Notes under the pieces: generated by a model
What the model saw: only the letters and a program-made list of their open reading frames with translations
What the model was told of the DNA's origin: nothing
Database searches by the model: none
Program-made: the position numbers and the translations under genes
Source of the DNA: Bdellovibrio bacteriovorus W
GTDB taxonomy: Bacteria; Bdellovibrionota; Bdellovibrionia; Bdellovibrionales; Bdellovibrionaceae
Direction: 5' to 3'
Length of the DNA stretch: 64,000 bases
NCBI GenBank assembly: GCA_000525675.1
Contig: CP002190.1
Span: forward strand, 682,001 to 746,000
Shown here: positions 1-64,000 of the stretch, piece after piece
Layout of the letters: each line of letters opens with the position of its first letter
How positions within the stretch are numbered: the stretch's first letter is position 1

Positions 1-264
1 GAACTCTCCGCCGCGCATCTGAACCCTTTTGACCAAACGAAGCTTTCTGGCTTGTGAAAAATGGGGGCTTGCCCTGCCGAAGCTTTAGCGAAGGCAGGTG
101 CTTTGTTTTTGGGCAGAACGTATAAAACTTCCTTAAAACTCTGTATTTTGGCTCTCTGTCTTTGAGGGGGGCTCTGAGAAGGCTTTGGTGAGCCTATTTG
201 GCGTGACAAAGTCGTGTCTTTCCGATTAGATAGGACCGATTTTGCACGAAAATTGGAGATTTCA
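1..264. other. Non-coding leader with repeat remnants
   Basis: No gene is seen before the E1 alpha start at 265. Positions 6-33 match the right end of the 121-bp elements found at 3351-3609, and 50-66 resemble their left end in degenerate form, so this is probably a decayed junction between two such elements. A stem CCTGCC/GGCAGG spans 73-98 and is followed by a T-rich stretch; it could end transcription coming from outside the window. No convincing promoter for the next operon could be assigned. Confidence 0.5.
73..98 (+). terminator. Hairpin, possible terminator
   Basis: Six-base stem CCTGCC/GGCAGG with the loop region GAAGCTTTAGCGAA, then TGCTTTGTTTTT. The T run is interrupted, so termination is only possible. 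The same stem sequence recurs inside the first 121-bp element (3365-3390), which argues that it belongs to the repeat family rather than to one gene. Confidence 0.35.
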
Positions 265-1446
265 ATGTCGAAGAAAACCAAAGTGGCTGCGAAGAGTAAA
301 TCTTCGGCCAAAAAAGTGGTCAAAGCGGCGCCGAAAGCGGTGAAGGCATCTGCTAAAAAAGCAGTCGCAAAAAAAACGACTTCAGCAGCGAAGACTAAAA
401 AAGCAACCCCGACAACATCAAAGCCTGTGGCGAAAAAATCTGTGAAGGATAACTTTGGAGGTCTTTCAAAAGATCTACTTTTGCAGATGCATGAGATGAT
501 GGTGAAGTCTCGCGTTCTTGAAGAGCGTCTTATCAAAATTTATAAAGCAGGCGAGGCTTACTTCTGGATCGGTGGACCTGGGGAAGAAGCATTCGGAGTT
601 CCACTCGGAATGTTGGCTCGTAAAGGCCGTGGCCCTGAGTATGACTGGCTTCATCTACACTACCGTTGCACACCAACTCTTGTAGCAATGGGAATGGATA
701 TGTTGGATTCGATACGTCTGATCGTGAATCGTTCAACAGACCCTTCGACGGGTGGTCGCAACTTTGCCAATCACTATTGCTTCCCTGATATGAACGTGGC
801 TCCTGTGACTTCTCCTATCGAAGTTCAGTATCCAATCGCTTGTGGGACAGCTCATGCGCAAAAACGCGTAGGTAAGAAAGCTTTATCTATCGTTACTGGT
901 GGTGATGCTGGAACGGCAGAGGGTGATTTTGCTTCAGCTTTGATCCTGGCTTCTCGCAAAGGACAGGAGTTGCCAATGTTGATCACAGTGCAAAATAATA
1001 AGTTCGGTATTTCAACTCCGTTCGAAGGTCAGCACGGTGAAACTAACATCGCTGATCGTGCCAAGGCGTTCAATATTCGCTCTCGAATCATCAATGGCAA
1101 TGACCCTGTAGAGTCGTATTTAGCAATTCAAGAAGAGATGGAGTACATCCGTAAAACAGGCAAGCCTGCATTTATTGAAGCTCATTTAAGCCGACTTTAC
1201 GGTCACTCTTCTGCGGACGGTGCGAATAAGAAAACGGGGATGTTAGATCCTGTGACTGAGTTTGAAGCGCGCCTATTAAAAGCTGGCGTATTATCTCAAG
1301 AAGATGCTTCAGCCGTTTGGGAAAAATATGAAGCAGAAGGTGTTGCTGCTCAAGAGAAAGCTCGTCAAGAGCCAGTCCCGACAGCGGAATCTATTTGGGA
1401 TCATGTGTATGTTGACAATGAAAATGCAGATTGGAGAAAGTTCTAA
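265..1446 (+). CDS. 2-oxoacid dehydrogenase E1 component, alpha subunit, with Lys/Ala-rich tail
   Basis: Thiamine-diphosphate E1 alpha, which with the next gene should decarboxylate a 2-oxoacid and pass the acyl group to the lipoyl E2. The ThDP motif is seen as GDAGTAEGDF starting near residue 213 and ends in NN at 244-245; family consensus is GDG, here GDA. The first 62 or so residues are a low-complexity tail rich in Lys, Ala, Ser and Thr, like a histone H1 tail, and are not part of the normal E1 fold. ATG at 265 is preferred over an upstream GTG at 214 because GGAG lies at 255-258. The stop overlaps the next start (TAATG). No E2 or E3 gene is visible in the window. Substrate is inferred as branched-chain 2-oxoacids from the beta subunit; pyruvate remains possible. 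Confidence 0.88.
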   Translation: MSKKTKVAAKSKSSAKKVVKAAPKAVKASAKKAVAKKTTSAAKTKKATPTTSKPVAKKSVKDNFGGLSKDLLLQMHEMMVKSRVLEERLIKIYKAGEAYFWIGGPGEEAFGVPLGMLARKGRGPEYDWLHLHYRCTPTLVAMGMDMLDSIRLIVNRSTDPSTGGRNFANHYCFPDMNVAPVTSPIEVQYPIACGTAHAQKRVGKKALSIVTGGDAGTAEGDFASALILASRKGQELPMLITVQNNKFGISTPFEGQHGETNIADRAKAFNIRSRIINGNDPVESYLAIQEEMEYIRKTGKPAFIEAHLSRLYGHSSADGANKKTGMLDPVTEFEARLLKAGVLSQEDASAVWEKYEAEGVAAQEKARQEPVPTAESIWDHVYVDNENADWRKF

Positions 1447-2501
1447 TGGCAAGCATCGCTCAAGCTATCAGAATGGCCCTTCACTACGGTGAAGAAAACC
1501 TTGGTGTAAAAGATATTTTTGGTCAAGACGTTGGTGCTCCTCTTGGAGGCGTATTCACAGCGACTCAAGGTTTGAAAACTGCATGGAACTCTCCACTCGA
1601 TGAACGCGGTATTATCAATATGGCAATGGGTATTGCTATGGCTGGTGATAGATGTGTTGCGGAGATTCAATTTGCTGACTATATCTTCAATACGATCGAC
1701 TTATTAAAAATTGCTGGCAACACTTTGTGGTGTACAAATGGCCAAGTGCAAATGCCGATGGTAGTGATGACTCCAGTAGGTGCTGGAATCTTCGGGTCTG
1801 TCTATCACTCGCACTCTTTCGATGCATGGGCTTCAAGACTTCCAGGCTGGAAGATCGTAATGCCGTCAAACTCTTTGGACGCCTACGGTTTAATGTTGGC
1901 GGCGATCAAAGATCCAAATCCAGTATTGTATTTGAAATCTAAAGCGTTGATGAGACATCGCAGTGACGAGCTTATTCCGGGCGAACCAGCAGATGATCGT
2001 GAGTTAAAAGCGATGATCGATAAGCCTGTACAAAATCCAGAAGGCTGGGTTCCTCGTTGGCCAGATCTTGAAGAATATATCGTTCCAATTGGCAAAGGTA
2101 AGATCACACGTGAAGGTGAGCAGCTAACAATTGTTACTTACAGCCGCATGGTTCATCTGTGCAATGAAGTCGCTGATAAGCTTGCTCAAGAGGGAATGTC
2201 GATTGAAGTGATCGATCTGCGTTCGATTTATCCTTATGACTGGCAAATGATTAAAGAGTCTGTTTCTAAAACAGGCCGCGTTCTATTCGTCAATGAAGAT
2301 ACTGAAGTGACTAACTTCGGAGAGCATTTGGCTTACAGAACGACTCAAGAGCTGTTCTATGAATTAATGGCACGTCCTCGTGTTCTTGCTGGCAAGAATG
2401 TTCCAGGAATTGGCTTACATCCAAATCTAGAGCGCAACTCTGTTCCGCAGCTTACTGATATTGAAGAAGCGGTTCGTGAAGTAATGGCAGAAGTTCCATA
2501 G
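1446..2501 (+). CDS. 2-oxoacid dehydrogenase E1 component, beta subunit
   Basis: 351 residues, the usual length of E1 beta (transketolase pyrimidine-binding plus C-terminal domain). The stretch GGVFTATQGL, later AEIQFADYIF, is characteristic of branched-chain-type E1 beta chains; the C-terminal domain has IEVIDLRSIYPYD, as in the family. It forms an alpha2beta2 E1 with the preceding product. Start ATG 1446 overlaps the alpha stop, with GGAG at 1433-1436 inside the alpha gene; a TTG at 1431 would only add five residues. Translational coupling to the alpha gene is likely. Confidence 0.9.
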   Translation: MASIAQAIRMALHYGEENLGVKDIFGQDVGAPLGGVFTATQGLKTAWNSPLDERGIINMAMGIAMAGDRCVAEIQFADYIFNTIDLLKIAGNTLWCTNGQVQMPMVVMTPVGAGIFGSVYHSHSFDAWASRLPGWKIVMPSNSLDAYGLMLAAIKDPNPVLYLKSKALMRHRSDELIPGEPADDRELKAMIDKPVQNPEGWVPRWPDLEEYIVPIGKGKITREGEQLTIVTYSRMVHLCNEVADKLAQEGMSIEVIDLRSIYPYDWQMIKESVSKTGRVLFVNEDTEVTNFGEHLAYRTTQELFYELMARPRVLAGKNVPGIGLHPNLERNSVPQLTDIEEAVREVMAEVP

Positions 2502-2515
2502 GACGGGAAGAAATA

Positions 2516-3340
2516 ATGACTAAAGCAAAAGCGACTAAGAAGAAAAAAGCAAAAAACGAAGTGTTTGTATTTGATAAATATGAACTCTATCGCAAAGCGG
2601 TTCAATCGGCAGAAAATGATGTCGTTTTTATCAGAGATACTTTTAGAAAATTAAAAGGACGTGATCCTTTTGTTTTCAGAGAAGACTTCTGCGGCACTTT
2701 TGCTCTTTCTACAGAGTGGGTTAAGCTGAATGAAGAACATGAATCTATCGGGGTTGATCTTGATCCAGAACCGATGGAGTACGGGAAGCTTCACTACCTG
2801 ACAACTTTAGATGCTCCTCAACAAGATCGTATGACTTTGATCAACGGTAATGTTCTTGATCCAAAACTTCCGAAAGCAGACATCGTCTGTGCTATGAACT
2901 TTTCTTATTTCTGTTTTAAGACTCGCGAGATGATGAAGCAATACTTTGCCAATGTTTATAGAACTCTTGAAAAAGACGGTATGTTCATGGTCGATCTATT
3001 CGGTGGCAGTCAATGTTACGATGCTATCGAAGATGAAATTGTTCACGATGGATTTACGTATTACTGGGATCAGACGGGTTTTGATCCAATTGCAAATGAA
3101 GCTGTTTTTCATATCCACTTTAAAATCAAAGGTAAAAAAGTTGAAAACGTATTTACCTACGATTGGCGCATGTGGAGCATTCCTGAAATCCGCGATATCA
3201 TGAATGAAGTCGGATTTAAAAAGACTCACGTCTATTGGGAAGGCACAGCTGCTGATGGATCTGGCAATGGCGAGTTTACTCCTGCGAAAGTGGGGGAGGC
3301 GTGTCAGAGTTGGATAGCCTACGTCATCGCCGAAAAATAA
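2516..3340 (+). CDS. Class I SAM-dependent methyltransferase with Lys-rich N-terminus
   Basis: 274 residues. A Rossmann SAM-binding region is visible: EDFCGTFALSTEW, then ESIGVDLDPEP (acidic end of strand 2), NGNVLD, and ADIVCAMNFSY (post-II). Substrate unknown. It sits 14 bases after the E1 beta stop on the same strand, so it is likely co-transcribed with the dehydrogenase, an association I cannot explain from known pathways. The first 14 residues are Lys/Ala-rich, echoing the tail on E1 alpha two genes upstream. ATG 2516 has GGGAAG just before it. No clear terminator follows; repeats begin at 3351. Confidence 0.75.
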   Translation: MTKAKATKKKKAKNEVFVFDKYELYRKAVQSAENDVVFIRDTFRKLKGRDPFVFREDFCGTFALSTEWVKLNEEHESIGVDLDPEPMEYGKLHYLTTLDAPQQDRMTLINGNVLDPKLPKADIVCAMNFSYFCFKTREMMKQYFANVYRTLEKDGMFMVDLFGGSQCYDAIEDEIVHDGFTYYWDQTGFDPIANEAVFHIHFKIKGKKVENVFTYDWRMWSIPEIRDIMNEVGFKKTHVYWEGTAADGSGNGEFTPAKVGEACQSWIAYVIAEK

Positions 3341-3350
3341 AGCTTCGGGC

Positions 3351-3471
3351 GGTTCGTGAAAAGGGCCTGCCTGCTTTGTTGTCGGCAGGCTTTCTCGCTC
3401 CGACGTGCTTAGAGCACGCCTGCGCTGCGAGAGCCCACCTCCGCCGCGCACTCAGACCCTTTTGACGAACC
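3351..3471. repeat. 121-bp structured repeat element, copy 1
   Basis: Element bounded by imperfect inverted ends GGTTCGTGAAAAGGG and CCCTTTTGACGAACC (14 of 15 pair). It contains stem CCTGCC/GGCAGG (3365-3390) and stem CGTGCT-tag-AGCACG near the middle. Copy 2 has exactly the same length. It resembles a non-autonomous MITE-like or BIME-like element. Reading frames on the minus strand across it are low-complexity Arg-rich and are judged spurious. Confidence 0.75.
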
Positions 3472-3488
3472 TTTGGTTCTGGGGTGGC

Positions 3489-3609
3489 GGTTCGTGAAAA
3501 GGGTCCATCTGCTTTGTTGTCGGGCTCCGTCCTCTCTCCGGCGTACTTGGAGTACGCCTGCGTTGCGGGCGGCACCCTCCGCCGCGCATCTGAACCCTTT
3601 TGACGAACC
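3489..3609. repeat. 121-bp structured repeat element, copy 2
   Basis: Same inverted ends and length as copy 1, with a 17-bp spacer between them. The central stem reads GGCGTACT-tgg-AGTACGCC, where the G-C pair of copy 1 has become A-T on both arms, a compensatory change that supports selection on the folded form. The first hairpin of copy 1 is lost here. The end is followed by a T run. Confidence 0.75.
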
Positions 3610-3653
3610 TTTTTTTTGGAGTAGGGTGGTGTGTGTTTACAGAATTGAATAAT

Positions 3654-3668
3654 AATAAAAGGGTACCT
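3654..3668. repeat. Left arm of palindrome interrupted by the IS
   Basis: AATAAAAGGGTACCT, the perfect reverse complement of 5047-5061. If the insertion sequence and one GATC copy are removed, the two arms face each other across a 12-base loop, so the original site was a strong hairpin, perhaps a bidirectional terminator or a REP-like palindrome. Confidence 0.7.
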
Positions 3669-3751
3669 TTGATCTGTACCCCAAAATCCGGACACAAAAA
3701 TAAAAGACCCTGTCCAGTTTTTGGGGTATTTTCGTATTTGAGAGGCAGATC

Positions 3752-4156
3752 ATGGGTTCATTTACAGCAAAAGATCGCAAAGATCTTGAGAACAATCAAA
3801 ATGTTTTAAAGGTAACAACCTCTAACGTTACCTATACTCCAGAGTTTAAGGTTAAGGCTTTGAAGCTCCGTCAAGATGGGCTAATGCCTTCAGAAATATT
3901 TAAAGATGCCGGAATCAACCTTTCTCTCTTCGGCAAAGACTACCCCAGAAAGTGTATCCAGCGTTGGGCGAAGATGTCTCAAAAAGACGGTGGATTAAAG
4001 AAGGAGCGTCGAGGAGTTAATTCTACTGGGCGCCCCAAGGGGCTTCGGTTTAAATCAGCAGAAGAAGAAATTGCTTATTTGCGCGCGGAGAATGATTTCC
4101 TAAAAAAGCTCCACGCCTTGGAGGCAAGATACGCAAACAAGAAAAGTTCGCGTTAA
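3752..4156 (+). CDS. IS3-family OrfA, DNA-binding transposase subunit
   Basis: 134 residues. A helix-turn-helix region lies near residues 25-70 (start YTPEFKVKALKLR), and a leucine-zipper-like coiled coil near 105-130 (AEEEIAYLRAENDFLKKL), the usual OrfA plan for binding the terminal repeats and dimerising. It ends inside orfB, which is in the -1 frame. The heptamer AAAAAAG at 4102-4108 lies in the right phase for programmed frameshifting into orfB. Confidence 0.85.
   Translation: MGSFTAKDRKDLENNQNVLKVTTSNVTYTPEFKVKALKLRQDGLMPSEIFKDAGINLSLFGKDYPRKCIQRWAKMSQKDGGLKKERRGVNSTGRPKGLRFKSAEEEIAYLRAENDFLKKLHALEARYANKKSSR
4102..4108 (+). promoter_or_regulatory. Programmed -1 frameshift heptamer A AAA AAG
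   Basis: AAAAAAG in the phase ctA AAA AAG relative to orfA, the standard IS3-family slippery site. A small stem CTCCA/TGGAG (4109-4123) follows directly and may stimulate slippage, though it lies closer than usual. Confidence 0.75.
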
Positions 4157-4998
4157 TTCACGAGGCAATAATTCACCAGCCTGATCTGCGTCTCGATCGG
4201 CTATGTAAGCAAGCTAAAGTAAGCACGAGTGGATTTTACGAATGGTCTGCGAAGAAGAAAAGTTCTCAAGAAGCCATTTTCGATGAAGAGTGGGTCTGTA
4301 TCCTTTTTGAAAGTAAAAAAGGTAGGATCGGTGCTCGCAGCATAAAGATGCTTTTACAGAAATATTTTTGGATCAATATGAACTTAAAGAAAGTCCGTCG
4401 TCTTATGAAAAAGCATGGACTTCGAACTGTCATCCGCAGAAAGAATAGATCTAGGCAAGTTTGGGTAGAAGGAGATGAACATAGAGCAAGCCCGAATATT
4501 CTTAATAGGAATTTTAATGTCCAAAAGAAGGATACTGTGTATTCGACAGACATTACTTATCTTGATTATGGACTTGGAAAACGAGCTTATCTATCGGCAG
4601 TAAAGGATTTGGCAACGAAGGAGATCGTGCATTACACCGTTTCAGCAAGTGCAACTTTAAATATCGCACTTAGGGGCCTCGAAGATCTTTTTAGTCAAAA
4701 GCCCAAACATATCATTATGCACTCAGATCAAGGCAGCCACTATACTTCAAAGATCTATCGAGATTTATTAAGCAAGTGGGAAATAACTCAATCAATGTCA
4801 CGTAAGGGAAATTGTTTGGACAATGCTCCGATAGAAAGTTTTTTCGGACATTTAAAAGATGAGGCAGAGCTTCGAGATTGCAATACATATGAAGAGTTGG
4901 TAGCAGAGATAGATCGTTATATTAAATACTATAATAACGAACGACCCCAATGGGACTTAAAAGGAAAAACCCCGGCAGAGTGCCGAGGTTTTACTTAA
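4102..4998 (+). CDS. IS3-family OrfB, DDE transposase (made by -1 frameshift from OrfA)
   Basis: This frame is open from 4096 and has no convincing start of its own near its beginning; the first ATG (4348) would cut off the conserved N-terminal part that includes STSGFYEW. I therefore read it as the second half of an OrfAB fusion formed by a -1 shift at 4102-4108. The rve integrase core shows TDITY (first Asp), HSDQGSHY (second Asp) and IESFFGHLKDE (Glu), with 35 residues between the second Asp and the Glu as in IS3. A CGGCA/TGCCG stem followed by TTTTA overlaps its last codons. Confidence 0.85.
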   Translation, partial: KKAPRLGGKIRKQEKFALIHEAIIHQPDLRLDRLCKQAKVSTSGFYEWSAKKKSSQEAIFDEEWVCILFESKKGRIGARSIKMLLQKYFWINMNLKKVRRLMKKHGLRTVIRRKNRSRQVWVEGDEHRASPNILNRNFNVQKKDTVYSTDITYLDYGLGKRAYLSAVKDLATKEIVHYTVSASATLNIALRGLEDLFSQKPKHIIMHSDQGSHYTSKIYRDLLSKWEITQSMSRKGNCLDNAPIESFFGHLKDEAELRDCNTYEELVAEIDRYIKYYNNERPQWDLKGKTPAECRGFT

Positions 4999-5046
4999 GA
5001 GGCCCTTTTATTTATCTGTCCACTTTTTGGGGTACAGATCACTTTT

Positions 5047-5061
5047 AGGTACCCTTTTATT
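5047..5061. repeat. Right arm of palindrome interrupted by the IS
   Basis: AGGTACCCTTTTATT, perfect partner of 3654-3668. It lies just past the 3' end of the minus-strand gene 5090-6109, so the intact hairpin would have been well placed to end that gene's transcript. Confidence 0.7.
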
Positions 5062-5089
5062 TGTATGTGAAAATGTTGCTTCGTTTTTC

Positions 5090-6109
5090 TTAGCGGATGC
5101 CGGAGCCGGATTGGCCTTTGTGGCCGGGGCTTGAGGATGGATGGCCTTTAGGTGCCGGTGGTGCTGGCAGTGGTGAGGATCTTACTGAGGAAAGATCGCC
5201 GCCGCAGAAGTCTGCTGAGATTTCACATGAGTTAGCCATTTCTCTGCAGAAGTTTGTGTTTTCACTTGAAGAGCGCATGAAAGAGTTTAGAAGCGGATCA
5301 CCCTTACCATCGTGGATTCTTTCAATTTCACGTAAGCATTCGGTCAAACCATTATCTTTATTTCCTGAATTGATAATGCCGCTTTTTTTCTGCTCACCGT
5401 TCACGTCATATCCAGAGCCCAGAGCTTCTTTCAGTCTTCTTACAAAGGCAGGGCGTCTTTCGTTTTTTGAAAGCCCTTGATTGTAAGTTGGGTACTTCGC
5501 TGCAAATCGCTCGTCAGAGGCGTCACGGGGGTTGTTAGAGCGAAATGGATCGGGACTGTTAAGCACGAGGTAATTCATATTCTCTGCCGCGTTCCAGCCA
5601 AAGATAGAACCATCAAAGCCGTAGTACTTCCCAAGGCTCTTTAGCTCTGAAGAACCTAGATCCGTGTTTCGCGTAAGACCTTTAAATACATAAGCTGACC
5701 AGTCACCGGGGGCGATGTCGGAGTTTTGTTCTGTTGCACGCTTGTCCCAGTCTTTGCTGATGTACTTTTGGCAGAAGCCATAGTCTTTAAGCATTGAGAT
5801 AACGACTTTGTGATAATTGGCTCTTGCATCCGAGTTTGCGGCGATATTGTTTTTACCAGAACCATCTAGGTTCATGTTCTGAACACTGAGAGTTCCTAAA
5901 AGTGCTAACCACTTTTCAGAGGGGACGACTTCGCGGCCACCGGCTTTTTTAGCGAAATAGTTTTGCGCTCCACAAGAGACACACTCTAGTTGCATGTTTT
6001 TTAAACCAAGCCCACTGCTGCGGCAGTTCCACTCGTCATAGGCCGCTAAAGAATAAGACGAAGCAAACAGAGCTGAGCCAAGTACAAATGTTGAAAGTAT
6101 TTTCGTCAT
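5090..6109 (-). CDS. Secreted protein of unknown function
   Basis: 339 residues with a clear signal peptide (cut near SLAA-YDEW). The mature part has scattered cysteines, including LECVSCGAQ near the start and two in CREMANSC followed by DFCGGD near 295-310, suggesting disulfides in the periplasm or outside. The last 30 residues are rich in Pro, Ser, Gly and Lys. I do not recognise a family. AAGGA sits 8-12 bases before the ATG at 6109. It is on its own; pyrE upstream on the same strand ends 45 bases away. Confidence 0.7.
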   Translation of the reverse strand: MTKILSTFVLGSALFASSYSLAAYDEWNCRSSGLGLKNMQLECVSCGAQNYFAKKAGGREVVPSEKWLALLGTLSVQNMNLDGSGKNNIAANSDARANYHKVVISMLKDYGFCQKYISKDWDKRATEQNSDIAPGDWSAYVFKGLTRNTDLGSSELKSLGKYYGFDGSIFGWNAAENMNYLVLNSPDPFRSNNPRDASDERFAAKYPTYNQGLSKNERRPAFVRRLKEALGSGYDVNGEQKKSGIINSGNKDNGLTECLREIERIHDGKGDPLLNSFMRSSSENTNFCREMANSCEISADFCGGDLSSVRSSPLPAPPAPKGHPSSSPGHKGQSGSGIR

Positions 6110-6154
6110 AGGCAGTCTCCTTCAGGAATCAGGTCCTTCAAGGCTGCCTATCGG

Positions 6155-6670
6155 CTAAAAGTCTGATTTTCTGAATAAAGGACGAAGGTCTAGGTTGATC
6201 TCGGTCAGTTTCGGTTCTGGGAATTCAGGCCCGCGGTGGATCACGCAAAGAACAGTATCAATTTGAGCCCCTAATGAGCGCAAGTCCCCCGTGGAGATCA
6301 CAACTTGGCCACCCGTCGTGACGACATCTTCAATCACGCAGACTTTTTTGTCTTTGATGTCATAGCCTTCAGCAAACTGGCAGGTGCCATAACTCTTAGC
6401 TTCTTTGCGAACAAAGACACAAGGAATTCCTGTTTCTAAGGAAAGCGCAGTCGCAATAGGAATTCCACCCATTTCTAGGCCGGCAAGAACTTCTGTACCC
6501 GCGGGAATGAGTGGCGCCATTTGTTTTGCGATCTCTCGTAAAATTTCCGGGCGAGCTTCGAAGCGATACTTATCGAAATATTCATTGCTAACTTGTCCAG
6601 AGCGGAGTTTGAACTCTCCAGTGAGATGAGCAACATCGTAAATCTTTTTTGCAAGCTCTGCTTTTGTCAT
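6155..6670 (-). CDS. pyrE: Orotate phosphoribosyltransferase
   Basis: Converts orotate and PRPP to OMP in pyrimidine synthesis. 171 residues with the PRPP-binding signature VCVIEDVVTTGGQV and the upstream loop FVRKEAKSYG. The ATG at 6670 is chosen over one at 6700 because it overlaps the cutA stop as ATGA and has AGGAG in front. It is the third gene of a minus-strand run, CNNM protein, cutA, pyrE. Confidence 0.92.
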   Translation of the reverse strand: MTKAELAKKIYDVAHLTGEFKLRSGQVSNEYFDKYRFEARPEILREIAKQMAPLIPAGTEVLAGLEMGGIPIATALSLETGIPCVFVRKEAKSYGTCQFAEGYDIKDKKVCVIEDVVTTGGQVVISTGDLRSLGAQIDTVLCVIHRGPEFPEPKLTEINLDLRPLFRKSDF

Positions 6671-6993
6671 GATTTCTCCTGAAGGGAAAGTTGGATCCAA
6701 TTGAGGTAAGCATCGTTTACATCACCAATTTGAATTTCCATGATACAGGGAACCTCGTAAGGGTGAAGGTCTTTGATTCGTTGAAATAGTAAATCGCGAG
6801 AAATATTTTCTGAGAACTGAGTTTTGATAAGTAGAACAGCTTCGGTGCTGGATTCAATTTGTTCCTTCCACCAATACAGAGATTGCATTTGTGGAAGGAT
6901 ATTTGCGCAAGCTATGAGTTTTTCTGAAAGCAATTGGCGAGCAATTTTCTGAGCATGTTCTGAATCAGGGCAAGTGATGTAGAACAAATTCAT
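6667..6993 (-). CDS. cutA: CutA1-type divalent cation tolerance protein
   Basis: 108 residues, normal CutA1 size. Seen are ITCPDSEHAQKIARQLL at the N-terminus, LIACANILP, YWWKEQIE and KDLHPYEVP, all family hallmarks. CutA1 forms trimers and is linked to metal tolerance, though its molecular role is unsettled. ATG 6993 has AAGGAAGAG before it; an ATG 39 bases upstream would lie inside the preceding gene and extend the protein beyond the family start. Coupled to pyrE by ATGA. Confidence 0.9.
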   Translation of the reverse strand: MNLFYITCPDSEHAQKIARQLLSEKLIACANILPQMQSLYWWKEQIESSTEAVLLIKTQFSENISRDLLFQRIKDLHPYEVPCIMEIQIGDVNDAYLNWIQLSLQEKS

Positions 6994-6995
6994 AA

Positions 6996-8036
6996 TTAAC
7001 TCTTCCTTAATTTTTGTTTGCGTTGTTGCCACTGATCGAGTGCGAACTTCCGCATATCTTCTACGCTATCAAGCTCATCGACGATTTCTACACCTAGAAG
7101 TGTCTCGACAGCGTCTTCAAGTGTTACCAGTCCTGCAACAACTCCATACTCATCTACAGCAAGGGCGATATGTTCTTTTTCTTTAATAAAAAAGTCGATC
7201 ACCTGAGAAACAGTCATTCTCTCAGGCACGCTAGAAATAGGTGTCACCATTTCAGAAATTGGTTTCTCGTGCTGATCATTAGATAGAGCTTCGTGAATTT
7301 TATATCGGAAGGTCATGCCCGTGATATTGTCTAAACTCTCAGAGTAGACAGGGATTCTTGAAAAACGCAGAGGCTTATATTTCGCAAAAACTTCTTCCAC
7401 CGAGAGCTTTTGATCAAGAGCAAAGAACACAGATCGGGGAGTCATAATATCAGAGACATAGATTTTATCCAGCATCAGAAGATTTTTGATAATGCTAGAT
7501 TCTTTTCCTTTAAGCGTACCCTCTTCAGCGCCGATCTCGGCAGTCATCAGAATTTCTTCACGACTGACTTCGGGATCGTCCGAGTTTTTAGAGAAGATCT
7601 TCCCAAGCCACTCTGACATCCTTACTAATGGATAAAGCAAGATGATCATTGCTTGAATGCTGTAAGCAGAAAACGAAAGCAAAGACTTCCAGTGAGAAGC
7701 GCCAATAGATTTAGGGATAATCTCTGATAGAACTAGAATCAAGAATGTGAGTACGAAGGAGGCGATCGTCACCATTTCGTTGCCATAGACGACTTGGACT
7801 TGATGGGCAACGGCTGCAGAGCCCATTGTATGGGCTAAAGTATTTAAAGTCAGAATCGCAGCAATAGGTCTATCGAGATTTTCTTTTAAGTGCTCTAACA
7901 AGATAGCTGAGCGCTTATTCTCTTTAACAAGAACAGCGATATAAGCTGATGTAGAAGTCAGAAGGACAGCTTCTAAAATCGAACACAAAAAAGAAATGGC
8001 AATTGTGACTACGGTAAAAACTAAAATGAGGGTCAT
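6996..8036 (-). CDS. CNNM/CBS-domain membrane protein (CorC/HlyC-like, short form)
   Basis: 346 residues. An N-terminal DUF21/CNNM transmembrane domain (about 1-165; four hydrophobic segments, with LSEIIPKSIGASH typical of the family) is followed by two CBS domains (about 195-310; DIMTPRSVFFAL, then EHIALAVDEYGVVAGLVTLED). The C-terminal transporter-associated domain of long CorC/HlyC proteins is missing, ending soon after the second CBS. Likely a Mg2+/Co2+ transport or sensing protein. The stop is two bases from the cutA start. Confidence 0.87.
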   Translation of the reverse strand: MTLILVFTVVTIAISFLCSILEAVLLTSTSAYIAVLVKENKRSAILLEHLKENLDRPIAAILTLNTLAHTMGSAAVAHQVQVVYGNEMVTIASFVLTFLILVLSEIIPKSIGASHWKSLLSFSAYSIQAMIILLYPLVRMSEWLGKIFSKNSDDPEVSREEILMTAEIGAEEGTLKGKESSIIKNLLMLDKIYVSDIMTPRSVFFALDQKLSVEEVFAKYKPLRFSRIPVYSESLDNITGMTFRYKIHEALSNDQHEKPISEMVTPISSVPERMTVSQVIDFFIKEKEHIALAVDEYGVVAGLVTLEDAVETLLGVEIVDELDSVEDMRKFALDQWQQRKQKLRKS

Positions 8037-8061
8037 AGGGCTAACTTACGCCTGTGATATT

Positions 8062-8077
8062 TCATAGGGCTCTATGA
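8062..8077. promoter_or_regulatory. Inverted repeat in divergent intergenic region
   Basis: TCATAG-ggct-CTATGA, 25-40 bases upstream of the minus-strand CNNM gene. It could be an operator or a short leader hairpin. Divergent region 8037-8288 separates this gene from the glycine-rich protein. Confidence 0.3.
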
Positions 8078-8204
8078 TATCACCCCGCACTGGGGGGATG
8101 TCTATGAAAACACGAGGCGGCAGCGTGAAATTCGTGGTTCAAAACGAATATATTTGTTTTGACACCTTTGAATGTGGCTTTTCTTCTGGAATTTGAAAAT
8201 AGGT

Positions 8205-8283
8205 AAATACCGCTCCCTCTGGGTGGCGATATTTGGCGCAACGTGATAAACATCCCCTGCAATAATTAACTCATTAAGGGGAT
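8205..8283 (+). promoter_or_regulatory. Structured 5' leader that can pair with the ribosome-binding site
   Basis: Two successive hairpins precede the gene at 8289. The first, 8205-8234, pairs AAATA/TATTT, CGC/GCG and CCC/GGG with small bulges. The second pairs ATCCCC (8252-8257) with GGGGAT (8278-8283), and the latter contains the Shine-Dalgarno AAGGGG (8276-8281). Folding of the second stem would hide the ribosome-binding site. No known riboswitch consensus was recognised. Confidence 0.4.
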
Positions 8284-8288
8284 TACCG

Positions 8289-8792
8289 ATGAAGTCCATT
8301 TTGGCGGCTCTTTTAGTATGCTTTACTTTGACGACGGTTGCTCAAGCTTCAAGCTTTTCATACGGAGCAGATATCGCGAAAAAATCTAATAAAAAATCTG
8401 AACCAGCTCCTGGGGATGAAAGACGCGGTGGTGGAGAAGAGTCTGATCCACGTGAAGAAACTTACGAAGGTAACGAGCGCGGTGGCGGTTCATTTGACGG
8501 TGGTGGTTACTCTGGTGGTGACGATCGTGGCGGTGGTTACTGGGATGGTGGTGGCAACGGTGGCGGTATGGCTGGAGAGATCTTCTACGTGCCAAACGGT
8601 AAGACTTATCCAGTAACAACAAATGTTAAAACAGAAGATCGCGGTGATGTCATTGTTCAAACTATCGTTGAGCATGAAGATATCGACGCTTCTGAAACTT
8701 GCACTACAATCACTGAAAGAGTGATTGATAAGAAAACTCAAAAAGTGATTTCTTCAAACACTAGAGAGTTCTGCAATCGTTGGCCGTTATAA
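8289..8792 (+). CDS. Secreted glycine-rich protein, function unknown
   Basis: 167 residues: signal peptide (about 1-21, ending AQA-SS), a charged Lys/Glu/Arg stretch, then a Gly-rich section (about 45-95; runs such as GGGSFDGGGYSGG), and a compact C-terminal part with two cysteines (TCTT and FCNRW) that could form a disulfide. Low-complexity Gly repeats suggest a flexible surface or periplasmic linker. No family recognised. AAGGGG before ATG is a strong ribosome-binding site but can be sequestered in the leader. Confidence 0.7.
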   Translation: MKSILAALLVCFTLTTVAQASSFSYGADIAKKSNKKSEPAPGDERRGGGEESDPREETYEGNERGGGSFDGGGYSGGDDRGGGYWDGGGNGGGMAGEIFYVPNGKTYPVTTNVKTEDRGDVIVQTIVEHEDIDASETCTTITERVIDKKTQKVISSNTREFCNRWPL

Positions 8793-8820
8793 GCTATATG
8801 ATTTAAAATTGAATTCGAAG

Positions 8821-8852
8821 AAAGCTCCAAGGAAACTTGGGGCTTTTTTTTT
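8821..8852 (+). terminator. Rho-independent terminator of the glycine-rich gene
   Basis: Stem AAGCTCCAAG-gaaa-CTTGGGGCTT followed by a run of T. Confidence 0.9.
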
Positions 8853-8870
8853 ATTCTTATTTTTGCAAAA

Positions 8871-8900
8871 AAAAGAGGAAGCCAGATGGCTTCCTCTTTT
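8871..8900. terminator. Bidirectional terminator, mainly for fusA
   Basis: Perfect 14-bp inverted repeat AAAAGAGGAAGCCA/TGGCTTCCTCTTTT with a two-base centre. On the minus strand it lies 26 bases after the fusA stop and ends in a T run. Confidence 0.88.
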
Positions 8901-8925
8901 CATTGAAGAATAGTCTTTAAAAGAA

Positions 8926-11034
8926 TTACTTCTGCTCAGCTGCGCGCTTAGCTTGGTATTTCTTCGCAAGTTCTTCCTGAATGTTACGAGGTACTGGAGC
9001 ATATTTAGAGAACTCCATAGAGAACTCGCCCTTACCTTTAGTTACAGAACGTAGATCCGTTGCGTAACCGAACATTTCAGTCAATGGAACTTCAGCTTCG
9101 ATAACGCAGTTACCTTCAAACGCTGTTGTACCAGTGATAGAACCACGGCGTTGGTTGATTTGGCCAACCGCTGCACCTTGATATTCATCTGGAACTGTAG
9201 TTTCAAGCTTCATAAGAGGCTCAAGAACAGTTGGTTTCGCGTTAGAGTAAATCTCACGAAGAGCCGCCATACCAGCAATTTTAAACGCCATGTATGAAGA
9301 GTCGACGTCATGGTAAGCACCGTCTTCAAGAACTACGTTTACGCCAACAATCGGGAATCCGATAAGTGGACCTTTAACCGTTTGCTCTTTGAAACCTTCT
9401 TCAACCGCAGGGATGAATTCCTTAGGAATACGACCACCGACAACTTTGTTTTCGAATTTGAAAACAGCACCGTCTTCTTGAGGCTCAAGAGGAGTGATTT
9501 TACCAACGATTTTCGCGAACTGACCAGAACCACCTGTTTGCTTTTTATGAGTGTAGTCAAACGCTGCCTCAGCAGAGATTGTCTCACGGTAAGCAACTTG
9601 CGGTTGACCAACGATCACGTCACAGTTGAATTCACGCTTCATACGCTCGATGTAGATCTCAAGGTGAAGCTCGCCCATACCAGAGATGATTGTTTCGTTA
9701 GATTCTTCATCACGGTGTACGCGGAATGTAGGGTCTTCTTTACGGAACTTTTGAAGTGCCTTAGAGAAGTTGTTCGCACCAGATTTATCTTTTGGCGCAA
9801 CTGCCAAGCTGATAACTGAATCTGGAACGTGCATTGATTGCATAGAAGCATGGATTCTATCGTCACAGAATGTATCACCAGAAGCACAGTCAATACCAAA
9901 TAGAGCAACGATGTCACCAGCGTATGCCACGTCGATATCTTCCATTTTCTCAGAGTGCATACGAACCAAACGAGGAATCTTAACAGATTTCTTAGAAGAC
10001 TGGTTGATGATGAACTCACCTTTACCAAGTTTACCTTGGTAAACACGCATGTACGTCAACTGACCAAACGGAGTCTCTTGAAGTTTAAATGCAAGAGCAA
10101 CAGTTGGTAGGTTGCTGTCTGGAGTAAGGTCAAACTTCTCTTCGTTCTTATCAAGATCAAGAGCGTGCTCTTTTTTCTCGGCAGGAGACGGAAGGTAATA
10201 AGTAACCGCGTCCATAAGTCTTTGGATACCTTTGTTTTTAAACGCAGATCCACAAAGAACCGGAACGATTTTCAAACCAATTGTGCCTTTACGAAGAGCT
10301 GCGCGCAACTCTTCAACAGTTGGCTCTTCTTCCATAAGGAATTTCTCTTCGATTGTAGAATCGATGTCAGCAAGTTTACCGATCATGATTTGACGGTATT
10401 CTTTAGCTTGTTCAACTAGGTCCGCAGGGATTTCACCACGCGTAACTGTTTCACCAGATTCACCTTCGTTGATGTATGAACACATCTCAACAAGGTCAAC
10501 GTGACCTCTGTGCTGATCTTCTAAACCGATCGGAATAGTGATCATAGCCGCATTCAAGTGAAGCTTCTCTTTAAGAGCTTCAACAACGCGGAATGGATTC
10601 GCACCTTGGCGGTCCAATTTGTTAACGAATGCAAGACGAGGTACATTGTAACGCTTCATCTGGCGGTCAACAGTGATTGACTGAGACTGAACGCCCGCAA
10701 CACCGCAAAGAAGAAGGATCGCACCGTCAAGAACGCGAAGAGAACGCTCAACTTCAACTGTGAAGTCCACGTGCCCCGGTGTATCGATTAGGTTTAGAGT
10801 ATAATCTTTCCACTGAACTTGAGTTGCAGCAGACGCGATCGTGATACCCTTTTCTCTCTCTAGATCCATGGAGTCCATTGTTGCACCAACGCCATCTTTA
10901 CCACGAACTTCGTGGATCGCGTGGATTCTTCCTCCATAGAACAAAATACGCTCAGACGTAGTCGTTTTTCCCGAGTCGATGTGAGCCGAGATACCGATAT
11001 TTCTGACCATATCAATATTCCATTTTTTGGACAT
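8926..11034 (-). CDS. fusA: Elongation factor G, spdEFG1/mitochondrial EFG1-like
   Basis: 702 residues, full EF-G length with all five domains. G1 is [13 protein letters not shown]2 region [13 protein letters not shown]3 [10 protein letters not shown]4 NKLDRQGAN. The variants HIDSGKTT and [16 protein letters not shown] are typical of the lineage shared by spirochaetes, planctomycetes, former deltaproteobacteria and mitochondrial EFG1 rather than the usual str-operon EF-G; in that lineage EFG1 does translocation while a second protein handles recycling (known for Borrelia and mitochondria). It stands alone, not with rpsL-rpsG-tuf. GGGTAAG precedes the ATG. Whether the genome has a second EF-G cannot be seen. 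Confidence 0.93.
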
Positions 11035-11137
11035 AACTTACCCTTCTTGATTGATCGTTTTAACAGTGTGGGACTGAGAGGGTTTGGTAACCTTCAAAAG
11101 TCCTTAGACAACTGATTTTATTTAGTTACTTTAAAAG

Positions 11138-11161
11138 TAATTGGAAGTATCACCAATTATA
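11138..11161 (-). promoter_or_regulatory. Candidate fusA promoter -10 within an inverted repeat
   Basis: On the minus strand TATAAT occurs at 11161-11156, about 120 bases before fusA. It overlaps one arm of the inverted repeat TAATTGG/CCAATTA (11138-11159, 8-base centre), a possible operator. No good -35 hexamer was found, so the assignment is tentative. Confidence 0.35.
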
Positions 11162-11239
11162 TTTAAGTGCAAAAGTCTAGATCATTATCGCGACGCGTAA
11201 AAGCCTCCGAAATGGCGTTTTCTAACGTAGTATCGAGCG

Positions 11240-12679
11240 ATGTTAGAACTTCAAAAAATCCTTCAGCAGAACTTTCCATTTCAAACTTTTCGTGGCGAAC
11301 AAGAGCAGATTTTAACAAGAATTTGGGCCAATGAAAACCTCTTGGCTTTGATGCCAACGGGAATGGGAAAATCTCTCTGTTTTCAGTTTCCAGCGAAAGT
11401 CCGAGAAGGGCTCGTTATTGTGATTTCTCCTCTTATTGCCCTTATGCAGGATCAGGTCGACAAAGCTCAAAAACTTGGAATTTCAGCTACTTGCTTAAAT
11501 TCTGGGCTTAGCCGAGATGAGCGCCTTTCTAGGCAGAGACGCATTCAGGAGGGGGAGTATAAGCTTCTTTATGTGACCCCAGAGCGTTTTCGTAAGGCAG
11601 AATTTTTACAGGCGATCGAAGGCCGCAAGGTGCAGCTTTTGGCGGTGGATGAGGCCCATTGTATTTCTCAGTGGGGTCACGACTTTCGCCCCGACTACTC
11701 ACGCGTTGGAGAGTTCCGTGCCCTTTTAGGAAATCCTCCGACGGTGGCACTCACGGCGACAGCTACTCCCGAAGTGCAAAAAGATATTCTTGCAAAGCTG
11801 CACATCCCTGAAGCACTAATTATTTCCGGAGGGATCGAAAGGCCCAATCTTTCTTTAAACGTACATGATGTTTATGGGCTTGATGAAAAAGTTCGCGCCA
11901 TTGCGGGGCTAAGGCACGGTACAGATGGCTCCGCCATTGTATATTGCTCTCTGATTCAGACGTTAAAAAAAATCTCCTATCAGCTTCATCGACTTGGTAT
12001 CGGTCACTATGTTTATCATGGCGACTTAAGCCCTCAGGATCGTAAGCGCAATCAACGACGCTTTATCGAAGATGAAAATTCTTTGATGCTCGCAACTCCT
12101 GCATTTGGTTTGGGGATTGATAAGGCTAATGTGCGTTTGTTGATCCATGCGGAAACTCCCAATGCCTTAGAGTCTTACTTTCAAGAAGTGGGGCGAGCTG
12201 GTCGAGACGGTGTGGATTCAAGTTGTCATCTTCTCTATGACGAGGACGATGTTAGTATTCAAATGGAATTTTTAAAATGGTCCCATCCTGAACCTGCGTT
12301 TATTACGTCGGTCTATCACTTGATAAATGACAATCGTCTACGTGTTGACCAAGAGGGATTTGATTTTTTACGAGAACAACTGAACTTTCGTAATCGCCGC
12401 GACTTTCGCGCCGAAGCTGCTGTTAATATATTAGAGCGCTGGGGCTGTCTTGAAAAATCAGAGGACCCATTTCCATTTCGCTGCGTTCATGAACCGACGG
12501 ATGAGCAGTTTCAATTGGAAAATGGTGCAGAGGTTTTAAAAGCTCAAAACCTCAAGCTCCTTCAGATGGTTCAGTGGGCAACGCAAGATTCAGAGTGTCG
12601 GATGAATATGATTTATAAATACTTTGGACATCAGCAAGAAGAACCATGTGGGAAGTGCGATGTCTGTAAGAACTCTTAA
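11240..12679 (+). CDS. RecQ-family ATP-dependent DNA helicase, short form
   Basis: 479 residues. Helicase motifs in order: TGMGKS (I, near residue 40), SPLIALMQDQ (Ia), DEAHCISQWGHDFRP (II plus RecQ aromatic loop), ALTATAT (III), then FGLGIDKANVR (V) and EVGRAGRDG (VI). The C-terminus carries a zinc-type cluster with CGKCDVC as its last Cys pair. The HRDC domain of full-length RecQ (about 600 residues) is absent, and winged-helix is abbreviated. Acts in recombination repair or fork processing. No strong ribosome-binding site before ATG 11240. Divergent from fusA. Confidence 0.88.
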   Translation: MLELQKILQQNFPFQTFRGEQEQILTRIWANENLLALMPTGMGKSLCFQFPAKVREGLVIVISPLIALMQDQVDKAQKLGISATCLNSGLSRDERLSRQRRIQEGEYKLLYVTPERFRKAEFLQAIEGRKVQLLAVDEAHCISQWGHDFRPDYSRVGEFRALLGNPPTVALTATATPEVQKDILAKLHIPEALIISGGIERPNLSLNVHDVYGLDEKVRAIAGLRHGTDGSAIVYCSLIQTLKKISYQLHRLGIGHYVYHGDLSPQDRKRNQRRFIEDENSLMLATPAFGLGIDKANVRLLIHAETPNALESYFQEVGRAGRDGVDSSCHLLYDEDDVSIQMEFLKWSHPEPAFITSVYHLINDNRLRVDQEGFDFLREQLNFRNRRDFRAEAAVNILERWGCLEKSEDPFPFRCVHEPTDEQFQLENGAEVLKAQNLKLLQMVQWATQDSECRMNMIYKYFGHQQEEPCGKCDVCKNS

Positions 12680-12695
12680 TTAAGGAGAAGATCTT

Positions 12696-13784
12696 ATGAA
12701 GGGCGTTTTAGTTTTATTCTCACTAGTCTTCGTATTAAGTGCAGAGGCACAAAAAGGGAAACCGCAAAAACTACCTCTTGATAAGATTCAACTGCCCCAA
12801 GGTTTTGCGATTGAGGTGTTCGCCGAAGTTCCTAATGCAAGGTCACTGGCACAGACTGAGGATGGGCGAATCATTGTTGGCAACCGAACAGGTGGTTCTG
12901 TTTCAATGGTGACTGAAGGAAAAGTGCAAACATTGGTCGATGGTTTGAAGGTTCCGAATGGAGTTGCTGTTAAGGGCGATAAACTGTTTGTGGCTGAAGT
13001 TTCAAGAATTCTTGAATACGTACTGCCTGCTAAACTTGATAAACCACTTCAGGCAATGAGAGAACTTCCTGTGAAGTTTCCTAGCGACCCTCATCATGGC
13101 TGGAAATTTATACGCTTTGCTCCTGATGGAACGTTAGTGGTTCCAGTGGGAGTTAATTGTAATATTTGTGATCCAGGAAAAGACTATGCTCGCATTTTTA
13201 AAGTGAACATCGAGACTGGAAAGAAGCAAGAAATCGCAGCCGGAGTTCGTAATACCGTGGGTTTTGATTTTCACCCTGAAACCAAAGAACTGTGGTTCAC
13301 CGATAATGGGCGAGACTGGCTAGGAGATAACTTTCCTCCAGATGAACTTAATCGAGTGACTAAAGAAGGACAACACTTTGGTTTTCCGTTTTGCCATGGC
13401 AAAAATATTGTGGACCCCGAGTTTGGGAAAGGAAAAAAGTGCAGCGACTATCAAGCGCCTGAGGTCGAGCTCCCAGCCCATGTGGCAGCCCTTGGAATGC
13501 GTTTTTATACGGGACAGGGGTTTCCAGAGAAATATAAAAATGGTATTTTTATAGCAGAGCATGGGTCGTGGAACCGCTCGACTCCGCAAGGCTATCGTAT
13601 CGAGTTCGTACAGCTTCAGGGCTCTAAAGTTGTCGGAAGAGAGGTCTTTGCCGATGGCTGGTTGAAAGGTGATTCTGCATGGGGCAGGCCTGTAGATATT
13701 GAAGTGCTCAAAGATGGCTCTTTGCTTGTCTCTGATGACAAGGCAGGGGTTATCTATAAAATCTATTATAAAGGTGAAAAGTGA
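12696..13784 (+). CDS. PQQ-type sugar dehydrogenase-like beta-propeller, secreted
   Basis: 362 residues with a signal peptide (about 1-18, cut after SAEA). The mature chain is a six-bladed-propeller protein of the soluble glucose/sorbosone dehydrogenase family: LPQGFAIEVFAEVPNARSLA near 35, then HGWKFIRFAPDGTLVVPVG, FTDNGRDWLGDNFPPDELN and AEHGSWNRSTPQGYRI near 290, all conserved in this group. Likely oxidises an aldose or aldehyde in the periplasm using PQQ; cofactor and substrate are inferred. TAAGGAG lies before the ATG, just after recQ. The next gene's GTG start overlaps the stop. Confidence 0.82.
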   Translation: MKGVLVLFSLVFVLSAEAQKGKPQKLPLDKIQLPQGFAIEVFAEVPNARSLAQTEDGRIIVGNRTGGSVSMVTEGKVQTLVDGLKVPNGVAVKGDKLFVAEVSRILEYVLPAKLDKPLQAMRELPVKFPSDPHHGWKFIRFAPDGTLVVPVGVNCNICDPGKDYARIFKVNIETGKKQEIAAGVRNTVGFDFHPETKELWFTDNGRDWLGDNFPPDELNRVTKEGQHFGFPFCHGKNIVDPEFGKGKKCSDYQAPEVELPAHVAALGMRFYTGQGFPEKYKNGIFIAEHGSWNRSTPQGYRIEFVQLQGSKVVGREVFADGWLKGDSAWGRPVDIEVLKDGSLLVSDDKAGVIYKIYYKGEK

Positions 13785-14452
13785 GTCAGTTAAAACCCTC
13801 CATTGATTTTCCAAATCCCCGTCATACCTTGGCAGAGGGAATCATTGTGGTTGGAGGGGAGTTGAGTGTTGCTAATCTCTATGCGGCTTATCGCAAGGGA
13901 ATTTTTCCGTGGCCCCAAGAGGGCTATCCAATGTTGTGGTTTTCTCCAGAAGAGCGCGGCGTGATTGATTTCAACGAATTTCACATACCCCGCAGTCTGG
14001 AAAAGTTCCTGAAAAAAAATCCACAGATTGAGTTTTCTTTAAACCATGAGTTTTTAGATGTCATTCGCGCCTGCCAGAAGCAGACACGCCCGGGGCAGGC
14101 GGGGACGTGGATCAATGAGCAAATCGTGAACGCCTATAATAACTTTCATAAAGCCGGCTATGCTCACTCTTTAGAAGTCTGGGATGGCGATGAGTTAGTT
14201 GGAGGAATCTACGGAGTCCTTGTCGAAGGGGTTTTTAGTGCCGAGAGTATGTTTTATAAAAAACCCAATGCTTCCAAACTAGCACTCTGGGCTCTTGTCG
14301 ATCACTTGAAAGATCAGGGGCACCAATGGATGGATGTGCAGATGATCACTCCCGTTGTTGAAGCAATGGGAGGAAAGTATATTTCTAGAGAGAATTTCTT
14401 AGAACGATTGAATAAAAGGCATGCTGAGCTTGGGCTCCCGGGATCTCTATAA
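13781..14452 (+). CDS. aat: Leucyl/phenylalanyl-tRNA-protein transferase
   Basis: 223 residues. Adds Leu or Phe from tRNA to proteins with N-terminal Lys or Arg, marking them for ClpAPS degradation. Family features visible: FPWPQEGYPMLWFSPEERGVI near 45-65, QAGTWINEQIVNAY, AYAHSLEVWDGDELVGGIYG and AESMFY. Start is GTG at 13781 overlapping the upstream stop as GTGA, with AAGGTGA just before. ClpS/ClpA genes are not in the window. Confidence 0.93.
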   Translation: MSQLKPSIDFPNPRHTLAEGIIVVGGELSVANLYAAYRKGIFPWPQEGYPMLWFSPEERGVIDFNEFHIPRSLEKFLKKNPQIEFSLNHEFLDVIRACQKQTRPGQAGTWINEQIVNAYNNFHKAGYAHSLEVWDGDELVGGIYGVLVEGVFSAESMFYKKPNASKLALWALVDHLKDQGHQWMDVQMITPVVEAMGGKYISRENFLERLNKRHAELGLPGSL

Positions 14453-14869
14453 AAAGAAGTTTTTTGGGGGGGATTTATCATTTTTTTATTTCTAGGTGAG
14501 AGCTATTTTTCCTAACTTCGACTGTGCGCAGAGAGTTGTTTCGTATTTGGAATCGAATGGAACCTTAGGTCTTTTTTAAAGTATTTCAGATATGTAATGG
14601 TTCTAAAAACGGAACGTAGCCTTGAAGGTCTATTTATTGGTGTGCTGGAGGTGCGCTTAAGGAAGACTTAGAGTTTTGTCCAGAGATCTAGGCTCAAGGT
14701 CTTGTAATCTAAAGATAAATCACCCTCAAGTTTATTTGTTCACGAGCCGTTTATGTAAAGTGAAATCTAATTAGAAATGTCGATTTTGTTTATTTCAAAA
14801 TGTTCTCATAGTGGAGTCGATATTTGCAGTGCCTGTTCTGCACTTAGCAGATGAGAAGAAGGAGGACGT
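14453..14869. other. Non-coding gap before the Ig-like lipoprotein
   Basis: 417 bases with no gene. A short AT-rich stretch follows aat without a convincing terminator stem. Small inverted repeats are present, for example AGTGC/GCACT at 14828-14844, but no known RNA family or clear promoter was recognised. The last part holds a strong AGAAGGAGG ribosome-binding site for the gene at 14870. Confidence 0.5.
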
Positions 14870-17140
14870 ATGGGGATTTGGGAAAGTACTAAATCTGCAA
14901 GTTCAAAAATCATAAAATATTTTTTCTTAGCGACGGTGCTTACGGCTTGTACTAGTAGCTTTGAAGGAGCTGATGGGGGAGATGAATCATCTGTTGCTGA
15001 AACTCAAAATGCCCGCTTTGAGAATCCATCTGACTCTCGGTTTAAGGTTGAGACTATATCCTCCTATAAGGGAGTGAAAGTTCCTGTTTTATTTTCAGCA
15101 GAAGTAGAAGTTGATTCAGTAGATATAGATGTATTTAAGATCTCCGGATGTGAAGACGCAATTTTAGACAGCATAGAAAAGGACCTAATAGGATTTGATC
15201 CAGAAACTGACAAGTGGTTTCGCGTGAAGGTTATTGTTGATGTACCAGAGCATAAATGCACTGTTAAAGATAAGCCCATTAATGTTGAGGTTGATCTGGC
15301 TAAAGTTCGCTTAAAACCTAAAGGTGAAGAGTTTGAAGGAAAGTCAGGCAAAGGAATATTAAAAACTACTTACTTTACTGATAATAGAGGGCCGGTGTTA
15401 GAGGCCGTTATCGTTGGTGCTAGAGAGTTAAGGCTCGTGGGAATGAGTGTTTTTTCTTTAGAGGATAAGTGGGGTTTTGATAGAAACGAAATGCCTGAAT
15501 CTATCACATTTAAATTTAACGATAATGATACCGATTGGAAAACCGTTCTTCGCAGTGCAATTACTATTAGTAACAGTGGAAGTGGATTTAATTGCGTTCA
15601 GTTGCCTGTGTCGGGCAGTCCTATAAAGAACCAAAAAATGAATTCTTTTACAGTGCCTTTACAAAGAAGTGAGTGTGATCCTGATACGCAGATTAAAGTG
15701 AACATTGATCTTAGCGGAATAAAAGATTTGTCAGGAAATGAGGCAGTTGGATCTCAGGATATAGTTATTACTCGGGCCGTGGCTAATATTGACATAAATA
15801 AAATTGAACTTGATCCAGTAGTTCATCCTTCTGCTGAAACTCTCTACTTAAATGAAGGGAAAACAGTCGAAATTCTTATCGATTTTGACGCTGCCGTGGA
15901 GATTGGCACGACGGGATTACCAGAACTGCCCCTTAAGATCGGATCTAAAGATGTGAAGGCAGAGAATTGTCAGATGATGCTTATGCCCAATAAAGTTAAA
16001 TGCACTTATACCGTTGGCGAAGTGGAAAACGGCAATTTAGACATTAATAGAGCTGGAAAAATAGAATATTTAGAGCCCGCTTTGAAAGCAGATATTCGAG
16101 GCAACCCAAGAAAAGTTTTGGGAACCCTTACTGGGGCAAGCAATTTGCTTTCGGGAAAAGTAGTCGTTGATACAACTCCTCCAGAAATTGACCCAGATGG
16201 TTTAAAGGCTAACACGGGAGTCGCTGGCCTTAATGGGTTTAAATTGACGGCTAAGTTTATTGAGCCTGTAAGCTATTTGGAAGAAGATAAAGACAAATTG
16301 TTTTCTGTCGAAACTTCATCTTGTGCGCAGATTCAAACCCCAGTGCTATCAAGTGATAAGAAAGTAATAACGGCAGACGTCAAAACAGAAACTTGCACCG
16401 CAGCTGAGATGAATGTTTCTTTTGAGATAGATTTAACTAAATTGAGTGACCGAGCCGGAAATATAGGTCAGGGAATGAAGGCTGTTCTCGTATCAATTCA
16501 CACCGCCATTCCAACTCCATCGATCTCAGTTACGAAATCAATCCTGAATAAGGATGGTAAAGCCACTGTGAAGTTGGAGTATAGCAACTTTAAAACGATT
16601 TCTCTAAGCAGGTCACATCTTCAATTGCTAGGAGTTGATGACTTTGACACGACTTCCTGTGAGCTGGCTATTGCACCAGTCGGTAGCCCGGATGATGGTA
16701 TTCGTATCATTGAAGTTTCGAAGTGCACCGGAGATGGTAAGTTCAAAGTAAAAATTGCGGCGAATTCGGCGATCAATGATGTTGGCAATAAAGCAGCGGA
16801 GGTTGAAAGTGCTGAAATAGAAGTCGATAACACGGCACCAGAAGTAGAAAACTTAGGAGTGGAGTTCGATAGTGCTACAAAAACTATCACGATCACGTTT
16901 GTCGAGGAAGTTATTTTGGCGGATACGGAGCAGTCGGGTAAAGTCTGCGATGTTCCTACCACAGGAACTCCTGTTTGTGAAAATGCTACTTCAATTGTAG
17001 CAGTCGCGGATGCAAAGAAAATAGAATTAACTATTAATGGTGAGTTGGTAGGTTCTGACTATCAAATTCAGTTAGAGGGCGTATTTGATAAGGCCGGGAA
17101 CAAGCTATTAAAAAATATTAGCTTCGTCATTCCTAATTAG
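14870..17140 (+). CDS. Large lipoprotein with bacterial Ig-like repeats
   Basis: 756 residues. N-terminal hydrophobic segment ends in lipobox LTAC (Cys about 26), so it should be a lipoprotein. The rest is a series of roughly 90-130-residue beta-sandwich-like units that each end with a signature such as DLSGIKDLSGNEA, DLTKLSDRAGN, NDVGNKAAEVESAEIEVDNTAPEV and GVFDKAGNKLL, typical of Ig-like/SwmB-type repeats in surface proteins. Cysteine pairs in several units suggest disulfides. Probably an outer-surface adhesive or scaffold protein, inferred. AAGGAGG precedes ATG; a terminator follows. Confidence 0.75.
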   Translation: MGIWESTKSASSKIIKYFFLATVLTACTSSFEGADGGDESSVAETQNARFENPSDSRFKVETISSYKGVKVPVLFSAEVEVDSVDIDVFKISGCEDAILDSIEKDLIGFDPETDKWFRVKVIVDVPEHKCTVKDKPINVEVDLAKVRLKPKGEEFEGKSGKGILKTTYFTDNRGPVLEAVIVGARELRLVGMSVFSLEDKWGFDRNEMPESITFKFNDNDTDWKTVLRSAITISNSGSGFNCVQLPVSGSPIKNQKMNSFTVPLQRSECDPDTQIKVNIDLSGIKDLSGNEAVGSQDIVITRAVANIDINKIELDPVVHPSAETLYLNEGKTVEILIDFDAAVEIGTTGLPELPLKIGSKDVKAENCQMMLMPNKVKCTYTVGEVENGNLDINRAGKIEYLEPALKADIRGNPRKVLGTLTGASNLLSGKVVVDTTPPEIDPDGLKANTGVAGLNGFKLTAKFIEPVSYLEEDKDKLFSVETSSCAQIQTPVLSSDKKVITADVKTETCTAAEMNVSFEIDLTKLSDRAGNIGQGMKAVLVSIHTAIPTPSISVTKSILNKDGKATVKLEYSNFKTISLSRSHLQLLGVDDFDTTSCELAIAPVGSPDDGIRIIEVSKCTGDGKFKVKIAANSAINDVGNKAAEVESAEIEVDNTAPEVENLGVEFDSATKTITITFVEEVILADTEQSGKVCDVPTTGTPVCENATSIVAVADAKKIELTINGELVGSDYQIQLEGVFDKAGNKLLKNISFVIPN

Positions 17141-17155
17141 ATTCAGCTAAAAAAG

Positions 17156-17174
17156 CGAGGTCGGAAAGACCTCG
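17156..17174 (+). terminator. Hairpin after the Ig-like lipoprotein
   Basis: CGAGGTC-ggaaa-GACCTCG, 15 bases after the stop. The following sequence is not a pure T run, so termination efficiency is uncertain. Confidence 0.55.
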
Positions 17175-17476
17175 TCAGTGTCTTAAATACTTTTAAAAAG
17201 ATCGAACACTTTACAGAAGAATTCCGTGGCAAGCATATTAATGTTTTGCCTTTAGTGTATGGTCACGGTGAGTGTGGCAATTCCTATTCATCGCTCATAA
17301 GGTTTACGCAGTCTCAAGATGAGACATCTCCCTACTTCTCAAGATCTTTAAGAATTAAGATGACTACCCAAAAATGATCTTCGTCAAAATTATCGACAGA
17401 TATTTCGTGCCCCGGCCAATTAAAGAAGGAACGGCGATTGCAATGCTGTACAGAGATACACATTGGAGGAAGAATC
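17175..17476. other. Non-coding gap before the deacetylase-like gene
   Basis: About 300 bases with no gene and no recognised RNA. A small stem GTCTC/GAGAC lies near 17312-17326. In-frame ATG and GTG codons upstream of 17477 exist but are not preferred as starts. Confidence 0.45.
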
Positions 17477-19003
17477 ATGTCGGTAAAAAAACTTATAAAA
17501 GGGGCTCTGGCAATGTCAATGGTTCTGCCGCACTTGGCAGGAGCTCAGACTGTAAAGCAAGTGGAAAGACCCCCACAGTATGTTGTTTTTGCCTTTGATG
17601 GTTCTTATACCAACAGTGTTTGGCAATACTCGCGTGACTTTACAAAAAGACAGAAAAGTTACGGCATTGATACGCGCTTTACTTTCTTTATTAATCCGGT
17701 CTATTTGCTAACTCCACAGTCTAAAGATATCTATAAAGCTCCGGGTGGAAAGAAGGGCTCAGCTATTGGCTGGGGTGATGATAATAACGACGTTTCTATC
17801 CGCGTAGATCAGATGAATGATGCCTATTTAGAGGGGCATGAGATCGCCTCCCACGCGATCGGCCATTGGGATGGCAGTGGATGGAGTCAGGCTGACTGGG
17901 ATTCAGAGTTCACTCAGTTCAATTATATTTTAGAGAATATGTTCACTCTGAATAAAATGCGCCCTAGTGATAAACAGCGCAAAGGGCTTCTATTTAAGAA
18001 TGACATCGTGGGCTTTCGCGCTCCTCAGTTAGGAGTGAGCACAGGGCTTTGGCCAGTGCTTTCTAAGTTTGATATCCAATATGACACTTCCAAGGTTGCG
18101 AAAATTGATTATTGGCCACAGAAGAATTCTTTCGGAACTTGGAATTTTCCTCTGGGGCAAATACCTGAGCCAGGCGGCGCTCGTAAATGGCTTTCAATGG
18201 ATTATAATTTCTGTGTGAGAGATTCTGCGAGAATATTAAGTGAAGAAAAAAATGCGATGTCTTTGACGGGTATTGATCCAATGACGAAGAGGTCTGTGGG
18301 AAATAACGATCGCTCGTGCTTAAGAGTTGTATCTGCAGAGCAAAAGAAAAAAGTTAAAGACAATATGATGAATCTCTATCGTGCCTATTTTAACTCGAAT
18401 TATTATGGCAACCGTGCACCACTACATATCGGGCATCACTTCAGTGCGTGGATGAGTGGGGCTTACTTAGAGGCTTTCTATGAGTTTGCGAACGAAGTTT
18501 GTGGTAAACCAGAGGTTAAGTGTCAAACGTATGCTGAGTTGATGAAGTTTATGGATTCAAAAACTTCTTCTCAAGTTGCCCAGTATCAAGCGGGTAACTT
18601 CGCTAAGATGCCACGCCCTAAGAGTGCAGATCTGGCGCGTCACTTAGATATGAGCGTACAAATGACTGCTGAAGAAGGGCTTTTGAAGTTTTCTTTAGAG
18701 GGGCGAGACGCCGGACGTTCAGGACTTAAAAAGTATATTAGTTTTGCTGATCGTACTTTAAGTCTTGAGGAAGGCATTGAGTTGGCAGAAATTCGTGAAG
18801 CTTTTAAAGCTGGTGAAGAAGTCGTCTTGCGTATTTCAGTGAAAGATAAAATGGATAAAGAAATTCTGACTTCTAGCTTTCTTATTAAAGACATCGGAAC
18901 TGAGAAAGAATCCGTTGAGCTAGAGAATATCGAAGACCATTGGTTGGTAGGTCACTTGGATGAGTCTCACAAAGATGAGTATGATATGACTAGAGGTCAC
19001 TGA
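17477..19003 (+). CDS. Secreted polysaccharide deacetylase-family protein with altered metal motif
   Basis: 508 residues. ATG 17477 follows GGAGGA and gives a good signal peptide (cut near AGA-QTV); an ATG at 17438 would spoil it. NodB-fold signs: VVFAFDGSYT (usual motif TFDDG or SFDDA), the HxxxH of ASHAIGH, and GFRAPQLG. The second Asp of the first motif, normally a metal ligand, is Gly here, so activity is uncertain. Overall order resembles chitin-deacetylase-like members. The region after about 400 is a separate, strand-rich tail. Stop overlaps the next start (TGATG), so the pair is one translation unit. Confidence 0.77.
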   Translation: MSVKKLIKGALAMSMVLPHLAGAQTVKQVERPPQYVVFAFDGSYTNSVWQYSRDFTKRQKSYGIDTRFTFFINPVYLLTPQSKDIYKAPGGKKGSAIGWGDDNNDVSIRVDQMNDAYLEGHEIASHAIGHWDGSGWSQADWDSEFTQFNYILENMFTLNKMRPSDKQRKGLLFKNDIVGFRAPQLGVSTGLWPVLSKFDIQYDTSKVAKIDYWPQKNSFGTWNFPLGQIPEPGGARKWLSMDYNFCVRDSARILSEEKNAMSLTGIDPMTKRSVGNNDRSCLRVVSAEQKKKVKDNMMNLYRAYFNSNYYGNRAPLHIGHHFSAWMSGAYLEAFYEFANEVCGKPEVKCQTYAELMKFMDSKTSSQVAQYQAGNFAKMPRPKSADLARHLDMSVQMTAEEGLLKFSLEGRDAGRSGLKKYISFADRTLSLEEGIELAEIREAFKAGEEVVLRISVKDKMDKEILTSSFLIKDIGTEKESVELENIEDHWLVGHLDESHKDEYDMTRGH

Positions 19004-19842
19004 TGGTAAAAAAGCTGATCTTTTTCGGAATAGCTATTCAAATCTTCGTAGCATGTGCTGACTACCAGCCAGGTTCTTTAAACCTGTACGGAGGAAGTGG
19101 CGTCATCTACGGAGATGATTCTATCGTCGAGATCAGTGTAGAGAGTCCTTTAAAGTCAATGACTGTGGCTCTTGCGCAAAATGATAAGCTTATCCGATCT
19201 GAAAAAGTCGGTGCTTACAGTGTTGAAGAAACCTACGGGATTGAAGATGTGATGTGGAAAGCTCAAGAGTCCCTGTCTTATTGTTCGGGAGTTCCACTTT
19301 CTGCGACGACGGTTCTTACCGCAGGACACTGCCTTCGCTCGGAGTCTGACTGCGAGTTGATCAGCATTTTACCTAATTACGAAAAAGATCGCGAAGATGC
19401 TAGATCCGCCATCGCCTGCAAGAAGGTCTTATTGCGTAAAAACGATGTCGAAGCGGGCTTGGATTATGCGGTGTTGGAGCTAGAAGAACCCATTCTTCAT
19501 TTTGTAGAAATAAAGAATATTAAGAAGGTTAAAGAGCAAGACGAACTCATCGTTGTAGGTCATCCACTTGGTAGTTTTAAAAAGTCGGCAACAGGAGCTG
19601 TTCGCAAGATTCGAGAGAATGGCTTAATTGAAGCGAGCTTAGACGTGTTTGAAGGAAACTCTGGCTCCCCCGTCTTTAAGAAAGAGACAGGAGAGCTTTT
19701 AGGTATCTTATCCAGTGGTGCTAAAGATTTTTCGGAGCTCTCAGGGCGAATCTTTGTCAATCGCTGTCCAGATGAAGGCTGTGAGGGAGAACTCATCGTT
19801 CCTATTCAGAAAATACTGGAAGACTTTAAGAATAACCAGTAA
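19003..19842 (+). CDS. Trypsin-like serine protease, lipoprotein
   Basis: 279 residues. N-terminal hydrophobic run ends in FVAC (Cys 18), a plausible lipobox. The protease domain (about 90-275) has catalytic His in LTAGHC, Asp in GLDYAVLELE and Ser in EGNSGSPVF, the V8/trypsin-like arrangement. Cysteines near CRSESDCEL and CPDEGCEG may pair. Likely acts at the membrane face or in the periplasm. Start codon overlaps the deacetylase-family stop, implying coordinated amounts; a direct functional partnership is inference. Confidence 0.83.
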   Translation: MVKKLIFFGIAIQIFVACADYQPGSLNLYGGSGVIYGDDSIVEISVESPLKSMTVALAQNDKLIRSEKVGAYSVEETYGIEDVMWKAQESLSYCSGVPLSATTVLTAGHCLRSESDCELISILPNYEKDREDARSAIACKKVLLRKNDVEAGLDYAVLELEEPILHFVEIKNIKKVKEQDELIVVGHPLGSFKKSATGAVRKIRENGLIEASLDVFEGNSGSPVFKKETGELLGILSSGAKDFSELSGRIFVNRCPDEGCEGELIVPIQKILEDFKNNQ

Positions 19843-19850
19843 GTTAGGGC

Positions 19851-21674
19851 ATGCTTTTAGTCAGTACTCATAAACTTGAAAAATCATTTGCTGCCAAAAC
19901 TCTATTTACCAATGTCAGTCTTGGTATTGAAGAAGGGGAACGGGTAGGCCTTGTTGGACCTAATGGTGCGGGGAAATCCACTCTTCTGAAAATTCTTGCA
20001 GGACAGGTTCAGCAAGATGGCGGTGAGGTCACTGCTAAAAAGGGTTTGCGCATTGGCTATCTAGAGCAGAGTCCTCTGTTTGCAGAAGATATTCAAATTC
20101 TTGATGCAGTTTTGAGTAAGTGCAAGGACGTCAACGAGTCCATGGCTTTGGCCTATGAATGGATGGCTCGTTTGGATTTAAATCAGTTTGGAGGAGAGTT
20201 TCCCGTTAAGAATCTCTCTGGTGGTTGGAAGAAGCGTGTAGCGTTAGCACGTGAGCTTGTTTTAGAGCCTGAGTTGCTATTGTTGGATGAACCGACGAAT
20301 CACCTCGATGTCACAAGTATCATTTGGCTTGAGGAGTTTTTAGCGAAGGCTCCATTTGCAACTTTGATTATCACGCATGATCGACTGTTCCTACAGCGTG
20401 TAACGAATAAGATCTTTGATTTAGATCCGAGAAATCCTAACTACCTTCTATCAGTGAAGGGCGATTACTTACAATACCTCGAGGCAAAAGAGCAGCTTCT
20501 TCAAGCGCAAGAACAACGAGAAGTTGTTCTTAAAAACACTCTGCGCCGCGAGACAGAGTGGTTACGCCGTGGCGCTCAGGCACGTCAGACAAAACAAAAG
20601 GCGCGCATTGAGAGAGCAGGCAGTCTTAAGGACGATGTACAGGGTTTGTCTTCTAAGAACCAATCAAGAGTTGCAAAGATTGAGTTTAAAGATGCTGAAC
20701 GCAATCCACAAAAGTTGATTGAAGTTGAAAGTATCTCAAAGAGCTATGATGAGAAGGTTTTATTTAAAGACTTCTCCTATCTCGTTACGCCAAAAACTCG
20801 CTTGGCTTTGTTGGGTGATAATGGATGTGGCAAATCCACGTTGATTCGCGTCCTCTTGGAGATGGAAACCCCCGACTTCGGAGTCGTTCGCCAAGCTGAT
20901 AAATTAAAGGTGGCCTACTTTGAACAAAATCGCGAGACTTTAAATCCTAAAGAATCGGTGCTTAAGAACATCGTCTCTGATGGGGACTATGTCTATTTCC
21001 AAGGGCAGTACGTGTTTGCACGAAGCTATCTGGAAAGATTTCTTTTCAATCGCCAACAGATGGATCTGCCGGTTGAAAGACTCTCTGGCGGTGAACAAAG
21101 CCGTTTGCGCTTGGCTCAGTTGATGCTTCAAGAAGCACAAGTTCTTGTACTGGACGAACCGACCAATGATCTAGATGTGGCAACTTTGACTGTGTTAGAA
21201 GAGTCGTTAAAAGATTTCAATGGCGCTGTGATTTTAGTAACCCATGATCGCTTCTTTATGGATCAGGTCGCTTCTGATATTGTGGCTTTTCATCGCGATA
21301 AAGATGGAAACAACTCTTTGGAATCCTTTGCTGGGTATCTGCAGTGGGAAGACTGGTATGAAGAGCAGAAAGCTCTTGAAGCCGCTGAGTTAAAGAAACA
21401 GCAAGACGCTAAGAAAGAGCCCGTCAAGGCAGTTAGTAAGCCGGGTAAGCTTTCATTTAAAGAAAAGTTCGAACTTGAGAATATGGAAGATAATATCACC
21501 AAGCTCGAAGCGGAAGTGGAAGCTTTGCAGATCGAGTCAGGTAATCCTGAAGTCGTAAGCAACGCCAAAAAGGTTCAGGAGATTTTCGAGAGCCTAGGAA
21601 AGAAACAGCATGATCTAGAGAAAATGTACGAGCGCTGGGCTGAGCTTGAGAAAAAGGTGCAAGGAACTACCTAA
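19851..21674 (+). CDS. ABC-F family ATPase, Uup-like
   Basis: 607 residues, two ABC domains on one chain and no membrane segments. First Walker A GPNGAGKST near 39, signature LSGGWKKR, Walker B LLLDEPTNHLD; second Walker A GDNGCGKST near 320, signature LSGGEQSR, Walker B LVLDEPTNDLD. An Arg/Lys-rich linker follows the first domain, and the C-terminal 80 residues form a charged coiled coil as in Uup, which binds DNA or ribosomes. ABC-F proteins act on the ribosome; the exact role here is unknown. It starts 8 bases after the protease gene. Confidence 0.9.
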   Translation: MLLVSTHKLEKSFAAKTLFTNVSLGIEEGERVGLVGPNGAGKSTLLKILAGQVQQDGGEVTAKKGLRIGYLEQSPLFAEDIQILDAVLSKCKDVNESMALAYEWMARLDLNQFGGEFPVKNLSGGWKKRVALARELVLEPELLLLDEPTNHLDVTSIIWLEEFLAKAPFATLIITHDRLFLQRVTNKIFDLDPRNPNYLLSVKGDYLQYLEAKEQLLQAQEQREVVLKNTLRRETEWLRRGAQARQTKQKARIERAGSLKDDVQGLSSKNQSRVAKIEFKDAERNPQKLIEVESISKSYDEKVLFKDFSYLVTPKTRLALLGDNGCGKSTLIRVLLEMETPDFGVVRQADKLKVAYFEQNRETLNPKESVLKNIVSDGDYVYFQGQYVFARSYLERFLFNRQQMDLPVERLSGGEQSRLRLAQLMLQEAQVLVLDEPTNDLDVATLTVLEESLKDFNGAVILVTHDRFFMDQVASDIVAFHRDKDGNNSLESFAGYLQWEDWYEEQKALEAAELKKQQDAKKEPVKAVSKPGKLSFKEKFELENMEDNITKLEAEVEALQIESGNPEVVSNAKKVQEIFESLGKKQHDLEKMYERWAELEKKVQGTT

Positions 21675-21697
21675 GATGTCATTCATTGGGGAATAAA

Positions 21698-21725
21698 AAA
21701 AGGAGCTTTTCAAAGCTCCTTTTTT
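21698..21725. terminator. Bidirectional terminator between convergent genes
   Basis: Near-perfect AAAAAGGAGCTTT-tc-AAAGCTCCTTTTT. It serves the ABC-F gene and the minus-strand lipoprotein that ends at 21734. Confidence 0.92.
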
Positions 21726-21733
21726 ATTTATCA

Positions 21734-22627
21734 CTACTTAACTTTATTTAGAACAAACTCGCCTTCAAAGCCTTTGATATTTGTTCTCCAAGAACCTGTA
21801 TAAACTCCGTCAATCAAAGTTCCTTCAAAAGTTGCCTTATAAGGAGAGTTGTTAGGATTGTATCTCGGTGTGCCAGACAACGTCAGCACTGGGGGAGCAA
21901 GCTCCGGCTGATAGATCGCTGTGAGTGTGAGAGAAACAGATTCCGATGGGTCGTCGCTGCGTTTGAATTCCCCGATAAGCTGTGGTTCCATTCCCACTTT
22001 TACAACCTGTAAAGAGATTGTGAAAGAGAACTTGGCTTTGCCATCGATCATATTCTGACCAGTATAAACACCCGCGATAGCTTCGTATTGACGACGAAGT
22101 CTTTCGTAGTATTCGTTTTCTTCGTTGTTTCCTGGATTCTGTCTTTCGTTTGAAGAAAGAGTTAGATCCAGAATTCCAATAAGACCAGAGATAGATTTAA
22201 CTTCGCCAATGATTTTATTACCCATAATGCGAGCATTGATGGTGTGAACATCATCAACACTGACGTTGATAGATTCATTGGTTAAAATCAGCTCGGCTGT
22301 TTCTGGGATGAAGCGAGCCTTAAGATTATATCCAGGACCTACGGGATTAATTTTTTTATAGTTCCCACGTAAAACCACTGTGTACTTGTCTTCGTCTTTA
22401 GAGTTTTTGCCAGCTTCTTTCTCTAAAGTAAAAAGGCGCAGCTCGATATCTTGCTGAACTGTAGATGTCGTTAACTTGCCAGAATAAAAGCCTGTTACTT
22501 TGCTAAAAGTGGCTAGTTGCTTTTGTCTTTCTGCGACTTCGCGAGCATTCTCGGCTCCGGTATCTTGGTCAAAAGCACAAGCTCCTAAAGTGAGTGCAAC
22601 GATGGCGATTAGGATATTTTTAAACAT
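21734..22627 (-). CDS. Lipoprotein in the efflux locus
   Basis: 297 residues with lipobox LGAC (Cys 17). After a short Glu/Arg-rich region two similar beta-rich halves are seen, each beginning with a phrase like VTGFYSGKL or IAGVYTGQN and ending in a GEFKR or GEFVLNK-type strand, so it may be an internal duplication. No family recognised. It lies 9 bases after the TolC-like gene and is probably co-transcribed, so it may be an accessory part of the pump. Confidence 0.68.
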   Translation of the reverse strand: MFKNILIAIVALTLGACAFDQDTGAENAREVAERQKQLATFSKVTGFYSGKLTTSTVQQDIELRLFTLEKEAGKNSKDEDKYTVVLRGNYKKINPVGPGYNLKARFIPETAELILTNESINVSVDDVHTINARIMGNKIIGEVKSISGLIGILDLTLSSNERQNPGNNEENEYYERLRRQYEAIAGVYTGQNMIDGKAKFSFTISLQVVKVGMEPQLIGEFKRSDDPSESVSLTLTAIYQPELAPPVLTLSGTPRYNPNNSPYKATFEGTLIDGVYTGSWRTNIKGFEGEFVLNKVK

Positions 22628-22636
22628 AAGTCCCCT

Positions 22637-24118
22637 CTACTTTTTATCCGTACCCTGTTGGTCATCAGGAATAAGTTCGTCTCTGCTAGCTGCCCATTCG
22701 TTAAGCGCAATGGCGTAGTCGCCAACGGCTCTGCTGTATTGTACTTCAGAGTCGAAGTAATTGTTCATAGCTGTAATTAAAAGTGAAATATCAGTACGCC
22801 CTTGGTTGTAGGAGCGATTGAGTTCTTGAGATGCTTTCTCACGGAAGTTTTTTTGTTTCTCGGCGCTCAGAGCAATGGCATGGGCCGCTTGCACTTTACG
22901 TTGAGTTTGCATTTCAAGGTCTTCAGATTCCGCAAGTTGACGGCGTAATCTTGTCTCTTCAAGATCCTTTGTCAGTTTGCGATTGATGATAGTTTCGTTT
23001 TGAATATCAGAACCAAAGTTATACTCAAAGCGAAGGCCCGCATAATACTTTGGACGTGTCCCGCTGATAAGCTCCGAGTAGGCATTTTCAGAAGACTCGT
23101 CAACACCTGAAGAGTACACACGACCGATGAACTTCAATGAAGGATAGCTCAAGGATTTTGCTGCTGAGAGAGATTCTTGAGCGGCTTCAGTTTTTAATTT
23201 TTGTGAGCGTACAACTCTTAAATCTTCCACGCTCTTTTCAATCAGCTTCGGAACTGGAGGTACTTGTTTAGGTACGTCGAACTTAATAGTCGTGTTGGGT
23301 TCTAGGCCCAGTAGAGTGATAAGGTCGTCCATCGCCTTAAGATAGTCCGTCGATGCTGATTTCACTTTTTGTTCGCGGGCTTCAAACTCGGCCTGAACCT
23401 GTGGAAGGTCTCCTGGGTTTGAATATCCTAGAGATGTTTTTCTGCGAACAGCATCTACTAATTGCTTATAGCGATCGCGAGAGTTGGAAGCTTCGCGGAA
23501 GTTCTCTTGGGCTACATAGGCATTCCAGAATTGACGGATGGATTCTAGTACAACCTCTTCTAATTCGTCGGCGCGAGCAATTTTATTGGCTTCGTAAGTT
23601 AACTCCGCTGCATTCACAATTCCGCGATCGGCCACACCGAAGAAGTTTCCTAAGATGGCTTGTTCAAGGATAAGACCTGCAGAGTCTAAAGTTTGCTCTG
23701 GAACAGGTGCAATATTGCCTCCACCTTCGTTGGTTGCTTTTTGCGAAAGGCGATTGAACTCAACGCCTAAAAGAGTTCCTGAAGTGAAGGGTTTTTGAAG
23801 ACTGACAGTTGTGCGCAGACGTTCGTACTTTACCTTGTTAGAGACCGCGCCCCCTGAAAGCAGGGTCGCTAGGTAGTCGTATTCATAGCCGGATTCTAAA
23901 AGCAGTCTCCAGTCATAGGCTGAGAGCGCGCGAACAGGCTCAAGGCGATACTGTTGGTATTTTAAATTGACCTCTTGAGCTTTGGGGCCGGTTTTCAAAA
24001 CTTGCTCTGCAACTGTGCGCTGATTCAATGTGATCTCAGGAGCTTTCTGTGCAGCAGTTCCTTGGCCGTGGGCCACCATAGATGTCGTACTTAAAAGAGC
24101 GAGAAGAGTTTTTACCAT
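22637..24118 (-). CDS. TolC-family outer membrane efflux protein
   Basis: 493 residues with a signal peptide. The sequence is dominated by long amphipathic helices in two repeats (for example ARADELEEVVLESIRQFWNAYVAQENF near 195-220, and the C-terminal RTDISLLITAMNNYFDSEVQYSRAVGDY), the plan of outer-membrane factors that form the trimeric tunnel. The start codon overlaps the stop of the upstream OMP gene by seven bases. It probably works with the divergent RND permease; no periplasmic adaptor gene is nearby. Confidence 0.85.
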   Translation of the reverse strand: MVKTLLALLSTTSMVAHGQGTAAQKAPEITLNQRTVAEQVLKTGPKAQEVNLKYQQYRLEPVRALSAYDWRLLLESGYEYDYLATLLSGGAVSNKVKYERLRTTVSLQKPFTSGTLLGVEFNRLSQKATNEGGGNIAPVPEQTLDSAGLILEQAILGNFFGVADRGIVNAAELTYEANKIARADELEEVVLESIRQFWNAYVAQENFREASNSRDRYKQLVDAVRRKTSLGYSNPGDLPQVQAEFEAREQKVKSASTDYLKAMDDLITLLGLEPNTTIKFDVPKQVPPVPKLIEKSVEDLRVVRSQKLKTEAAQESLSAAKSLSYPSLKFIGRVYSSGVDESSENAYSELISGTRPKYYAGLRFEYNFGSDIQNETIINRKLTKDLEETRLRRQLAESEDLEMQTQRKVQAAHAIALSAEKQKNFREKASQELNRSYNQGRTDISLLITAMNNYFDSEVQYSRAVGDYAIALNEWAASRDELIPDDQQGTDKK

Positions 24119-24867
24119 GTGACTTTCGTTCCTAACTCGAAGTTATCTTGCTGAAGTGCGATGTCTTGATGGTCTTTGATATTTCGTTGAGTCCACTCTG
24201 TGAAAAGGGACCATTTTTTTGAAACAGCGAAATCGAGCCCATAAGACATGCCGTCGAAAGTAGCATGTTTTGAGAACGTCGCAAACTCATTGGCACTTGT
24301 TTGAGTGTAGTTAATGCTTCCCATATGCGGGGTAAGGACAAGTGAAAGCCACGAAAACTTTTCCCACTGGACAAGTAGAGTGGGGCCGATTGAAAAAATA
24401 GTTGAATTCAGACGCGCGTCATCAATGTTATAGCCTGATTCAAGGACCACATCGACAGATTGAGAAGTAAATCCTGCCTCGGCGCGTAAACCAAGGGTCC
24501 AAGCCACCTGACGGGTTTTAAATTTAGGAGCTAAGAGGCCGACTTCAAGAGCGGGCATGATGGAGCTCTCACTTGCTGAAAGATCATAAGAATTTGCATC
24601 TTTAGAAGCTGTGCCTTCTGCTTGAAAAGACTGTGCTGAGAAGCCAATAAAGTACTTCCAAGATCTTGAAATGATTTCTTCATAGGGGTCTTTCAGAGTG
24701 AGCATTCCCTCAAGCTGAGCATCTGTTGCTGTCGGAGTGATCGCGCCTTTATCAGAGTACTCTGCAAGGGCCTTATCCTTGAGTGAAGCCTGTGACTGTT
24801 CATTCTTTGCATAAGAAAAATGCGCCCCGATAAAAACGATAGAAAGCGCTAGCAGTAAGGATTTCAT
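24112..24867 (-). CDS. Outer-membrane beta-barrel-like protein
   Basis: 251 residues from ATG 24867, chosen because GAGG lies 5 bases before it; upstream GTG would add two residues. Signal peptide about 1-21 (FSYA-KNE). The mature part is made of alternating amphipathic strands (WTLGLRAEAGFTSQSVDVVLESGYN and following) and ends in W, consistent with a small barrel of the outer membrane. First gene of the minus-strand operon with tolC-like and lipoprotein genes. No specific family recognised. Confidence 0.65.
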   Translation of the reverse strand: MKSLLLALSIVFIGAHFSYAKNEQSQASLKDKALAEYSDKGAITPTATDAQLEGMLTLKDPYEEIISRSWKYFIGFSAQSFQAEGTASKDANSYDLSASESSIMPALEVGLLAPKFKTRQVAWTLGLRAEAGFTSQSVDVVLESGYNIDDARLNSTIFSIGPTLLVQWEKFSWLSLVLTPHMGSINYTQTSANEFATFSKHATFDGMSYGLDFAVSKKWSLFTEWTQRNIKDHQDIALQQDNFELGTKVTW

Positions 24868-25050
24868 CAACACCTCGCTTAATAGAAAATAGACTTTTTA
24901 TGCGGCGTCAGAAATAGTCTGCACCCCTAGGAGTGTCAACAAAGAAACTTTTTTTAGGGGTCCTAAGAAGTGTCTGTTTTTCGGTCAATTTGCTAATGAC
25001 TAACCCTAATAAATCGTCCTAGAGTGGCTGGAATTCAGTGAGGAGTTAAA

Positions 25051-28000
25051 ATGCGTCTGTCGGATATATCAATTCGCAATCCTGTGTTTGCGTGGATGCT
25101 CATGTTTGGTCTAATGATTTTCGGATTGATCTCATTCTCTAGAATGGGTGTGAGTCAAATGCCCGACGTGGATTTTCCGACAGTCAACGTGAGCGTGACA
25201 CTTTCTGGAGCGGCTCCTGAAGTTATGGAAACTCAAGTTGTTGATCCGATCGAAAGTGCTTTGATGACGGTTGAGGGAATTGAGTCCATCAAATCAAGCA
25301 GTAAAACAGGTACGGCTACAATCACTGTGGAGTTTGATCTTGATAGAAATATCGATGTGGCCTTGCAAGACGTGCAAGCGAAGGTTGCTGCTGCCCAAAG
25401 ACTTTTGCCAGACGATGTTGATCCTCCAATTTTATCGAAAACAAATCCCGACGACCAACCTATTATTTGGTTAGCTCTTACTTACGATAAAAATGATCCT
25501 GAATTCTTAATGAGTTATGCTCGAGACTACCTAAAGGATCGATTCACGACAGTGGATGGCGTAGGGGATATTTTCTTAGGTGGTTACACGGACCCTGTGA
25601 TGCGCGTGAAAGTTCGCCCGCGCGATTTAATTAGATACAATATTTCAGCCAATGACGTGATGGATGCTGTTCGCTCTGAGCACTCTGAGCTTCCTGGTGG
25701 TTACATCGAAACAGAAAAGAAAACCTTTAACGTGCGCACGATGGGTGAAGCGAAAACAGAAGAAGAGTTTCGCTCTATCGTGATCAGTCGCCGTGCTGGA
25801 GCAGCCGTGGCTGACTCTACGAACATGGTAAAATTGTCTCAAGTTGCTGACGTCAGCATGGGGCTTGATCAGATCACGAAGATGTCGCGCTTTAACGGTA
25901 AGACCGCATTGGGTCTTGGTATTCGTAAGCAGCGTGGGACAAACGCCGTTGCGGTGGCTCGTGCAGTTAAAGAGAAAATCAAAGAGATTCAACCACAACT
26001 TCCTGAAGGTATGTACGTGCACGTCAACTTTGATAGCACAAAATATATCGAGCAATCCGTTGATGAGTTAAATAAGCATTTAATGTTAGCTGTGGTGCTA
26101 ACGTCCATCGTGTGTTGGCTCTTCTTAGGAAGTTGGTCGGCAACTTTCAACGTTCTTCTATCCATCCCGACGTCGCTTCTGGGGGCGTTTATTGGTCTTT
26201 ACTTTTTAGGTTACACTCTGAATACGTTCACGCTTTTAGGGTTAACTTTAGCAATCGGTATCGTCGTCGACGATGCCATTATGGTTCTAGAGAATATTTT
26301 CCGCTATAACGAGAACGGGCGGGGGAAAATCGAATCAGCCATTGTGGGAGCGCGTGAGATTTCCTTTGCTGCTATGGCAGCAACCGCAGCGGTTATTGCG
26401 ATCTTTATGCCGGTGGCCTTTATGAAGGGAATCATCGGAAAGTTTTTCATGCAGTTTGGTGTGACGATTTCTATCGCGGTTTTCTTATCACTAGTCGAAG
26501 CTTTGACAATCACTCCGATGCGTTGTGCAGGGTTCGTTCACATGGGTGAAAGAAAAAGCCGTATTGGAAAAGGTTTCGAGAACATGATGGAAAACATGCG
26601 CCATGGTTACGACAAGTGGTTGCGCTGGACTCTCGTGCATCCGGTAAAAGTCGTGGTTATCTCTCTTGTTGTCGTTTTCTTGTCTTTTGGATCGATTAAG
26701 TTTTTGAATAAAGAGATGAGCCCGGCGCAGGATCAAAGCTTGTTTATTGCGCGCCTCATGTTGCCAGTGGGAACTTCACTTGCTTATACGAACATGCAAA
26801 CGCAGAAGGCGGAGAAGTGGCTCTTAGAAAGACCTGAGATTGAACAGGTTTATGCAGCCATCGGCGGCTTTGGTGGTGGAGCTTCAGATGCGAACTCCAC
26901 GATGATGTTTGTAACCTTAAAGCCTCGCGAGAAGCGTGGTATTGATGCTGAAAAAGGCAGAACACTTTCTCAGCAAGAGTTCATGCAGATTGCCCGTAAG
27001 GAACTTGCTAAAATTGAAGATGTCAGACCGGTCCTGATGGATCTTTCACAGCAAGGGTTTTCAGGCGGCCGTGGTTATCCGATTGAGTTTACAATTTTGG
27101 GCTCTGACTGGGATAAACTTGCGAAGTACACGGACGATATGATGAAAGCCATGGAAGCGAGTGATTTGATGGTGGACGTCGATTCGAACTATCTTTTAGG
27201 TATGCCAGAGATTCAGATTCGCCCAGATCGTATCTCCGCAGCTCAGCACGGTGTGAGTATTAACTCGATTGGTACAACGGTGAATGCATTGATTGGCGGA
27301 GTTAAGGTTGGAGAGTACCCACAGGGTGGGCATCGTTATGACATCAAGGTGAAGCTTGTAGACCAAGGCGATCCAATGAATGAGATCAAAGGTCTTTTTG
27401 TCGGCAATAGTCGTGGAAACTTAATTCCATTGAACCGCGTGACGAAAGAGGAGATTGGTACAAGCTTGCAGTCTATTTCTCGTTCAAATCGCCAAAGAGC
27501 TATCACTGTGACGGCGAACTTAAAGCCTGGAGTTTCTCAGCAAGTAGCTATGGATTATATCGAGAAGAAAGCCAAAGAGACATTTGATCCAGGTTATATG
27601 ATTGAGCAAGGTGGAAGCTCTAAGACATTTAAAGAGTCCTTCCAAAGCTTGATCTTTGCTTTGATTTTGGGACTTGTGATTGCTTACATGGTTCTAGCGA
27701 GTCAGTTTAATTCATTCATTGATCCGGTTTCGATTTTGATGGCATTGCCATTTAGCTTTAGCGGAGCCTTCTTTGCGTTGCTGCTAACGGGTCAGTCTTT
27801 AAATATGTTCTCGATGATTGGTTTGTTACTATTGATGGGGATCGTAAAGAAGAACTCGATTTTATTGATCGAGTTTACAAATACGATTCGCGATCGCGGA
27901 ACTAGAGAAGCTAAGGCAGCTCTGTCCGAGGCCTGCCCAGTTCGACTTCGTCCGATTCTAATGACATCGATTGCAACGATTGCTGCTGCCATCCCTTCAG

Positions 28001-28203
28001 CAACAGCAAGTGGTGCAGGTTCAGAGACCATGCGGCCAATGGCTATTACACTTATCGGTGGTGTTATCGTATCGACGGCTTTGACGTTGTTTGTGGTACC
28101 TTGTGTGTATTTACTTTTGGATCGCTTTAAAAAGCGTGATGACGTTCGTGAAAAAACAAGACAAGCATTTGCAGCTGTTGGTGATGAGGCGATTGAGGCT
28201 TAA
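25051..28203 (+). CDS. RND efflux permease (HAE1/AcrB-like)
   Basis: 1050 residues, the normal size of a hydrophobe/amphiphile RND pump. N-terminal RNPVFAWMLM, the periplasmic porter region, then TM4 with GIVVDDAIMVLENI carrying the two proton-relay Asp, and late LLLMGIVKKNSILLIEF and RLRPILMTSIAT. Second half repeats the first. Exports hydrophobic compounds using the proton gradient. GAGGAG ribosome-binding site. Divergent from the TolC-like operon; the stop overlaps rsmG. Confidence 0.93.
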   Translation: MRLSDISIRNPVFAWMLMFGLMIFGLISFSRMGVSQMPDVDFPTVNVSVTLSGAAPEVMETQVVDPIESALMTVEGIESIKSSSKTGTATITVEFDLDRNIDVALQDVQAKVAAAQRLLPDDVDPPILSKTNPDDQPIIWLALTYDKNDPEFLMSYARDYLKDRFTTVDGVGDIFLGGYTDPVMRVKVRPRDLIRYNISANDVMDAVRSEHSELPGGYIETEKKTFNVRTMGEAKTEEEFRSIVISRRAGAAVADSTNMVKLSQVADVSMGLDQITKMSRFNGKTALGLGIRKQRGTNAVAVARAVKEKIKEIQPQLPEGMYVHVNFDSTKYIEQSVDELNKHLMLAVVLTSIVCWLFLGSWSATFNVLLSIPTSLLGAFIGLYFLGYTLNTFTLLGLTLAIGIVVDDAIMVLENIFRYNENGRGKIESAIVGAREISFAAMAATAAVIAIFMPVAFMKGIIGKFFMQFGVTISIAVFLSLVEALTITPMRCAGFVHMGERKSRIGKGFENMMENMRHGYDKWLRWTLVHPVKVVVISLVVVFLSFGSIKFLNKEMSPAQDQSLFIARLMLPVGTSLAYTNMQTQKAEKWLLERPEIEQVYAAIGGFGGGASDANSTMMFVTLKPREKRGIDAEKGRTLSQQEFMQIARKELAKIEDVRPVLMDLSQQGFSGGRGYPIEFTILGSDWDKLAKYTDDMMKAMEASDLMVDVDSNYLLGMPEIQIRPDRISAAQHGVSINSIGTTVNALIGGVKVGEYPQGGHRYDIKVKLVDQGDPMNEIKGLFVGNSRGNLIPLNRVTKEEIGTSLQSISRSNRQRAITVTANLKPGVSQQVAMDYIEKKAKETFDPGYMIEQGGSSKTFKESFQSLIFALILGLVIAYMVLASQFNSFIDPVSILMALPFSFSGAFFALLLTGQSLNMFSMIGLLLLMGIVKKNSILLIEFTNTIRDRGTREAKAALSEACPVRLRPILMTSIATIAAAIPSATASGAGSETMRPMAITLIGGVIVSTALTLFVVPCVYLLLDRFKKRDDVREKTRQAFAAVGDEAIEA

Positions 28204-28826
28204 TGGAATATTTTGATAAGCAAAAAAACTATATGTTGGATTTGGGATTCTCGGCAGAGCATTTAGAATCCCTAAAAAAGTATGTCCAACTTTTATGGCA
28301 ATCGAATGAAGAACTAAACTTAATCAGTCGCAAAATGCCATTTGAGGAACTTATTGATAATCATATTATCGATTGCTTACTTCCTCTCAAGCAGTTCCCC
28401 GTAAACTTAAAGCGTGTGGCGGACTTTGGATCTGGTGGTGGTTTGCCAGCAGTTATATACGCCATTCAGTTTCCAGAAACTGAATTCTATCTTTACGAGA
28501 AGAGTCCTAAAAAACAGGAGTTTCTTAAGAAGTGCCAGAGTATTGCTAAAAACATTCAAGTTTTTGGCGAGATTCCTAAAACTTTAGAGAAGGTGGATCT
28601 GGTAACAGCTCGTGGGTTTAAACCCGTGGATGTGATTCTGGATGTGAGTCGTGAATATTATAAGTCGGGCGGGCAGTATTTTCTTTTAAAAGCCCGAGCT
28701 GAAAAAATCTCTGAAGAGCTTCAACTTGCTCAGAAGAAGTTTAAAGATATCTCATCGGAGGTCATTCCTCTGAAGTCTCCTTTACTAGATGTTGAGCGGC
28801 ACGTGGTTTGGATTAAAAGAAAATAA
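28203..28826 (+). CDS. rsmG: 16S rRNA (guanine527-N7)-methyltransferase
   Basis: 207 residues, normal size. Features: WQSNEELNLIS, then NHIIDCLLPL, ADFGSGGGLPAV (SAM motif I), ARGFKPVDVILD. Makes m7G527 in the decoding region. ATG shares its A with the RND stop codon (TAATG). In many bacteria rsmG sits with mnmG and parAB near the origin, so linkage to an efflux pump is unusual. Confidence 0.9.
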   Translation: MEYFDKQKNYMLDLGFSAEHLESLKKYVQLLWQSNEELNLISRKMPFEELIDNHIIDCLLPLKQFPVNLKRVADFGSGGGLPAVIYAIQFPETEFYLYEKSPKKQEFLKKCQSIAKNIQVFGEIPKTLEKVDLVTARGFKPVDVILDVSREYYKSGGQYFLLKARAEKISEELQLAQKKFKDISSEVIPLKSPLLDVERHVVWIKRK

Positions 28827-28856
28827 AAAAAGGGGACTTTAAAAGTCCCTTTTTTA
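28826..28856. terminator. Bidirectional terminator
   Basis: Stem with arms GGGGACTTT/AAAGTCCC extended by A run/T run, between rsmG and the convergent ygiD-like gene. Confidence 0.92.
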
Positions 28857-29630
28857 TTGAGCAGTGTACATCACTGAGCGCATTGAAAGACTGCCCATTT
28901 CGTATCCCTCATAGGGGAAGCTCAGGGTGTCCCTTTCATTAGAAGCACCATAAATATAAAGAAGAGGTAAGTAGTGCTCTTCTGAAGGGACTGCTAGTTG
29001 GGCTTCAGGGGCAAGTTTTGTAGCGTAATTCACAAGAGTGTCTGTATCTCGAGTCGTTAAAGCTTTTTCAATTTCCCGATCGAACTTTTCAGTCCACTCG
29101 GTTCCGCCGTGAGGGCGATTCCATTCAAGCTTTCTTAAGTTATGTACGATATTTCCAGTTGCCATGATCAAGACGTTGTCATCTCGGAGAGGCGCTAGTT
29201 TTTTTCCAAGTTCGAGGTGTTCTTGTGCAGATAAAGAATGGCTCACACTCAGTTGCACAACGGGAATGTCAGCATCAGGATACATGTGTACGAGGACAGA
29301 CCATGAACCATGATCGAAGCCGTACTCGGGATTGGCCTTCACTTCAGGAGCAAGGCTCATTATTTTTTGAGCAAGTTCTGGAGAACCTGGAGCTGGATAC
29401 TGAACCTGAAATAGGGCTTGAGGGAATCCATAGAAGTCGTGAATGGTTTGTGGGCGGGGATTGCTAGAGACTTGAGTTCCTTGCGTCTCCCAATGGGCAG
29501 AGACGCAAAGAATGGCCCGTGGTTTTGGAATCTGGCTAGAAAGAGTTTTAAGTTCTTCTGTGAATGCATTTTTTTGAATCGCATTCATTGGGGAGCCATG
29601 ACCTATAAAAACGACGGGCATTGATTTCAT
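28854..29630 (-). CDS. ygiD: DODA-type extradiol dioxygenase, YgiD-like
   Basis: 258 residues from ATG 29630, which has AAGG before it; a longer reading from 29684 would intrude into yceI. Metal ligands are seen in VFIGHGSPMNA, SAHWET and the late EEHYLPLLY, with conserved HDFYGFP and YGFDHGSWSVL. The family (4,5-DOPA-type dioxygenases) opens catechol rings with a metal. It follows yceI by 10 bases and likely shares its promoter. Confidence 0.87.
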   Translation of the reverse strand: MKSMPVVFIGHGSPMNAIQKNAFTEELKTLSSQIPKPRAILCVSAHWETQGTQVSSNPRPQTIHDFYGFPQALFQVQYPAPGSPELAQKIMSLAPEVKANPEYGFDHGSWSVLVHMYPDADIPVVQLSVSHSLSAQEHLELGKKLAPLRDDNVLIMATGNIVHNLRKLEWNRPHGGTEWTEKFDREIEKALTTRDTDTLVNYATKLAPEAQLAVPSEEHYLPLLYIYGASNERDTLSFPYEGYEMGSLSMRSVMYTAQ

Positions 29631-29640
29631 AAGATAATCC

Positions 29641-30237
29641 TTACTTTTTCTCCACTGGTTTTGCAGCTTGGATGTTAAGAACAAGTTTTACTTCGTCCCC
29701 AACTACTGGACCAGCTTCAACCATGTTGTTCCAAGTGATGCCAAAATCTTTACGGCTGATTTTGCCTTCAGCAGAGAACGCAATTTTATGGTTACCAAAT
29801 GGATCTTGAACATCGCCTAGGTAATCAGCTTCAAGAGTCACTTCTTTCTTTTTACCTTTGATCGTTAGATCTCCAGTGATTTTGAAATCATCGCCATCAG
29901 CTTTGATTTTTTTAACAACAAAAGTGATTTTTGGGTATTTAGCAGCATCAAAGAAGTCGGCGCTACGAAGATGGTCATCACGATCTTTGTTATCTGTGTT
30001 AATTGACGCTACATCCACGTTCATTTCAGCTTTTGATTTCTCAACTTTAGGGTCGATAACGATTTTTCCGTCGAATTTTGAAAAACGACCTTCAACCGTT
30101 GAGATCACCAAGTGGCGAATCTTGAATGTCACGTTCGAGTGAGCAGGGTCGATATTATAGGTTCCAGCAGGAATTGTTTTTGCCATTGCTGAAACACTGA
30201 CGAGTGAAATAAGTGCTGATGCTAAAAGTGCTTTCAT
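29641..30237 (-). CDS. yceI: YceI-family periplasmic lipid-binding protein
   Basis: 198 residues with signal peptide (MAKT cut near 19). YceI signature: GTYNIDPAHSNVTFKIRHL at the N-terminus, and DHLRSADFFDAAKYP. The family is a lipocalin-like barrel binding isoprenoids such as ubiquinone precursors. GGAG before the ATG. Divergent from the LysR gene and first in the yceI-ygiD operon. Confidence 0.9.
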   Translation of the reverse strand: MKALLASALISLVSVSAMAKTIPAGTYNIDPAHSNVTFKIRHLVISTVEGRFSKFDGKIVIDPKVEKSKAEMNVDVASINTDNKDRDDHLRSADFFDAAKYPKITFVVKKIKADGDDFKITGDLTIKGKKKEVTLEADYLGDVQDPFGNHKIAFSAEGKISRKDFGITWNNMVEAGPVVGDEVKLVLNIQAAKPVEKK

Positions 30238-30302
30238 TGTGTACTCCTTTGGTTCAATGCCAATTAGTTTAGAACGTTGTCAGTATGAAGGGAAATCTAT
30301 TA

Positions 30303-30332
30303 TTGCGGTAGTGCACGATTTTAGGATATAAT
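30303..30332 (+). promoter_or_regulatory. Sigma-70 promoter of the LysR gene
   Basis: TTGCGG (30303-30308), 18-base spacer, TATAAT (30327-30332). The expected start site, about 7 bases on, falls within a few bases of the ATG at 30342, and no Shine-Dalgarno is present, so the mRNA would be leaderless or nearly so. Confidence 0.6.
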
Positions 30333-30349
30333 GTTCTATATATGGAACA
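30332..30349. promoter_or_regulatory. Inverted repeat over the LysR start codon
   Basis: TGTTC-N8-GAACA straddles the ATG and touches the -10 box. It fits an autoregulatory operator, unproven. Confidence 0.4.
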
Positions 30350-31232
30350 ATTAGATCTCAATCAAGTACGCATGTTTGTTCGCCTTGTCGAGCTAGGAAG
30401 CTTCACCAAAGCTGCTGCGGCTTTAAAACAGCCTAAATCGAGGGTGAGTCGTTGGCTTCAGAATCTGGAGCAGGACCTTGGTGTGCAGTTGATCTATCGA
30501 ACCACGCGTCAGTTTCAGCTCACGGAAAGTGGACGCAGTTTTTATGAGAGAGCTAAGAATTTAGTGGAGGGCTTAGATAGCCTGACTCATGAAATGCGCG
30601 AAAGCACCGCAGAGGTTTCAGGTCTTATTAGGGTGACGGCCTCGGATGATATGGGAATTAAACTTCTGCCAACAGTGATTGATGATTTTTTAAAAATTTA
30701 CCCATCAGTTCGTTTTGATATCATTTTGACACAAGCCTATTTAGATTTGGTGAAAGAATCGGTGGACGTCGCTATTCGCGTAGGGACTTTGGCAGACAGT
30801 ACTTTGCGCGGAAAAAAAATCGGTGTGGCTAAAAGTATTTTGGTGGCCACTCCGGGGTTTTTAGAGCGCCATCGAAATTGGGAAGATCTGAATGAGTTTA
30901 TCAAGTTGCCCTTTATTGGCTTAAGTCACTTAAACATCGTGAATATTTTAAAGCCATTGGGGACGAAGGCAAAAAAAGATGTGCAAGAAATCTTGCTTGC
31001 AAACAATCCCGCTCTTCTTGTGGAGTTTGCTCTGAAGGGAAGAGGAATTGCTTTGGTGCCGGAGTTTCTTTGTCGAGACCATGTCTTGGCGGGGCGCTTG
31101 GTACATGTGCATAAAACTTTTAAGACAGCGGATATTCCAGTTTCACTCTTAACGCCTCATCAAAAAGAAATGCCGTTAAGAATTAAAAAGTTTATAGAGT
31201 TTGCGACACTAAAATTAAAGGATGCTTTTTGA
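30342..31232 (+). CDS. LysR-family transcriptional regulator
   Basis: 296 residues. Helix-turn-helix in the first 60 (DLNQVRMFVRLVELGSFTKAAAALK, then VSRWLQNLEQDLGVQL), followed by a substrate-binding domain from about 90. Typical of the LysR subgroup near DsdC/AaeR. Being divergent from yceI-ygiD, it probably controls them and itself. Start chosen at 30342 because it lies right after the promoter and gives the normal N-terminus. Confidence 0.92.
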   Translation: MEQLDLNQVRMFVRLVELGSFTKAAAALKQPKSRVSRWLQNLEQDLGVQLIYRTTRQFQLTESGRSFYERAKNLVEGLDSLTHEMRESTAEVSGLIRVTASDDMGIKLLPTVIDDFLKIYPSVRFDIILTQAYLDLVKESVDVAIRVGTLADSTLRGKKIGVAKSILVATPGFLERHRNWEDLNEFIKLPFIGLSHLNIVNILKPLGTKAKKDVQEILLANNPALLVEFALKGRGIALVPEFLCRDHVLAGRLVHVHKTFKTADIPVSLLTPHQKEMPLRIKKFIEFATLKLKDAF

Positions 31233-31270
31233 TAGATCCTCTTTGATGGCAAGAGTGTTTTGCTCAAGCC

Positions 31271-31813
31271 TTAGTTCAGGGCATTCAACAGGGCGAGATA
31301 CATTCCCGAGAATTCAAATTTGAATAGATTGAAGACAATGGCGGACCACACTGTTAATAGGACTGCCATAAAAAATAGCTGCGGTAGATTTGCAAAACTG
31401 ACGGCGCTTTTATGAGGATTTAAAAGTCCTTCGATCTCGCTGCGATCTTGAGTCTCTTTAAATTTTCTGGCAAGGCCTTGAGCGAGAATAATTCTTTGAG
31501 GCATTTCCATCTTATAGAAATGAACACCGACTAACATTGTCTCGGGAGTTAAATTATCAACTCTGGTCACAATGGCATAGCAGGCCATTTGCTTTGAACC
31601 CGGCGGGGTGAATTGAATTTTAATAACTTCGCCTAACAAAGGGCATAGATCTTCCGGAGCAGTGAATGCAAGTCCCGTCAGAGAAACGTTGCGAATCTCT
31701 GTTCCTTCTTCCCACGGAGTTTGTTTCGGGCCAGCCACGCGCACGAGGCTATCATCCTCAGTGCTGAGAATATAACGTGGTGAACGGCCATGGTAGCGAG
31801 CAAGACTTGTCAT
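31271..31813 (-). CDS. PilZ-domain protein with C-terminal membrane segment
   Basis: 180 residues. PilZ signs are an Arg-rich RYHGRSPRY at the start and NVSLTGLAF (N-x-S-x-x-G), followed by VGVHFYKM, so it likely binds cyclic di-GMP. Residues about 145-170 form one hydrophobic helix, suggesting membrane attachment. The ATG at 31813 has no Shine-Dalgarno; CCGATAAG lies six bases upstream. Alone on the minus strand. Confidence 0.8.
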   Translation of the reverse strand: MTSLARYHGRSPRYILSTEDDSLVRVAGPKQTPWEEGTEIRNVSLTGLAFTAPEDLCPLLGEVIKIQFTPPGSKQMACYAIVTRVDNLTPETMLVGVHFYKMEMPQRIILAQGLARKFKETQDRSEIEGLLNPHKSAVSFANLPQLFFMAVLLTVWSAIVFNLFKFEFSGMYLALLNALN

Positions 31814-31819
31814 GTTGAA

Positions 31820-31827
31820 CTTATCGG
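31820..31827 (-). promoter_or_regulatory. CCGATAAG motif just before the PilZ gene
   Basis: Resembles the -10 half of the sigma-28 (FliA) consensus GCCGATAA. Fifteen bases upstream of TCCGATAA is TCGA rather than TAAA, so the -35 half is poor. The same octamer lies five bases before the start at 61598. Confidence 0.35.
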
Positions 31828-32027
31828 AGAAAAAGCTTGGAACTCGACTTAAAAAAGGACCGAAGTCCTTAAAAGATTTGTGTCTGTGATTAAGAGGGTG
31901 GTCTGGTATTTTGAATCTGTCTAATTGAGTGGTTTTTGTGCAATAAAAGAAACCTTTGTCTCAGAGTGAAACTCAAAACTTGAATGAAATTAGAAATTCG
32001 TAAACAGAACTGAATCTTGTTAAAAGA

Positions 32028-32984
32028 TCAGCTGCCAAAATGTTTAAAGCCTCTGAGTTCTTCCAAGGCAACACTGCTGTTTTCTTTTTCAAGAAAAACT
32101 CCGGCCGCATCGGTAAACTGGCCAACTAGATGCCATTCTTGGAAATGCTGATAGGCCTCTGGCGAGACGGCTGCTAATAACTGATAATCTTCACCACCCC
32201 ACAGGGCGAGGTCCTCGCTGGAAACACCCATGCGATCAGCTACCTTTGGAGTTTCGGGGTGAAGTGGAAGGTTCTCGGTAAAAATCTTCAGTCCCCCTTG
32301 GAAGGGAATGAGTTTGTAGGAGTCCACGACAAGCCCATCACTACAGTCCATCAAAGCATGAATATGTTGAGAATGCTCTTCGAGCATTTTTAAAAGATCC
32401 CAACGAGGGCGAGGACGACGATGTTGATTTTTGACGAAGTCAAAATCGGGCCAAGAGTTTGTGAGAGCTATCAGTCCTGCCGCCGATGAGCCGAGGGGGC
32501 CACTACACAGAAGTAAATCTCCTGGTCGTGCCCCTTTTCTAGGAATGGGATTTTCCACAGAACCCATAACGCTAACATCGACAAAGATCGGCCCCGGAGA
32601 GGCCGTTAAATCTCCACCAACGATCTGACATTGGCACTGATCCGCCAACTCCGCCATAGAGAGGTAAAAGTCTTCAATCCATTCATCGGAAATTTCTTTG
32701 GGAATGGCTAAAGAGACTTGAGCAAAATGAGGCGTTCCACCCATGGCGACAATATCACTGATATTCACAGCCAGAGATTTATATCCTAAATCCGCAGCAC
32801 TCGTGTATTCGCGCTTAAAGTGTATTCCTTCAACTTGCAGATCCTGACACCAAACGCTTTTTCCTGAGAAGTTTTTATAGACAAAAGAATCATCTCCCAA
32901 AGGAATCACAGTATTGGGATTGGAGCGATCTACGATCTTATTGATCTTTTGAATGCGACTCCATTCAAGAGGAATTTTCTTCAT
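32028..32984 (-). CDS. thiL: Thiamine-monophosphate kinase
   Basis: 318 residues. Makes thiamine diphosphate from the monophosphate and ATP. PLGDDSF near 29, CQDLQVEGIHF near 50, AVNISDIVAMGG, IVGGDLTASPGPIFVDVSVMG and LMDCSDGL match the family order. GGAG before ATG. It follows ppx/gppA by about 38 bases. Thiamine diphosphate is the cofactor of the E1 enzyme at 265-2501, though not linked genetically. Confidence 0.93.
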   Translation of the reverse strand: MKKIPLEWSRIQKINKIVDRSNPNTVIPLGDDSFVYKNFSGKSVWCQDLQVEGIHFKREYTSAADLGYKSLAVNISDIVAMGGTPHFAQVSLAIPKEISDEWIEDFYLSMAELADQCQCQIVGGDLTASPGPIFVDVSVMGSVENPIPRKGARPGDLLLCSGPLGSSAAGLIALTNSWPDFDFVKNQHRRPRPRWDLLKMLEEHSQHIHALMDCSDGLVVDSYKLIPFQGGLKIFTENLPLHPETPKVADRMGVSSEDLALWGGEDYQLLAAVSPEAYQHFQEWHLVGQFTDAAGVFLEKENSSVALEELRGFKHFGS

Positions 32985-33022
32985 CGGGTGCTCCCTCGCA
33001 TGAAAGCCATGAGGTTTTATCT

Positions 33023-33970
33023 CTACTGGTTAGGATGTTGCCCTAGAGATTCTCTTTGGTCATCATACATTTCCCAAATCAGTCCATCGCGAACTCCGAC
33101 CCGAGGGATGCGAAGAACTGAAATGGCCGCTTGCTCAAGAATTTTTTCTGTTAAGAGCGCTGCGGGCACGATGACATCGGCTCTGTCTGGAGATAGTCCC
33201 AAGACGCTGATTCGATCGCGATAGGACATGGAGTTGAGGATGTCGTTGATAAATGAAAGCTCATGAAGATTTAAAGTTGTGGCTTGAGGTGCTTGAAAAA
33301 GACGTTGTTTTAAATCTAAGATCGACTCCATATTTCCTCCGGTTCCTACGCACACCTCAGGAGTGATTCGCTTTAAATTATTGTGTAGGAAGGGAATCAC
33401 AAAGGAAGTGCTTTTCTCGATAAATGGTGTCAAGTGAGTTTCATCTAAATTCTTTTGAGAGAATCGTTGGAGGAGGCGCACAGTCCCTAGTGGGAATGAC
33501 TGACTTTGCACAATGCGATTTTTCTGACTGAAGCTAAGTTCAATGCTTCCTCCCCCGATATCTAAAAGAAGGCTGTAGTTTATATCGGGAGAATGGCGAC
33601 TAACGGCCTTGTGAATAAGCTGCGCTTCTTCGAGGCCATCAATGAGGCGAACGTGAAGTCCACTTACTTTAGATAGGCGGCGCACAAAATCGGCGCCATT
33701 GCTCGCATCTCGACAGGCGCTGGTCGCGACGGCTCGGCACTCTGTCACACCGAGTTCGTCCATGATATCCATGAAACTGAAAATTGTTGCTATGGCTTGC
33801 CGCTGTGAGCGAGCGCTAATACGTCCTTTAGAAAATGTGTCCTTGCCTAGTCGGATCGCTGCACGCAGGCGGCGTAGGACTTTAATACTTCCAGTGTGAC
33901 TGTCGATTTGCGCAATCATCATACGAATAGCGTTGGAGCCAATATCGATAGCGGAGACTCGGCGAAGCAT
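33023..33970 (-). CDS. Ppx/GppA phosphatase
   Basis: 315 residues, the short exopolyphosphatase/pppGpp phosphatase form with just the two actin-like domains. IDIGSNAIRMMIAQID (phosphate 1), TSACRDASNG, LDIGGGSIELSF (phosphate 2) and GTGGNMESI are seen. Could degrade polyphosphate or pppGpp. AAAGGA before ATG. Upstream of thiL; phoUBR begins 1.2 kb away on the other strand. Confidence 0.88.
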   Translation of the reverse strand: MLRRVSAIDIGSNAIRMMIAQIDSHTGSIKVLRRLRAAIRLGKDTFSKGRISARSQRQAIATIFSFMDIMDELGVTECRAVATSACRDASNGADFVRRLSKVSGLHVRLIDGLEEAQLIHKAVSRHSPDINYSLLLDIGGGSIELSFSQKNRIVQSQSFPLGTVRLLQRFSQKNLDETHLTPFIEKSTSFVIPFLHNNLKRITPEVCVGTGGNMESILDLKQRLFQAPQATTLNLHELSFINDILNSMSYRDRISVLGLSPDRADVIVPAALLTEKILEQAAISVLRIPRVGVRDGLIWEMYDDQRESLGQHPNQ

Positions 33971-34021
33971 GGTGTTTCCTTTTCTTTGGCAAACGTCATT
34001 AACGATGACATGATTCTATTT

Positions 34022-35044
34022 ATGAAATCATTTTTTGGCTCATTACTAATTACTCTTTTTGTTTCTTTACAAGCGCATTCTTTAGAGAAGATCGATATCA
34101 CTGGGGAAGTGGCATTGAATGCGAGTCTTTGGTATTTACCCACTGGCGAACAGGGGAATTCAACCTTTGATCTTAGCACATTCTTTCTTGGCGTTAGTGC
34201 AGATCTGCACAACTCAAATTACATGCAGATTGTTTTTGAAGCTGATGAAGCAGAGATGAAGTTGCGTGAAGCCTATGTCGATTTAGCCTCAGCTTTTTCG
34301 GGGATGAGAGTCTTGCGAATGGGCCTTTTACCGCAGCCGTGGTTGAAGTCCTATTATGAAATCTGGGACTATCGTTTTTTAGATCGCACCTCGTGGGGTC
34401 TTTTGGAAAAGTGGAACTATCAAAGATTTTCGGACTACGGTGTTTCCTATATGTCGGAGTTGGCTCAAGGAAGAGGTGAGTGGGCTGTTACGATTGTTAA
34501 CGGGAAAGAAGAAAAGAATCGTGGGCCTCACAAAGAGTTTAGTTTTTTTGTGCGTTGGAATGATTTTACGAACTGGAGTCTGTCGGCAAATTATTCGCGC
34601 GGAAGCTATGACAAGTATGATGATGGTGATGACCTGAAGGAAAGAGCGCAGTTTTTAGCGGTCTACTCTTTGGAAAGAATCAAAGCGGGCATTGAGTTGC
34701 TCTACACTCAGGACTCAAACTTTGCTTTTGCCGACAATGCGATGGCAGAGGGGGTCGAGACAACGCTTTTGCCAAAGGGGCTTTTGACCGGACTGGGTGC
34801 TAGCCTATTTGCAGTGGTTGAAACTGGACCAAAAGCGGAGACTTTTTTGCGTTTGGATTACCTGGATGCCGCTCAAGGGGAGGGGGGTAAAACTCTTCTC
34901 ACGACCATGTTGGGTCTAGGGTACCGTTTAACGGAGGATCTGCGTCTAGCTGCAATGATTGATTACACGGTCTATGGCGATGACTTTGCACCTGGGGCGA
35001 GAGATACGTCCAAATTAGTGATAGCCGCTCAAGTTCTATTCTAA
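34022..35044 (+). CDS. Porin-like outer-membrane barrel
   Basis: 340 residues from ATG 34022, which gives a good signal peptide ending near QAHS-LEK; a start at 34010 would add four residues, and longer reads overlap the ppx/gppA gene. The mature chain is made of alternating strands with aromatic girdles (REAYVDLASAF, LRMGLLPQPW, WALSANYSRG-like stretches), ends in Phe, and resembles porins of the OprP/phosphate-selective type. Substrate is inferred only from the neighbouring phoUBR genes. No clear Shine-Dalgarno. Confidence 0.7.
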   Translation: MKSFFGSLLITLFVSLQAHSLEKIDITGEVALNASLWYLPTGEQGNSTFDLSTFFLGVSADLHNSNYMQIVFEADEAEMKLREAYVDLASAFSGMRVLRMGLLPQPWLKSYYEIWDYRFLDRTSWGLLEKWNYQRFSDYGVSYMSELAQGRGEWAVTIVNGKEEKNRGPHKEFSFFVRWNDFTNWSLSANYSRGSYDKYDDGDDLKERAQFLAVYSLERIKAGIELLYTQDSNFAFADNAMAEGVETTLLPKGLLTGLGASLFAVVETGPKAETFLRLDYLDAAQGEGGKTLLTTMLGLGYRLTEDLRLAAMIDYTVYGDDFAPGARDTSKLVIAAQVLF

Positions 35045-35048
35045 GTTG

Positions 35049-35089
35049 TGTTAGGATTCTGTTAAATCCTCTAAGAGATGGTGTGTTAG
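35049..35089 (+). promoter_or_regulatory. Possible PhoB-binding direct repeats
   Basis: TGTTA occurs at 35049, 35060 and 35084. The first two are 11 bases apart, the spacing of pho-box repeats (consensus CTGTCAT). The match is partial, but the position, right before phoU, is what autoregulation would need. Confidence 0.35.
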
Positions 35090-35145
35090 CCATTTTCTTA
35101 AGTATTAAAAGATATTAAACATTCATTAGAGCTAAGGATAAAGAA

Positions 35146-35817
35146 ATGGAAAGAGCCCTCGATTCTCAAATTGAAGACTTAAAAAAAATGATTCTTCTTA
35201 TGGGCGGACACGTGGAGAAATCCTTAGCTAAGGCTACGGCCGCTTTGCTTTCTGGCGACCTTTCAAAATTTGAAGAGGTGCATGACACAGAAAAGCTGAT
35301 CAATAAGGATCATATAAACGTTGATAACGCTTGTATGAATATCCTTGCTAAGCAGGGGCCCGTTGCGAAGGACCTGCGCTTGGTTCTATCTATCGTTAAG
35401 ATTAATAACGATTTAGAAAGAATGGGCGATCAGGCCGTAAACATCTCTTATTCAGGCAAAGACTATTTGAAAAGAAAATCTACAATCACTCACTCTACGC
35501 TGAATGACATTCAACGTATGTCTGAAATTGCGGGACGTATGGTGAAGGATTCTTTGGATTGCTTTGTGCGTGGGGATGTTGAACACGCAAAGAAAATCCT
35601 TTTAATGGATGATGAAATCGACATGCTTCGCAATAAAGTTTTTGACGATGCAAAAGCGTTGATGAGAACTCATCCAGATGCTGTCGATGCTGGATTAGAT
35701 TTAATTTTGATTGCAAGAAACCTTGAAAGACTGGGAGATCACGCAACGAATGTTGCCGAGGATGTCATCTTTGCTTTCACAGGTAAGGATATTCGTCACG
35801 GAGGAAAGATTGGCTGA
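35146..35817 (+). CDS. phoU: Phosphate-signalling protein PhoU
   Basis: 223 residues with two PhoU three-helix repeats, each carrying the acidic metal-binding face (NNDLERMGDQAVNI and ARNLERLGDHATNV). Represses PhoR signalling when phosphate is ample by linking Pst transport and the kinase. Start ATG 35146 with AAGG upstream. It overlaps phoB by eight bases. Confidence 0.94.
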   Translation: MERALDSQIEDLKKMILLMGGHVEKSLAKATAALLSGDLSKFEEVHDTEKLINKDHINVDNACMNILAKQGPVAKDLRLVLSIVKINNDLERMGDQAVNISYSGKDYLKRKSTITHSTLNDIQRMSEIAGRMVKDSLDCFVRGDVEHAKKILLMDDEIDMLRNKVFDDAKALMRTHPDAVDAGLDLILIARNLERLGDHATNVAEDVIFAFTGKDIRHGGKIG

Positions 35818-36511
35818 CCGTTCGATTCAGGTTCTAGTAGTAGAAGATGAACAAGAGATTCGAGAGTTAATGGCTCTGCATCTTCTAAGACAAGGGTACC
35901 GAGTTCTGGAGTGTGCCTCTGCGGAGCAGGCACTTCAAGAAGTTGAACGACAGAATGGCATCGATCTTTTTGTGCTGGACTGGATGCTTCCAGGGATGAG
36001 TGGAGTGGAGTTCTTGGCTGCGGTCAAAGCGCGCAACCCTCAAGCTCCCGTTTTAATGGTCACAGCTTTAGCGGAACCGCAAAATATTGTCTCAGCTCTT
36101 GAAAAGGGAGCGGATGACTATGTTACGAAACCTTTTAATCCTTCGATTTTTATCGCCCGTGTAAAGGCGTTACTTAGAAGGTCTGCAAATATTTCAACTC
36201 AAGCAGATCCTACAGAAGTCCATATCTCTGGACTTCGTATGAATTTTAAAACCTACGAAATCTCTTACAACTTAGATCCTCTTCATTTAACACCTTCAGA
36301 GTTTAAGCTTTTAGGGGCTTTGGTACTGAATCAAGGATGTGTGCTGACACGGGAACAACTCATTGAGAACATTCAAGGAGAGGGTATTAACGTTGTCGGG
36401 CGCACAATTGACACTCACGTCTTCGGGCTACGTAAGAAGCTAGGAGAGTGGGGGGATAATATCGAAACAATTCGTGGTGTCGGATACAGAGTCAAAGTAG
36501 ATGGAATATGA
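35810..36511 (+). CDS. phoB: Response regulator PhoB
   Basis: 233 residues. Receiver domain with acidic pocket (VEDEQE), phosphorylated Asp in LFVLDWMLPGMSG, Thr in VTALAE and Lys in DYVTKPF, then an OmpR-type winged helix ending LRKKLGEWGDNIETIRGVGYRV. Start is TTG at 35810, since GGAGG lies at 35800-35804 and the chain then begins exactly at the receiver fold; earlier starts lie deep in phoU. Stop and phoR start share ATGA. Confidence 0.92.
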   Translation: MADRSIQVLVVEDEQEIRELMALHLLRQGYRVLECASAEQALQEVERQNGIDLFVLDWMLPGMSGVEFLAAVKARNPQAPVLMVTALAEPQNIVSALEKGADDYVTKPFNPSIFIARVKALLRRSANISTQADPTEVHISGLRMNFKTYEISYNLDPLHLTPSEFKLLGALVLNQGCVLTREQLIENIQGEGINVVGRTIDTHVFGLRKKLGEWGDNIETIRGVGYRVKVDGI

Positions 36512-37932
36512 ATAAACGATTTAACTGGTTTCCTTGGAGAATTTTTTGGCGATTCTTCTTCTTTCAGTTAATTGCGTTTAATATTTTACTCTTTGTTATT
36601 ATCTCAGTTATTGATTTGCGCTATCAGATGAGAGCCTTTGTCTATAACGAGATTCTTCTTAATTTCTTTGTTTTCAGTATTTTTCTTTCTGCGGCAACTT
36701 CTTATAGATTCGCTCGTCCTCTCCGTCGGGTTATTTTGAAGGCGTTGAGAATTTCGCGAAAAACTCACCACTCTGATTTGTACGACCCTCAAGAACATGA
36801 TCTTTTAGATGATGAGTTGGATGATCTTTCAGAAATCGACATTGCTTTAAATCATATTCATCGCAAGTTGAAACGCCGTAAGGCCCAGCTCCATCAGGCT
36901 CGAGAAGAAGCTCAGGCTTTTTTCAGTGCTGTTTCCGAGGGGGTTGTAAGTATCGGAGTGGATTCGAAAATTTCTTTTTTCAACTCTCAGTTTGCCGCTC
37001 AGTTTTTAACCAAAGAACAAGTGAATCACGAAACTCTATGGTTGGGAGATGCTATTCGTGCACCTGAGGTGTTGGGGGGCTTTGATAAGGCCTTAAAGCA
37101 GGGGAAAGCGCAAAGATTCACAGTGCGTTTAAATACCCTGGTGGACAATCATCCTCGCTATTATATGGTTTCTGCAAATCCAATTCGTCATACGAAAACT
37201 CAAGCTGTCTATGGGGTTGTGGGAATCTTTCATGATATCTCTGATCTTAAAAAGGCAGAGCAAATCCGTATCGACTTTGTAGGTAATGCCTCTCATGAAT
37301 TGCGCACACCATTAACTTCTATAAAAGGTTATGTGGATACGCTGAAGGATGATGTCGCTTCAGGAAATATTGAACACGCCTCTAAGTTCCTACAAATTGT
37401 TTCTAAGAATATTGATCGACTGATTGATTTGGTGAACGACCTTTTGAGTCTAAGCACAATGGAGTCTCAGTCGGAGTTAAATCTTCAATGGCTCAATCCT
37501 CTGCAGTTAACTGAATTGGTAATTAGCGAGTTGGCAGTTTTAGCGGCGGAAAAAAATATCAATATTCAAGTCTATGGAGATGTGCCGAGCTTCCGCGCGG
37601 ATCATCGCAAGGTAGAGCAAGTCTTAAGAAATTTAATTTCAAATGCCTTAAAGTATATTCCGGCTAAGGGAACTGTTGCGGTTCGTTGGGAAACAGACGG
37701 TTCAGAGCTTGTTTTAAGAGTGATTGATGATGGCCCAGGGATTCCTGCGGAACATTTAGATCGACTCTTTGAAAGGTTCTATCGTGTGGATCGTGGTCGC
37801 ACACGTGATGCCGGTGGCACGGGGTTGGGCCTTGCTATTGTGAAACATATCGTACAGAGTCACGGCGGTGAGGTTGAGGCTAAGAGTGGACAGGGTGGTT
37901 GTGAGATCCTTTGCCGCTTTCCGTTAAACTAA
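36508..37932 (+). CDS. phoR: Phosphate sensor histidine kinase PhoR
   Basis: 474 residues. Two N-terminal membrane helices (about 10-60), a HAMP-like linker, a PAS domain (about 135-240), HisKA with GNASHELRTPLTS (His near 267), and HATPase with NLISNALKYIPAKG, DDGPGIPAEHLDRLFERFYR and GGTGLGLAIVK. Full set intact. Coupled to phoB by ATGA. No pstSCAB genes lie nearby in this window, so the transporter it monitors must be elsewhere. Confidence 0.92.
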   Translation: MNKRFNWFPWRIFWRFFFFQLIAFNILLFVIISVIDLRYQMRAFVYNEILLNFFVFSIFLSAATSYRFARPLRRVILKALRISRKTHHSDLYDPQEHDLLDDELDDLSEIDIALNHIHRKLKRRKAQLHQAREEAQAFFSAVSEGVVSIGVDSKISFFNSQFAAQFLTKEQVNHETLWLGDAIRAPEVLGGFDKALKQGKAQRFTVRLNTLVDNHPRYYMVSANPIRHTKTQAVYGVVGIFHDISDLKKAEQIRIDFVGNASHELRTPLTSIKGYVDTLKDDVASGNIEHASKFLQIVSKNIDRLIDLVNDLLSLSTMESQSELNLQWLNPLQLTELVISELAVLAAEKNINIQVYGDVPSFRADHRKVEQVLRNLISNALKYIPAKGTVAVRWETDGSELVLRVIDDGPGIPAEHLDRLFERFYRVDRGRTRDAGGTGLGLAIVKHIVQSHGGEVEAKSGQGGCEILCRFPLN

Positions 37933-38002
37933 ATCTTTGTCTGTTGCCAGATTTCAAAATCGAAATTTATCTTTTGTTTTTTCATGTGTCTTAATGGCCT
38001 TC

Positions 38003-38656
38003 ATGAAAAAACAAATGCTTTTACCAATCTTATTTTTATTCGCTGGAATCGGTTGCGCTAATGATGATAGCGGCCATTCTGTTCAAGAACCCATTCAAAA
38101 TGCGGAGGCAGTTCAAGACGAAGCTTCTTCTAACGAGAGGCAGATGCTTGAAGAGACGATGCAGTTGATCCAAGGCTACGCGACCGAGTGGGGCGTGACG
38201 ACGGATCTCAATCGTATTCCGATTGTAGTAACTAGTAAGCGCTTGGATCTGAATGCCTCGTCGCAATGTGTTTATCGCGGCAACGTGGGGATCAAGATGT
38301 TGGTTCAAAAACAATTCTTCACAGAGCGTGTGTACGAGAAAGACACCGGTTATGCTTCGCCACTATTCAATCTTTTAGTTCATGAAATTGGTCATTGCTA
38401 TATGATGCGTAAGCATGAAGATGCACTCCTCAGAAAGACTGGTTACAAAGCCCAGTTTGTTATTGAGAGTAATAAAGGCAATGAAAAGGCTCAATATTAT
38501 TCCGTTCAGGCTTCAATGATGCACAATCAGTACTTCCGCATGCCACGTCTTCTTGAAAGATACTACGTGGGTGAGATCTTCGGTAAGTTCCGTGCAAAGT
38601 CTTTAGATGATCTACAAAAATACTACTCATTTGAGTTAGTTCAAGACCGTCGCTAA
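38003..38656 (+). CDS. Lipoprotein with HExxH metalloprotease-like motif
   Basis: 217 residues from ATG 38003. Signal with lipobox GIGC (Cys about 18). A zinc-binding motif HEIGHCYMMRKHE is present near 130, in the style of gluzincins, with EIGHC flanked by NLLV on one side. No other family signature. It is likely a periplasmic metalloprotease-like protein. Placed 70 bases after phoR, same strand; whether it is in that operon is unclear. A terminator follows. Confidence 0.68.
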   Translation: MKKQMLLPILFLFAGIGCANDDSGHSVQEPIQNAEAVQDEASSNERQMLEETMQLIQGYATEWGVTTDLNRIPIVVTSKRLDLNASSQCVYRGNVGIKMLVQKQFFTERVYEKDTGYASPLFNLLVHEIGHCYMMRKHEDALLRKTGYKAQFVIESNKGNEKAQYYSVQASMMHNQYFRMPRLLERYYVGEIFGKFRAKSLDDLQKYYSFELVQDRR

Positions 38657-38662
38657 AAAGTG

Positions 38663-38693
38663 AAAAGGGCTTCAATGACGAAGTCCTTTTTTT
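38663..38693 (+). terminator. Terminator after the HExxH lipoprotein
   Basis: GGGCTTC-aatgac-GAAGTCC with one G-T pair and an A run/T run extension. Confidence 0.8.
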
Positions 38694-38725
38694 GAATCAC
38701 ACATGAACCAAGGAAGGAGACTAGG

Positions 38726-38857
38726 ATGAGATCTTTTTTTGCTGTTATGGTGTACGTTTTTGCGGTCGGGTTGGTGATTTACAGTCAGACCCACGATCTT
38801 TGGGAGGATACGAGAAATCCCAGATCGACAGTTTCTAAAGATATCTTTGAAGACTAA
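38726..38857 (+). CDS. Small membrane protein, 43 residues
   Basis: A complete short gene: ATG at 38726 after a strong AAGGAGA (38714-38720), one hydrophobic helix (about residues 4-20, FFAVMVYVFAVGLVIY), then an acidic polar tail, and TAA at 38857. It lies between two terminators (38663 and 38893), so it is probably its own small transcript. Function unknown; one-helix proteins like this often bind a larger membrane partner. Confidence 0.6.
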   Translation: MRSFFAVMVYVFAVGLVIYSQTHDLWEDTRNPRSTVSKDIFED

Positions 38858-38892
38858 GAGAACTTACTGGGAAGGGGAGTAAGTTTAAAAAG

Positions 38893-38918
38893 AAAACGGG
38901 GTTTGTAACCCCGTTTTT
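38893..38918. terminator. Bidirectional terminator
   Basis: AAAACGGGGTT-tgt-AACCCCGTTTT with flanking A and T runs, serving the small membrane protein and the convergent gene at 38926. Confidence 0.88.
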
Positions 38919-38925
38919 TGTTTTT

Positions 38926-39204
38926 TTAGTTATCGTTTTTTTGTTTGAATTTGTGTTTGCGATAATCTTCCAACGTCAGAAAGCCATAGGTCTTTTTTCG
39001 ATAGATTTCGATGGCTTCGATTTCTATGTCCGCCATCACGTCTTCAAAAAAGTCGTGAGGAATGTTTCCCGTCTGCAAAAGCTGAAGGGTGTAAATACTG
39101 ACAATCTTGCGGATGAAGTCGCCGCTTTTCTCGCGAATGTCAGAGGTTTCTTGAAGTTGGCTTTCAAATATTTTCAGTAACGTATCTGTATGCATAGACA
39201 ACAT
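38926..39204 (-). CDS. Small hypothetical protein
   Basis: 92 residues, soluble, helix-rich and charged, without cysteines. An ATG nine bases inside (39195) is an alternative start; neither has a clear ribosome-binding site. Ends at the bidirectional terminator. I do not recognise a family. Confidence 0.5.
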   Translation of the reverse strand: MLSMHTDTLLKIFESQLQETSDIREKSGDFIRKIVSIYTLQLLQTGNIPHDFFEDVMADIEIEAIEIYRKKTYGFLTLEDYRKHKFKQKNDN

Positions 39205-39284
39205 ATCGGACGCACTTTGGCGAATGTGAGTCTTGGATGAATTAATTTGGCCTTTGGGACGAGAATGGGGTTAATCTTGTTGAT

Positions 39285-40559
39285 ATGCAAAACAGACTAA
39301 AGCCTTTAACTCAAGTCGAGTTAGAACTCGTGGTTGATGAAATATCAGAGGTCCTTAGCGGAGCTCAACTTCAGGACATTCTCACCAATGACCGAGGGAT
39401 GGCTTTGGTTTTCCGTGGAGCAGGTTCCTTTTCATTGTTAATTGATCTAGCCCCGAATGCCCCTCAACTCTTGCTCTTTGAGAAAGAGACCCCTTTTAGA
39501 AAGCATCCAAAGGCAAAGCCCGTAGGACTATTTTTGAACTCCCATGCTAAGAACCTTTACTTTAAGGGGATTGAGGTTCTTCAGGATTTTGGTCGAGTTG
39601 TAAATCTGTATCTGGGCAATACGCAGTCTGTTTGTGAACTTGAGATTCGCCTTATCCCCAAGCAGGCCAATCTCATTGTCACCGCCGCAGGTAAGCAGAT
39701 CTCTTGGGAAAAGCCTATGGAGCTTTCGCCGCCTCCTCATGTGGAGCAGATTCCGGAGCCAAGAAGTCTTGATGAATTAAGGCAGGCCTGGAAGGAGACC
39801 TTGCAAGCTCCTCAGGCAGGTTCTATGGATCCCAAGGTTTTGTGGCAAAAGCAACGGGATAAGAATCTTGCGAAGAAGTGCAAGGCTCTTCCTGAAATTC
39901 AGGCGCAAGTGGATGATCCCAGTTTCTCTGAATGGATTTCGGTTGGTGAACATTTAAAAACCTTTGGGTTTGAGGGATTGCGAATAGAACAAAGGCAATA
40001 CGTGGACACTGAGCAAACAGTGAGCTGGAATATTGAACAGTGCTTTAAAAAAGCTAAGCAGATCCAAGCAAAAAAAGAAGGAGCGCAAAGACGCCTTGAA
40101 ATTTTGCAGGAAGAAATCGCGGATTTAGAAAAAGCACAATATTCCCCGAAAGCATTGCAGGATAAGCCCGTTGATATGATGAAAAAGGCTGATGCAAAGG
40201 GGCGTAAGATGAATCTTTCATCTGGAGCCATTGCCTATTGTGGAAAGTCGGCAAGAGATAATCTCGCACTTTTACGTCAGGCCAAGGCGTGGGATTATTG
40301 GCTGCATCTGCGTGATTATCCAGGGGCGCATGCCATTGTTCATCGTAAACGAGAGCAAATTATTTCTGAAAAAGAGTTTGAGCAAATTGCTCAATGGGTT
40401 GCTAAGGAATCCCTTGCGGGCAAATCATTGAGCGACGGGCAACGCTTAGACGTGGTGATCGTTGAAGCGCGTTTCGTGCGGCCGATTAAAGGCGATAAAC
40501 TTGGTAGAGTGACTTATCATTCCGAAAAGACTCTGACTTTTACTGTGCGTCAACTTTAA
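39285..40559 (+). CDS. RqcH/NFACT-family protein, short form
   Basis: 424 residues against about 570 for B. subtilis RqcH. NFACT-N region about 1-155, a coiled-coil segment about 240-285, and NFACT-R (DUF814) about 300-424 with DYWLHLRDYPGAHAI and the final KGDKLGRVTYHSEKTL. RqcH binds stalled large ribosomal subunits and adds alanine tails to the nascent chain. The Asp-Arg pair needed in RqcH falls at LQDFGRVVNLYL, where Asp is Gly but Arg remains. Middle helix-hairpin-helix seems reduced. Role as a quality-control factor is probable, alanine tailing uncertain. Confidence 0.75.
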   Translation: MQNRLKPLTQVELELVVDEISEVLSGAQLQDILTNDRGMALVFRGAGSFSLLIDLAPNAPQLLLFEKETPFRKHPKAKPVGLFLNSHAKNLYFKGIEVLQDFGRVVNLYLGNTQSVCELEIRLIPKQANLIVTAAGKQISWEKPMELSPPPHVEQIPEPRSLDELRQAWKETLQAPQAGSMDPKVLWQKQRDKNLAKKCKALPEIQAQVDDPSFSEWISVGEHLKTFGFEGLRIEQRQYVDTEQTVSWNIEQCFKKAKQIQAKKEGAQRRLEILQEEIADLEKAQYSPKALQDKPVDMMKKADAKGRKMNLSSGAIAYCGKSARDNLALLRQAKAWDYWLHLRDYPGAHAIVHRKREQIISEKEFEQIAQWVAKESLAGKSLSDGQRLDVVIVEARFVRPIKGDKLGRVTYHSEKTLTFTVRQL

Positions 40560-40575
40560 GGGAAGCCTTAAGGAC

Positions 40576-40603
40576 TTGACTGCACTCAGATCACTAATAA
40601 AAT
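40576..40603 (+). promoter_or_regulatory. Sigma-70 promoter of the Gld-type ABC operon
   Basis: TTGACT (40576-40581), 16-base spacer, TAAAAT (40598-40603). Start site would be about 22 bases before the ATG at 40632, with GAGGAG between. Confidence 0.65.
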
Positions 40604-40631
40604 TTCTTCTATCTACTAGAGGAGATGCAAC

Positions 40632-41564
40632 ATGATCGAAGTAAAAGATCTCACCAAAGATTATGGGCACAGACGTGCTATCAATAAGTTGAATTTCTCC
40701 GTCAAAAAAGGCGAAGTCGTTGGTTTTCTAGGCCCTAATGGAGCTGGTAAATCTACAACGATGAAAATCATCACAGGATTCATGGCTCCAAGCTCTGGAA
40801 CCGCTTCTATCGCTGGCTTTGATGTTTTTGAAAATCCATTGGAAGTAAAAAAGAGAATCGGCTACCTACCAGAGATTCCTCCAGTTTATAGCGATATGTT
40901 CGTAGCGGACTATCTTCGCTACGTAGCGGCTCTTAAGAAGGTTTCAAAAGAGCAAATCGAAAAAAATGTTAGATATGCTATTGAAAAAACAAATCTGGGT
41001 GATGTTCAAGGAAGATTGATTCATCACCTTTCTAAAGGCTTTAAGCAAAGAGTGGGAATTGCTCAAGCGTTGGTTTCAAATCCCGAAGTTCTTATTCTTG
41101 ATGAACCGACTGTCGGTCTTGATCCAAAACAGGTTGCTGAAATTCGCGAATTGATTAAAAGCCTGCGCGGAGAGCATACAATTATTCTTTCAACCCACAT
41201 TTTGCCGGAGGTTGAAGCTACCTGCGAAAAAGTGATTATCATCAATAAAGGTGAAATCGTTGCTGAAGATAATATTCAGAACTTGTCTTTGATTGAACGC
41301 GGGCAAAGTCGTTTATTTATCCGTTTAGGCGCTAAGGCCGATCTGCAAAGTCTAAAAAATGAATTTGATTTTATTCAGACGGTTTCCACAGGAAATCAGG
41401 CCACCGAATGGGAGCTTGCACTGACTGGTGGGGAAGAGTCCATCGAAAAAATCGCAAGTTTTATTGTAGGCAAAGGATGGGGGCTGCGTGAGCTTTCTCC
41501 AGCGAAGATGGATTTAGAGGATGTGTTCCTGAAGTTAACATACGATCGCGTGGAGGAGAAATAA
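40632..41564 (+). CDS. ABC transporter ATP-binding protein (GldA-like)
   Basis: 310 residues. Walker A GPNGAGKST near 37, signature LSKGFKQRVG, Walker B LILDEPTVGLD, then the C-terminal extension seen in ATPases of the ABC-2 export group. With the next three genes it matches the GldA-GldF-GldG type of exporter, here with a DUF4340 partner. Substrate unknown. It opens the operon; the stop overlaps the next ATG (TAATGG). Confidence 0.87.
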   Translation: MIEVKDLTKDYGHRRAINKLNFSVKKGEVVGFLGPNGAGKSTTMKIITGFMAPSSGTASIAGFDVFENPLEVKKRIGYLPEIPPVYSDMFVADYLRYVAALKKVSKEQIEKNVRYAIEKTNLGDVQGRLIHHLSKGFKQRVGIAQALVSNPEVLILDEPTVGLDPKQVAEIRELIKSLRGEHTIILSTHILPEVEATCEKVIIINKGEIVAEDNIQNLSLIERGQSRLFIRLGAKADLQSLKNEFDFIQTVSTGNQATEWELALTGGEESIEKIASFIVGKGWGLRELSPAKMDLEDVFLKLTYDRVEEK

Positions 41565-42334
41565 TGGGAGCTTTGACGATTTTTAAAAAAGAATTAAAAG
41601 GTTTCTACTTCAATCCAACATTTTGGGTGATCGCGGGATTGATGTCGGTGATTTTTAGCTGGGTCTATCCTATTCAGCTAAATCTATTTGCGCAGTTGCT
41701 TACGAACTATGTGATGCAGCAAGGGGTGCCGACCAATCAATTAAATATCCACTATGGAGTTTTCTTAAGGCAGCTTTCTTATCTGAATCTCCTTTTGATC
41801 TTCGTGGTGCCTGCATTGACGATGAAGCTTTTTGCAGAAGAAAAGAAAATGCGCACGTTCGATTTGCTTCTCACGTCACCAGTGACATCTTTTGAGATTG
41901 TTTTGGGAAAATTTTTAGCAGCCGTCGGAGCCATTGCAGGGTTGATCTTTGTCGCTCTTAGTTATCCTTTGGCCACAGGATTATTAGCGAGCATTCAGTG
42001 GACACCGTTAATGATCTCCTTTACAGGCGTTTTAATGGTGGGGGCCGTCTATGTAGCGATGGATCTCTTTGCTTCTTCGCTGACAGAAAATAGTATTGTG
42101 GCTTACATCATCTCTGTGATCTTCAACCTGTCGATTTGGTTTATCGGGATCGGCGCTGAAGTTGTTGACGGAGAAAAGGCTCGAAAAGTTTTTGAACATC
42201 TATCTTTGAGCTCTCACTTGTCGGCGCTGGCAGAGGGAACAATTCGTTCTAACTCTCTGATATTTTTTGCAAGCGTGATCGTATTATTCTGTTTCTTGGC
42301 GGAGCGAGTGGTTGAATCCTCTCGTTGGAGATAA
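41564..42334 (+). CDS. ABC-2 type permease (GldF-like)
   Basis: 256 residues with six hydrophobic helices. The segment RQLSYLNLLLIFVVPALTMKLFAEEKKMRTFDLLLTSPVTSFEIVLGKFLA is typical of the ABC-2 permease coupling region. Membrane partner of the ATPase upstream and of the auxiliary protein at 42337. Starts on the last A of the upstream stop codon. Confidence 0.87.
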   Translation: MGALTIFKKELKGFYFNPTFWVIAGLMSVIFSWVYPIQLNLFAQLLTNYVMQQGVPTNQLNIHYGVFLRQLSYLNLLLIFVVPALTMKLFAEEKKMRTFDLLLTSPVTSFEIVLGKFLAAVGAIAGLIFVALSYPLATGLLASIQWTPLMISFTGVLMVGAVYVAMDLFASSLTENSIVAYIISVIFNLSIWFIGIGAEVVDGEKARKVFEHLSLSSHLSALAEGTIRSNSLIFFASVIVLFCFLAERVVESSRWR

Positions 42335-42336
42335 GT

Positions 42337-43878
42337 ATGACTAAAATCGGTAAAATTAATTTTCTAATCAGTGGAATCTCTTTAGTCTGTATGGCTATCG
42401 CGCGATATTTAATTGGCGAGTGGGTGCCTTTTACTTGGCTTTGCTTAGCTTTTGCGGTGATTACCTTTATCTTTGGTTGCTTTAAAGAAAGAAGCTTTCT
42501 TAAAGAATTCTTCTCGATGAAGACCACTAAAGAAGGCATGAGTATGGGAACTCTGATTGTTCTTTTGATAGCAATCTTGGTGATCGTGAACTACTTAGGA
42601 GTGAAGTACTATAAAACTTGGGACTTTTCTTCAGCCCAGGTAAATACTCTTTCTCCGCAGTCGATTCAGCTGATTAAAGGTTTAGACTCTGATCTTAAAG
42701 TTTACTTTTTTTATAAAAAGGGCGTTGAAGGCAACGAAGAAAATCGCCGTCTTTTTAGAGAGCTCATTAAGAAGTACCAAGACGAAACGACAAAAATTCA
42801 ATTAGATTTCGTAGAGGTGAACGAACGTCCCGACCTAGCTCAGGATTTCGGCGTGGACAAGGGGAGTGGTGTCGTATTTTTAGATTTTAAAGGACGCCGC
42901 AGTCGCATTGAGAAGATCGACGAGCAAGAGTTTACAAGCGCGCTCGTAAAAGTGACACGTGAATCTGTAAAAACGATTTACTTCACAATCGGTCACGGAG
43001 AACCATCTTTGAATGAAACTCGTGAAGGGTTAGGATTAGGTTCTTTAAAATCACTTTTAGAGAACAATCGGTACAGTGTTAAAGATTGGGCTATCACTCA
43101 GAATCCTCATATTCCGCAGGATGCGGATGTGATCTTTGTGGTAGGTCCCACGCAAGGTTTTCAAAAGTTTGAGATTGAGTTGCTTGAAAAGTATTTAAGC
43201 GCGGGTGGTAGCCTTGTGCTGGCTTTAGAGTCTCAAAGCACTGTGGGATTAGAAGCCTTAGCAGAAAAAGTAGGGTTAGGATTCCAAAATAATTTTGTAT
43301 TCAACGTTGTAGAAACAGCCTTGGGTCGTGCGATCAATCAGGGACCGACTGTGGGGGCTGTTTTTTCTGAGAGCAATAAGATCACAAAAAACTTCAGCCG
43401 TGGCGAGGTGACGATTTTTAGATTCCCGCAAGGGATTTCTAGAAAGTCGGCAGCACCTGAAGGTGTTATTGTTGATGATATCGTTCGCACAACACCGAGC
43501 GCTGTGGCTAGCAATACTCGAACGGCAACAGGTGGAGAAGGAGCTGAAGGGTCTTTCACGCTTGTTTCTGAAGTGACTGGGGTTTGGCCTCAGTCTAAGG
43601 GAGATAAAAATTTCTCGTTGATTATGGCGGGAGACATGGATTTTCTCTCAAACCAAATGCTGTATCAGAATATGAATCGCGATCTAGTTCTTAACTTTAC
43701 AGCGGCTTTGGCTAAAGAAGAAAATCTTATCAGTATTATTCCTAAAGATCCGCAGGCGACAGAGTTATTTTTGACCGAGACAAAATTCAACCTCTTTCTT
43801 TTTGGCTTTATTATCCCATTGCCCTTAATCCTTTTAGGCACCGCTACAGGTATTTGGTTAAGAAGGAGGAACGCTTAA
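42337..43878 (+). CDS. GldG-like ABC transport auxiliary protein
   Basis: 513 residues. Two N-terminal membrane helices, a large periplasmic DUF4350/ABC-transport-auxiliary domain (KVYFFYKKG, FVEVNERPDLAQDFG, GHGEPSLN and FVVGPTQGFQKFEIELLEKYL), and a last helix near the C-terminus followed by RRRN. ATG 42337 has GGAG seven bases upstream; the reading from 42325 would lie inside the permease. Overlaps the next gene as TAATG. Confidence 0.85.
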   Translation: MTKIGKINFLISGISLVCMAIARYLIGEWVPFTWLCLAFAVITFIFGCFKERSFLKEFFSMKTTKEGMSMGTLIVLLIAILVIVNYLGVKYYKTWDFSSAQVNTLSPQSIQLIKGLDSDLKVYFFYKKGVEGNEENRRLFRELIKKYQDETTKIQLDFVEVNERPDLAQDFGVDKGSGVVFLDFKGRRSRIEKIDEQEFTSALVKVTRESVKTIYFTIGHGEPSLNETREGLGLGSLKSLLENNRYSVKDWAITQNPHIPQDADVIFVVGPTQGFQKFEIELLEKYLSAGGSLVLALESQSTVGLEALAEKVGLGFQNNFVFNVVETALGRAINQGPTVGAVFSESNKITKNFSRGEVTIFRFPQGISRKSAAPEGVIVDDIVRTTPSAVASNTRTATGGEGAEGSFTLVSEVTGVWPQSKGDKNFSLIMAGDMDFLSNQMLYQNMNRDLVLNFTAALAKEENLISIIPKDPQATELFLTETKFNLFLFGFIIPLPLILLGTATGIWLRRRNA

Positions 43879-44855
43879 TGAAACTCAAAGGGCGCAATGT
43901 CTTAATACTTTGTCTTTTGGTTCTTGGAGCTTACACAGCCTACGATATTTGGAAAGACGAACAAAAAGAGAAGAAGAAGCTGACGGAAACTCAACTCATG
44001 ACTTTAAATTATGAGCAGATTCATAAGCTTTCAATTAAGCGCCCCCATGATCAAGTTTTATTAGAGAGAGACGAGACGGGGTGGAAAGTCAAAGAACCCC
44101 TCCAAGACAGTGCAGATAGCAATGATGTCGAAGACTTTATTAAATCCATGGTTACCGAGAGAATCTTTGATGTGGCAAAAGAAGGCGACATTGACTGGGC
44201 TCTTTATGGTTTAAGCACTCCAATTGGAACTTTGACTTTAGAGACGAACACCGGAGCTACGCAAAGTTTCACGGTGGCTGATAAAGTAAACTTTGAAGAC
44301 AAAGCGTTTTTAAGGCGTGATCAGGAGGAACGAGTTCTGCTCGTAAATTCACTCTGGCAAAACCGCGTTCGTAAGACGGCGATTGATTTTCGTCAAAGAC
44401 GTATCCTAAGAGCAAATTTAGCTTCTGTGGACGAAATGAAAATTAAAAATAAATCGGGTGAGATTTTTCTTCAAAGGGTCGATGGACATTGGATTAATGG
44501 TAAAAATAAAAAACAAACCCTTGATCAAAATAAAGTCCGCGAGTTTTTGACAGATTTCTCTGAAGCTCGTGCTGATGAAATCTATGATAAATCCCAAGCC
44601 AAAAATCAGACCCTCAAAGATCTATTTAGCGCTGAATTACGCATGGATGATAAAAAGTGGTCAGCCCTGATTCAACAAGATAAGAGTTTTAAAATCTTTG
44701 CTCTGATATCAGAACCAAGTTTTTTTATGCGCATGGAGCCCGGAGCGTTAGATAGATTTATCAACGCGAAAATCTCTGAGTTAGAGCCGGATAAGGTGGA
44801 AACTCAAGAACCTCAGGACTCTGATGAAGAAATGCTAGACGATCATCAACATTGA
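43878..44855 (+). CDS. DUF4340 protein
   Basis: 325 residues. One N-terminal membrane anchor, then two DUF4340 repeats in the periplasm (KRPHDQVLLERDETGWKV and NKSGEIFLQRVDGHWING), ending in an acidic tail. DUF4340 proteins are recurring partners of Gld-like exporters; their role is not defined. ATG 43878 overlaps the stop of the GldG-like gene with GGAGG ahead. Confidence 0.83.
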   Translation: MKLKGRNVLILCLLVLGAYTAYDIWKDEQKEKKKLTETQLMTLNYEQIHKLSIKRPHDQVLLERDETGWKVKEPLQDSADSNDVEDFIKSMVTERIFDVAKEGDIDWALYGLSTPIGTLTLETNTGATQSFTVADKVNFEDKAFLRRDQEERVLLVNSLWQNRVRKTAIDFRQRRILRANLASVDEMKIKNKSGEIFLQRVDGHWINGKNKKQTLDQNKVREFLTDFSEARADEIYDKSQAKNQTLKDLFSAELRMDDKKWSALIQQDKSFKIFALISEPSFFMRMEPGALDRFINAKISELEPDKVETQEPQDSDEEMLDDHQH

Positions 44856-44894
44856 TCGGCACAATCTTAATAGATCAGTATTAAAAGGAAATTC

Positions 44895-45899
44895 ATGGAA
44901 AAAATCGTGGTGAAATCACCGACACGAGTGGACTTAGCAGGCGGCACTTTAGATTTATGGCCGCTTTTCTTATTTGTTGGTGGGGCCACCACTGTGAATG
45001 TGGCGATTGATATCTATACCAATGTTGAAATTGAGCCTTTGAGCGATTCCCGAGTGATTTTAGACTCGGTAGATCTGAAGTTGCGCAAAGAGTATAAGAA
45101 TTTGCAGGAGGCTTTGGCGGATACGGATTCACGCATGATATTATTGCAGACTCAGCTTCGCTACTGGAAGCCAGAGCAAGGGTTTGTTTTGAAAACCTCT
45201 TCACAGAGCCCTGTTGGTGGTGGTTTGGGGGGCAGTTCTTCACTGACGATAGGTTTGATGAAAGCTTTTTCAATTTTTTGTAAAAGGCCTTTTAAAGACT
45301 CCCATCACATCGTCAATGTAGCTCACAATATCGAGGCTGAGATTTTAAACACACCGACGGGGACGCAGGATTATTATCCGGCATACTCTGGTGGAATAAA
45401 TGTTTTGAAGTATAACTATGATGGAATCACGCAAGAGATCTTAACGGACGGTATTGAAGAACTGCGTAGTCATTTCATGCTTGTTTATACAGGAAGACCT
45501 CACCATTCAGGTTTGAATAATTTTGAGGTTATGAAGTCCGCAGTGGCTAAAGACCCCGAAGTTGTAGAGGCGCTGAAAGATCTGGCGCAAGTAGCTTTGG
45601 AAGTGGAATCTGCAATTCGTAAGAAAAACTGGACGCTTTTAGGCGGCCTCTTCAGACGCGAATATGCGGCAAGAATCCGTTTAACCCCTGAGTTTTCCAG
45701 TCCTGAGATCGAAAAGCTTGCGGAACTCTCTTTGCAGAATGGGGCAGAGGCTGTTAAAATTTGTGGAGCTGGGGGAGGAGGCTGTGTCCTTGTTTGGTGT
45801 CCTCCAGAAAAACAAAGAGGAGTGGCTGAAGAATGCCAAAAAGCCGGCTTTCAGGTGATGGACGCAAAACCCGTCGATCCACTGCAAAACCAGAATTAG
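44895..45899 (+). CDS. GHMP-superfamily sugar kinase
   Basis: 334 residues. RVDLAGGTLDLWP at the N-terminus, ATP-binding PVGGGLGGSSSLTIG near 112, HNIEAEILNTPTGTQDYYPA, and KICGAGGGGCVL near 290 are GHMP motifs. The Asp of GTLD and the TGTQD loop resemble heptose-7-phosphate kinases and related sugar kinases (HddA-type) for surface polysaccharide. Exact sugar is unknown. The 3' end overlaps the next gene by 67 bases. Confidence 0.8.
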   Translation: MEKIVVKSPTRVDLAGGTLDLWPLFLFVGGATTVNVAIDIYTNVEIEPLSDSRVILDSVDLKLRKEYKNLQEALADTDSRMILLQTQLRYWKPEQGFVLKTSSQSPVGGGLGGSSSLTIGLMKAFSIFCKRPFKDSHHIVNVAHNIEAEILNTPTGTQDYYPAYSGGINVLKYNYDGITQEILTDGIEELRSHFMLVYTGRPHHSGLNNFEVMKSAVAKDPEVVEALKDLAQVALEVESAIRKKNWTLLGGLFRREYAARIRLTPEFSSPEIEKLAELSLQNGAEAVKICGAGGGGCVLVWCPPEKQRGVAEECQKAGFQVMDAKPVDPLQNQN

Positions 45900-46756
45900 A
45901 ATCCACGGACTTTGGAGATGCAAAAGCTCATCCAGGTCCGGTGCATCGATTCGTTGGGCTGTCTCTTGGTGGCGGTAAGACGGATAAAGCTTGTCTTGCG
46001 GTTTTAGAATACTATCCAAAGCACAAAAAAGTTTTTCTTTCTCGCCTTGTCGAAAAAATCAAAACTGAAGGAGACGTATCTGGAGATGCTTTCATCGTTC
46101 ATGAGGTGCGCTCTCTGCAAAATGTTGAGTCCGTTTCTTTTGATGTTCCCTATCGTCTTCCTCAATGTTTGAACTGCGTTCCTGGTTGTGACGGTATGGA
46201 AAACTGTCCCGCCGAGCATATCCAGTGGATGTGGAAGCACACAGAAAAACATCTCAAAGGCAAAAGGCCCAAGAAGTTATTCACCCCATATACTCAGCGC
46301 TGCGTAGAGCTTTATGTAAATACAGAGCTCGAAGAAAAGTTCTCTATGCAACACGCTATGGGCTCTAACGTGGCACCGCTTTTAGCGCGTGCCATGTATT
46401 TAAAAAATAAACTTCAATTACCCACTCTTGAGATATATCCGAAGCTTTCTGTGTGGAGAGTGGGGCGATCGTTAGATGTTATGAAAAGTCATCTACGCTT
46501 TCACAAGCATTCCATTGGTGGGGATGCCAGTCGAAAAGAGATACTGCAAGCTTTGAATGAACACAGTGTGGCCTTTGTGTATAGTGAAGACATCAAGTTG
46601 ATGATTGAAAACAACCATGCTTTTGAAGCTTTTATCTGTGCGCTTACGGGTTTTTTAGAATATCAAGGGGTCACAGAGCCTCGACCAAAAGGGTTTCCAA
46701 AATCAGAAGACTGGATCAGCTTTCCTCAACAAAACCTTAAGTGGAATTTTTTCTAG
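45833..46756 (+). CDS. DUF429 protein with a four-cysteine cluster
   Basis: 307 residues. From about residue 40 the RNase-H-like DUF429 fold is indicated by FVGLSLGGGKTDKACLAVL, with SFDVPYRLPQ near 105. An inserted cluster CLNCVPGC followed by ENC (about 112-125) could bind zinc or an iron-sulfur centre. The N-terminal 35 residues are basic and low complexity and lie in the overlap with the kinase gene; a later in-frame start cannot be excluded. AGGAG lies upstream of ATG 45833. Function unknown. Confidence 0.68.
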   Translation: MPKSRLSGDGRKTRRSTAKPELESTDFGDAKAHPGPVHRFVGLSLGGGKTDKACLAVLEYYPKHKKVFLSRLVEKIKTEGDVSGDAFIVHEVRSLQNVESVSFDVPYRLPQCLNCVPGCDGMENCPAEHIQWMWKHTEKHLKGKRPKKLFTPYTQRCVELYVNTELEEKFSMQHAMGSNVAPLLARAMYLKNKLQLPTLEIYPKLSVWRVGRSLDVMKSHLRFHKHSIGGDASRKEILQALNEHSVAFVYSEDIKLMIENNHAFEAFICALTGFLEYQGVTEPRPKGFPKSEDWISFPQQNLKWNFF

Positions 46757-46763
46757 AACCTAA

Positions 46764-47600
46764 TTACCGATGACAGACTTCAAGAGCTGCTAAGAATTTT
46801 TTGCGGTGAACGCTATTCTGTGGTCCGGTGAAGGCTTGGATATGTTCACCGTCAGGGAGTTGTAAAAACTCTTTGGGCGCCTTTGCCGCATTGAAAACAT
46901 CTTCACCATTTTCAAAAGTAACTACACGATCCGTTTGACTATGTATGACCATGAGGGGAGTCGGAGAGATTTCTGCTATATGATCGCCTGCGGAATATTT
47001 ATCGCTAACAAGAAGATATCCCAAGGGTTGCAGAGCCCAAGTTATAGGATTTTTTGCCAAAGTTCTCTGTGCTACTTTTTTATAAGATTTAAAGGTGCTT
47101 TCTACAGTCACTAAGCAAATAGATTGCTTGTGCTTGGCTGCTGTATAAAGTGCGATATTTCCTCCAAGGCTCTGTCCAAAGATAGCCACAGGAGTCTTTG
47201 GATGGCTCGCAAGAAGCCATTGCAGAGCTTGATCGCCAGAGGCCGTCGTGGATTCAGGTGTCGGCTCACCTGAGCTACCGCCATATCCAGGGTAATCAAA
47301 GATCAGAAAGCCGTATCCTTCTTTAATAATCCAGAATAGCGAGAAAAAGTGTGAGCTGATATTTTGAGCGTTGCCATGAAAGAAAAGAATATTGGCTTTG
47401 GGTTCTCTATCAATAGGTTTGAAATACCAAGCAACGATTTTACCATCTCGGAATGGGATCTCGACTTGCTCTGGAGGGGGAGTGAGCTTCTTGGGATCGA
47501 CGTAAATATACCGAGTGGGATGGTAAAAGAGATGAGAGCAACCCACTAACATGAGGGGCAAACAAAGAGTTAATAGTGATCTGATGAATCTCTTTCCCAT
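46764..47600 (-). CDS. Alpha/beta hydrolase, lipoprotein
   Basis: 278 residues. Lipobox LVGC (Cys about 21). Nucleophile Ser in GQSLGGN, Asp in HSQTDRVV and His in GEHIQAF complete the triad; oxyanion region FFHGNAQNI and YPGYGGSSG fit the family (YqkD/BEM46-like). Likely an esterase at the inner face of the outer membrane, substrate unknown. Convergent with the DUF429 gene, 8 bases between stops. Confidence 0.82.
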   Translation of the reverse strand: MGKRFIRSLLTLCLPLMLVGCSHLFYHPTRYIYVDPKKLTPPPEQVEIPFRDGKIVAWYFKPIDREPKANILFFHGNAQNISSHFFSLFWIIKEGYGFLIFDYPGYGGSSGEPTPESTTASGDQALQWLLASHPKTPVAIFGQSLGGNIALYTAAKHKQSICLVTVESTFKSYKKVAQRTLAKNPITWALQPLGYLLVSDKYSAGDHIAEISPTPLMVIHSQTDRVVTFENGEDVFNAAKAPKEFLQLPDGEHIQAFTGPQNSVHRKKFLAALEVCHR

Positions 47601-47966
47601 AAAATTTATTTTTACTGAAATGCACTCTGAAGTAAACTTGTTCCTTGCGAGAAAAAAATGGAGTTCGACTCGGAGGGGTTATATTTTTCCTGTAAAAAAT
47701 GACCCATAAAATTTGAAATTGTTAAGGTCAAAAATTATGGGAGTTCTTGCAAGCGATTCTCAAACTTTGTTTGAAGGCATTCATATAGAGACTTGTAGGG
47801 TTTTGCATCTATTTTATAGATAAAAGTCGTAATGATTAAATGTCTCTTAGTTCGTAAAGGGGCATTTGCTTTTATATTACATACCTTTTCTAGACATACC
47901 TTGGATATATCCTCAGAGCCTTTTCTGTTAAGATGGCTCTATGCTTTTCTAACGAAAGGAATCTTC
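47601..47966. other. Non-coding gap
   Basis: 366 bases between divergent genes. One possible 28-residue reading frame (47737-47823) has AAGG upstream but no other support. The first 135 codons-worth upstream of 47967 is open in frame with the methyltransferase but lacks family similarity. No hairpin or promoter was convincing. Confidence 0.4.
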
Positions 47967-48785
47967 GTGGCAGAAAACTCTTTTCCCTACCTTCATGGTT
48001 TTTCAAAAGATGAACAAGAAAGACTGCGCAAACAAGCCCGTTTTGGCGAGTTCACGGTCTATCAAAATATCAATTTCTCTTCTGTGCAGAATCTCTTAGA
48101 GGTGGGTTGTGGGGTAGGGGCACAGACAGAAATTCTACTCAGAAGATTTCCTGATCTTAAGATCACGGGGATAGATCGCAGCACGAAACAGCTTGAATCT
48201 GCACGGGAAAGGCTTTCTTCGCTGTCATCGACGCAGGGAAGATTTGATCTTCAAGAGATGGATGCTACGGCCATGGAGTTTGCGGTGAACTCTTTTGATG
48301 GAGCTTTTCTATGTTGGATTTTAGAACACGTCCCAGATCCTATTCGCGTGCTTTCAGAGGTGCGTAGAGTTTTACGACCTGGTTCGCCGGTCTATGTGAC
48401 CGAAGTTTTAAATTCGTCCTTCTTTTTAGATCCCTATTCGCCGAACGTATGGAAATACTGGATGGCATTCAACGAATATCAACTCGAGCAAAAAGGGGAC
48501 CCCTTTGTCGGAGCAAAGTTAGGAAACTTTCTTATGCAGTTGGGATACCGCGATGTTCAGACTGAAGTGAAAACTTGGTTCTTAGACAATAGATCACCAA
48601 GGGCTCGGAAAGACTGTATTGAGTATTGGACAGAGTTACTACTTAGCGCCAGTGAGCAGTTGATCGAATCAAACTATGTCTCTGAAGAAATCGTTAAAGA
48701 AATGAAAACCGAGATGGCCCGAGTAGCTAACGATCCTAATGCTGTATTTTATTATTCGTTTGTTCAAGCCCGAGCGGTGACTTAA
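47967..48785 (+). CDS. Class I SAM-dependent methyltransferase (UbiE-like fold)
   Basis: 272 residues from GTG 47967, chosen for AAAGGA six bases upstream and because the conserved part begins just after it; an ATG at 47832 would add 45 hydrophobic-rich residues without family support. Motif I LLEVGCGVGAQTEIL, then GIDRS, DATAMEF (acidic), AFLCWILEHV (post-motif II) and VRRVLRPGSPVYVTE. Substrate unknown. Alone on the plus strand, ending at a shared terminator. Confidence 0.8.
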   Translation: MAENSFPYLHGFSKDEQERLRKQARFGEFTVYQNINFSSVQNLLEVGCGVGAQTEILLRRFPDLKITGIDRSTKQLESARERLSSLSSTQGRFDLQEMDATAMEFAVNSFDGAFLCWILEHVPDPIRVLSEVRRVLRPGSPVYVTEVLNSSFFLDPYSPNVWKYWMAFNEYQLEQKGDPFVGAKLGNFLMQLGYRDVQTEVKTWFLDNRSPRARKDCIEYWTELLLSASEQLIESNYVSEEIVKEMKTEMARVANDPNAVFYYSFVQARAVT

Positions 48786-48793
48786 ATAAAATG

Positions 48794-48821
48794 ACCCCTC
48801 TCATGGCTAGCAGAGAGGGGA
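48794..48821. terminator. Terminator between methyltransferase and corA
   Basis: CCCCTCTC-N10-GAGAGGGG. T-rich sequence follows only on the minus side, so it mainly suits corA. Confidence 0.7.
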
Positions 48822-48831
48822 GTCTTAATGA

Positions 48832-49764
48832 CTACTTAATATCGTCCTTCGTGAGCCAGCCTTTGCGGCTCACCCAGATGAAAGTTCCTACGGCTATGAA
48901 GATCATAAATCCTAGAGTTCCGTAGTATCCATAGGGTTGTTTCAGTTCAGGCATGTATTCGAAATTCATTCCATAGACGCCGGCGATAAAATTCAATGGT
49001 AAGAAGAACATCGAGAACACGGTCAGGGTGCGCATAATCTCGTTTGTGCGATAAGAAGCTTCGTTGGTCTTTTGCGACATCAACGAGAGATGAAGATTGA
49101 TCAGCCCTGAAATTTCCTCATGCATCTCTTCCACGAAATAAGAATACTTTGTTAGGGGTTCTCGGACATGGACCGCGTCTTTGTGAGGGAACTCAAGTTC
49201 CGCGAGGACCTTGGTCACCGTGTCGTCAGTGAATTTAAATATTTTCTTATAGGCCCCAGATTTTCTTTTAACGATATAACCTTCTCTAAGAATATTTTTT
49301 CGTTTGAGCGTGAAAACACGGTCTTCAATTAAATCATTCTGCGCATCCATTTCAGTTAAAGAGGGGCCAAAGCTTGTGATCGTGCGATGAAGAATATTTC
49401 TTAAGAAATGAATTTGTGTCATCGGTTCGTTTTTAGCGATCTTTTCTTTCTTACTTTCTACACATGGCAAGGGAAGACGGTGAATGGTGAGAACGAACCC
49501 TTCACCAATAAAAATAATTAACTTCGTCGTCAGCTCTTGCATCGTCAGAGATTTTTTCGTGCGGTGAGGATCGCTATGTCTTAAAACCACGAAGAGAGTT
49601 TCTCCAGAGTAGTCCGCCATCGGGAGATGTTGAGGGTCTAAGCAAGACTCGACCGCATGACTTTGCAGTTCGAACTCCTCTGCGAGGCTCAAAAGCTCCT
49701 CCGTTGAGGGGTTTTCAATGTCGATCCACTTAAAGTCATTCCACTGATGTTCAATTCGTTTCAT
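48832..49764 (-). CDS. corA: CorA-family magnesium transporter
   Basis: 310 residues. Cytosolic alpha/beta domain, long stalk helix, and two C-terminal membrane helices with the selectivity loop YGMNFEYMPEL between them. Forms a homopentameric Mg2+/Co2+ channel in the inner membrane. The tail after the second helix is basic (SRKGWLTKDD). No neighbour suggests a special role. Confidence 0.92.
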   Translation of the reverse strand: MKRIEHQWNDFKWIDIENPSTEELLSLAEEFELQSHAVESCLDPQHLPMADYSGETLFVVLRHSDPHRTKKSLTMQELTTKLIIFIGEGFVLTIHRLPLPCVESKKEKIAKNEPMTQIHFLRNILHRTITSFGPSLTEMDAQNDLIEDRVFTLKRKNILREGYIVKRKSGAYKKIFKFTDDTVTKVLAELEFPHKDAVHVREPLTKYSYFVEEMHEEISGLINLHLSLMSQKTNEASYRTNEIMRTLTVFSMFFLPLNFIAGVYGMNFEYMPELKQPYGYYGTLGFMIFIAVGTFIWVSRKGWLTKDDIK

Positions 49765-49945
49765 ACTAAAACACTACTGCTGAAAGCTCAGGGTGGCAAT
49801 GGATGTGAGACCTCTATCAATAGATCGCGTTTGAGGTCGAAGCTGCCCAAAAATGTCTCAAGGTAAGAAGTTTGTCACTTCTCATGGACCCAAATGGAAT
49901 CTATTGCACTTAAGAAAGCATGAATTCTGCATCTACTGAATCACG

Positions 49946-51514
49946 ATGAAACAGTTAAGTGTAAAACTCATTCATTCTATAGCCCTTATGTCCTTCTTGG
50001 CAGCCTGCGCGCCGGACTCCCGTCAAATGCCCTCAGAGGCGACGACGACTTATGCGCCCAAAAAGCCGATCATTACAGAAGGTGATTCCTATAGACTTGC
50101 CCGCGGCGCTACTCGCATCGATGCCATGGATGTCGTTTATGATTCTGAAACCCGTTCTATGAGTTTAAAGGGACGCATTGAGTATTTAGATTTAAAAGAC
50201 AGTCGTTTACGTAATATCGATTTAGATATGTTAGGTCTTGCTGACCAAAATGGTTTCGTGGTTCTAAAAAATACAGCAACGATGCTCGCACTTCCTGACG
50301 GAGTTCAGGTCGCAGCCAAAGCCACATGTCTTGGACAAGATCTCAGTTGTACAGCGTCGTTTATAGATATCTATCTATATGCCGAAGGCGTCGTATATCA
50401 CCATCAAGTCGAGCATGATCAAAACAAGTCAAAAGAAAAAGTAGAGACTCCTGTGGATACGGAAGACGATCCAGATTATGGAGTGGGTTCTGATGACGTG
50501 GAAGGCGAACCAGGCCCTTACGTTGGAAGTATTCAAGATGATATTCGTAGTCTTTTAGATTGGAATATTATCGAGGACTCTAAAGCTGAGAAGAAAACAG
50601 AGGTTAAGGATCCTAAGAAAGACGATAAGAAGAATGAGAAAAAAGACTCTGTAGGTTCAGATAAAAAAGAAGACCCGAAGTCTCCTAAAAAAGATGAACC
50701 GAAAAAAGAAGAGCCTAAGAAGGAAACTCCTAAAAAAGAGGAGCCAAAAAAAGAGCAACCAAAAATAGAAGCTCCTAAAAAAGAGGAACCAAAGAAGGAA
50801 ACACTTCCTCCTGCGAAGCCTCCTGTAAAAGACGAGAAAAAAGAAGGGCCAAAACCTGCGGATGTGGCAAAGGCTAATCAAGCAGTGGGCTCTGTGAACT
50901 CAGGTCGCCTTGAGAATGCAGCGAATTTGTTAACTATTGAAAAGAACCTAACTATACCAGGTTTTAAAATTCTTAGGCCCGAGCGTTTGGCGCATTTTGG
51001 TGCGAATGAGCTTTCTTACATCATACAGTTGATGGGCAAAACGACGGAGAGGCTTTTGCCGGAATACAAATTATCGGTCGGAGACCTTTCTCGTGAAAGA
51101 GGCGGTCAGCTAGGACGTCATAAGTCTCATCAAAATGGTCTCGATGTGGATGTGGCATTCTTCTTTAAGAACAAAACCTTTCAGACCTTTTTTGCTTCTG
51201 CGGTGGCGGTCAACAAGCCCCATGCAGACTGGATGGTTGAGCCGCAATGGGAGCTTTTCAAAGAGGTCGTGAATACGAAGCTTATTGATCGCATCTTTAT
51301 CCATGCGGCCCTTAAAAAGTCACTATGTGAGCATGCAATCAAGACGGGTGAGTTGCAAAAGGGTAAGAACGATAGTCTAGCTTTTGAAACTCTGCGCCGC
51401 TTGATCCCTGAAAAGGACCATCACAATCACTTCCATTTACGTGTGAAGTGTTCAAGTGCCCAAGTACGTTGCCGTCAAATGGCGGAGCCAGTCGCAAATT
51501 CTGGTTGTTTTTGA
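49946..51514 (+). CDS. Lipoprotein murein endopeptidase, MepA/M74-like, with Lys-Glu-Pro linker
   Basis: 522 residues in three parts. Lipobox LAAC (Cys about 21) and a beta-rich domain about 40-160; an extended, highly repetitive linker about 215-305 built from KKEEPKKE-type units; and a C-terminal M74 domain about 320-522. The zinc motif HKSHQNGLDVDVAFFF and the final DHHNHFHLRV match MepA, which cuts D,D-crosslinks of peptidoglycan. The tether to a membrane by a long charged spacer is unlike MepA itself. Likely works on wall, perhaps of prey (inference). No clear Shine-Dalgarno. The HAD gene follows. Confidence 0.83.
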   Translation: MKQLSVKLIHSIALMSFLAACAPDSRQMPSEATTTYAPKKPIITEGDSYRLARGATRIDAMDVVYDSETRSMSLKGRIEYLDLKDSRLRNIDLDMLGLADQNGFVVLKNTATMLALPDGVQVAAKATCLGQDLSCTASFIDIYLYAEGVVYHHQVEHDQNKSKEKVETPVDTEDDPDYGVGSDDVEGEPGPYVGSIQDDIRSLLDWNIIEDSKAEKKTEVKDPKKDDKKNEKKDSVGSDKKEDPKSPKKDEPKKEEPKKETPKKEEPKKEQPKIEAPKKEEPKKETLPPAKPPVKDEKKEGPKPADVAKANQAVGSVNSGRLENAANLLTIEKNLTIPGFKILRPERLAHFGANELSYIIQLMGKTTERLLPEYKLSVGDLSRERGGQLGRHKSHQNGLDVDVAFFFKNKTFQTFFASAVAVNKPHADWMVEPQWELFKEVVNTKLIDRIFIHAALKKSLCEHAIKTGELQKGKNDSLAFETLRRLIPEKDHHNHFHLRVKCSSAQVRCRQMAEPVANSGCF

Positions 51515-51518
51515 CCGA

Positions 51519-51562
51519 CACGCCAATGCCTGCCACAATGTAAGACATGGCAGATTGGCGTG
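51519..51562 (+). promoter_or_regulatory. Long hairpin containing a start codon
   Basis: CACGCCAAT-gc-CTGCCA (51519-51535), 12-base loop, TGGCAG-ATTGGCGTG (51548-51562): 15 pairs with a two-base bulge. The candidate ATG 51547 of the next gene lies at the loop-stem border. No T run follows, so a simple terminator is unlikely. Confidence 0.6.
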
Positions 51563-52623
51563 ATAGAAGTGAAATGAATGGCGATGTGGTGTTTTTTCGT
51601 TATGTCTCTGAAGGCATGGAGCGAAGTCACGACGAAGTCTTTGTTTGGGACATTGATAAAACTTATCTTGATACAACCATCGATTCTTTATCAGGATTGA
51701 TGACCACTGTTTTAGAAAAAGCTCTGAATAAAAAAAATATCCCAGGTACAAACACTCTCATGCAGTCACTGTCGGCCTATCGCAAACAGCAAAAAGGCTA
51801 TATGTATTTTCCGGTCTATTTCATTTCGGCCTCGCCGCCGCAGTTAGAAGAAAGAATTTACGAAAAGTTTGCGCTTGATAACATCCGTCCTTTTGGTTGT
51901 TTCTATAAAGACAATCTTGCAAATCTTCGCCCTGGAAGACTGTGGCGATTAACGAAGCAAGTAGGCTATAAGCTGCAAGCCCTCTTGCAGTTAAGAACTC
52001 GCTTAGCTGAAAACGTGAAGCAGATCTGCTGGGGGGATGATAGTGAGACCGACGCTATCATTTACAATCTTTATTCAGACATCTGTTCTCGACGCCTAAG
52101 TTCCCATGAGATCCGAACGATCTTAGAAAAACTCAACGTCACAGGAGAGCAAGTAAATACGATTCTCACTTTGCAAGAGGACATCCCAGAACAAGATCCT
52201 GTCGAGAAGATTTATATTAATTTAGCGACAGATACGGACCCAGATTATTATTTGAAGTTCGGTCGCCGCACTCTTGCAACTTATAATACATTTCAAGTGT
52301 CGTTAGATCTTTATCAAGATGGGCGCCTTGGTTTTGAGGGGCTCTACGCTGTTTTGCAGGACATGGTTTATAACTATGCCTATACGCCTGAAGAACTTAT
52401 GAAAAGCTTTGATGAGTTTATTCGTCGGGGAGTCTTGGGTGAGCGAGCTTATGAAGAGATTAAGAGCTTCTTTGTCGAGAAGTCCTTGCTCTTAGATAGC
52501 TTCACTCCTTCGGTGGCACCTTTAAAAGAAAAAACAGTTGAGGCGGGGCACGTCTATGAGTTAGAAGGCGAGCATGAGCCTTGGATTCCAGAGCGCATCG
52601 ACTACCTTCATGACTATCGCTAG
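51547..52623 (+). CDS. HAD-superfamily phosphatase-like protein (App1-like)
   Basis: 358 residues. Catalytic motif WDIDKTY (DxDxT-type, near 35), motif II SASPPQLEERI near 98 and motif III-IV WGDDSETDAIIY near 160 indicate a HAD phosphohydrolase, closest in style to App1/LNS2 lipid-phosphate phosphatases. The second half is helical and unassigned. Start is either 51547, which lies inside the hairpin and lacks a ribosome-binding site, or 51574, with weak GAAGTGA; the HAD core is complete either way. Follows the endopeptidase gene by 32 bases. Confidence 0.7.
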   Translation: MADWRDRSEMNGDVVFFRYVSEGMERSHDEVFVWDIDKTYLDTTIDSLSGLMTTVLEKALNKKNIPGTNTLMQSLSAYRKQQKGYMYFPVYFISASPPQLEERIYEKFALDNIRPFGCFYKDNLANLRPGRLWRLTKQVGYKLQALLQLRTRLAENVKQICWGDDSETDAIIYNLYSDICSRRLSSHEIRTILEKLNVTGEQVNTILTLQEDIPEQDPVEKIYINLATDTDPDYYLKFGRRTLATYNTFQVSLDLYQDGRLGFEGLYAVLQDMVYNYAYTPEELMKSFDEFIRRGVLGERAYEEIKSFFVEKSLLLDSFTPSVAPLKEKTVEAGHVYELEGEHEPWIPERIDYLHDYR

Positions 52624-52668
52624 GTTGAAGCCTTCGCGATTTTTCAAACTAGCGCAGTTTAATATTAA

Positions 52669-53469
52669 TTATTCAAATCGCAGTGGGAATATCGTTGAGA
52701 TCGGGTCTCCGCTAAATGCGCGGAACTCGACTCTGCGAAGAGCATCCAGCAGGCACTTTCTAAATGTGGCATCTTGAATATTGGAAGAAGCAATATCTGC
52801 TTGAGAAATTTTCCCAGTGCGCTCAATCGTAAAGCTGAGTGAGGCATGTCCTACCACACCTGGCGTTTTTTGCAGCAGCTGTGTATAGCATTTAAAAAAC
52901 GAAGCACGATGATTCTTCAAAGTTTCTTGGAGATATTCAGACGTGAGACTTCCTGTAGTTGAAGGAGTCGAGGGTTGCGCCGATTGCGCGGGCTCTTGTG
53001 TCAGCCCTCCCTTTTGTTGTGCCTTGTATTTGGTCTCGTAATCCGTGGCACTCCAGTGTTTCCCATCAGCAGAAATAAAGACGCTACCTTCTTGGCCGTA
53101 GTTCTCAACAAAGACCTCTCCGCGTTTCAGGAGTAATAAAGTACGCGGTCCATCGCTTGAAAGTGTTACGAGAGAGTTTTCTGGGACGCGAATGCGATAA
53201 CCTGAATCAAATTCAAGAGTGGCGTCTCCGTCCCCACGAGTTTCAAGAGAATCTAAGTTGTAAAGAAAGCCTTTGATATGAACAGCTTCTCTTTGTTGAA
53301 CCCCCGCACGATAAATATCGGCTCCGCCTAAGTTTATTTCAACTTTTGCAAGGGGAATAAGGTCTAGTGATTTTTGAGAGGATTTGCTGGCGAAGAATAA
53401 TGACAGCGCAACGATGAGAAGACCAATGATGATAAGAGCGGGTATTAGCCAATTATTATTTTTCGCCAT
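52669..53469 (-). CDS. Membrane protein with FecR-like and AgmX/PglI domains
   Basis: 266 residues. One membrane helix at 8-28, a FecR-type beta domain (about 55-140; ATLEFDSGYRIRVPENSLVTL), a Gln/Thr/Ser-rich linker, and a C-terminal AgmX/PglI domain (about 170-266) with VVGHASLSFTIERTGKISQ, shared with TonB-like and gliding-motility proteins. The pair is found in predatory and gliding bacteria. Likely spans the periplasm from the inner membrane. The minus-strand secG gene lies upstream by 41 bases. Confidence 0.75.
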   Translation of the reverse strand: MAKNNNWLIPALIIIGLLIVALSLFFASKSSQKSLDLIPLAKVEINLGGADIYRAGVQQREAVHIKGFLYNLDSLETRGDGDATLEFDSGYRIRVPENSLVTLSSDGPRTLLLLKRGEVFVENYGQEGSVFISADGKHWSATDYETKYKAQQKGGLTQEPAQSAQPSTPSTTGSLTSEYLQETLKNHRASFFKCYTQLLQKTPGVVGHASLSFTIERTGKISQADIASSNIQDATFRKCLLDALRRVEFRAFSGDPISTIFPLRFE

Positions 53470-53510
53470 AGAGAAACTATAGCGAAAAATAATTTAAGAA
53501 TGTACTAAAA

Positions 53511-53858
53511 TTACTCTGCTGCTGGAGCTGTTTCAGCAGGAACGTCAGCCGGAGTTTCAGTTGGAGCCGTAGTAGACTCAACTGGAACTGTTGGAAGCGG
53601 CATAGAGTCGATAACTGATTTAGTTTGTGTCGCAGTCATTACAGATAGAGTTAAGCAAGTCACTGCAAAGATAATAGAAACCCATACAGTCATTTTACCA
53701 GCTAGTGATTGAGCTCCTGTTGCACCAAGAAGTGAGTTTGAACCGCTCGCAGAGCCACCCATTCCTAAAGCACCATTGCTTTTAGAGTCTTGAATAAGAA
53801 CTAGAACGATCAAGATAAGTGCAACAATAATGTGCAAAATTCCGATAAAAGTAGTCAT
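53511..53858 (-). CDS. secG: Protein translocase subunit SecG
   Basis: 115 residues from ATG 53858, which matches normal SecG N-termini (MTTFIGILHIIVALILIVLVLIQ) and has GGGAG upstream; a longer reading from 53951 is not family-like. GALGMGGSASGSNSLLGATGAQ is the conserved loop, followed by the second helix. The C-terminal Thr/Pro/Ala/Glu-rich tail is longer than usual. Part of SecYEG. In many bacteria it lies beside tpiA; here tpiA is 7 kb away. Confidence 0.88.
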   Translation of the reverse strand: MTTFIGILHIIVALILIVLVLIQDSKSNGALGMGGSASGSNSLLGATGAQSLAGKMTVWVSIIFAVTCLTLSVMTATQTKSVIDSMPLPTVPVESTTAPTETPADVPAETAPAAE

Positions 53859-53992
53859 CTTTTTGTTATCTCCCGAAGCTCCTGAATATAGGGACTGCAT
53901 CAGGTTTCGTCCACCCAAAATATTTCTACCCAGACTGATGATGCAATGCATACAAACGTGTTCTTTTGCGGGATGTGGAGGAAGTTCAAAGA

Positions 53993-54466
53993 ATGAAAAT
54001 CTTGAATGTTCTCGCAGGTTTCTTATTTCTTATCAGTTTATCTCTGACAGCTTGTACGTCCCAAGAGGGACAGCTCAAAAAGCAAAGCATTGAAGAGGGG
54101 GATCGTATCCTTTTAGATATGCTCAAAAGAGAGGCAGAAGATTATGGGCCTCGCTCCAATTGGCTAAAGAATGCCTATGTAGACTATATATTGGCGCAAT
54201 CTACTGTTCAGGTTGCCTCTTTGACCTACCCCGCAAAAGATGCGGCGTGGTTGGTCGTAGAAGTTGAGACTTTATCAAAGGACATGAGAAAGAACCTCTT
54301 GGCTGTGGCTCAGAAAGTGGACCCCAGCAAAGAAAGAAAATTCAATTACGGTGAGGCTGTCGGGCTTATTGTGCAGATGGCCGGAGTTTCTCGCGAAAAG
54401 GTGGTTCAGCCTTTGAAGACTTTGAGATATACCAAGAGGGACAAAGCTTGGGTTCTGGAGCCTTAA
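53993..54466 (+). CDS. Small lipoprotein
   Basis: 157 residues from ATG 53993 (GGAGG upstream, 11 bases). Lipobox LTAC (Cys about 21). Mature part is charged and helical with no known motif. It precedes tmk by 44 bases on the same strand and might be co-transcribed with it. Function unknown. Confidence 0.6.
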   Translation: MKILNVLAGFLFLISLSLTACTSQEGQLKKQSIEEGDRILLDMLKREAEDYGPRSNWLKNAYVDYILAQSTVQVASLTYPAKDAAWLVVEVETLSKDMRKNLLAVAQKVDPSKERKFNYGEAVGLIVQMAGVSREKVVQPLKTLRYTKRDKAWVLEP

Positions 54467-54510
54467 GGCACTGAGAAGCTAAGAGTCCGCGTCTTTTGAG
54501 TTAAGAGGAT

Positions 54511-55149
54511 ATGATGTTTTTAGTTTTTGAGGGGCTAGATGGCTCCGGTAAAAGTTCACTGATGCGCTCTCTTGAAGAGCGTTTGAATCGCGATCAAATT
54601 TCTTTTCATCGCACACGCGAACCAGGTGGTACGCCGCTTGGGGATGAAATTCGTGAAATGATTCTACGCACTCAAGGACCGAATCCTTTGCCGCGCGCAG
54701 AATTACTTTTATATGAAGCCAGTCGTGCTCAGCACGTAGATCAGGTGATTCGTCCAAAATTATCAGCCGGAGAATGGGTTCTCTGCGATCGTTTCGCCGC
54801 AAGCTCTGTTGCCTTTCAAGGTGGCGGAAGAGAGATCTCAGAATCCGATGTTGTGATGCTCAATACTTTTGCGACAGGTGGATTAGAAGCGGATTTGACA
54901 GTTCTTTTAGATCTATCTGTTGAAGAGTCGCGTAAGCGCCGTCAATCTCGAGGAGCCGCTTTAGGGGAATCCGAAGATCGCATCGAATCTGAAGCTGATG
55001 ATTTTCATGAAAAAGTGCGCCAGTCCTTTTTAAAACAAGCGCGCGGTGCAGAGGCAAAATGGTTAGTTTTAGATGCATCTAAAACACCCCAAGAATTGTC
55101 GAGCGAACTTCTAGAAGCACTTATTACACGAGGATTTTTAAAAGCATAA
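54511..55149 (+). CDS. tmk: Thymidylate kinase
   Basis: 212 residues. P-loop EGLDGSGKSS near 8, TREPGGTPLGDEIRE (DRX region), LCDRFAASSVAFQGGGR and the LID region SEDRIESEADDFHEKV. Phosphorylates dTMP to dTDP. GAGG before the ATG (an ATG one codon later is equivalent). Stop overlaps holB as TAATG. Confidence 0.93.
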   Translation: MMFLVFEGLDGSGKSSLMRSLEERLNRDQISFHRTREPGGTPLGDEIREMILRTQGPNPLPRAELLLYEASRAQHVDQVIRPKLSAGEWVLCDRFAASSVAFQGGGREISESDVVMLNTFATGGLEADLTVLLDLSVEESRKRRQSRGAALGESEDRIESEADDFHEKVRQSFLKQARGAEAKWLVLDASKTPQELSSELLEALITRGFLKA

Positions 55150-56093
55150 TGGCACGTATTTTAGACTCTGTACTTGGTCATGAACAAATTATCGAAAAGA
55201 TCTTAGAGTCTTTCGAAATGGGTCGTCCTGGGCAAACGAACTTATTTGTAGGTCCTTCAGGGATTGGCAAAAAGAAGGTTGCCATGGGGTTGGCGCAAGC
55301 TCTTCTCTGTACAGAATCAAAGCGTGCTTGCGGACGTTGTCCGTCTTGTTTTCGTATGAGTGCAGGCAGTCACGAGGGCTTCATGCTGGTGGAGCCTTCT
55401 GGGGCGCAAATCAAAATGGATCAAGCCAAAGAGGTTATCGAGTTCTTGAGTTTTAAAAGTATAAGTGGCAACCGAGTCATTATTATTGATCAAGCTCAGA
55501 ACCTAAATCCTCAAGCCGCGAACTCTCTTTTAAAAACTTTGGAAGAGCCACCTCCAGGAACTTTTTTCTATCTTATTGCTCCGAGTGTTTCTGGATTAAT
55601 GAGTACGATTCGCTCTCGTTCAAAAGTTGTCCAATTTCGCCCTCTGTCTGCGGAGTTATTAGCAAAAAAAGTTCAAGCACCTACGTGGGCTTTGCGCTCA
55701 GCGGGGGGAAGTTTTGAGAAGTTGGAGCAGCTTCAAGAGGGACCAGAGCAAGAACTGAGAAAGAAATCTGCAGAGATTTTGCAACTCTTCTTGCGCGATG
55801 ACGACTTTCTTTTAAGTGAAGCTTGGCGTTCGGAGTTCAAGGATCGTTCTCAGGCGCAACGGTTGATGTCTTATTGGGTGAGTTACGCCAAAGATGCTAT
55901 TTATCTGCAAGAAGAAATGAAAACTCAAATTCAAAACTTGGACATGGTAAATCTCATTAAATATTTAGCAGAATTTGAGAGAGAGTTCTTGCTGAGTCTG
56001 GCGCAGAAATCTCTAGAAGCTGAACGGGCCTTTTTGGCCCATCGAGATGCACAGTTGGTGATGGAAGAATTGTTTGTAACAATTCGCCGCTAA
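55149..56093 (+). CDS. holB: DNA polymerase III delta-prime subunit
   Basis: 314 residues. AAA+ clamp-loader subunit with GPSGIGKKK near 34, zinc cysteines in CGRCPSC, IDQAQNLNPQAANSLLKTLEEPP and a sensor-1 Arg region STIRSRSKVVQ. The Walker A retains Lys but the last residues differ from ATPase subunits, as usual for delta-prime. Sits between tmk and tatD as in many bacteria. Confidence 0.9.
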   Translation: MARILDSVLGHEQIIEKILESFEMGRPGQTNLFVGPSGIGKKKVAMGLAQALLCTESKRACGRCPSCFRMSAGSHEGFMLVEPSGAQIKMDQAKEVIEFLSFKSISGNRVIIIDQAQNLNPQAANSLLKTLEEPPPGTFFYLIAPSVSGLMSTIRSRSKVVQFRPLSAELLAKKVQAPTWALRSAGGSFEKLEQLQEGPEQELRKKSAEILQLFLRDDDFLLSEAWRSEFKDRSQAQRLMSYWVSYAKDAIYLQEEMKTQIQNLDMVNLIKYLAEFEREFLLSLAQKSLEAERAFLAHRDAQLVMEELFVTIRR

Positions 56094-56138
56094 ACTCTTG
56101 GACTTGCACAGAGTCTTTCCTTAAGAGAAAGTAAAACT

Positions 56139-56915
56139 ATGGAATGGATTGATATTCACGCTCATCTAAATATGTTGGAAGAAGGGGTAGAGCCTGCCCT
56201 CGAAGCGGCGCGTGCTGCTGGAGTCAAGCGAGTGATCACGATAGGAACAGAGCCTAAGGATCATCCGATTGTTTTGGAGATAGCGCGTAAGTATTATCCT
56301 GAAGTCTATTGCACTCTCGGCGTGCATCCTCATGAGGGCGGCACCTATACCGCAGAAGCTGGGAAATTTATTGAAGACAATCTCCATGATCCTTGCGTCG
56401 TGGCAGTGGGGGAGATTGGTTTAGATTATTATTACGATAATTCACCTCGCGAAGCGCAGCAGGAGGCCTTCCGGGCTCAGCTTGAAATTGCACGCAAGCA
56501 CAAAATGCCTATCGAGATTCACACTCGCGATGCAGAAGAAGACACGGTGCGAATTCTCTCTGAGTTTAAAGGGGAACTGACTGGGTTGATTCACTGTTTT
56601 ACTGGGACGGAGTGGTTGGCCCGCCAAGCACTGGATCTGGGGTTAAACATTTCCATCAGTGGTGTAGTGACTTTTAAAAACGCCGATAGCCTGCGCGAAA
56701 CTGTGAAGATGCTTCCATTGGATCGGATTCACGTTGAAACCGATGCTCCATTTTTAGCTCCAATTCCTATGCGCGGTAAAAAGAACACTCCGGCTTATGT
56801 TGTTCATACGGCAGAATTTGTGGCGCAATTAAAAGGTATTTCTTTAGAAGAGCTTTGCGCGCAGACAAAGATTAATGCGCTTAAGATGTTTCCTAAAATT
56901 CAATGGCCCTCTTAG
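56139..56915 (+). CDS. tatD: TatD-family metal-dependent DNase
   Basis: 258 residues. IDIHAHLNM (HxH), GEIGLDYYYD (Glu ligand), EIHTRDAEED (His), GLIHCFTG (His) and VETDAPFLAP (Asp) give the complete metal site. Family members remove 3' nucleotides from DNA and some act on D-aminoacyl-tRNA. Third gene of tmk-holB-tatD; gap after holB is 45 bases. Terminator follows. Confidence 0.93.
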   Translation: MEWIDIHAHLNMLEEGVEPALEAARAAGVKRVITIGTEPKDHPIVLEIARKYYPEVYCTLGVHPHEGGTYTAEAGKFIEDNLHDPCVVAVGEIGLDYYYDNSPREAQQEAFRAQLEIARKHKMPIEIHTRDAEEDTVRILSEFKGELTGLIHCFTGTEWLARQALDLGLNISISGVVTFKNADSLRETVKMLPLDRIHVETDAPFLAPIPMRGKKNTPAYVVHTAEFVAQLKGISLEELCAQTKINALKMFPKIQWPS

Positions 56916-56926
56916 TGAGTTTCTAA

Positions 56927-56961
56927 GGCCCCTTTTTTAGAGGGGCTCTTCTGGTTTTTTC
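56927..56961 (+). terminator. Terminator after tatD
   Basis: GCCCCT/AGGGGC stem with a T-rich loop, followed after a few bases by TTTTTT. Confidence 0.6.
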
Positions 56962-57261
56962 GAACACTGGCTTTTACCCCACACAGAGTAAAAAATTCAG
57001 GCTTGTGCAAGAGTCAGGCTGAATTCCGAGTGATGGTCAAATTGACCTACTTTTTAACCGTTGCACGGGGGCAATCTGTCTTAAGGCAAGAAATAAGGCC
57101 CAAGGCTCTATATTGAAGCCTATCCGGTGCGCCTTTTCTTATTTTCATTAAAGTGACGTTCCTGAGATCTAAGAGGTGGTTCCTTTTTGGCTCCGAATTC
57201 TTTGGCACAAGAATTGGAGTAGAGGATTTCCGAATCTTTTAAAGACTTAAAAGGAGTCACA
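56962..57261. other. Leader region before the glycine-zipper gene
   Basis: 300 bases without a gene. A stem of CTCC-g-AATTCTT with AAGAATT-GGAG (57191-57219, one bulged base) is the strongest structure. Small stems TTGC/GGCAA and AGGCT/AGCCT occur near 57060-57115. No match to a known riboswitch was made with confidence. Confidence 0.45.
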
Positions 57262-58287
57262 ATGAAAAAGAACCTCATCCTCGGATCACTTATAGTTACA
57301 TCTGTTATGCAAGCAGCTTCTCCGGCGTTAGCTAACAAGGAAACTATCGGAAACATCATTGGTGGTGTTATCGGTGGTGCAGTTGGCTCTCAAATCGGAA
57401 AAGGTAACGGTAATAAAGCAGCTATCATCATCGGCGCTATTGCTGGAACGATGATTGGCGGAAAAGTTGGTAAAGATTTAGATGAAGCGGATCGGCGCGC
57501 GCTTGTAGATGCACAAAACCGTGCTCTGCGTGATCAGTTAGGCCGTCGTAACGACTGGGATGGTCGCAGCCACGGTTCGAGAACGGGTGCTCGCGGAAGC
57601 TTTACTTCGACTCGTGAAGGTTACAACTCAAGAACTGGTGAGTATTGCCGTGAGTACACGAGTGTAATTTCAACTCGTTCTGGAACAGAGACAACTCGCG
57701 GAATCGCTTGTTCTCGTAGAGATGGTTCTTGGTATGAAGTGCGCGAAACTGAAGTTCGCTTCAATAACCCAGGTCATGGTGGCGGTGGTCACGGTGGACA
57801 ACGTCCTCCTCAGTACCCACAACCAGGTTACCCACAACAACCGACATATCCTTCTCAGCCGAGCTATCCACAGCCTCCAGCTCCTCCGACAAGACCGGCT
57901 CCGCCATCTCAAGGTCGCTATGAGGGGACAGTTCAGTTGAATCAGGTTACTCGTAGATCCGGTGGAGAGTGGTTCCGAATCACTTTCAATAGACCAGTTT
58001 CTTTGAGTGCAGTTGAGGTTCGTGCTTTATCTCACGGCGTAAAGCTTCATGAAGCAGTTGCACATACTGTAAATGGCTCACAACTTCGTCTTCATGAGTT
58101 CAGCCCAACAGGAAACTTCTACGCTGGACAAAGCGTAATTTCCTCTAACAGCCTGAACTACGGTGGTGGCCGCGATATTATCCAAGTGATCGACATCAGA
58201 GCAGAATCTATGGGTGGTTACGCGGATCTTTTAGTACGCGTGATGTCTAACAGCGACTACCCATCAATGTCTGTTACTCGTTACTAA
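57262..58287 (+). CDS. Glycine-zipper outer-membrane or periplasmic protein
   Basis: 341 residues: signal peptide (cut near PALA-NKE), a glycine-zipper segment about 30-75 (IGNIIGGVIGGAVGSQIG, then IIIGAIAGTMIGGKVG) of the 2TM/17-kDa-antigen type, a Ser/Thr/Arg middle with two cysteines, a Pro/Tyr/Gln linker about 175-215 (QPGYPQQPTYPSQP), and a beta-rich C-terminal domain. Likely inserts in or decorates the outer membrane. AAGGAG before ATG. Terminator follows; gap lies downstream. Confidence 0.75.
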   Translation: MKKNLILGSLIVTSVMQAASPALANKETIGNIIGGVIGGAVGSQIGKGNGNKAAIIIGAIAGTMIGGKVGKDLDEADRRALVDAQNRALRDQLGRRNDWDGRSHGSRTGARGSFTSTREGYNSRTGEYCREYTSVISTRSGTETTRGIACSRRDGSWYEVRETEVRFNNPGHGGGGHGGQRPPQYPQPGYPQQPTYPSQPSYPQPPAPPTRPAPPSQGRYEGTVQLNQVTRRSGGEWFRITFNRPVSLSAVEVRALSHGVKLHEAVAHTVNGSQLRLHEFSPTGNFYAGQSVISSNSLNYGGGRDIIQVIDIRAESMGGYADLLVRVMSNSDYPSMSVTRY

Positions 58288-58316
58288 ATAATACTTAGGA
58301 TTAAGGTCCAAACTTT

Positions 58317-58357
58317 AAAGCCAGCCTATGACTTAGCATGTCTAGGCTGGCTTTTTT
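58317..58357 (+). terminator. Terminator before gap
   Basis: 12-bp perfect arms AAAGCCAGCCTA/TAGGCTGGCTTT with a 14-base loop and a T run. Confidence 0.92.
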
Positions 58358-58403
58358 TTATGCAAAAGTTGATATTGAGAGAGCTAAAAAAAGGAGCTCT
58401 CTC

Positions 58404-59417
58404 ATGTCTAAACTACGTGTTGGTATCAACGGTTTTGGTCGTATCGGTCGTGTTCTCTTTCGTGCGGGTTTTGAAAAACTCGATATCGTTGGAATTAACT
58501 CATTAGACAGTATCGAAGGTGATGCTCATCTTCTAAAATACGATTCTTCGCATGGAATTTTTAATGCTGATGTAACTACGGAAGGCGAACACACGCTTGT
58601 AGTGAACGGTAAGAAAATCCCAACTTCAGCAACTCGCAATCCAGCAGAGATCCCTTGGAAACAATGGGGTGGTGTGGATATGGTTCTTGAGTGTACAGGC
58701 GCTTTCAAAGATAAATCTGAATTTGCAACGCACTTAAACAACGGCGCGAAACGCGTTTTGGTTTCTGGCCCTGCGGAAAAAGGCGCAGACTTAACTGTGG
58801 TTTACGGAATCAATCACACAGCTTATGACCCTGCAAATCACACCGTGGTTTCAAACGCATCTTGCACAACGAACTGCTTAGCTCCTTTAGCGAAAGTTCT
58901 TAACGATGCATTCGGGATTGAACACGGAACTATGATGACAGTTCACTCTTACACGAATGATCAAAAGATTTTAGATGCTCCTCACAAAGATCTTCGCCGC
59001 GCTCGTTCTGCAGCAGTGAGCATGATTCCAACAACAACAGGTGCTGCGAAAAACGTAGGACTTGTTCTTCCTGAGATGAAAGGTCGTATCGACGGCATTT
59101 CAATTCGCGTTCCGACTCCAAACGTATCTTTAGTGGATTTCACTTTCACAGCAAAAAAAGATGTGACTGTGGAAGCTGTTAACAATGCTTTGATCGAAGC
59201 TTCTAAAGGCGCTTTGAAAGGTATTCTTGCAGTTGAGACTAAGGAACTTGTGAGCGTTGACTTCAATGGCAATACACACTCTTCAATCGTGGACCTTGCA
59301 TCAACGATGGTTGTTGGCCCACGCATGGTGAAAGTTCTTTCTTGGTACGACAATGAAGTGGGCTTCTCTAACCGCATGGTTGATATGGCTCTTTATATGG
59401 CTCAGAAAGGTCTTTAA
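58404..59417 (+). CDS. gap: Glyceraldehyde-3-phosphate dehydrogenase
   Basis: 337 residues from ATG 58404 (AAGGAG upstream; earlier start at 58338 would run into the terminator). INGFGRIGR at 7-15 binds NAD, SNASCTTNC near 150 has the catalytic Cys, and the His of MTVHSYTNDQ follows. WYDNEVGFSNRMVD at the end is conserved. First gene of the gap-pgk-tpiA glycolysis operon. Confidence 0.95.
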   Translation: MSKLRVGINGFGRIGRVLFRAGFEKLDIVGINSLDSIEGDAHLLKYDSSHGIFNADVTTEGEHTLVVNGKKIPTSATRNPAEIPWKQWGGVDMVLECTGAFKDKSEFATHLNNGAKRVLVSGPAEKGADLTVVYGINHTAYDPANHTVVSNASCTTNCLAPLAKVLNDAFGIEHGTMMTVHSYTNDQKILDAPHKDLRRARSAAVSMIPTTTGAAKNVGLVLPEMKGRIDGISIRVPTPNVSLVDFTFTAKKDVTVEAVNNALIEASKGALKGILAVETKELVSVDFNGNTHSSIVDLASTMVVGPRMVKVLSWYDNEVGFSNRMVDMALYMAQKGL

Positions 59418-59420
59418 TTT

Positions 59421-60635
59421 ATGTCTAATGGCCTTAAGGGAATCAAGACAGTTCGTGATTTTAACCTCGAAGGGAAAGTTGTTTTTCTTCGTCTTGATCT
59501 AAACGTACCTATGAAGGACGGGAAAATCACAGATGAAAATAGAATCACAGCTTCTCTGCCGACGATTAAGTATTGCATGGAGCAAGGAGCAAAGCTTGTA
59601 CTTGCTTCTCACTTAGGTCGCCCTAAATCTAAAGATGACAAAGAGTTTTCCTTAGAGCCAGTGGCTCGTCGTCTAGGGGAGCTTTTGAGTGCAGAAGTGA
59701 GTTTGGTAGAAGAACCAGATTCAGATGCTCCGAAGCACCTTCTTGTGAACTTGAAGAAGAATCAGTTGATCCTTCTTGAAAACGTTCGCTTTGAAAAAGG
59801 TGAGACTGAAGACTCCATTGAGTTTGCACAAAAGATCGCTAGCTATTGTGATATCTACATCAATGATGCATTCGGTGCTTCACACCGCGCGCATGCAACG
59901 ATTCATGCTCTTCCATCTGTGATGAAAGAAAAGGGCATTGGGTTTTTAATCGAAAAAGAAATCACAATGCTGGATTCTCTTTTGCAAAACCCAAAACGTC
60001 CTTACATCGCAGTGATGGGTGGAGCTAAAGTTTCTGATAAAATCCCTGTATTTGAGCGCCTCATGGATATCGTTGACGGATTTGTTGTCGGCGGAGCTAT
60101 GGCTTACACGTTTTTAGAAGCGCAAGAAATTCCGGTTGGAAAATCTTTAGTTGAAAAAGACAAAGTTCGTTACGCACGTGAGATGATCGAAAGAATCGCA
60201 GCTCGTGATAAAACTTTATTATTACCTGTTGATCACGTCGTCACTAAAGGAATCACTGACACTGTAAACGTTCGCACAACTTCCGATGCGGTTATTCCAG
60301 CAGACGAGTTGGGCGTGGATATCGGACCTAAAACACTTCAGAATTATTCAGCAGCTCTTAGAGAAGCAGGAACTATTTTCTGGAATGGTCCAATGGGTAT
60401 CTTTGAAACACCTGAGTTTTCACGCGGTACATTCGGTGTAGCGAAGGCGATCGCTGAATCTAACGGTGTGAAAATCGTAGGTGGTGGAGATTCTGCTGCA
60501 GCTGCGGAAATGTCTGGCTTTGCGGATAAGATGACTCATATCTCTACGGGTGGTGGGGCTTCTTTGGAATATCTTCAAGGGGATAAACTGCCTGGACTAG
60601 AGATTCTTCGCGCGAAGAAAATTTCTAGCATTTAA
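59421..60635 (+). CDS. pgk: Phosphoglycerate kinase
   Basis: 404 residues. RLDLNVPMKDGKI near 25, ASHLGRPK near 62, LLENVRFEKGE, GAKVSDKIPV near 205, and the C-terminal GGGDSAAA/STGGGASLE loops. Makes ATP from 1,3-bisphosphoglycerate. Begins 3 bases after gap. Confidence 0.95.
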   Translation: MSNGLKGIKTVRDFNLEGKVVFLRLDLNVPMKDGKITDENRITASLPTIKYCMEQGAKLVLASHLGRPKSKDDKEFSLEPVARRLGELLSAEVSLVEEPDSDAPKHLLVNLKKNQLILLENVRFEKGETEDSIEFAQKIASYCDIYINDAFGASHRAHATIHALPSVMKEKGIGFLIEKEITMLDSLLQNPKRPYIAVMGGAKVSDKIPVFERLMDIVDGFVVGGAMAYTFLEAQEIPVGKSLVEKDKVRYAREMIERIAARDKTLLLPVDHVVTKGITDTVNVRTTSDAVIPADELGVDIGPKTLQNYSAALREAGTIFWNGPMGIFETPEFSRGTFGVAKAIAESNGVKIVGGGDSAAAAEMSGFADKMTHISTGGGASLEYLQGDKLPGLEILRAKKISSI

Positions 60636-60651
60636 AGAAAGGTTTGAAGGA

Positions 60652-61377
60652 ATGAAGAAAATTTTTGCAGCAAACTGGAAGCTTTTTAAATCACCTCAAG
60701 AGACTCGGGATTACTTTAAGTCTCTTCTTGAAGTGATTTCTTCAGCAACGGGTGAGTTGGTTTTCTTTCCTTCGACTATTTGTTTAGAGGCTGCAAGCAC
60801 AAGCTTGAAAAACTCTTCCGTAAAGTGGGGCGCACAGAATTGCTATATCCAAGTTGAAGGTGCTTTCACGGGGGAAACTTCTGCCAAGGTCACTAAAGAC
60901 CTTGGCGCAAGTTACATGCTGATTGGTCACAGTGAGCGTCGCAGTTTGTTTGCTGAAACAGACGCGATGATTGCCGATAAAGTGGCTTTGGCGCAGTCCT
61001 TAGAGATGACTCCGATGTTATGTATTGGTGAAACTCTTGAGCAGCGTGAAGGCAAACAAACATTCCGCGTGCTTGAAACTCAACTGCATCTTGGTTTGTC
61101 AAAAGCAGATAAATCAAAGCCTTTAGTAGTAGCCTATGAGCCTGTTTGGGCGATCGGGACGGGCAAGGTGGCAACACCAGAGCAAGTCGCTGAAACTCAT
61201 ACGGACGTCTTTAATATTTTAAAAGAACTGGGTTTTGAAACGACGCCTATTCTTTATGGCGGAAGTGTGAAGCCAGATAACGCTGCGGGATTGATTCAGC
61301 AGAGTCATGTCTCTGGATTTTTGGTGGGTGGAGCTTCACTTCAGGTTGAATCTTTCCAGAAGATTTTTTCGGTTTAG
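60652..61377 (+). CDS. tpiA: Triose-phosphate isomerase
   Basis: 241 residues. AANWKLFKS at the N-terminus, GHSERR near 98, AYEPVWAIGTGK near 160 with the catalytic Glu, and YGGSVKPDNA. Complete. Seventeen bases after pgk with AAGG upstream. The operon then ends without an obvious hairpin. Confidence 0.95.
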   Translation: MKKIFAANWKLFKSPQETRDYFKSLLEVISSATGELVFFPSTICLEAASTSLKNSSVKWGAQNCYIQVEGAFTGETSAKVTKDLGASYMLIGHSERRSLFAETDAMIADKVALAQSLEMTPMLCIGETLEQREGKQTFRVLETQLHLGLSKADKSKPLVVAYEPVWAIGTGKVATPEQVAETHTDVFNILKELGFETTPILYGGSVKPDNAAGLIQQSHVSGFLVGGASLQVESFQKIFSV

Positions 61378-61584
61378 TGAAGCAAATTAGATAATTGTAT
61401 TTTTGAAGAAGTAGCTCGCAATCTTCCTTGGTGTTCAGTCTTTTCTGTAAATACAAAATGGTTTTTATCGAGTGCGTTCTGAGTTCCTCTCTAGAAAAGC
61501 ATCACCGTTGCAAACTTGTAATGATGTTTTTGTTTAATGGCGGTGAACTCGACTTTCGAAGACTTTTGCTCTGGCTTGTCCTGC

Positions 61585-61592
61585 CCGATAAG
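61585..61592 (+). promoter_or_regulatory. CCGATAAG motif just before a start codon
   Basis: Same octamer as at 31820-31827, five bases before ATG 61598, with no Shine-Dalgarno. Looks like a sigma-28-type -10 element, but no good -35 was found. Confidence 0.3.
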
Positions 61593-61597
61593 AATTC

Positions 61598-63013
61598 ATG
61601 CTTAAAGGTATCCAGTTATTTTTTTACGTTCTGGTATGGCTCCTTTTGGCCAGTGCTTGTGGTGGAAAACTGTCTGTTGAGAATCTGTCCTCGACAGAGC
61701 CCCCAACATTTTCTGGTGCCGTGTTAAAGCCTGCGATGAAGGTCAGCTTTATTTCTATTGATCCAAGTGTTCTTTCAAGCCAACTGACTCCTCTTGTTAA
61801 AGGCTTAGCCACTCACGAAGACTCACATAATGTGACTTTGTACTCAGATGAGACGTGCAGTGTTCCGATTGGTGCAGGTAGCGCAAGTCAGTTTCCTCTG
61901 GCTGGAATACGAGCCCTAGTTATACCTAATATTACTACGCATATTCATGCTCGAGTGTTCGATATTTCTGGAAACTTCGGTCCATGCCAAATCATGACAT
62001 CTTATACATCAGATACGATTGCACCATCTCTCTTTCAATTTAAGATCGATGAAGCATCTTTTGTGAACAAGACTTTATTGAACTATTCGGTCATTGGGGA
62101 CTCAGCAGATATCGCATCCTATTGTATTTTAGAAAATGATACTGATATACAAAATTGTATTTGGAATTCACCACCTTTACCTCTGACATTAGTGTCAACA
62201 GCTCCTCATGGATTTAAAGCATACACTTTGGCATTTAAGGACGCCGTCGGAAATATTTCCAATCGCGTATTTTCTAATACGGTCTATGTTGATATAACTC
62301 CACCGACAGAGCCGACCAGCCCGTCGACAGTCCCGCCAACACCGTCTAGTGTGATAGCTCCATTAATCAAGGGCTTTGCTGATCTAGAGACTTCAGAGGT
62401 TGCGATTTATAGCGATAGCTTATGTTCAATGACTCTTGGAAGAGGCAGCCGCGATAGCTTTCTGACTACCGGAATTCAAATAACGGTGGGAGTTGGGGCA
62501 ACCACTTCTTTATTCGCGCAGGCAAGGGATCTTGCGGGTAATACTTCAAACTGCGTGTATCTCATCGATTATGTCCACCAAAGTGGTGCCTTAACACCTC
62601 TAACGGTAGGATACTTTTCTATTTCTCCGTTGTCTCCTTCGGCAAATCAAAACCCTAAAATCAAAGGGTACGCTTCAACAGATGTCGTGAATATTGATTT
62701 TTATGGACAGTCTTCCTGTACGGGAACGATAATTGGAGCGGGTATAAAGTCAGAGTTCGAGAGTTCTGGAATTGCTGTGACAGTTAAACCCAATGATTTT
62801 ACCGCGATCTATGCGAAGGGATATGACCTTTCTTTAAACCCCACATCATGCGTTCTGATGGCGACATTCCTTCATGACAATGTTGCACCTGTTAATGTCA
62901 GCTCGATATCGCACAAAGCTTTTTTCAATAGCACAAGCTTGACGCCAGAAATATCATGGATGGAGACTCAGGCGGATGTGGGCTCAGGAGTATTAAAAAC
63001 GGAATACTCTTAG
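61598..63013 (+). CDS. Modular Ig-like lipoprotein, N-terminal part ending at a frameshift
   Basis: 471 residues. Lipobox ASAC (Cys about 21). Domains follow in an alternating plan: type A units of about 90 residues (with LYSD-ETC, then FDISGNFGPC or similar, giving a cysteine pair) at about 61740-62030, 62330-62580 and 62611-62880; a type B unit about 62035-62300; and the start of a type C unit. The frame hits TAG at 63011-63013 in the middle of this type C unit, whose expected continuation lies in the -1 frame. Probably one long surface protein broken by a one-base deletion, or a sequencing error. Confidence 0.75.
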   Translation: MLKGIQLFFYVLVWLLLASACGGKLSVENLSSTEPPTFSGAVLKPAMKVSFISIDPSVLSSQLTPLVKGLATHEDSHNVTLYSDETCSVPIGAGSASQFPLAGIRALVIPNITTHIHARVFDISGNFGPCQIMTSYTSDTIAPSLFQFKIDEASFVNKTLLNYSVIGDSADIASYCILENDTDIQNCIWNSPPLPLTLVSTAPHGFKAYTLAFKDAVGNISNRVFSNTVYVDITPPTEPTSPSTVPPTPSSVIAPLIKGFADLETSEVAIYSDSLCSMTLGRGSRDSFLTTGIQITVGVGATTSLFAQARDLAGNTSNCVYLIDYVHQSGALTPLTVGYFSISPLSPSANQNPKIKGYASTDVVNIDFYGQSSCTGTIIGAGIKSEFESSGIAVTVKPNDFTAIYAKGYDLSLNPTSCVLMATFLHDNVAPVNVSSISHKAFFNSTSLTPEISWMETQADVGSGVLKTEYS

Positions 63014-64000
63014 GCACAGCTCCCGGCGCAGCGGATGTTCGTAACTGGACACTGTTAAATATAAATTCACCTGTGAGTTTTACGGGTCTAACTTTGTTAG
63101 ATACGCATACCTATTTCATTAATTTTCGCACAACGGATAAGGCTCTGAATGTTTCTAATATAGTATCGTCCTTAGGTTGGACGGTGGATGTCAGTGGGCC
63201 ATCATCACCGCCTATTTTTTCAAACTTTGCTCCGCCATCGCCATCAAATTCCACGACTTCACCATTGGTGCGTGGAAGTGTTACTGCAGATACATCTCTT
63301 GTAAAACTCTATTCCGACACAGGATGTAGTTCTCTTATCAAGGTAGGATCAAGGGCTGAGTTTGAAGGTGCAGGTATTCAGTTTAGTCTACAGAGCAACT
63401 CTGAGGTTTCAGTTTATGCAAAAGCTTTTGATGCTGCTGAGAACAGTTCTAGCTGTAGCTTCTTAGGCAGCTATCGACATGACAATATAGCCCCTACGTT
63501 CTCAGGTCTGGCGATCAACGGTGGTCCTTTTATTAAGAACGTCAGTACCAGTTTAAACATCGGAGCAATGACCGGAGAGCCGAGTCAATATTGTCTTTTA
63601 GTCAACAGTACAGATTCTGCAGGATGTGCTTGGCAAAACCTTCCGATGCCATCAGCATTCAACCTAAGCGGTGGAGATGGTAACAAGACTTTATCAGCAT
63701 TCGTGCGTGATAGTGCGGGGAATATCTCAAGTCGCACGGACTCAAACACAGTCATTCTAGACACCGTGGCACCAGTGTGGGCTTTGCCGAATGTTTCATA
63801 TGTAGGAGCTCACAGTTCTGCAATGAGTTCTCCTGTTATTTCTTACTCCCAAACGGCGACAGATTTAAACTCTATTAAATATGAATATGCCCTGGGGACC
63901 GGGACCACTGGGGTGAGCGTCATTGATGTGGTCGATTGGACTCAGGTGACATCAGGCTCATTCACGATCGGTGGATTGGCCTTAAGTGATGGTCTTCGGT
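63010..64000 (+). pseudogene. Continuation of the modular Ig-like lipoprotein in the -1 frame, partial
   Basis: Open to the window edge in frame with codon TTA at 63010, with no start codon of its own near the beginning. It completes the type C unit (WTLLNINS, then FRTTDKALNVSNIV), then another type A unit (about 63210-63490, LYSDTGC and AAENSSSC), a type B unit (about 63500-63770) and the beginning of another type C unit (IKYEYALGTGTTG). The regular order across the break shows both parts were one gene. Confidence 0.75.

Follow-up and report, generated by a model that had tools for sequence, protein, structure and literature searches.

A dispersed family of 121-nt covarying hairpins at gene ends in Bdellovibrio bacteriovorus W and its relatives

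Two tandem elements of 121 nt in a 64,000-nt stretch of the Bdellovibrio bacteriovorus W chromosome (CP002190.1, positions 682,001 to 746,000 of the forward strand; hereafter the window) belong to a dispersed family of hairpins with covarying stems. Copies lie next to same-strand stop codons or past the T-runs of terminators, they are almost all co-oriented with replication in Bdellovibrio chromosomes, and individual sites are filled in one genome and empty in its sister. We give roughly even chances to the reading that this is a large (about 121 nt), non-autonomous, REP-like family of mobile palindromes, which would move as single-stranded DNA hairpins and be kept at gene ends.

Results

The tandem pair in the window

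The two copies are equal in length and 80% identical, and both have the inverted ends GGTTCGTGAAAAGGG / CCCTTTTGACGAACC that the original prediction, made from the letters of the window, had described (Table 1). Their arms are fully paired save for one G.G mismatch at position 8, and their folding, compared with that of their own shuffles, gives z values of -5.1 (copy 1) and -5.3 (copy 2). The central pair said to be changed on both arms is indeed so changed; across own-genome copies this pair (58-66) is GC in 16 of 27, otherwise AU, and is broken in none. The claim that the sequences differ freely between the conserved end blocks did not hold, since most of the differences are of the compensatory kind and the middle of the element, with the core CGTTGTCGG ... 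CCTCCGCC.CGCAT, is its most conserved part. The remains at positions 1-66, which had been taken as a sign of spread in the genome, do bear this out, comprising the right end of a full copy and, in the rest, an apparent broken left end.

The methyltransferase-like gene upstream of copy 1 comes after a dehydrogenase E1 alpha/beta gene pair, and its orthologue in another Bdellovibrio genome (G003), 73.5% identical, likewise has a copy behind it. About 60 nt past copy 2 there is an IS3-like element (window 3649-5066, with HTH_Tnp_2 and rve proteins), the inverted ends of which are nested within a second inverted repeat, AATAAAAGGGTACCT / AGGTACCCTTTTATT.

Table 1. Hairpin elements and neighbouring features, in window coordinates (genome coordinates in brackets)
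Feature	Position	Strand	Basis or remark
Copy 1 of the 121-nt hairpin element	3351..3471 (685351-685471)	+	Model R1, 138.9 bits
Central covarying pair of copy 1, G3407-C3415 (copy 2: A3545-T3553)	3407..3415	+	Alignment of copies
Spacer between the copies, 17 nt	3472..3488	+	Length and G/T-rich composition as in the 3' tail after other copies
Copy 2, in tandem with copy 1 and in the same orientation	3489..3609 (685489-685609)	+	142.3 bits, best R1 match of the genome
T/G-rich, C-poor tail after copy 2	3610..3630	+	Probable extent in the window
Right end of one more full copy, truncated at the window boundary	1..38 (full copy 681918-682038)	+	BLAST and model
Probably the broken left end of one more tandem copy (GGCTTGTGAAAAATGGGGGCTTGCCCTGCC)	49..78	+	Sequence read by eye
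Methyltransferase-like gene upstream of copy 1	2516..3340	+	Copy 1 starts 10 nt past its TAA stop

Family size and distribution

The observation behind the original prediction is real, and the family is larger than was then reported. A genome search of the kind it had proposed gave 32 BLAST matches to copy 1 in the chromosome of 3,006,992 bases, and a covariance model (R1) built from 27 own-genome BLAST matches found 47 copies with covarying stems, which form 37 arrays (matches on both strands at one place were merged). Within the genus, the element is present in 21 of 24 genomes, three draft genomes having no copies, and carrying genomes have from 1 to 77 copies (77 in G008; broadly 10-80 per genome). 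The element was found in 28 of 142 sampled genera within the phylum.

Matches to the core pattern with the same architecture come from Bdellovibrio, Nitrospirae, Myxococcales, Acidobacteria, Eisenbacteria, Thermoanaerobaculia, Chloroflexi, and others, including metagenome-assembled genomes (MAGs). These matches score about 33-66 bits with R1, and several of the 47 core-pattern hits (e.g., L093, L113, and L130) resemble chance matches without a hairpin. Two Nitrospirae MAGs have 71 R1 matches each (E 1e-4; matches on both strands counted). Model R1 also found a related hairpin subfamily in Nitrospirae MAGs (L312, L318, and L301), the ends of which read CTAACA followed by GGCTGCTGAAAAAGTCC on the left and AGCTTTTTGAGCAGCC followed by TGC on the right. 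Viral contigs gave four core-pattern matches and plasmids one partial match, the latter on a Bdellovibrio plasmid: the 48-kb AP029178.1 of Bdellovibrio sp. HAGR004 has the element core at 32529-32596, and this plasmid could be a vehicle between strains.

In Rfam, nothing in the window reached the gathering score, and the element region gave only a chance hit (E 7.1), so that membership of a known RNA family was ruled out. The sequence strings of the family found no description in the open-access literature searched. Given the lack of both an Rfam match and a description, the family appears to be unannotated in many genomes.

Structure and covariation

In 100 distinct copies from the genus, the whole element is a single 121-nt hairpin. 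Compensatory changes on both sides are found in 31 of its 36 stem pairs, 96.5% of cells are paired as against 80.4% in shuffles, and double-changed cells number 633 as against 169, counts that lean towards structure because the alignment was fitted to the model. The covariation score of 0.470 drops to 0.158 on shuffling and to at most 0.10 when partners are slid, a slide of one base being enough to abolish the signal. The consensus had initially been predicted from own-genome copies aligned with MAFFT, and there 20 of 35 pairs were already changed on both sides. The ends pair and covary, which gives the element the terminal inverted repeats of a MITE. Some irregularities are also retained, namely the G.G opposition at position 8 in nearly every copy and the T.G pairs at alignment columns 30-108 (99 of 100 copies) and 45-96 (70 of 100).

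Covariation of this kind would say little on selection if replication errors simply copied one arm onto the other by sequence-independent template switching. Such a process would agree with the rarity of intermediates, as most pairs jump between two Watson-Crick types. However, it should erase irregularities, yet both the G.G at position 8 and the T.G pair at 30-108 survive; moreover, the core is conserved across phyla, and the intermediates are asymmetric by strand. Template switching is thus quite an improbable explanation. The view that these are members of a dispersed family under selection for structure, as originally proposed, is strongly supported by the many copies and their covarying stems.

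Which strand folds

If the functional molecule were an RNA of the top strand, i.e., in the sense of the upstream gene, then G.U single-step intermediates would be expected. Among the surviving mismatches of the outer stem in the 100 genus copies, A.C outnumbers G.U by 44 to 8, a modest count drawn from copies that are related to each other. A top-strand A.C reads as G.T or G.U on the bottom strand, and it therefore seems that folding of the non-coding strand is conserved, which argues against a structure in the 3'-UTR of the mRNA. The bottom strand is also the better folder in 96% of copies with RNA parameters and in 100% with DNA parameters, whereas the inner helices have no A.C/G.U asymmetry. 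A mutation bias of the strand with G>C would presumably push in the opposite direction. On this good but not final evidence, conserved folding most likely belongs to the bottom strand, the one antisense to the upstream gene and, in Bdellovibrio, the template of leading-strand synthesis. The two identities first suggested, a MITE-like family or an abundant structured RNA, thus fare differently: a MITE- or REP-like nature fits better, given the filled and empty sites described below, whereas the RNA alternative is weakened by the wobble counts. As a further form of the RNA idea, an antisense RNA may be made from the element.

Position at gene ends

Genes around all copies were called with a simple codon-usage gene finder. 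In this genome, the upstream gene lies on the same strand for 46 of the 47 copies, and 31 of the 37 arrays start in the range from 9 nt ahead of such a gene's stop codon to 10 nt past it. Several of the six other arrays start past the T-run of an intrinsic terminator, roughly 60-120 nt after the stop, and this class of placement is present in relatives too. Placement at stop codons is common to most copies in other Bdellovibrio genomes and many in Nitrospirae, and it is also seen for single copies from Chloroflexi and Herbihabitans. TAA, TAG, and TGA precede the copies of this genome in roughly genomic proportions, and a fixed target motif was rejected, as Bdellovibrio copies have no conserved motif upstream; these two facts leave the targeting of an enzyme unexplained. 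Nitrospirae copies carry a 5' tag, CTAGGA, and follow TAG stops in 13 of 15 cases, compared with 32 of 100 controls.

The same genes tend to be occupied in different genomes. Ten of 48 copies sampled from other genomes follow a gene whose orthologue here has a copy behind it, where about 0.5 would be expected (48 x 32 / 3000 genes), and one of the ten lies behind the orthologue of the methyltransferase gene in the window. Copies behind orthologous genes are no closer in sequence to each other than to other copies, and thus sequence identity does not distinguish descent from re-insertion.

Selection might set this position if the element acted in the mRNA, as a hairpin behind the stop codon that serves as a terminator, an exonuclease barrier, or a ribosome-proximal control. 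The recurrence behind orthologues and the tight spacing to the stop, with all three stop codons, would both follow from such a role. It would also account for two sites (L323 and L186) where the element occupies the place of the intrinsic terminator of the sister genome, and terminator-like sites are scarcer behind elements (4 of 29) than behind control stops (18 of 56; p 0.07). However, the wobble counts prefer the antisense strand, the near absence of copies from lagging-strand genes would be left unexplained, and at another site (L321) the element sits between the stop codon and a terminator that is still intact. Nor is there a terminator-like site in the window pair, since a scan of positions 3280-3700 found no GC-rich stem-loop with a T-run, the A/T blocks lying inside the stem. 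A gene-end RNA element is therefore unlikely to be the explanation.

Orientation to replication

With dnaA taken as the origin, 238 of 246 copies among the matches listed for ten complete Bdellovibrio chromosomes point along fork movement. All 47 copies of this genome, in 32 independent loci, do so. A mere by-product of gene orientation was rejected for Bdellovibrio, because 32 of 32 loci stand against 202 leading-strand genes among 325 sampled (62%; p about 1e-7). In the stretches sampled, GC skew switches sign where the orientation of copies does, and in G008 the switch in orientation pointed to an origin near 2.5 Mb, dnaA then being located at 2.535 Mb. The eight exceptions are seven opposite copies in G008 and one in G007, which sits in a segment of reversed local skew. 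One genome (G019), the copies of which would otherwise count as two for and five against, was left out of the tally owing to its scrambled GC skew. The skew of its single contig (L252-L269 and L272-L275) repeatedly flips sign, suggestive of a much rearranged chromosome or a misjoined assembly.

In the Nitrospirae MAGs, neighbouring copies face both ways, each along its own gene. The replication lock is thus not general and may be particular to Bdellovibrio. Inverted pairs of copies about 1.2 kb apart in Nitrospirae were considered as the flanks of a transposase, but this was rejected, as the genes are ordinary and each copy lies behind its own gene.

An oriented hairpin that, in the manner of KOPS or Chi, signals which way replication runs, be it for segregation, repair, or the restart of forks, would account for the near-perfect polarity seen in ten chromosomes and for the dispersal of copies over both replichores. 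It would fit poorly, however, with copy numbers that range within the genus from 1 to 77 and fall to zero in the three draft genomes, with sites that differ between sister genomes, or with Nitrospirae copies that track gene direction rather than the local direction of replication. A signal of chromosome architecture is accordingly a very improbable reading.

Filled and empty sites in sister genomes

Comparison of two sister genomes (G001 and G006; flanks about 89-96% identical) showed that most examined sites are common and three differ, and in a second comparison (G013 and G015) five or six sites differ. The flanks of filled and empty sites are 87-95% identical, and such presence and absence indicates gain or loss of copies within short periods. 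The junctions are not uniform. In one case (L320), the hairpin and a 23-nt tail take the place of 4 nt that immediately follow TAA, and in another (L324) the insertion likewise replaces 4 nt, whereas a third junction (L182:15700) can be read as a TAAA duplication. A T/G-rich tail comparable with that in the window lies inside the inserted DNA when the L320 site is set beside its empty counterpart (L329). At the L324 site of G015, compared with the L333 site of G013, the reading frame appears to continue across the inserted element from end to end, so that this copy may give the gene an altered C-terminal sequence.

Candidate enzyme

Most Bdellovibrio genomes have genes for Y1 transposases. One class of compact proteins (about 185 aa; alignment A2) matches Pfam PF01797 and falls under the NCBIfam cut-offs for IS200 and RAYT. 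In seven of 22 compact Y1 genes, an element lies 41-289 nt behind the stop, always convergent, and the chance of an element so near a random gene is approximately 1% (some 30 copies per 4 Mb). The RAYT-like Y1 class has no such link. Members of the compact Y1/HUH class (L210, L223, L216, L226, L230, L232, L235, and other loci of the alignment) are often convergent with an element, and genomes have several vertically shared paralogues, up to 11 in G015. In the genome studied here, no match to PF01797 or to the compact Y1 profile was found, and a classical RAYT system was rejected for it, with no Y1 found. G008, with its 77 copies, is likewise without the compact class, and copy number is thus not tied to it. 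An IS200/RAYT-like Y1 (HUH) enzyme is the likeliest mobilising candidate in the relatives, a lead rather than a finding.

Discussion

Under the reading that we prefer, that of a mobile REP-like palindrome, a single-stranded DNA hairpin would be the form in which the element is copied or moved, and the fold that matters would be that of the complement of the coding strand of the upstream gene. Some protein would recognise the hairpin, with its fixed mismatches and conserved core, and an IS200/RAYT-like Y1 (HUH) protein would be the first choice for this role in the relatives. Copies might gather at stop codons as places where they cause little damage, and the coincidence of the CTAGGA tag with a TAG stop could further favour such sites in Nitrospirae. 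The lock to replication might then result from selection or instability: copies would be kept where their strongly folding strand serves as the leading-strand template, which is copied continuously, and would be lost in the opposite orientation, in which that strand would fold on the lagging-strand template. Many copies would then stay with the same genes or come back to them.

A wider possibility, which we consider doubtful, is that the hairpins form a cross-phylum class of single-stranded DNA elements with a putative processing system of its own, placed at stop codons and restricted to one fork orientation because the folding strand has to remain the template of leading-strand synthesis. Such a class would link gene ends, the direction of replication, and hairpin processing. 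Placement at stop codons, the replication lock in Bdellovibrio, and spread across phyla are the surprising parts. With hundreds of copies, strand-resolved covariation, and an orientation bias that far exceeds the gene bias, the family constitutes a natural replicated experiment on chromosomal hairpins. It allows one to ask whether chromosomes tolerate hairpin DNA solely with the folding strand on the leading-strand template, and by what route mobile palindromes arrive at stop codons.

Comparison with known systems

IS200/IS605 elements have hairpins that are handled as single strands, and they show a replication-strand bias. Like these elements and MITEs, the family has hairpins, and related Y1 genes occur in the genus; unlike IS200/IS605, the entire element is one hairpin, and no autonomous element with such ends was found. 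ERIC and similar repeats of 100-150 nt are imperfect palindromes dispersed in intergenic regions. The element shares their length, imperfect palindrome, and intergenic dispersal, but it adjoins stop codons and is strand-locked. Identity by sequence with ERIC or E. coli REPs was rejected, as copy 2 had no match in 5,426 E. coli genomes (blastn, E 0.01).

A parallel for strand and orientation is the attC site of integrons (and of CALIN/SALIN arrays), a long imperfect hairpin right after a stop codon, of which the bottom strand folds and stays on the leading-strand template. Retention of attC bottom strands on that template, for stability (PMC11023631), is a precedent for the orientation argument made here. 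However, the element ends in GGTT...AACC, without RYYYAAC/GTTRRRY boxes (27 and 100 copies), its copies are single and scattered, and sister genomes have the same gene without it. The end boxes and the scattering of single copies ruled out membership of the attC/integron system.

With REP/REPIN sequences and their RAYT (TnpA-REP), the family has in common dispersed palindromes that are extragenic and mostly downstream of coding regions, conserved stem irregularities, an end that can supply a TAG stop, and Y1 genes that adjoin some copies in relatives. GTAG-type REPs often provide TAG stops for flanking ORFs (PMC3733652). In contrast to REPs, the element is about 121 nt long rather than 20-40 nt, Bdellovibrio copies are without the GTAG/CGTC tag (the Nitrospirae tag being CTAGGA), no Y1 gene was found in this genome, the element is locked to the direction of replication, and one core is common across phyla. 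Although it departs from the features that define REPs in its size, its tag, and the presence of a RAYT in the genome, the family behaves like a large REP.
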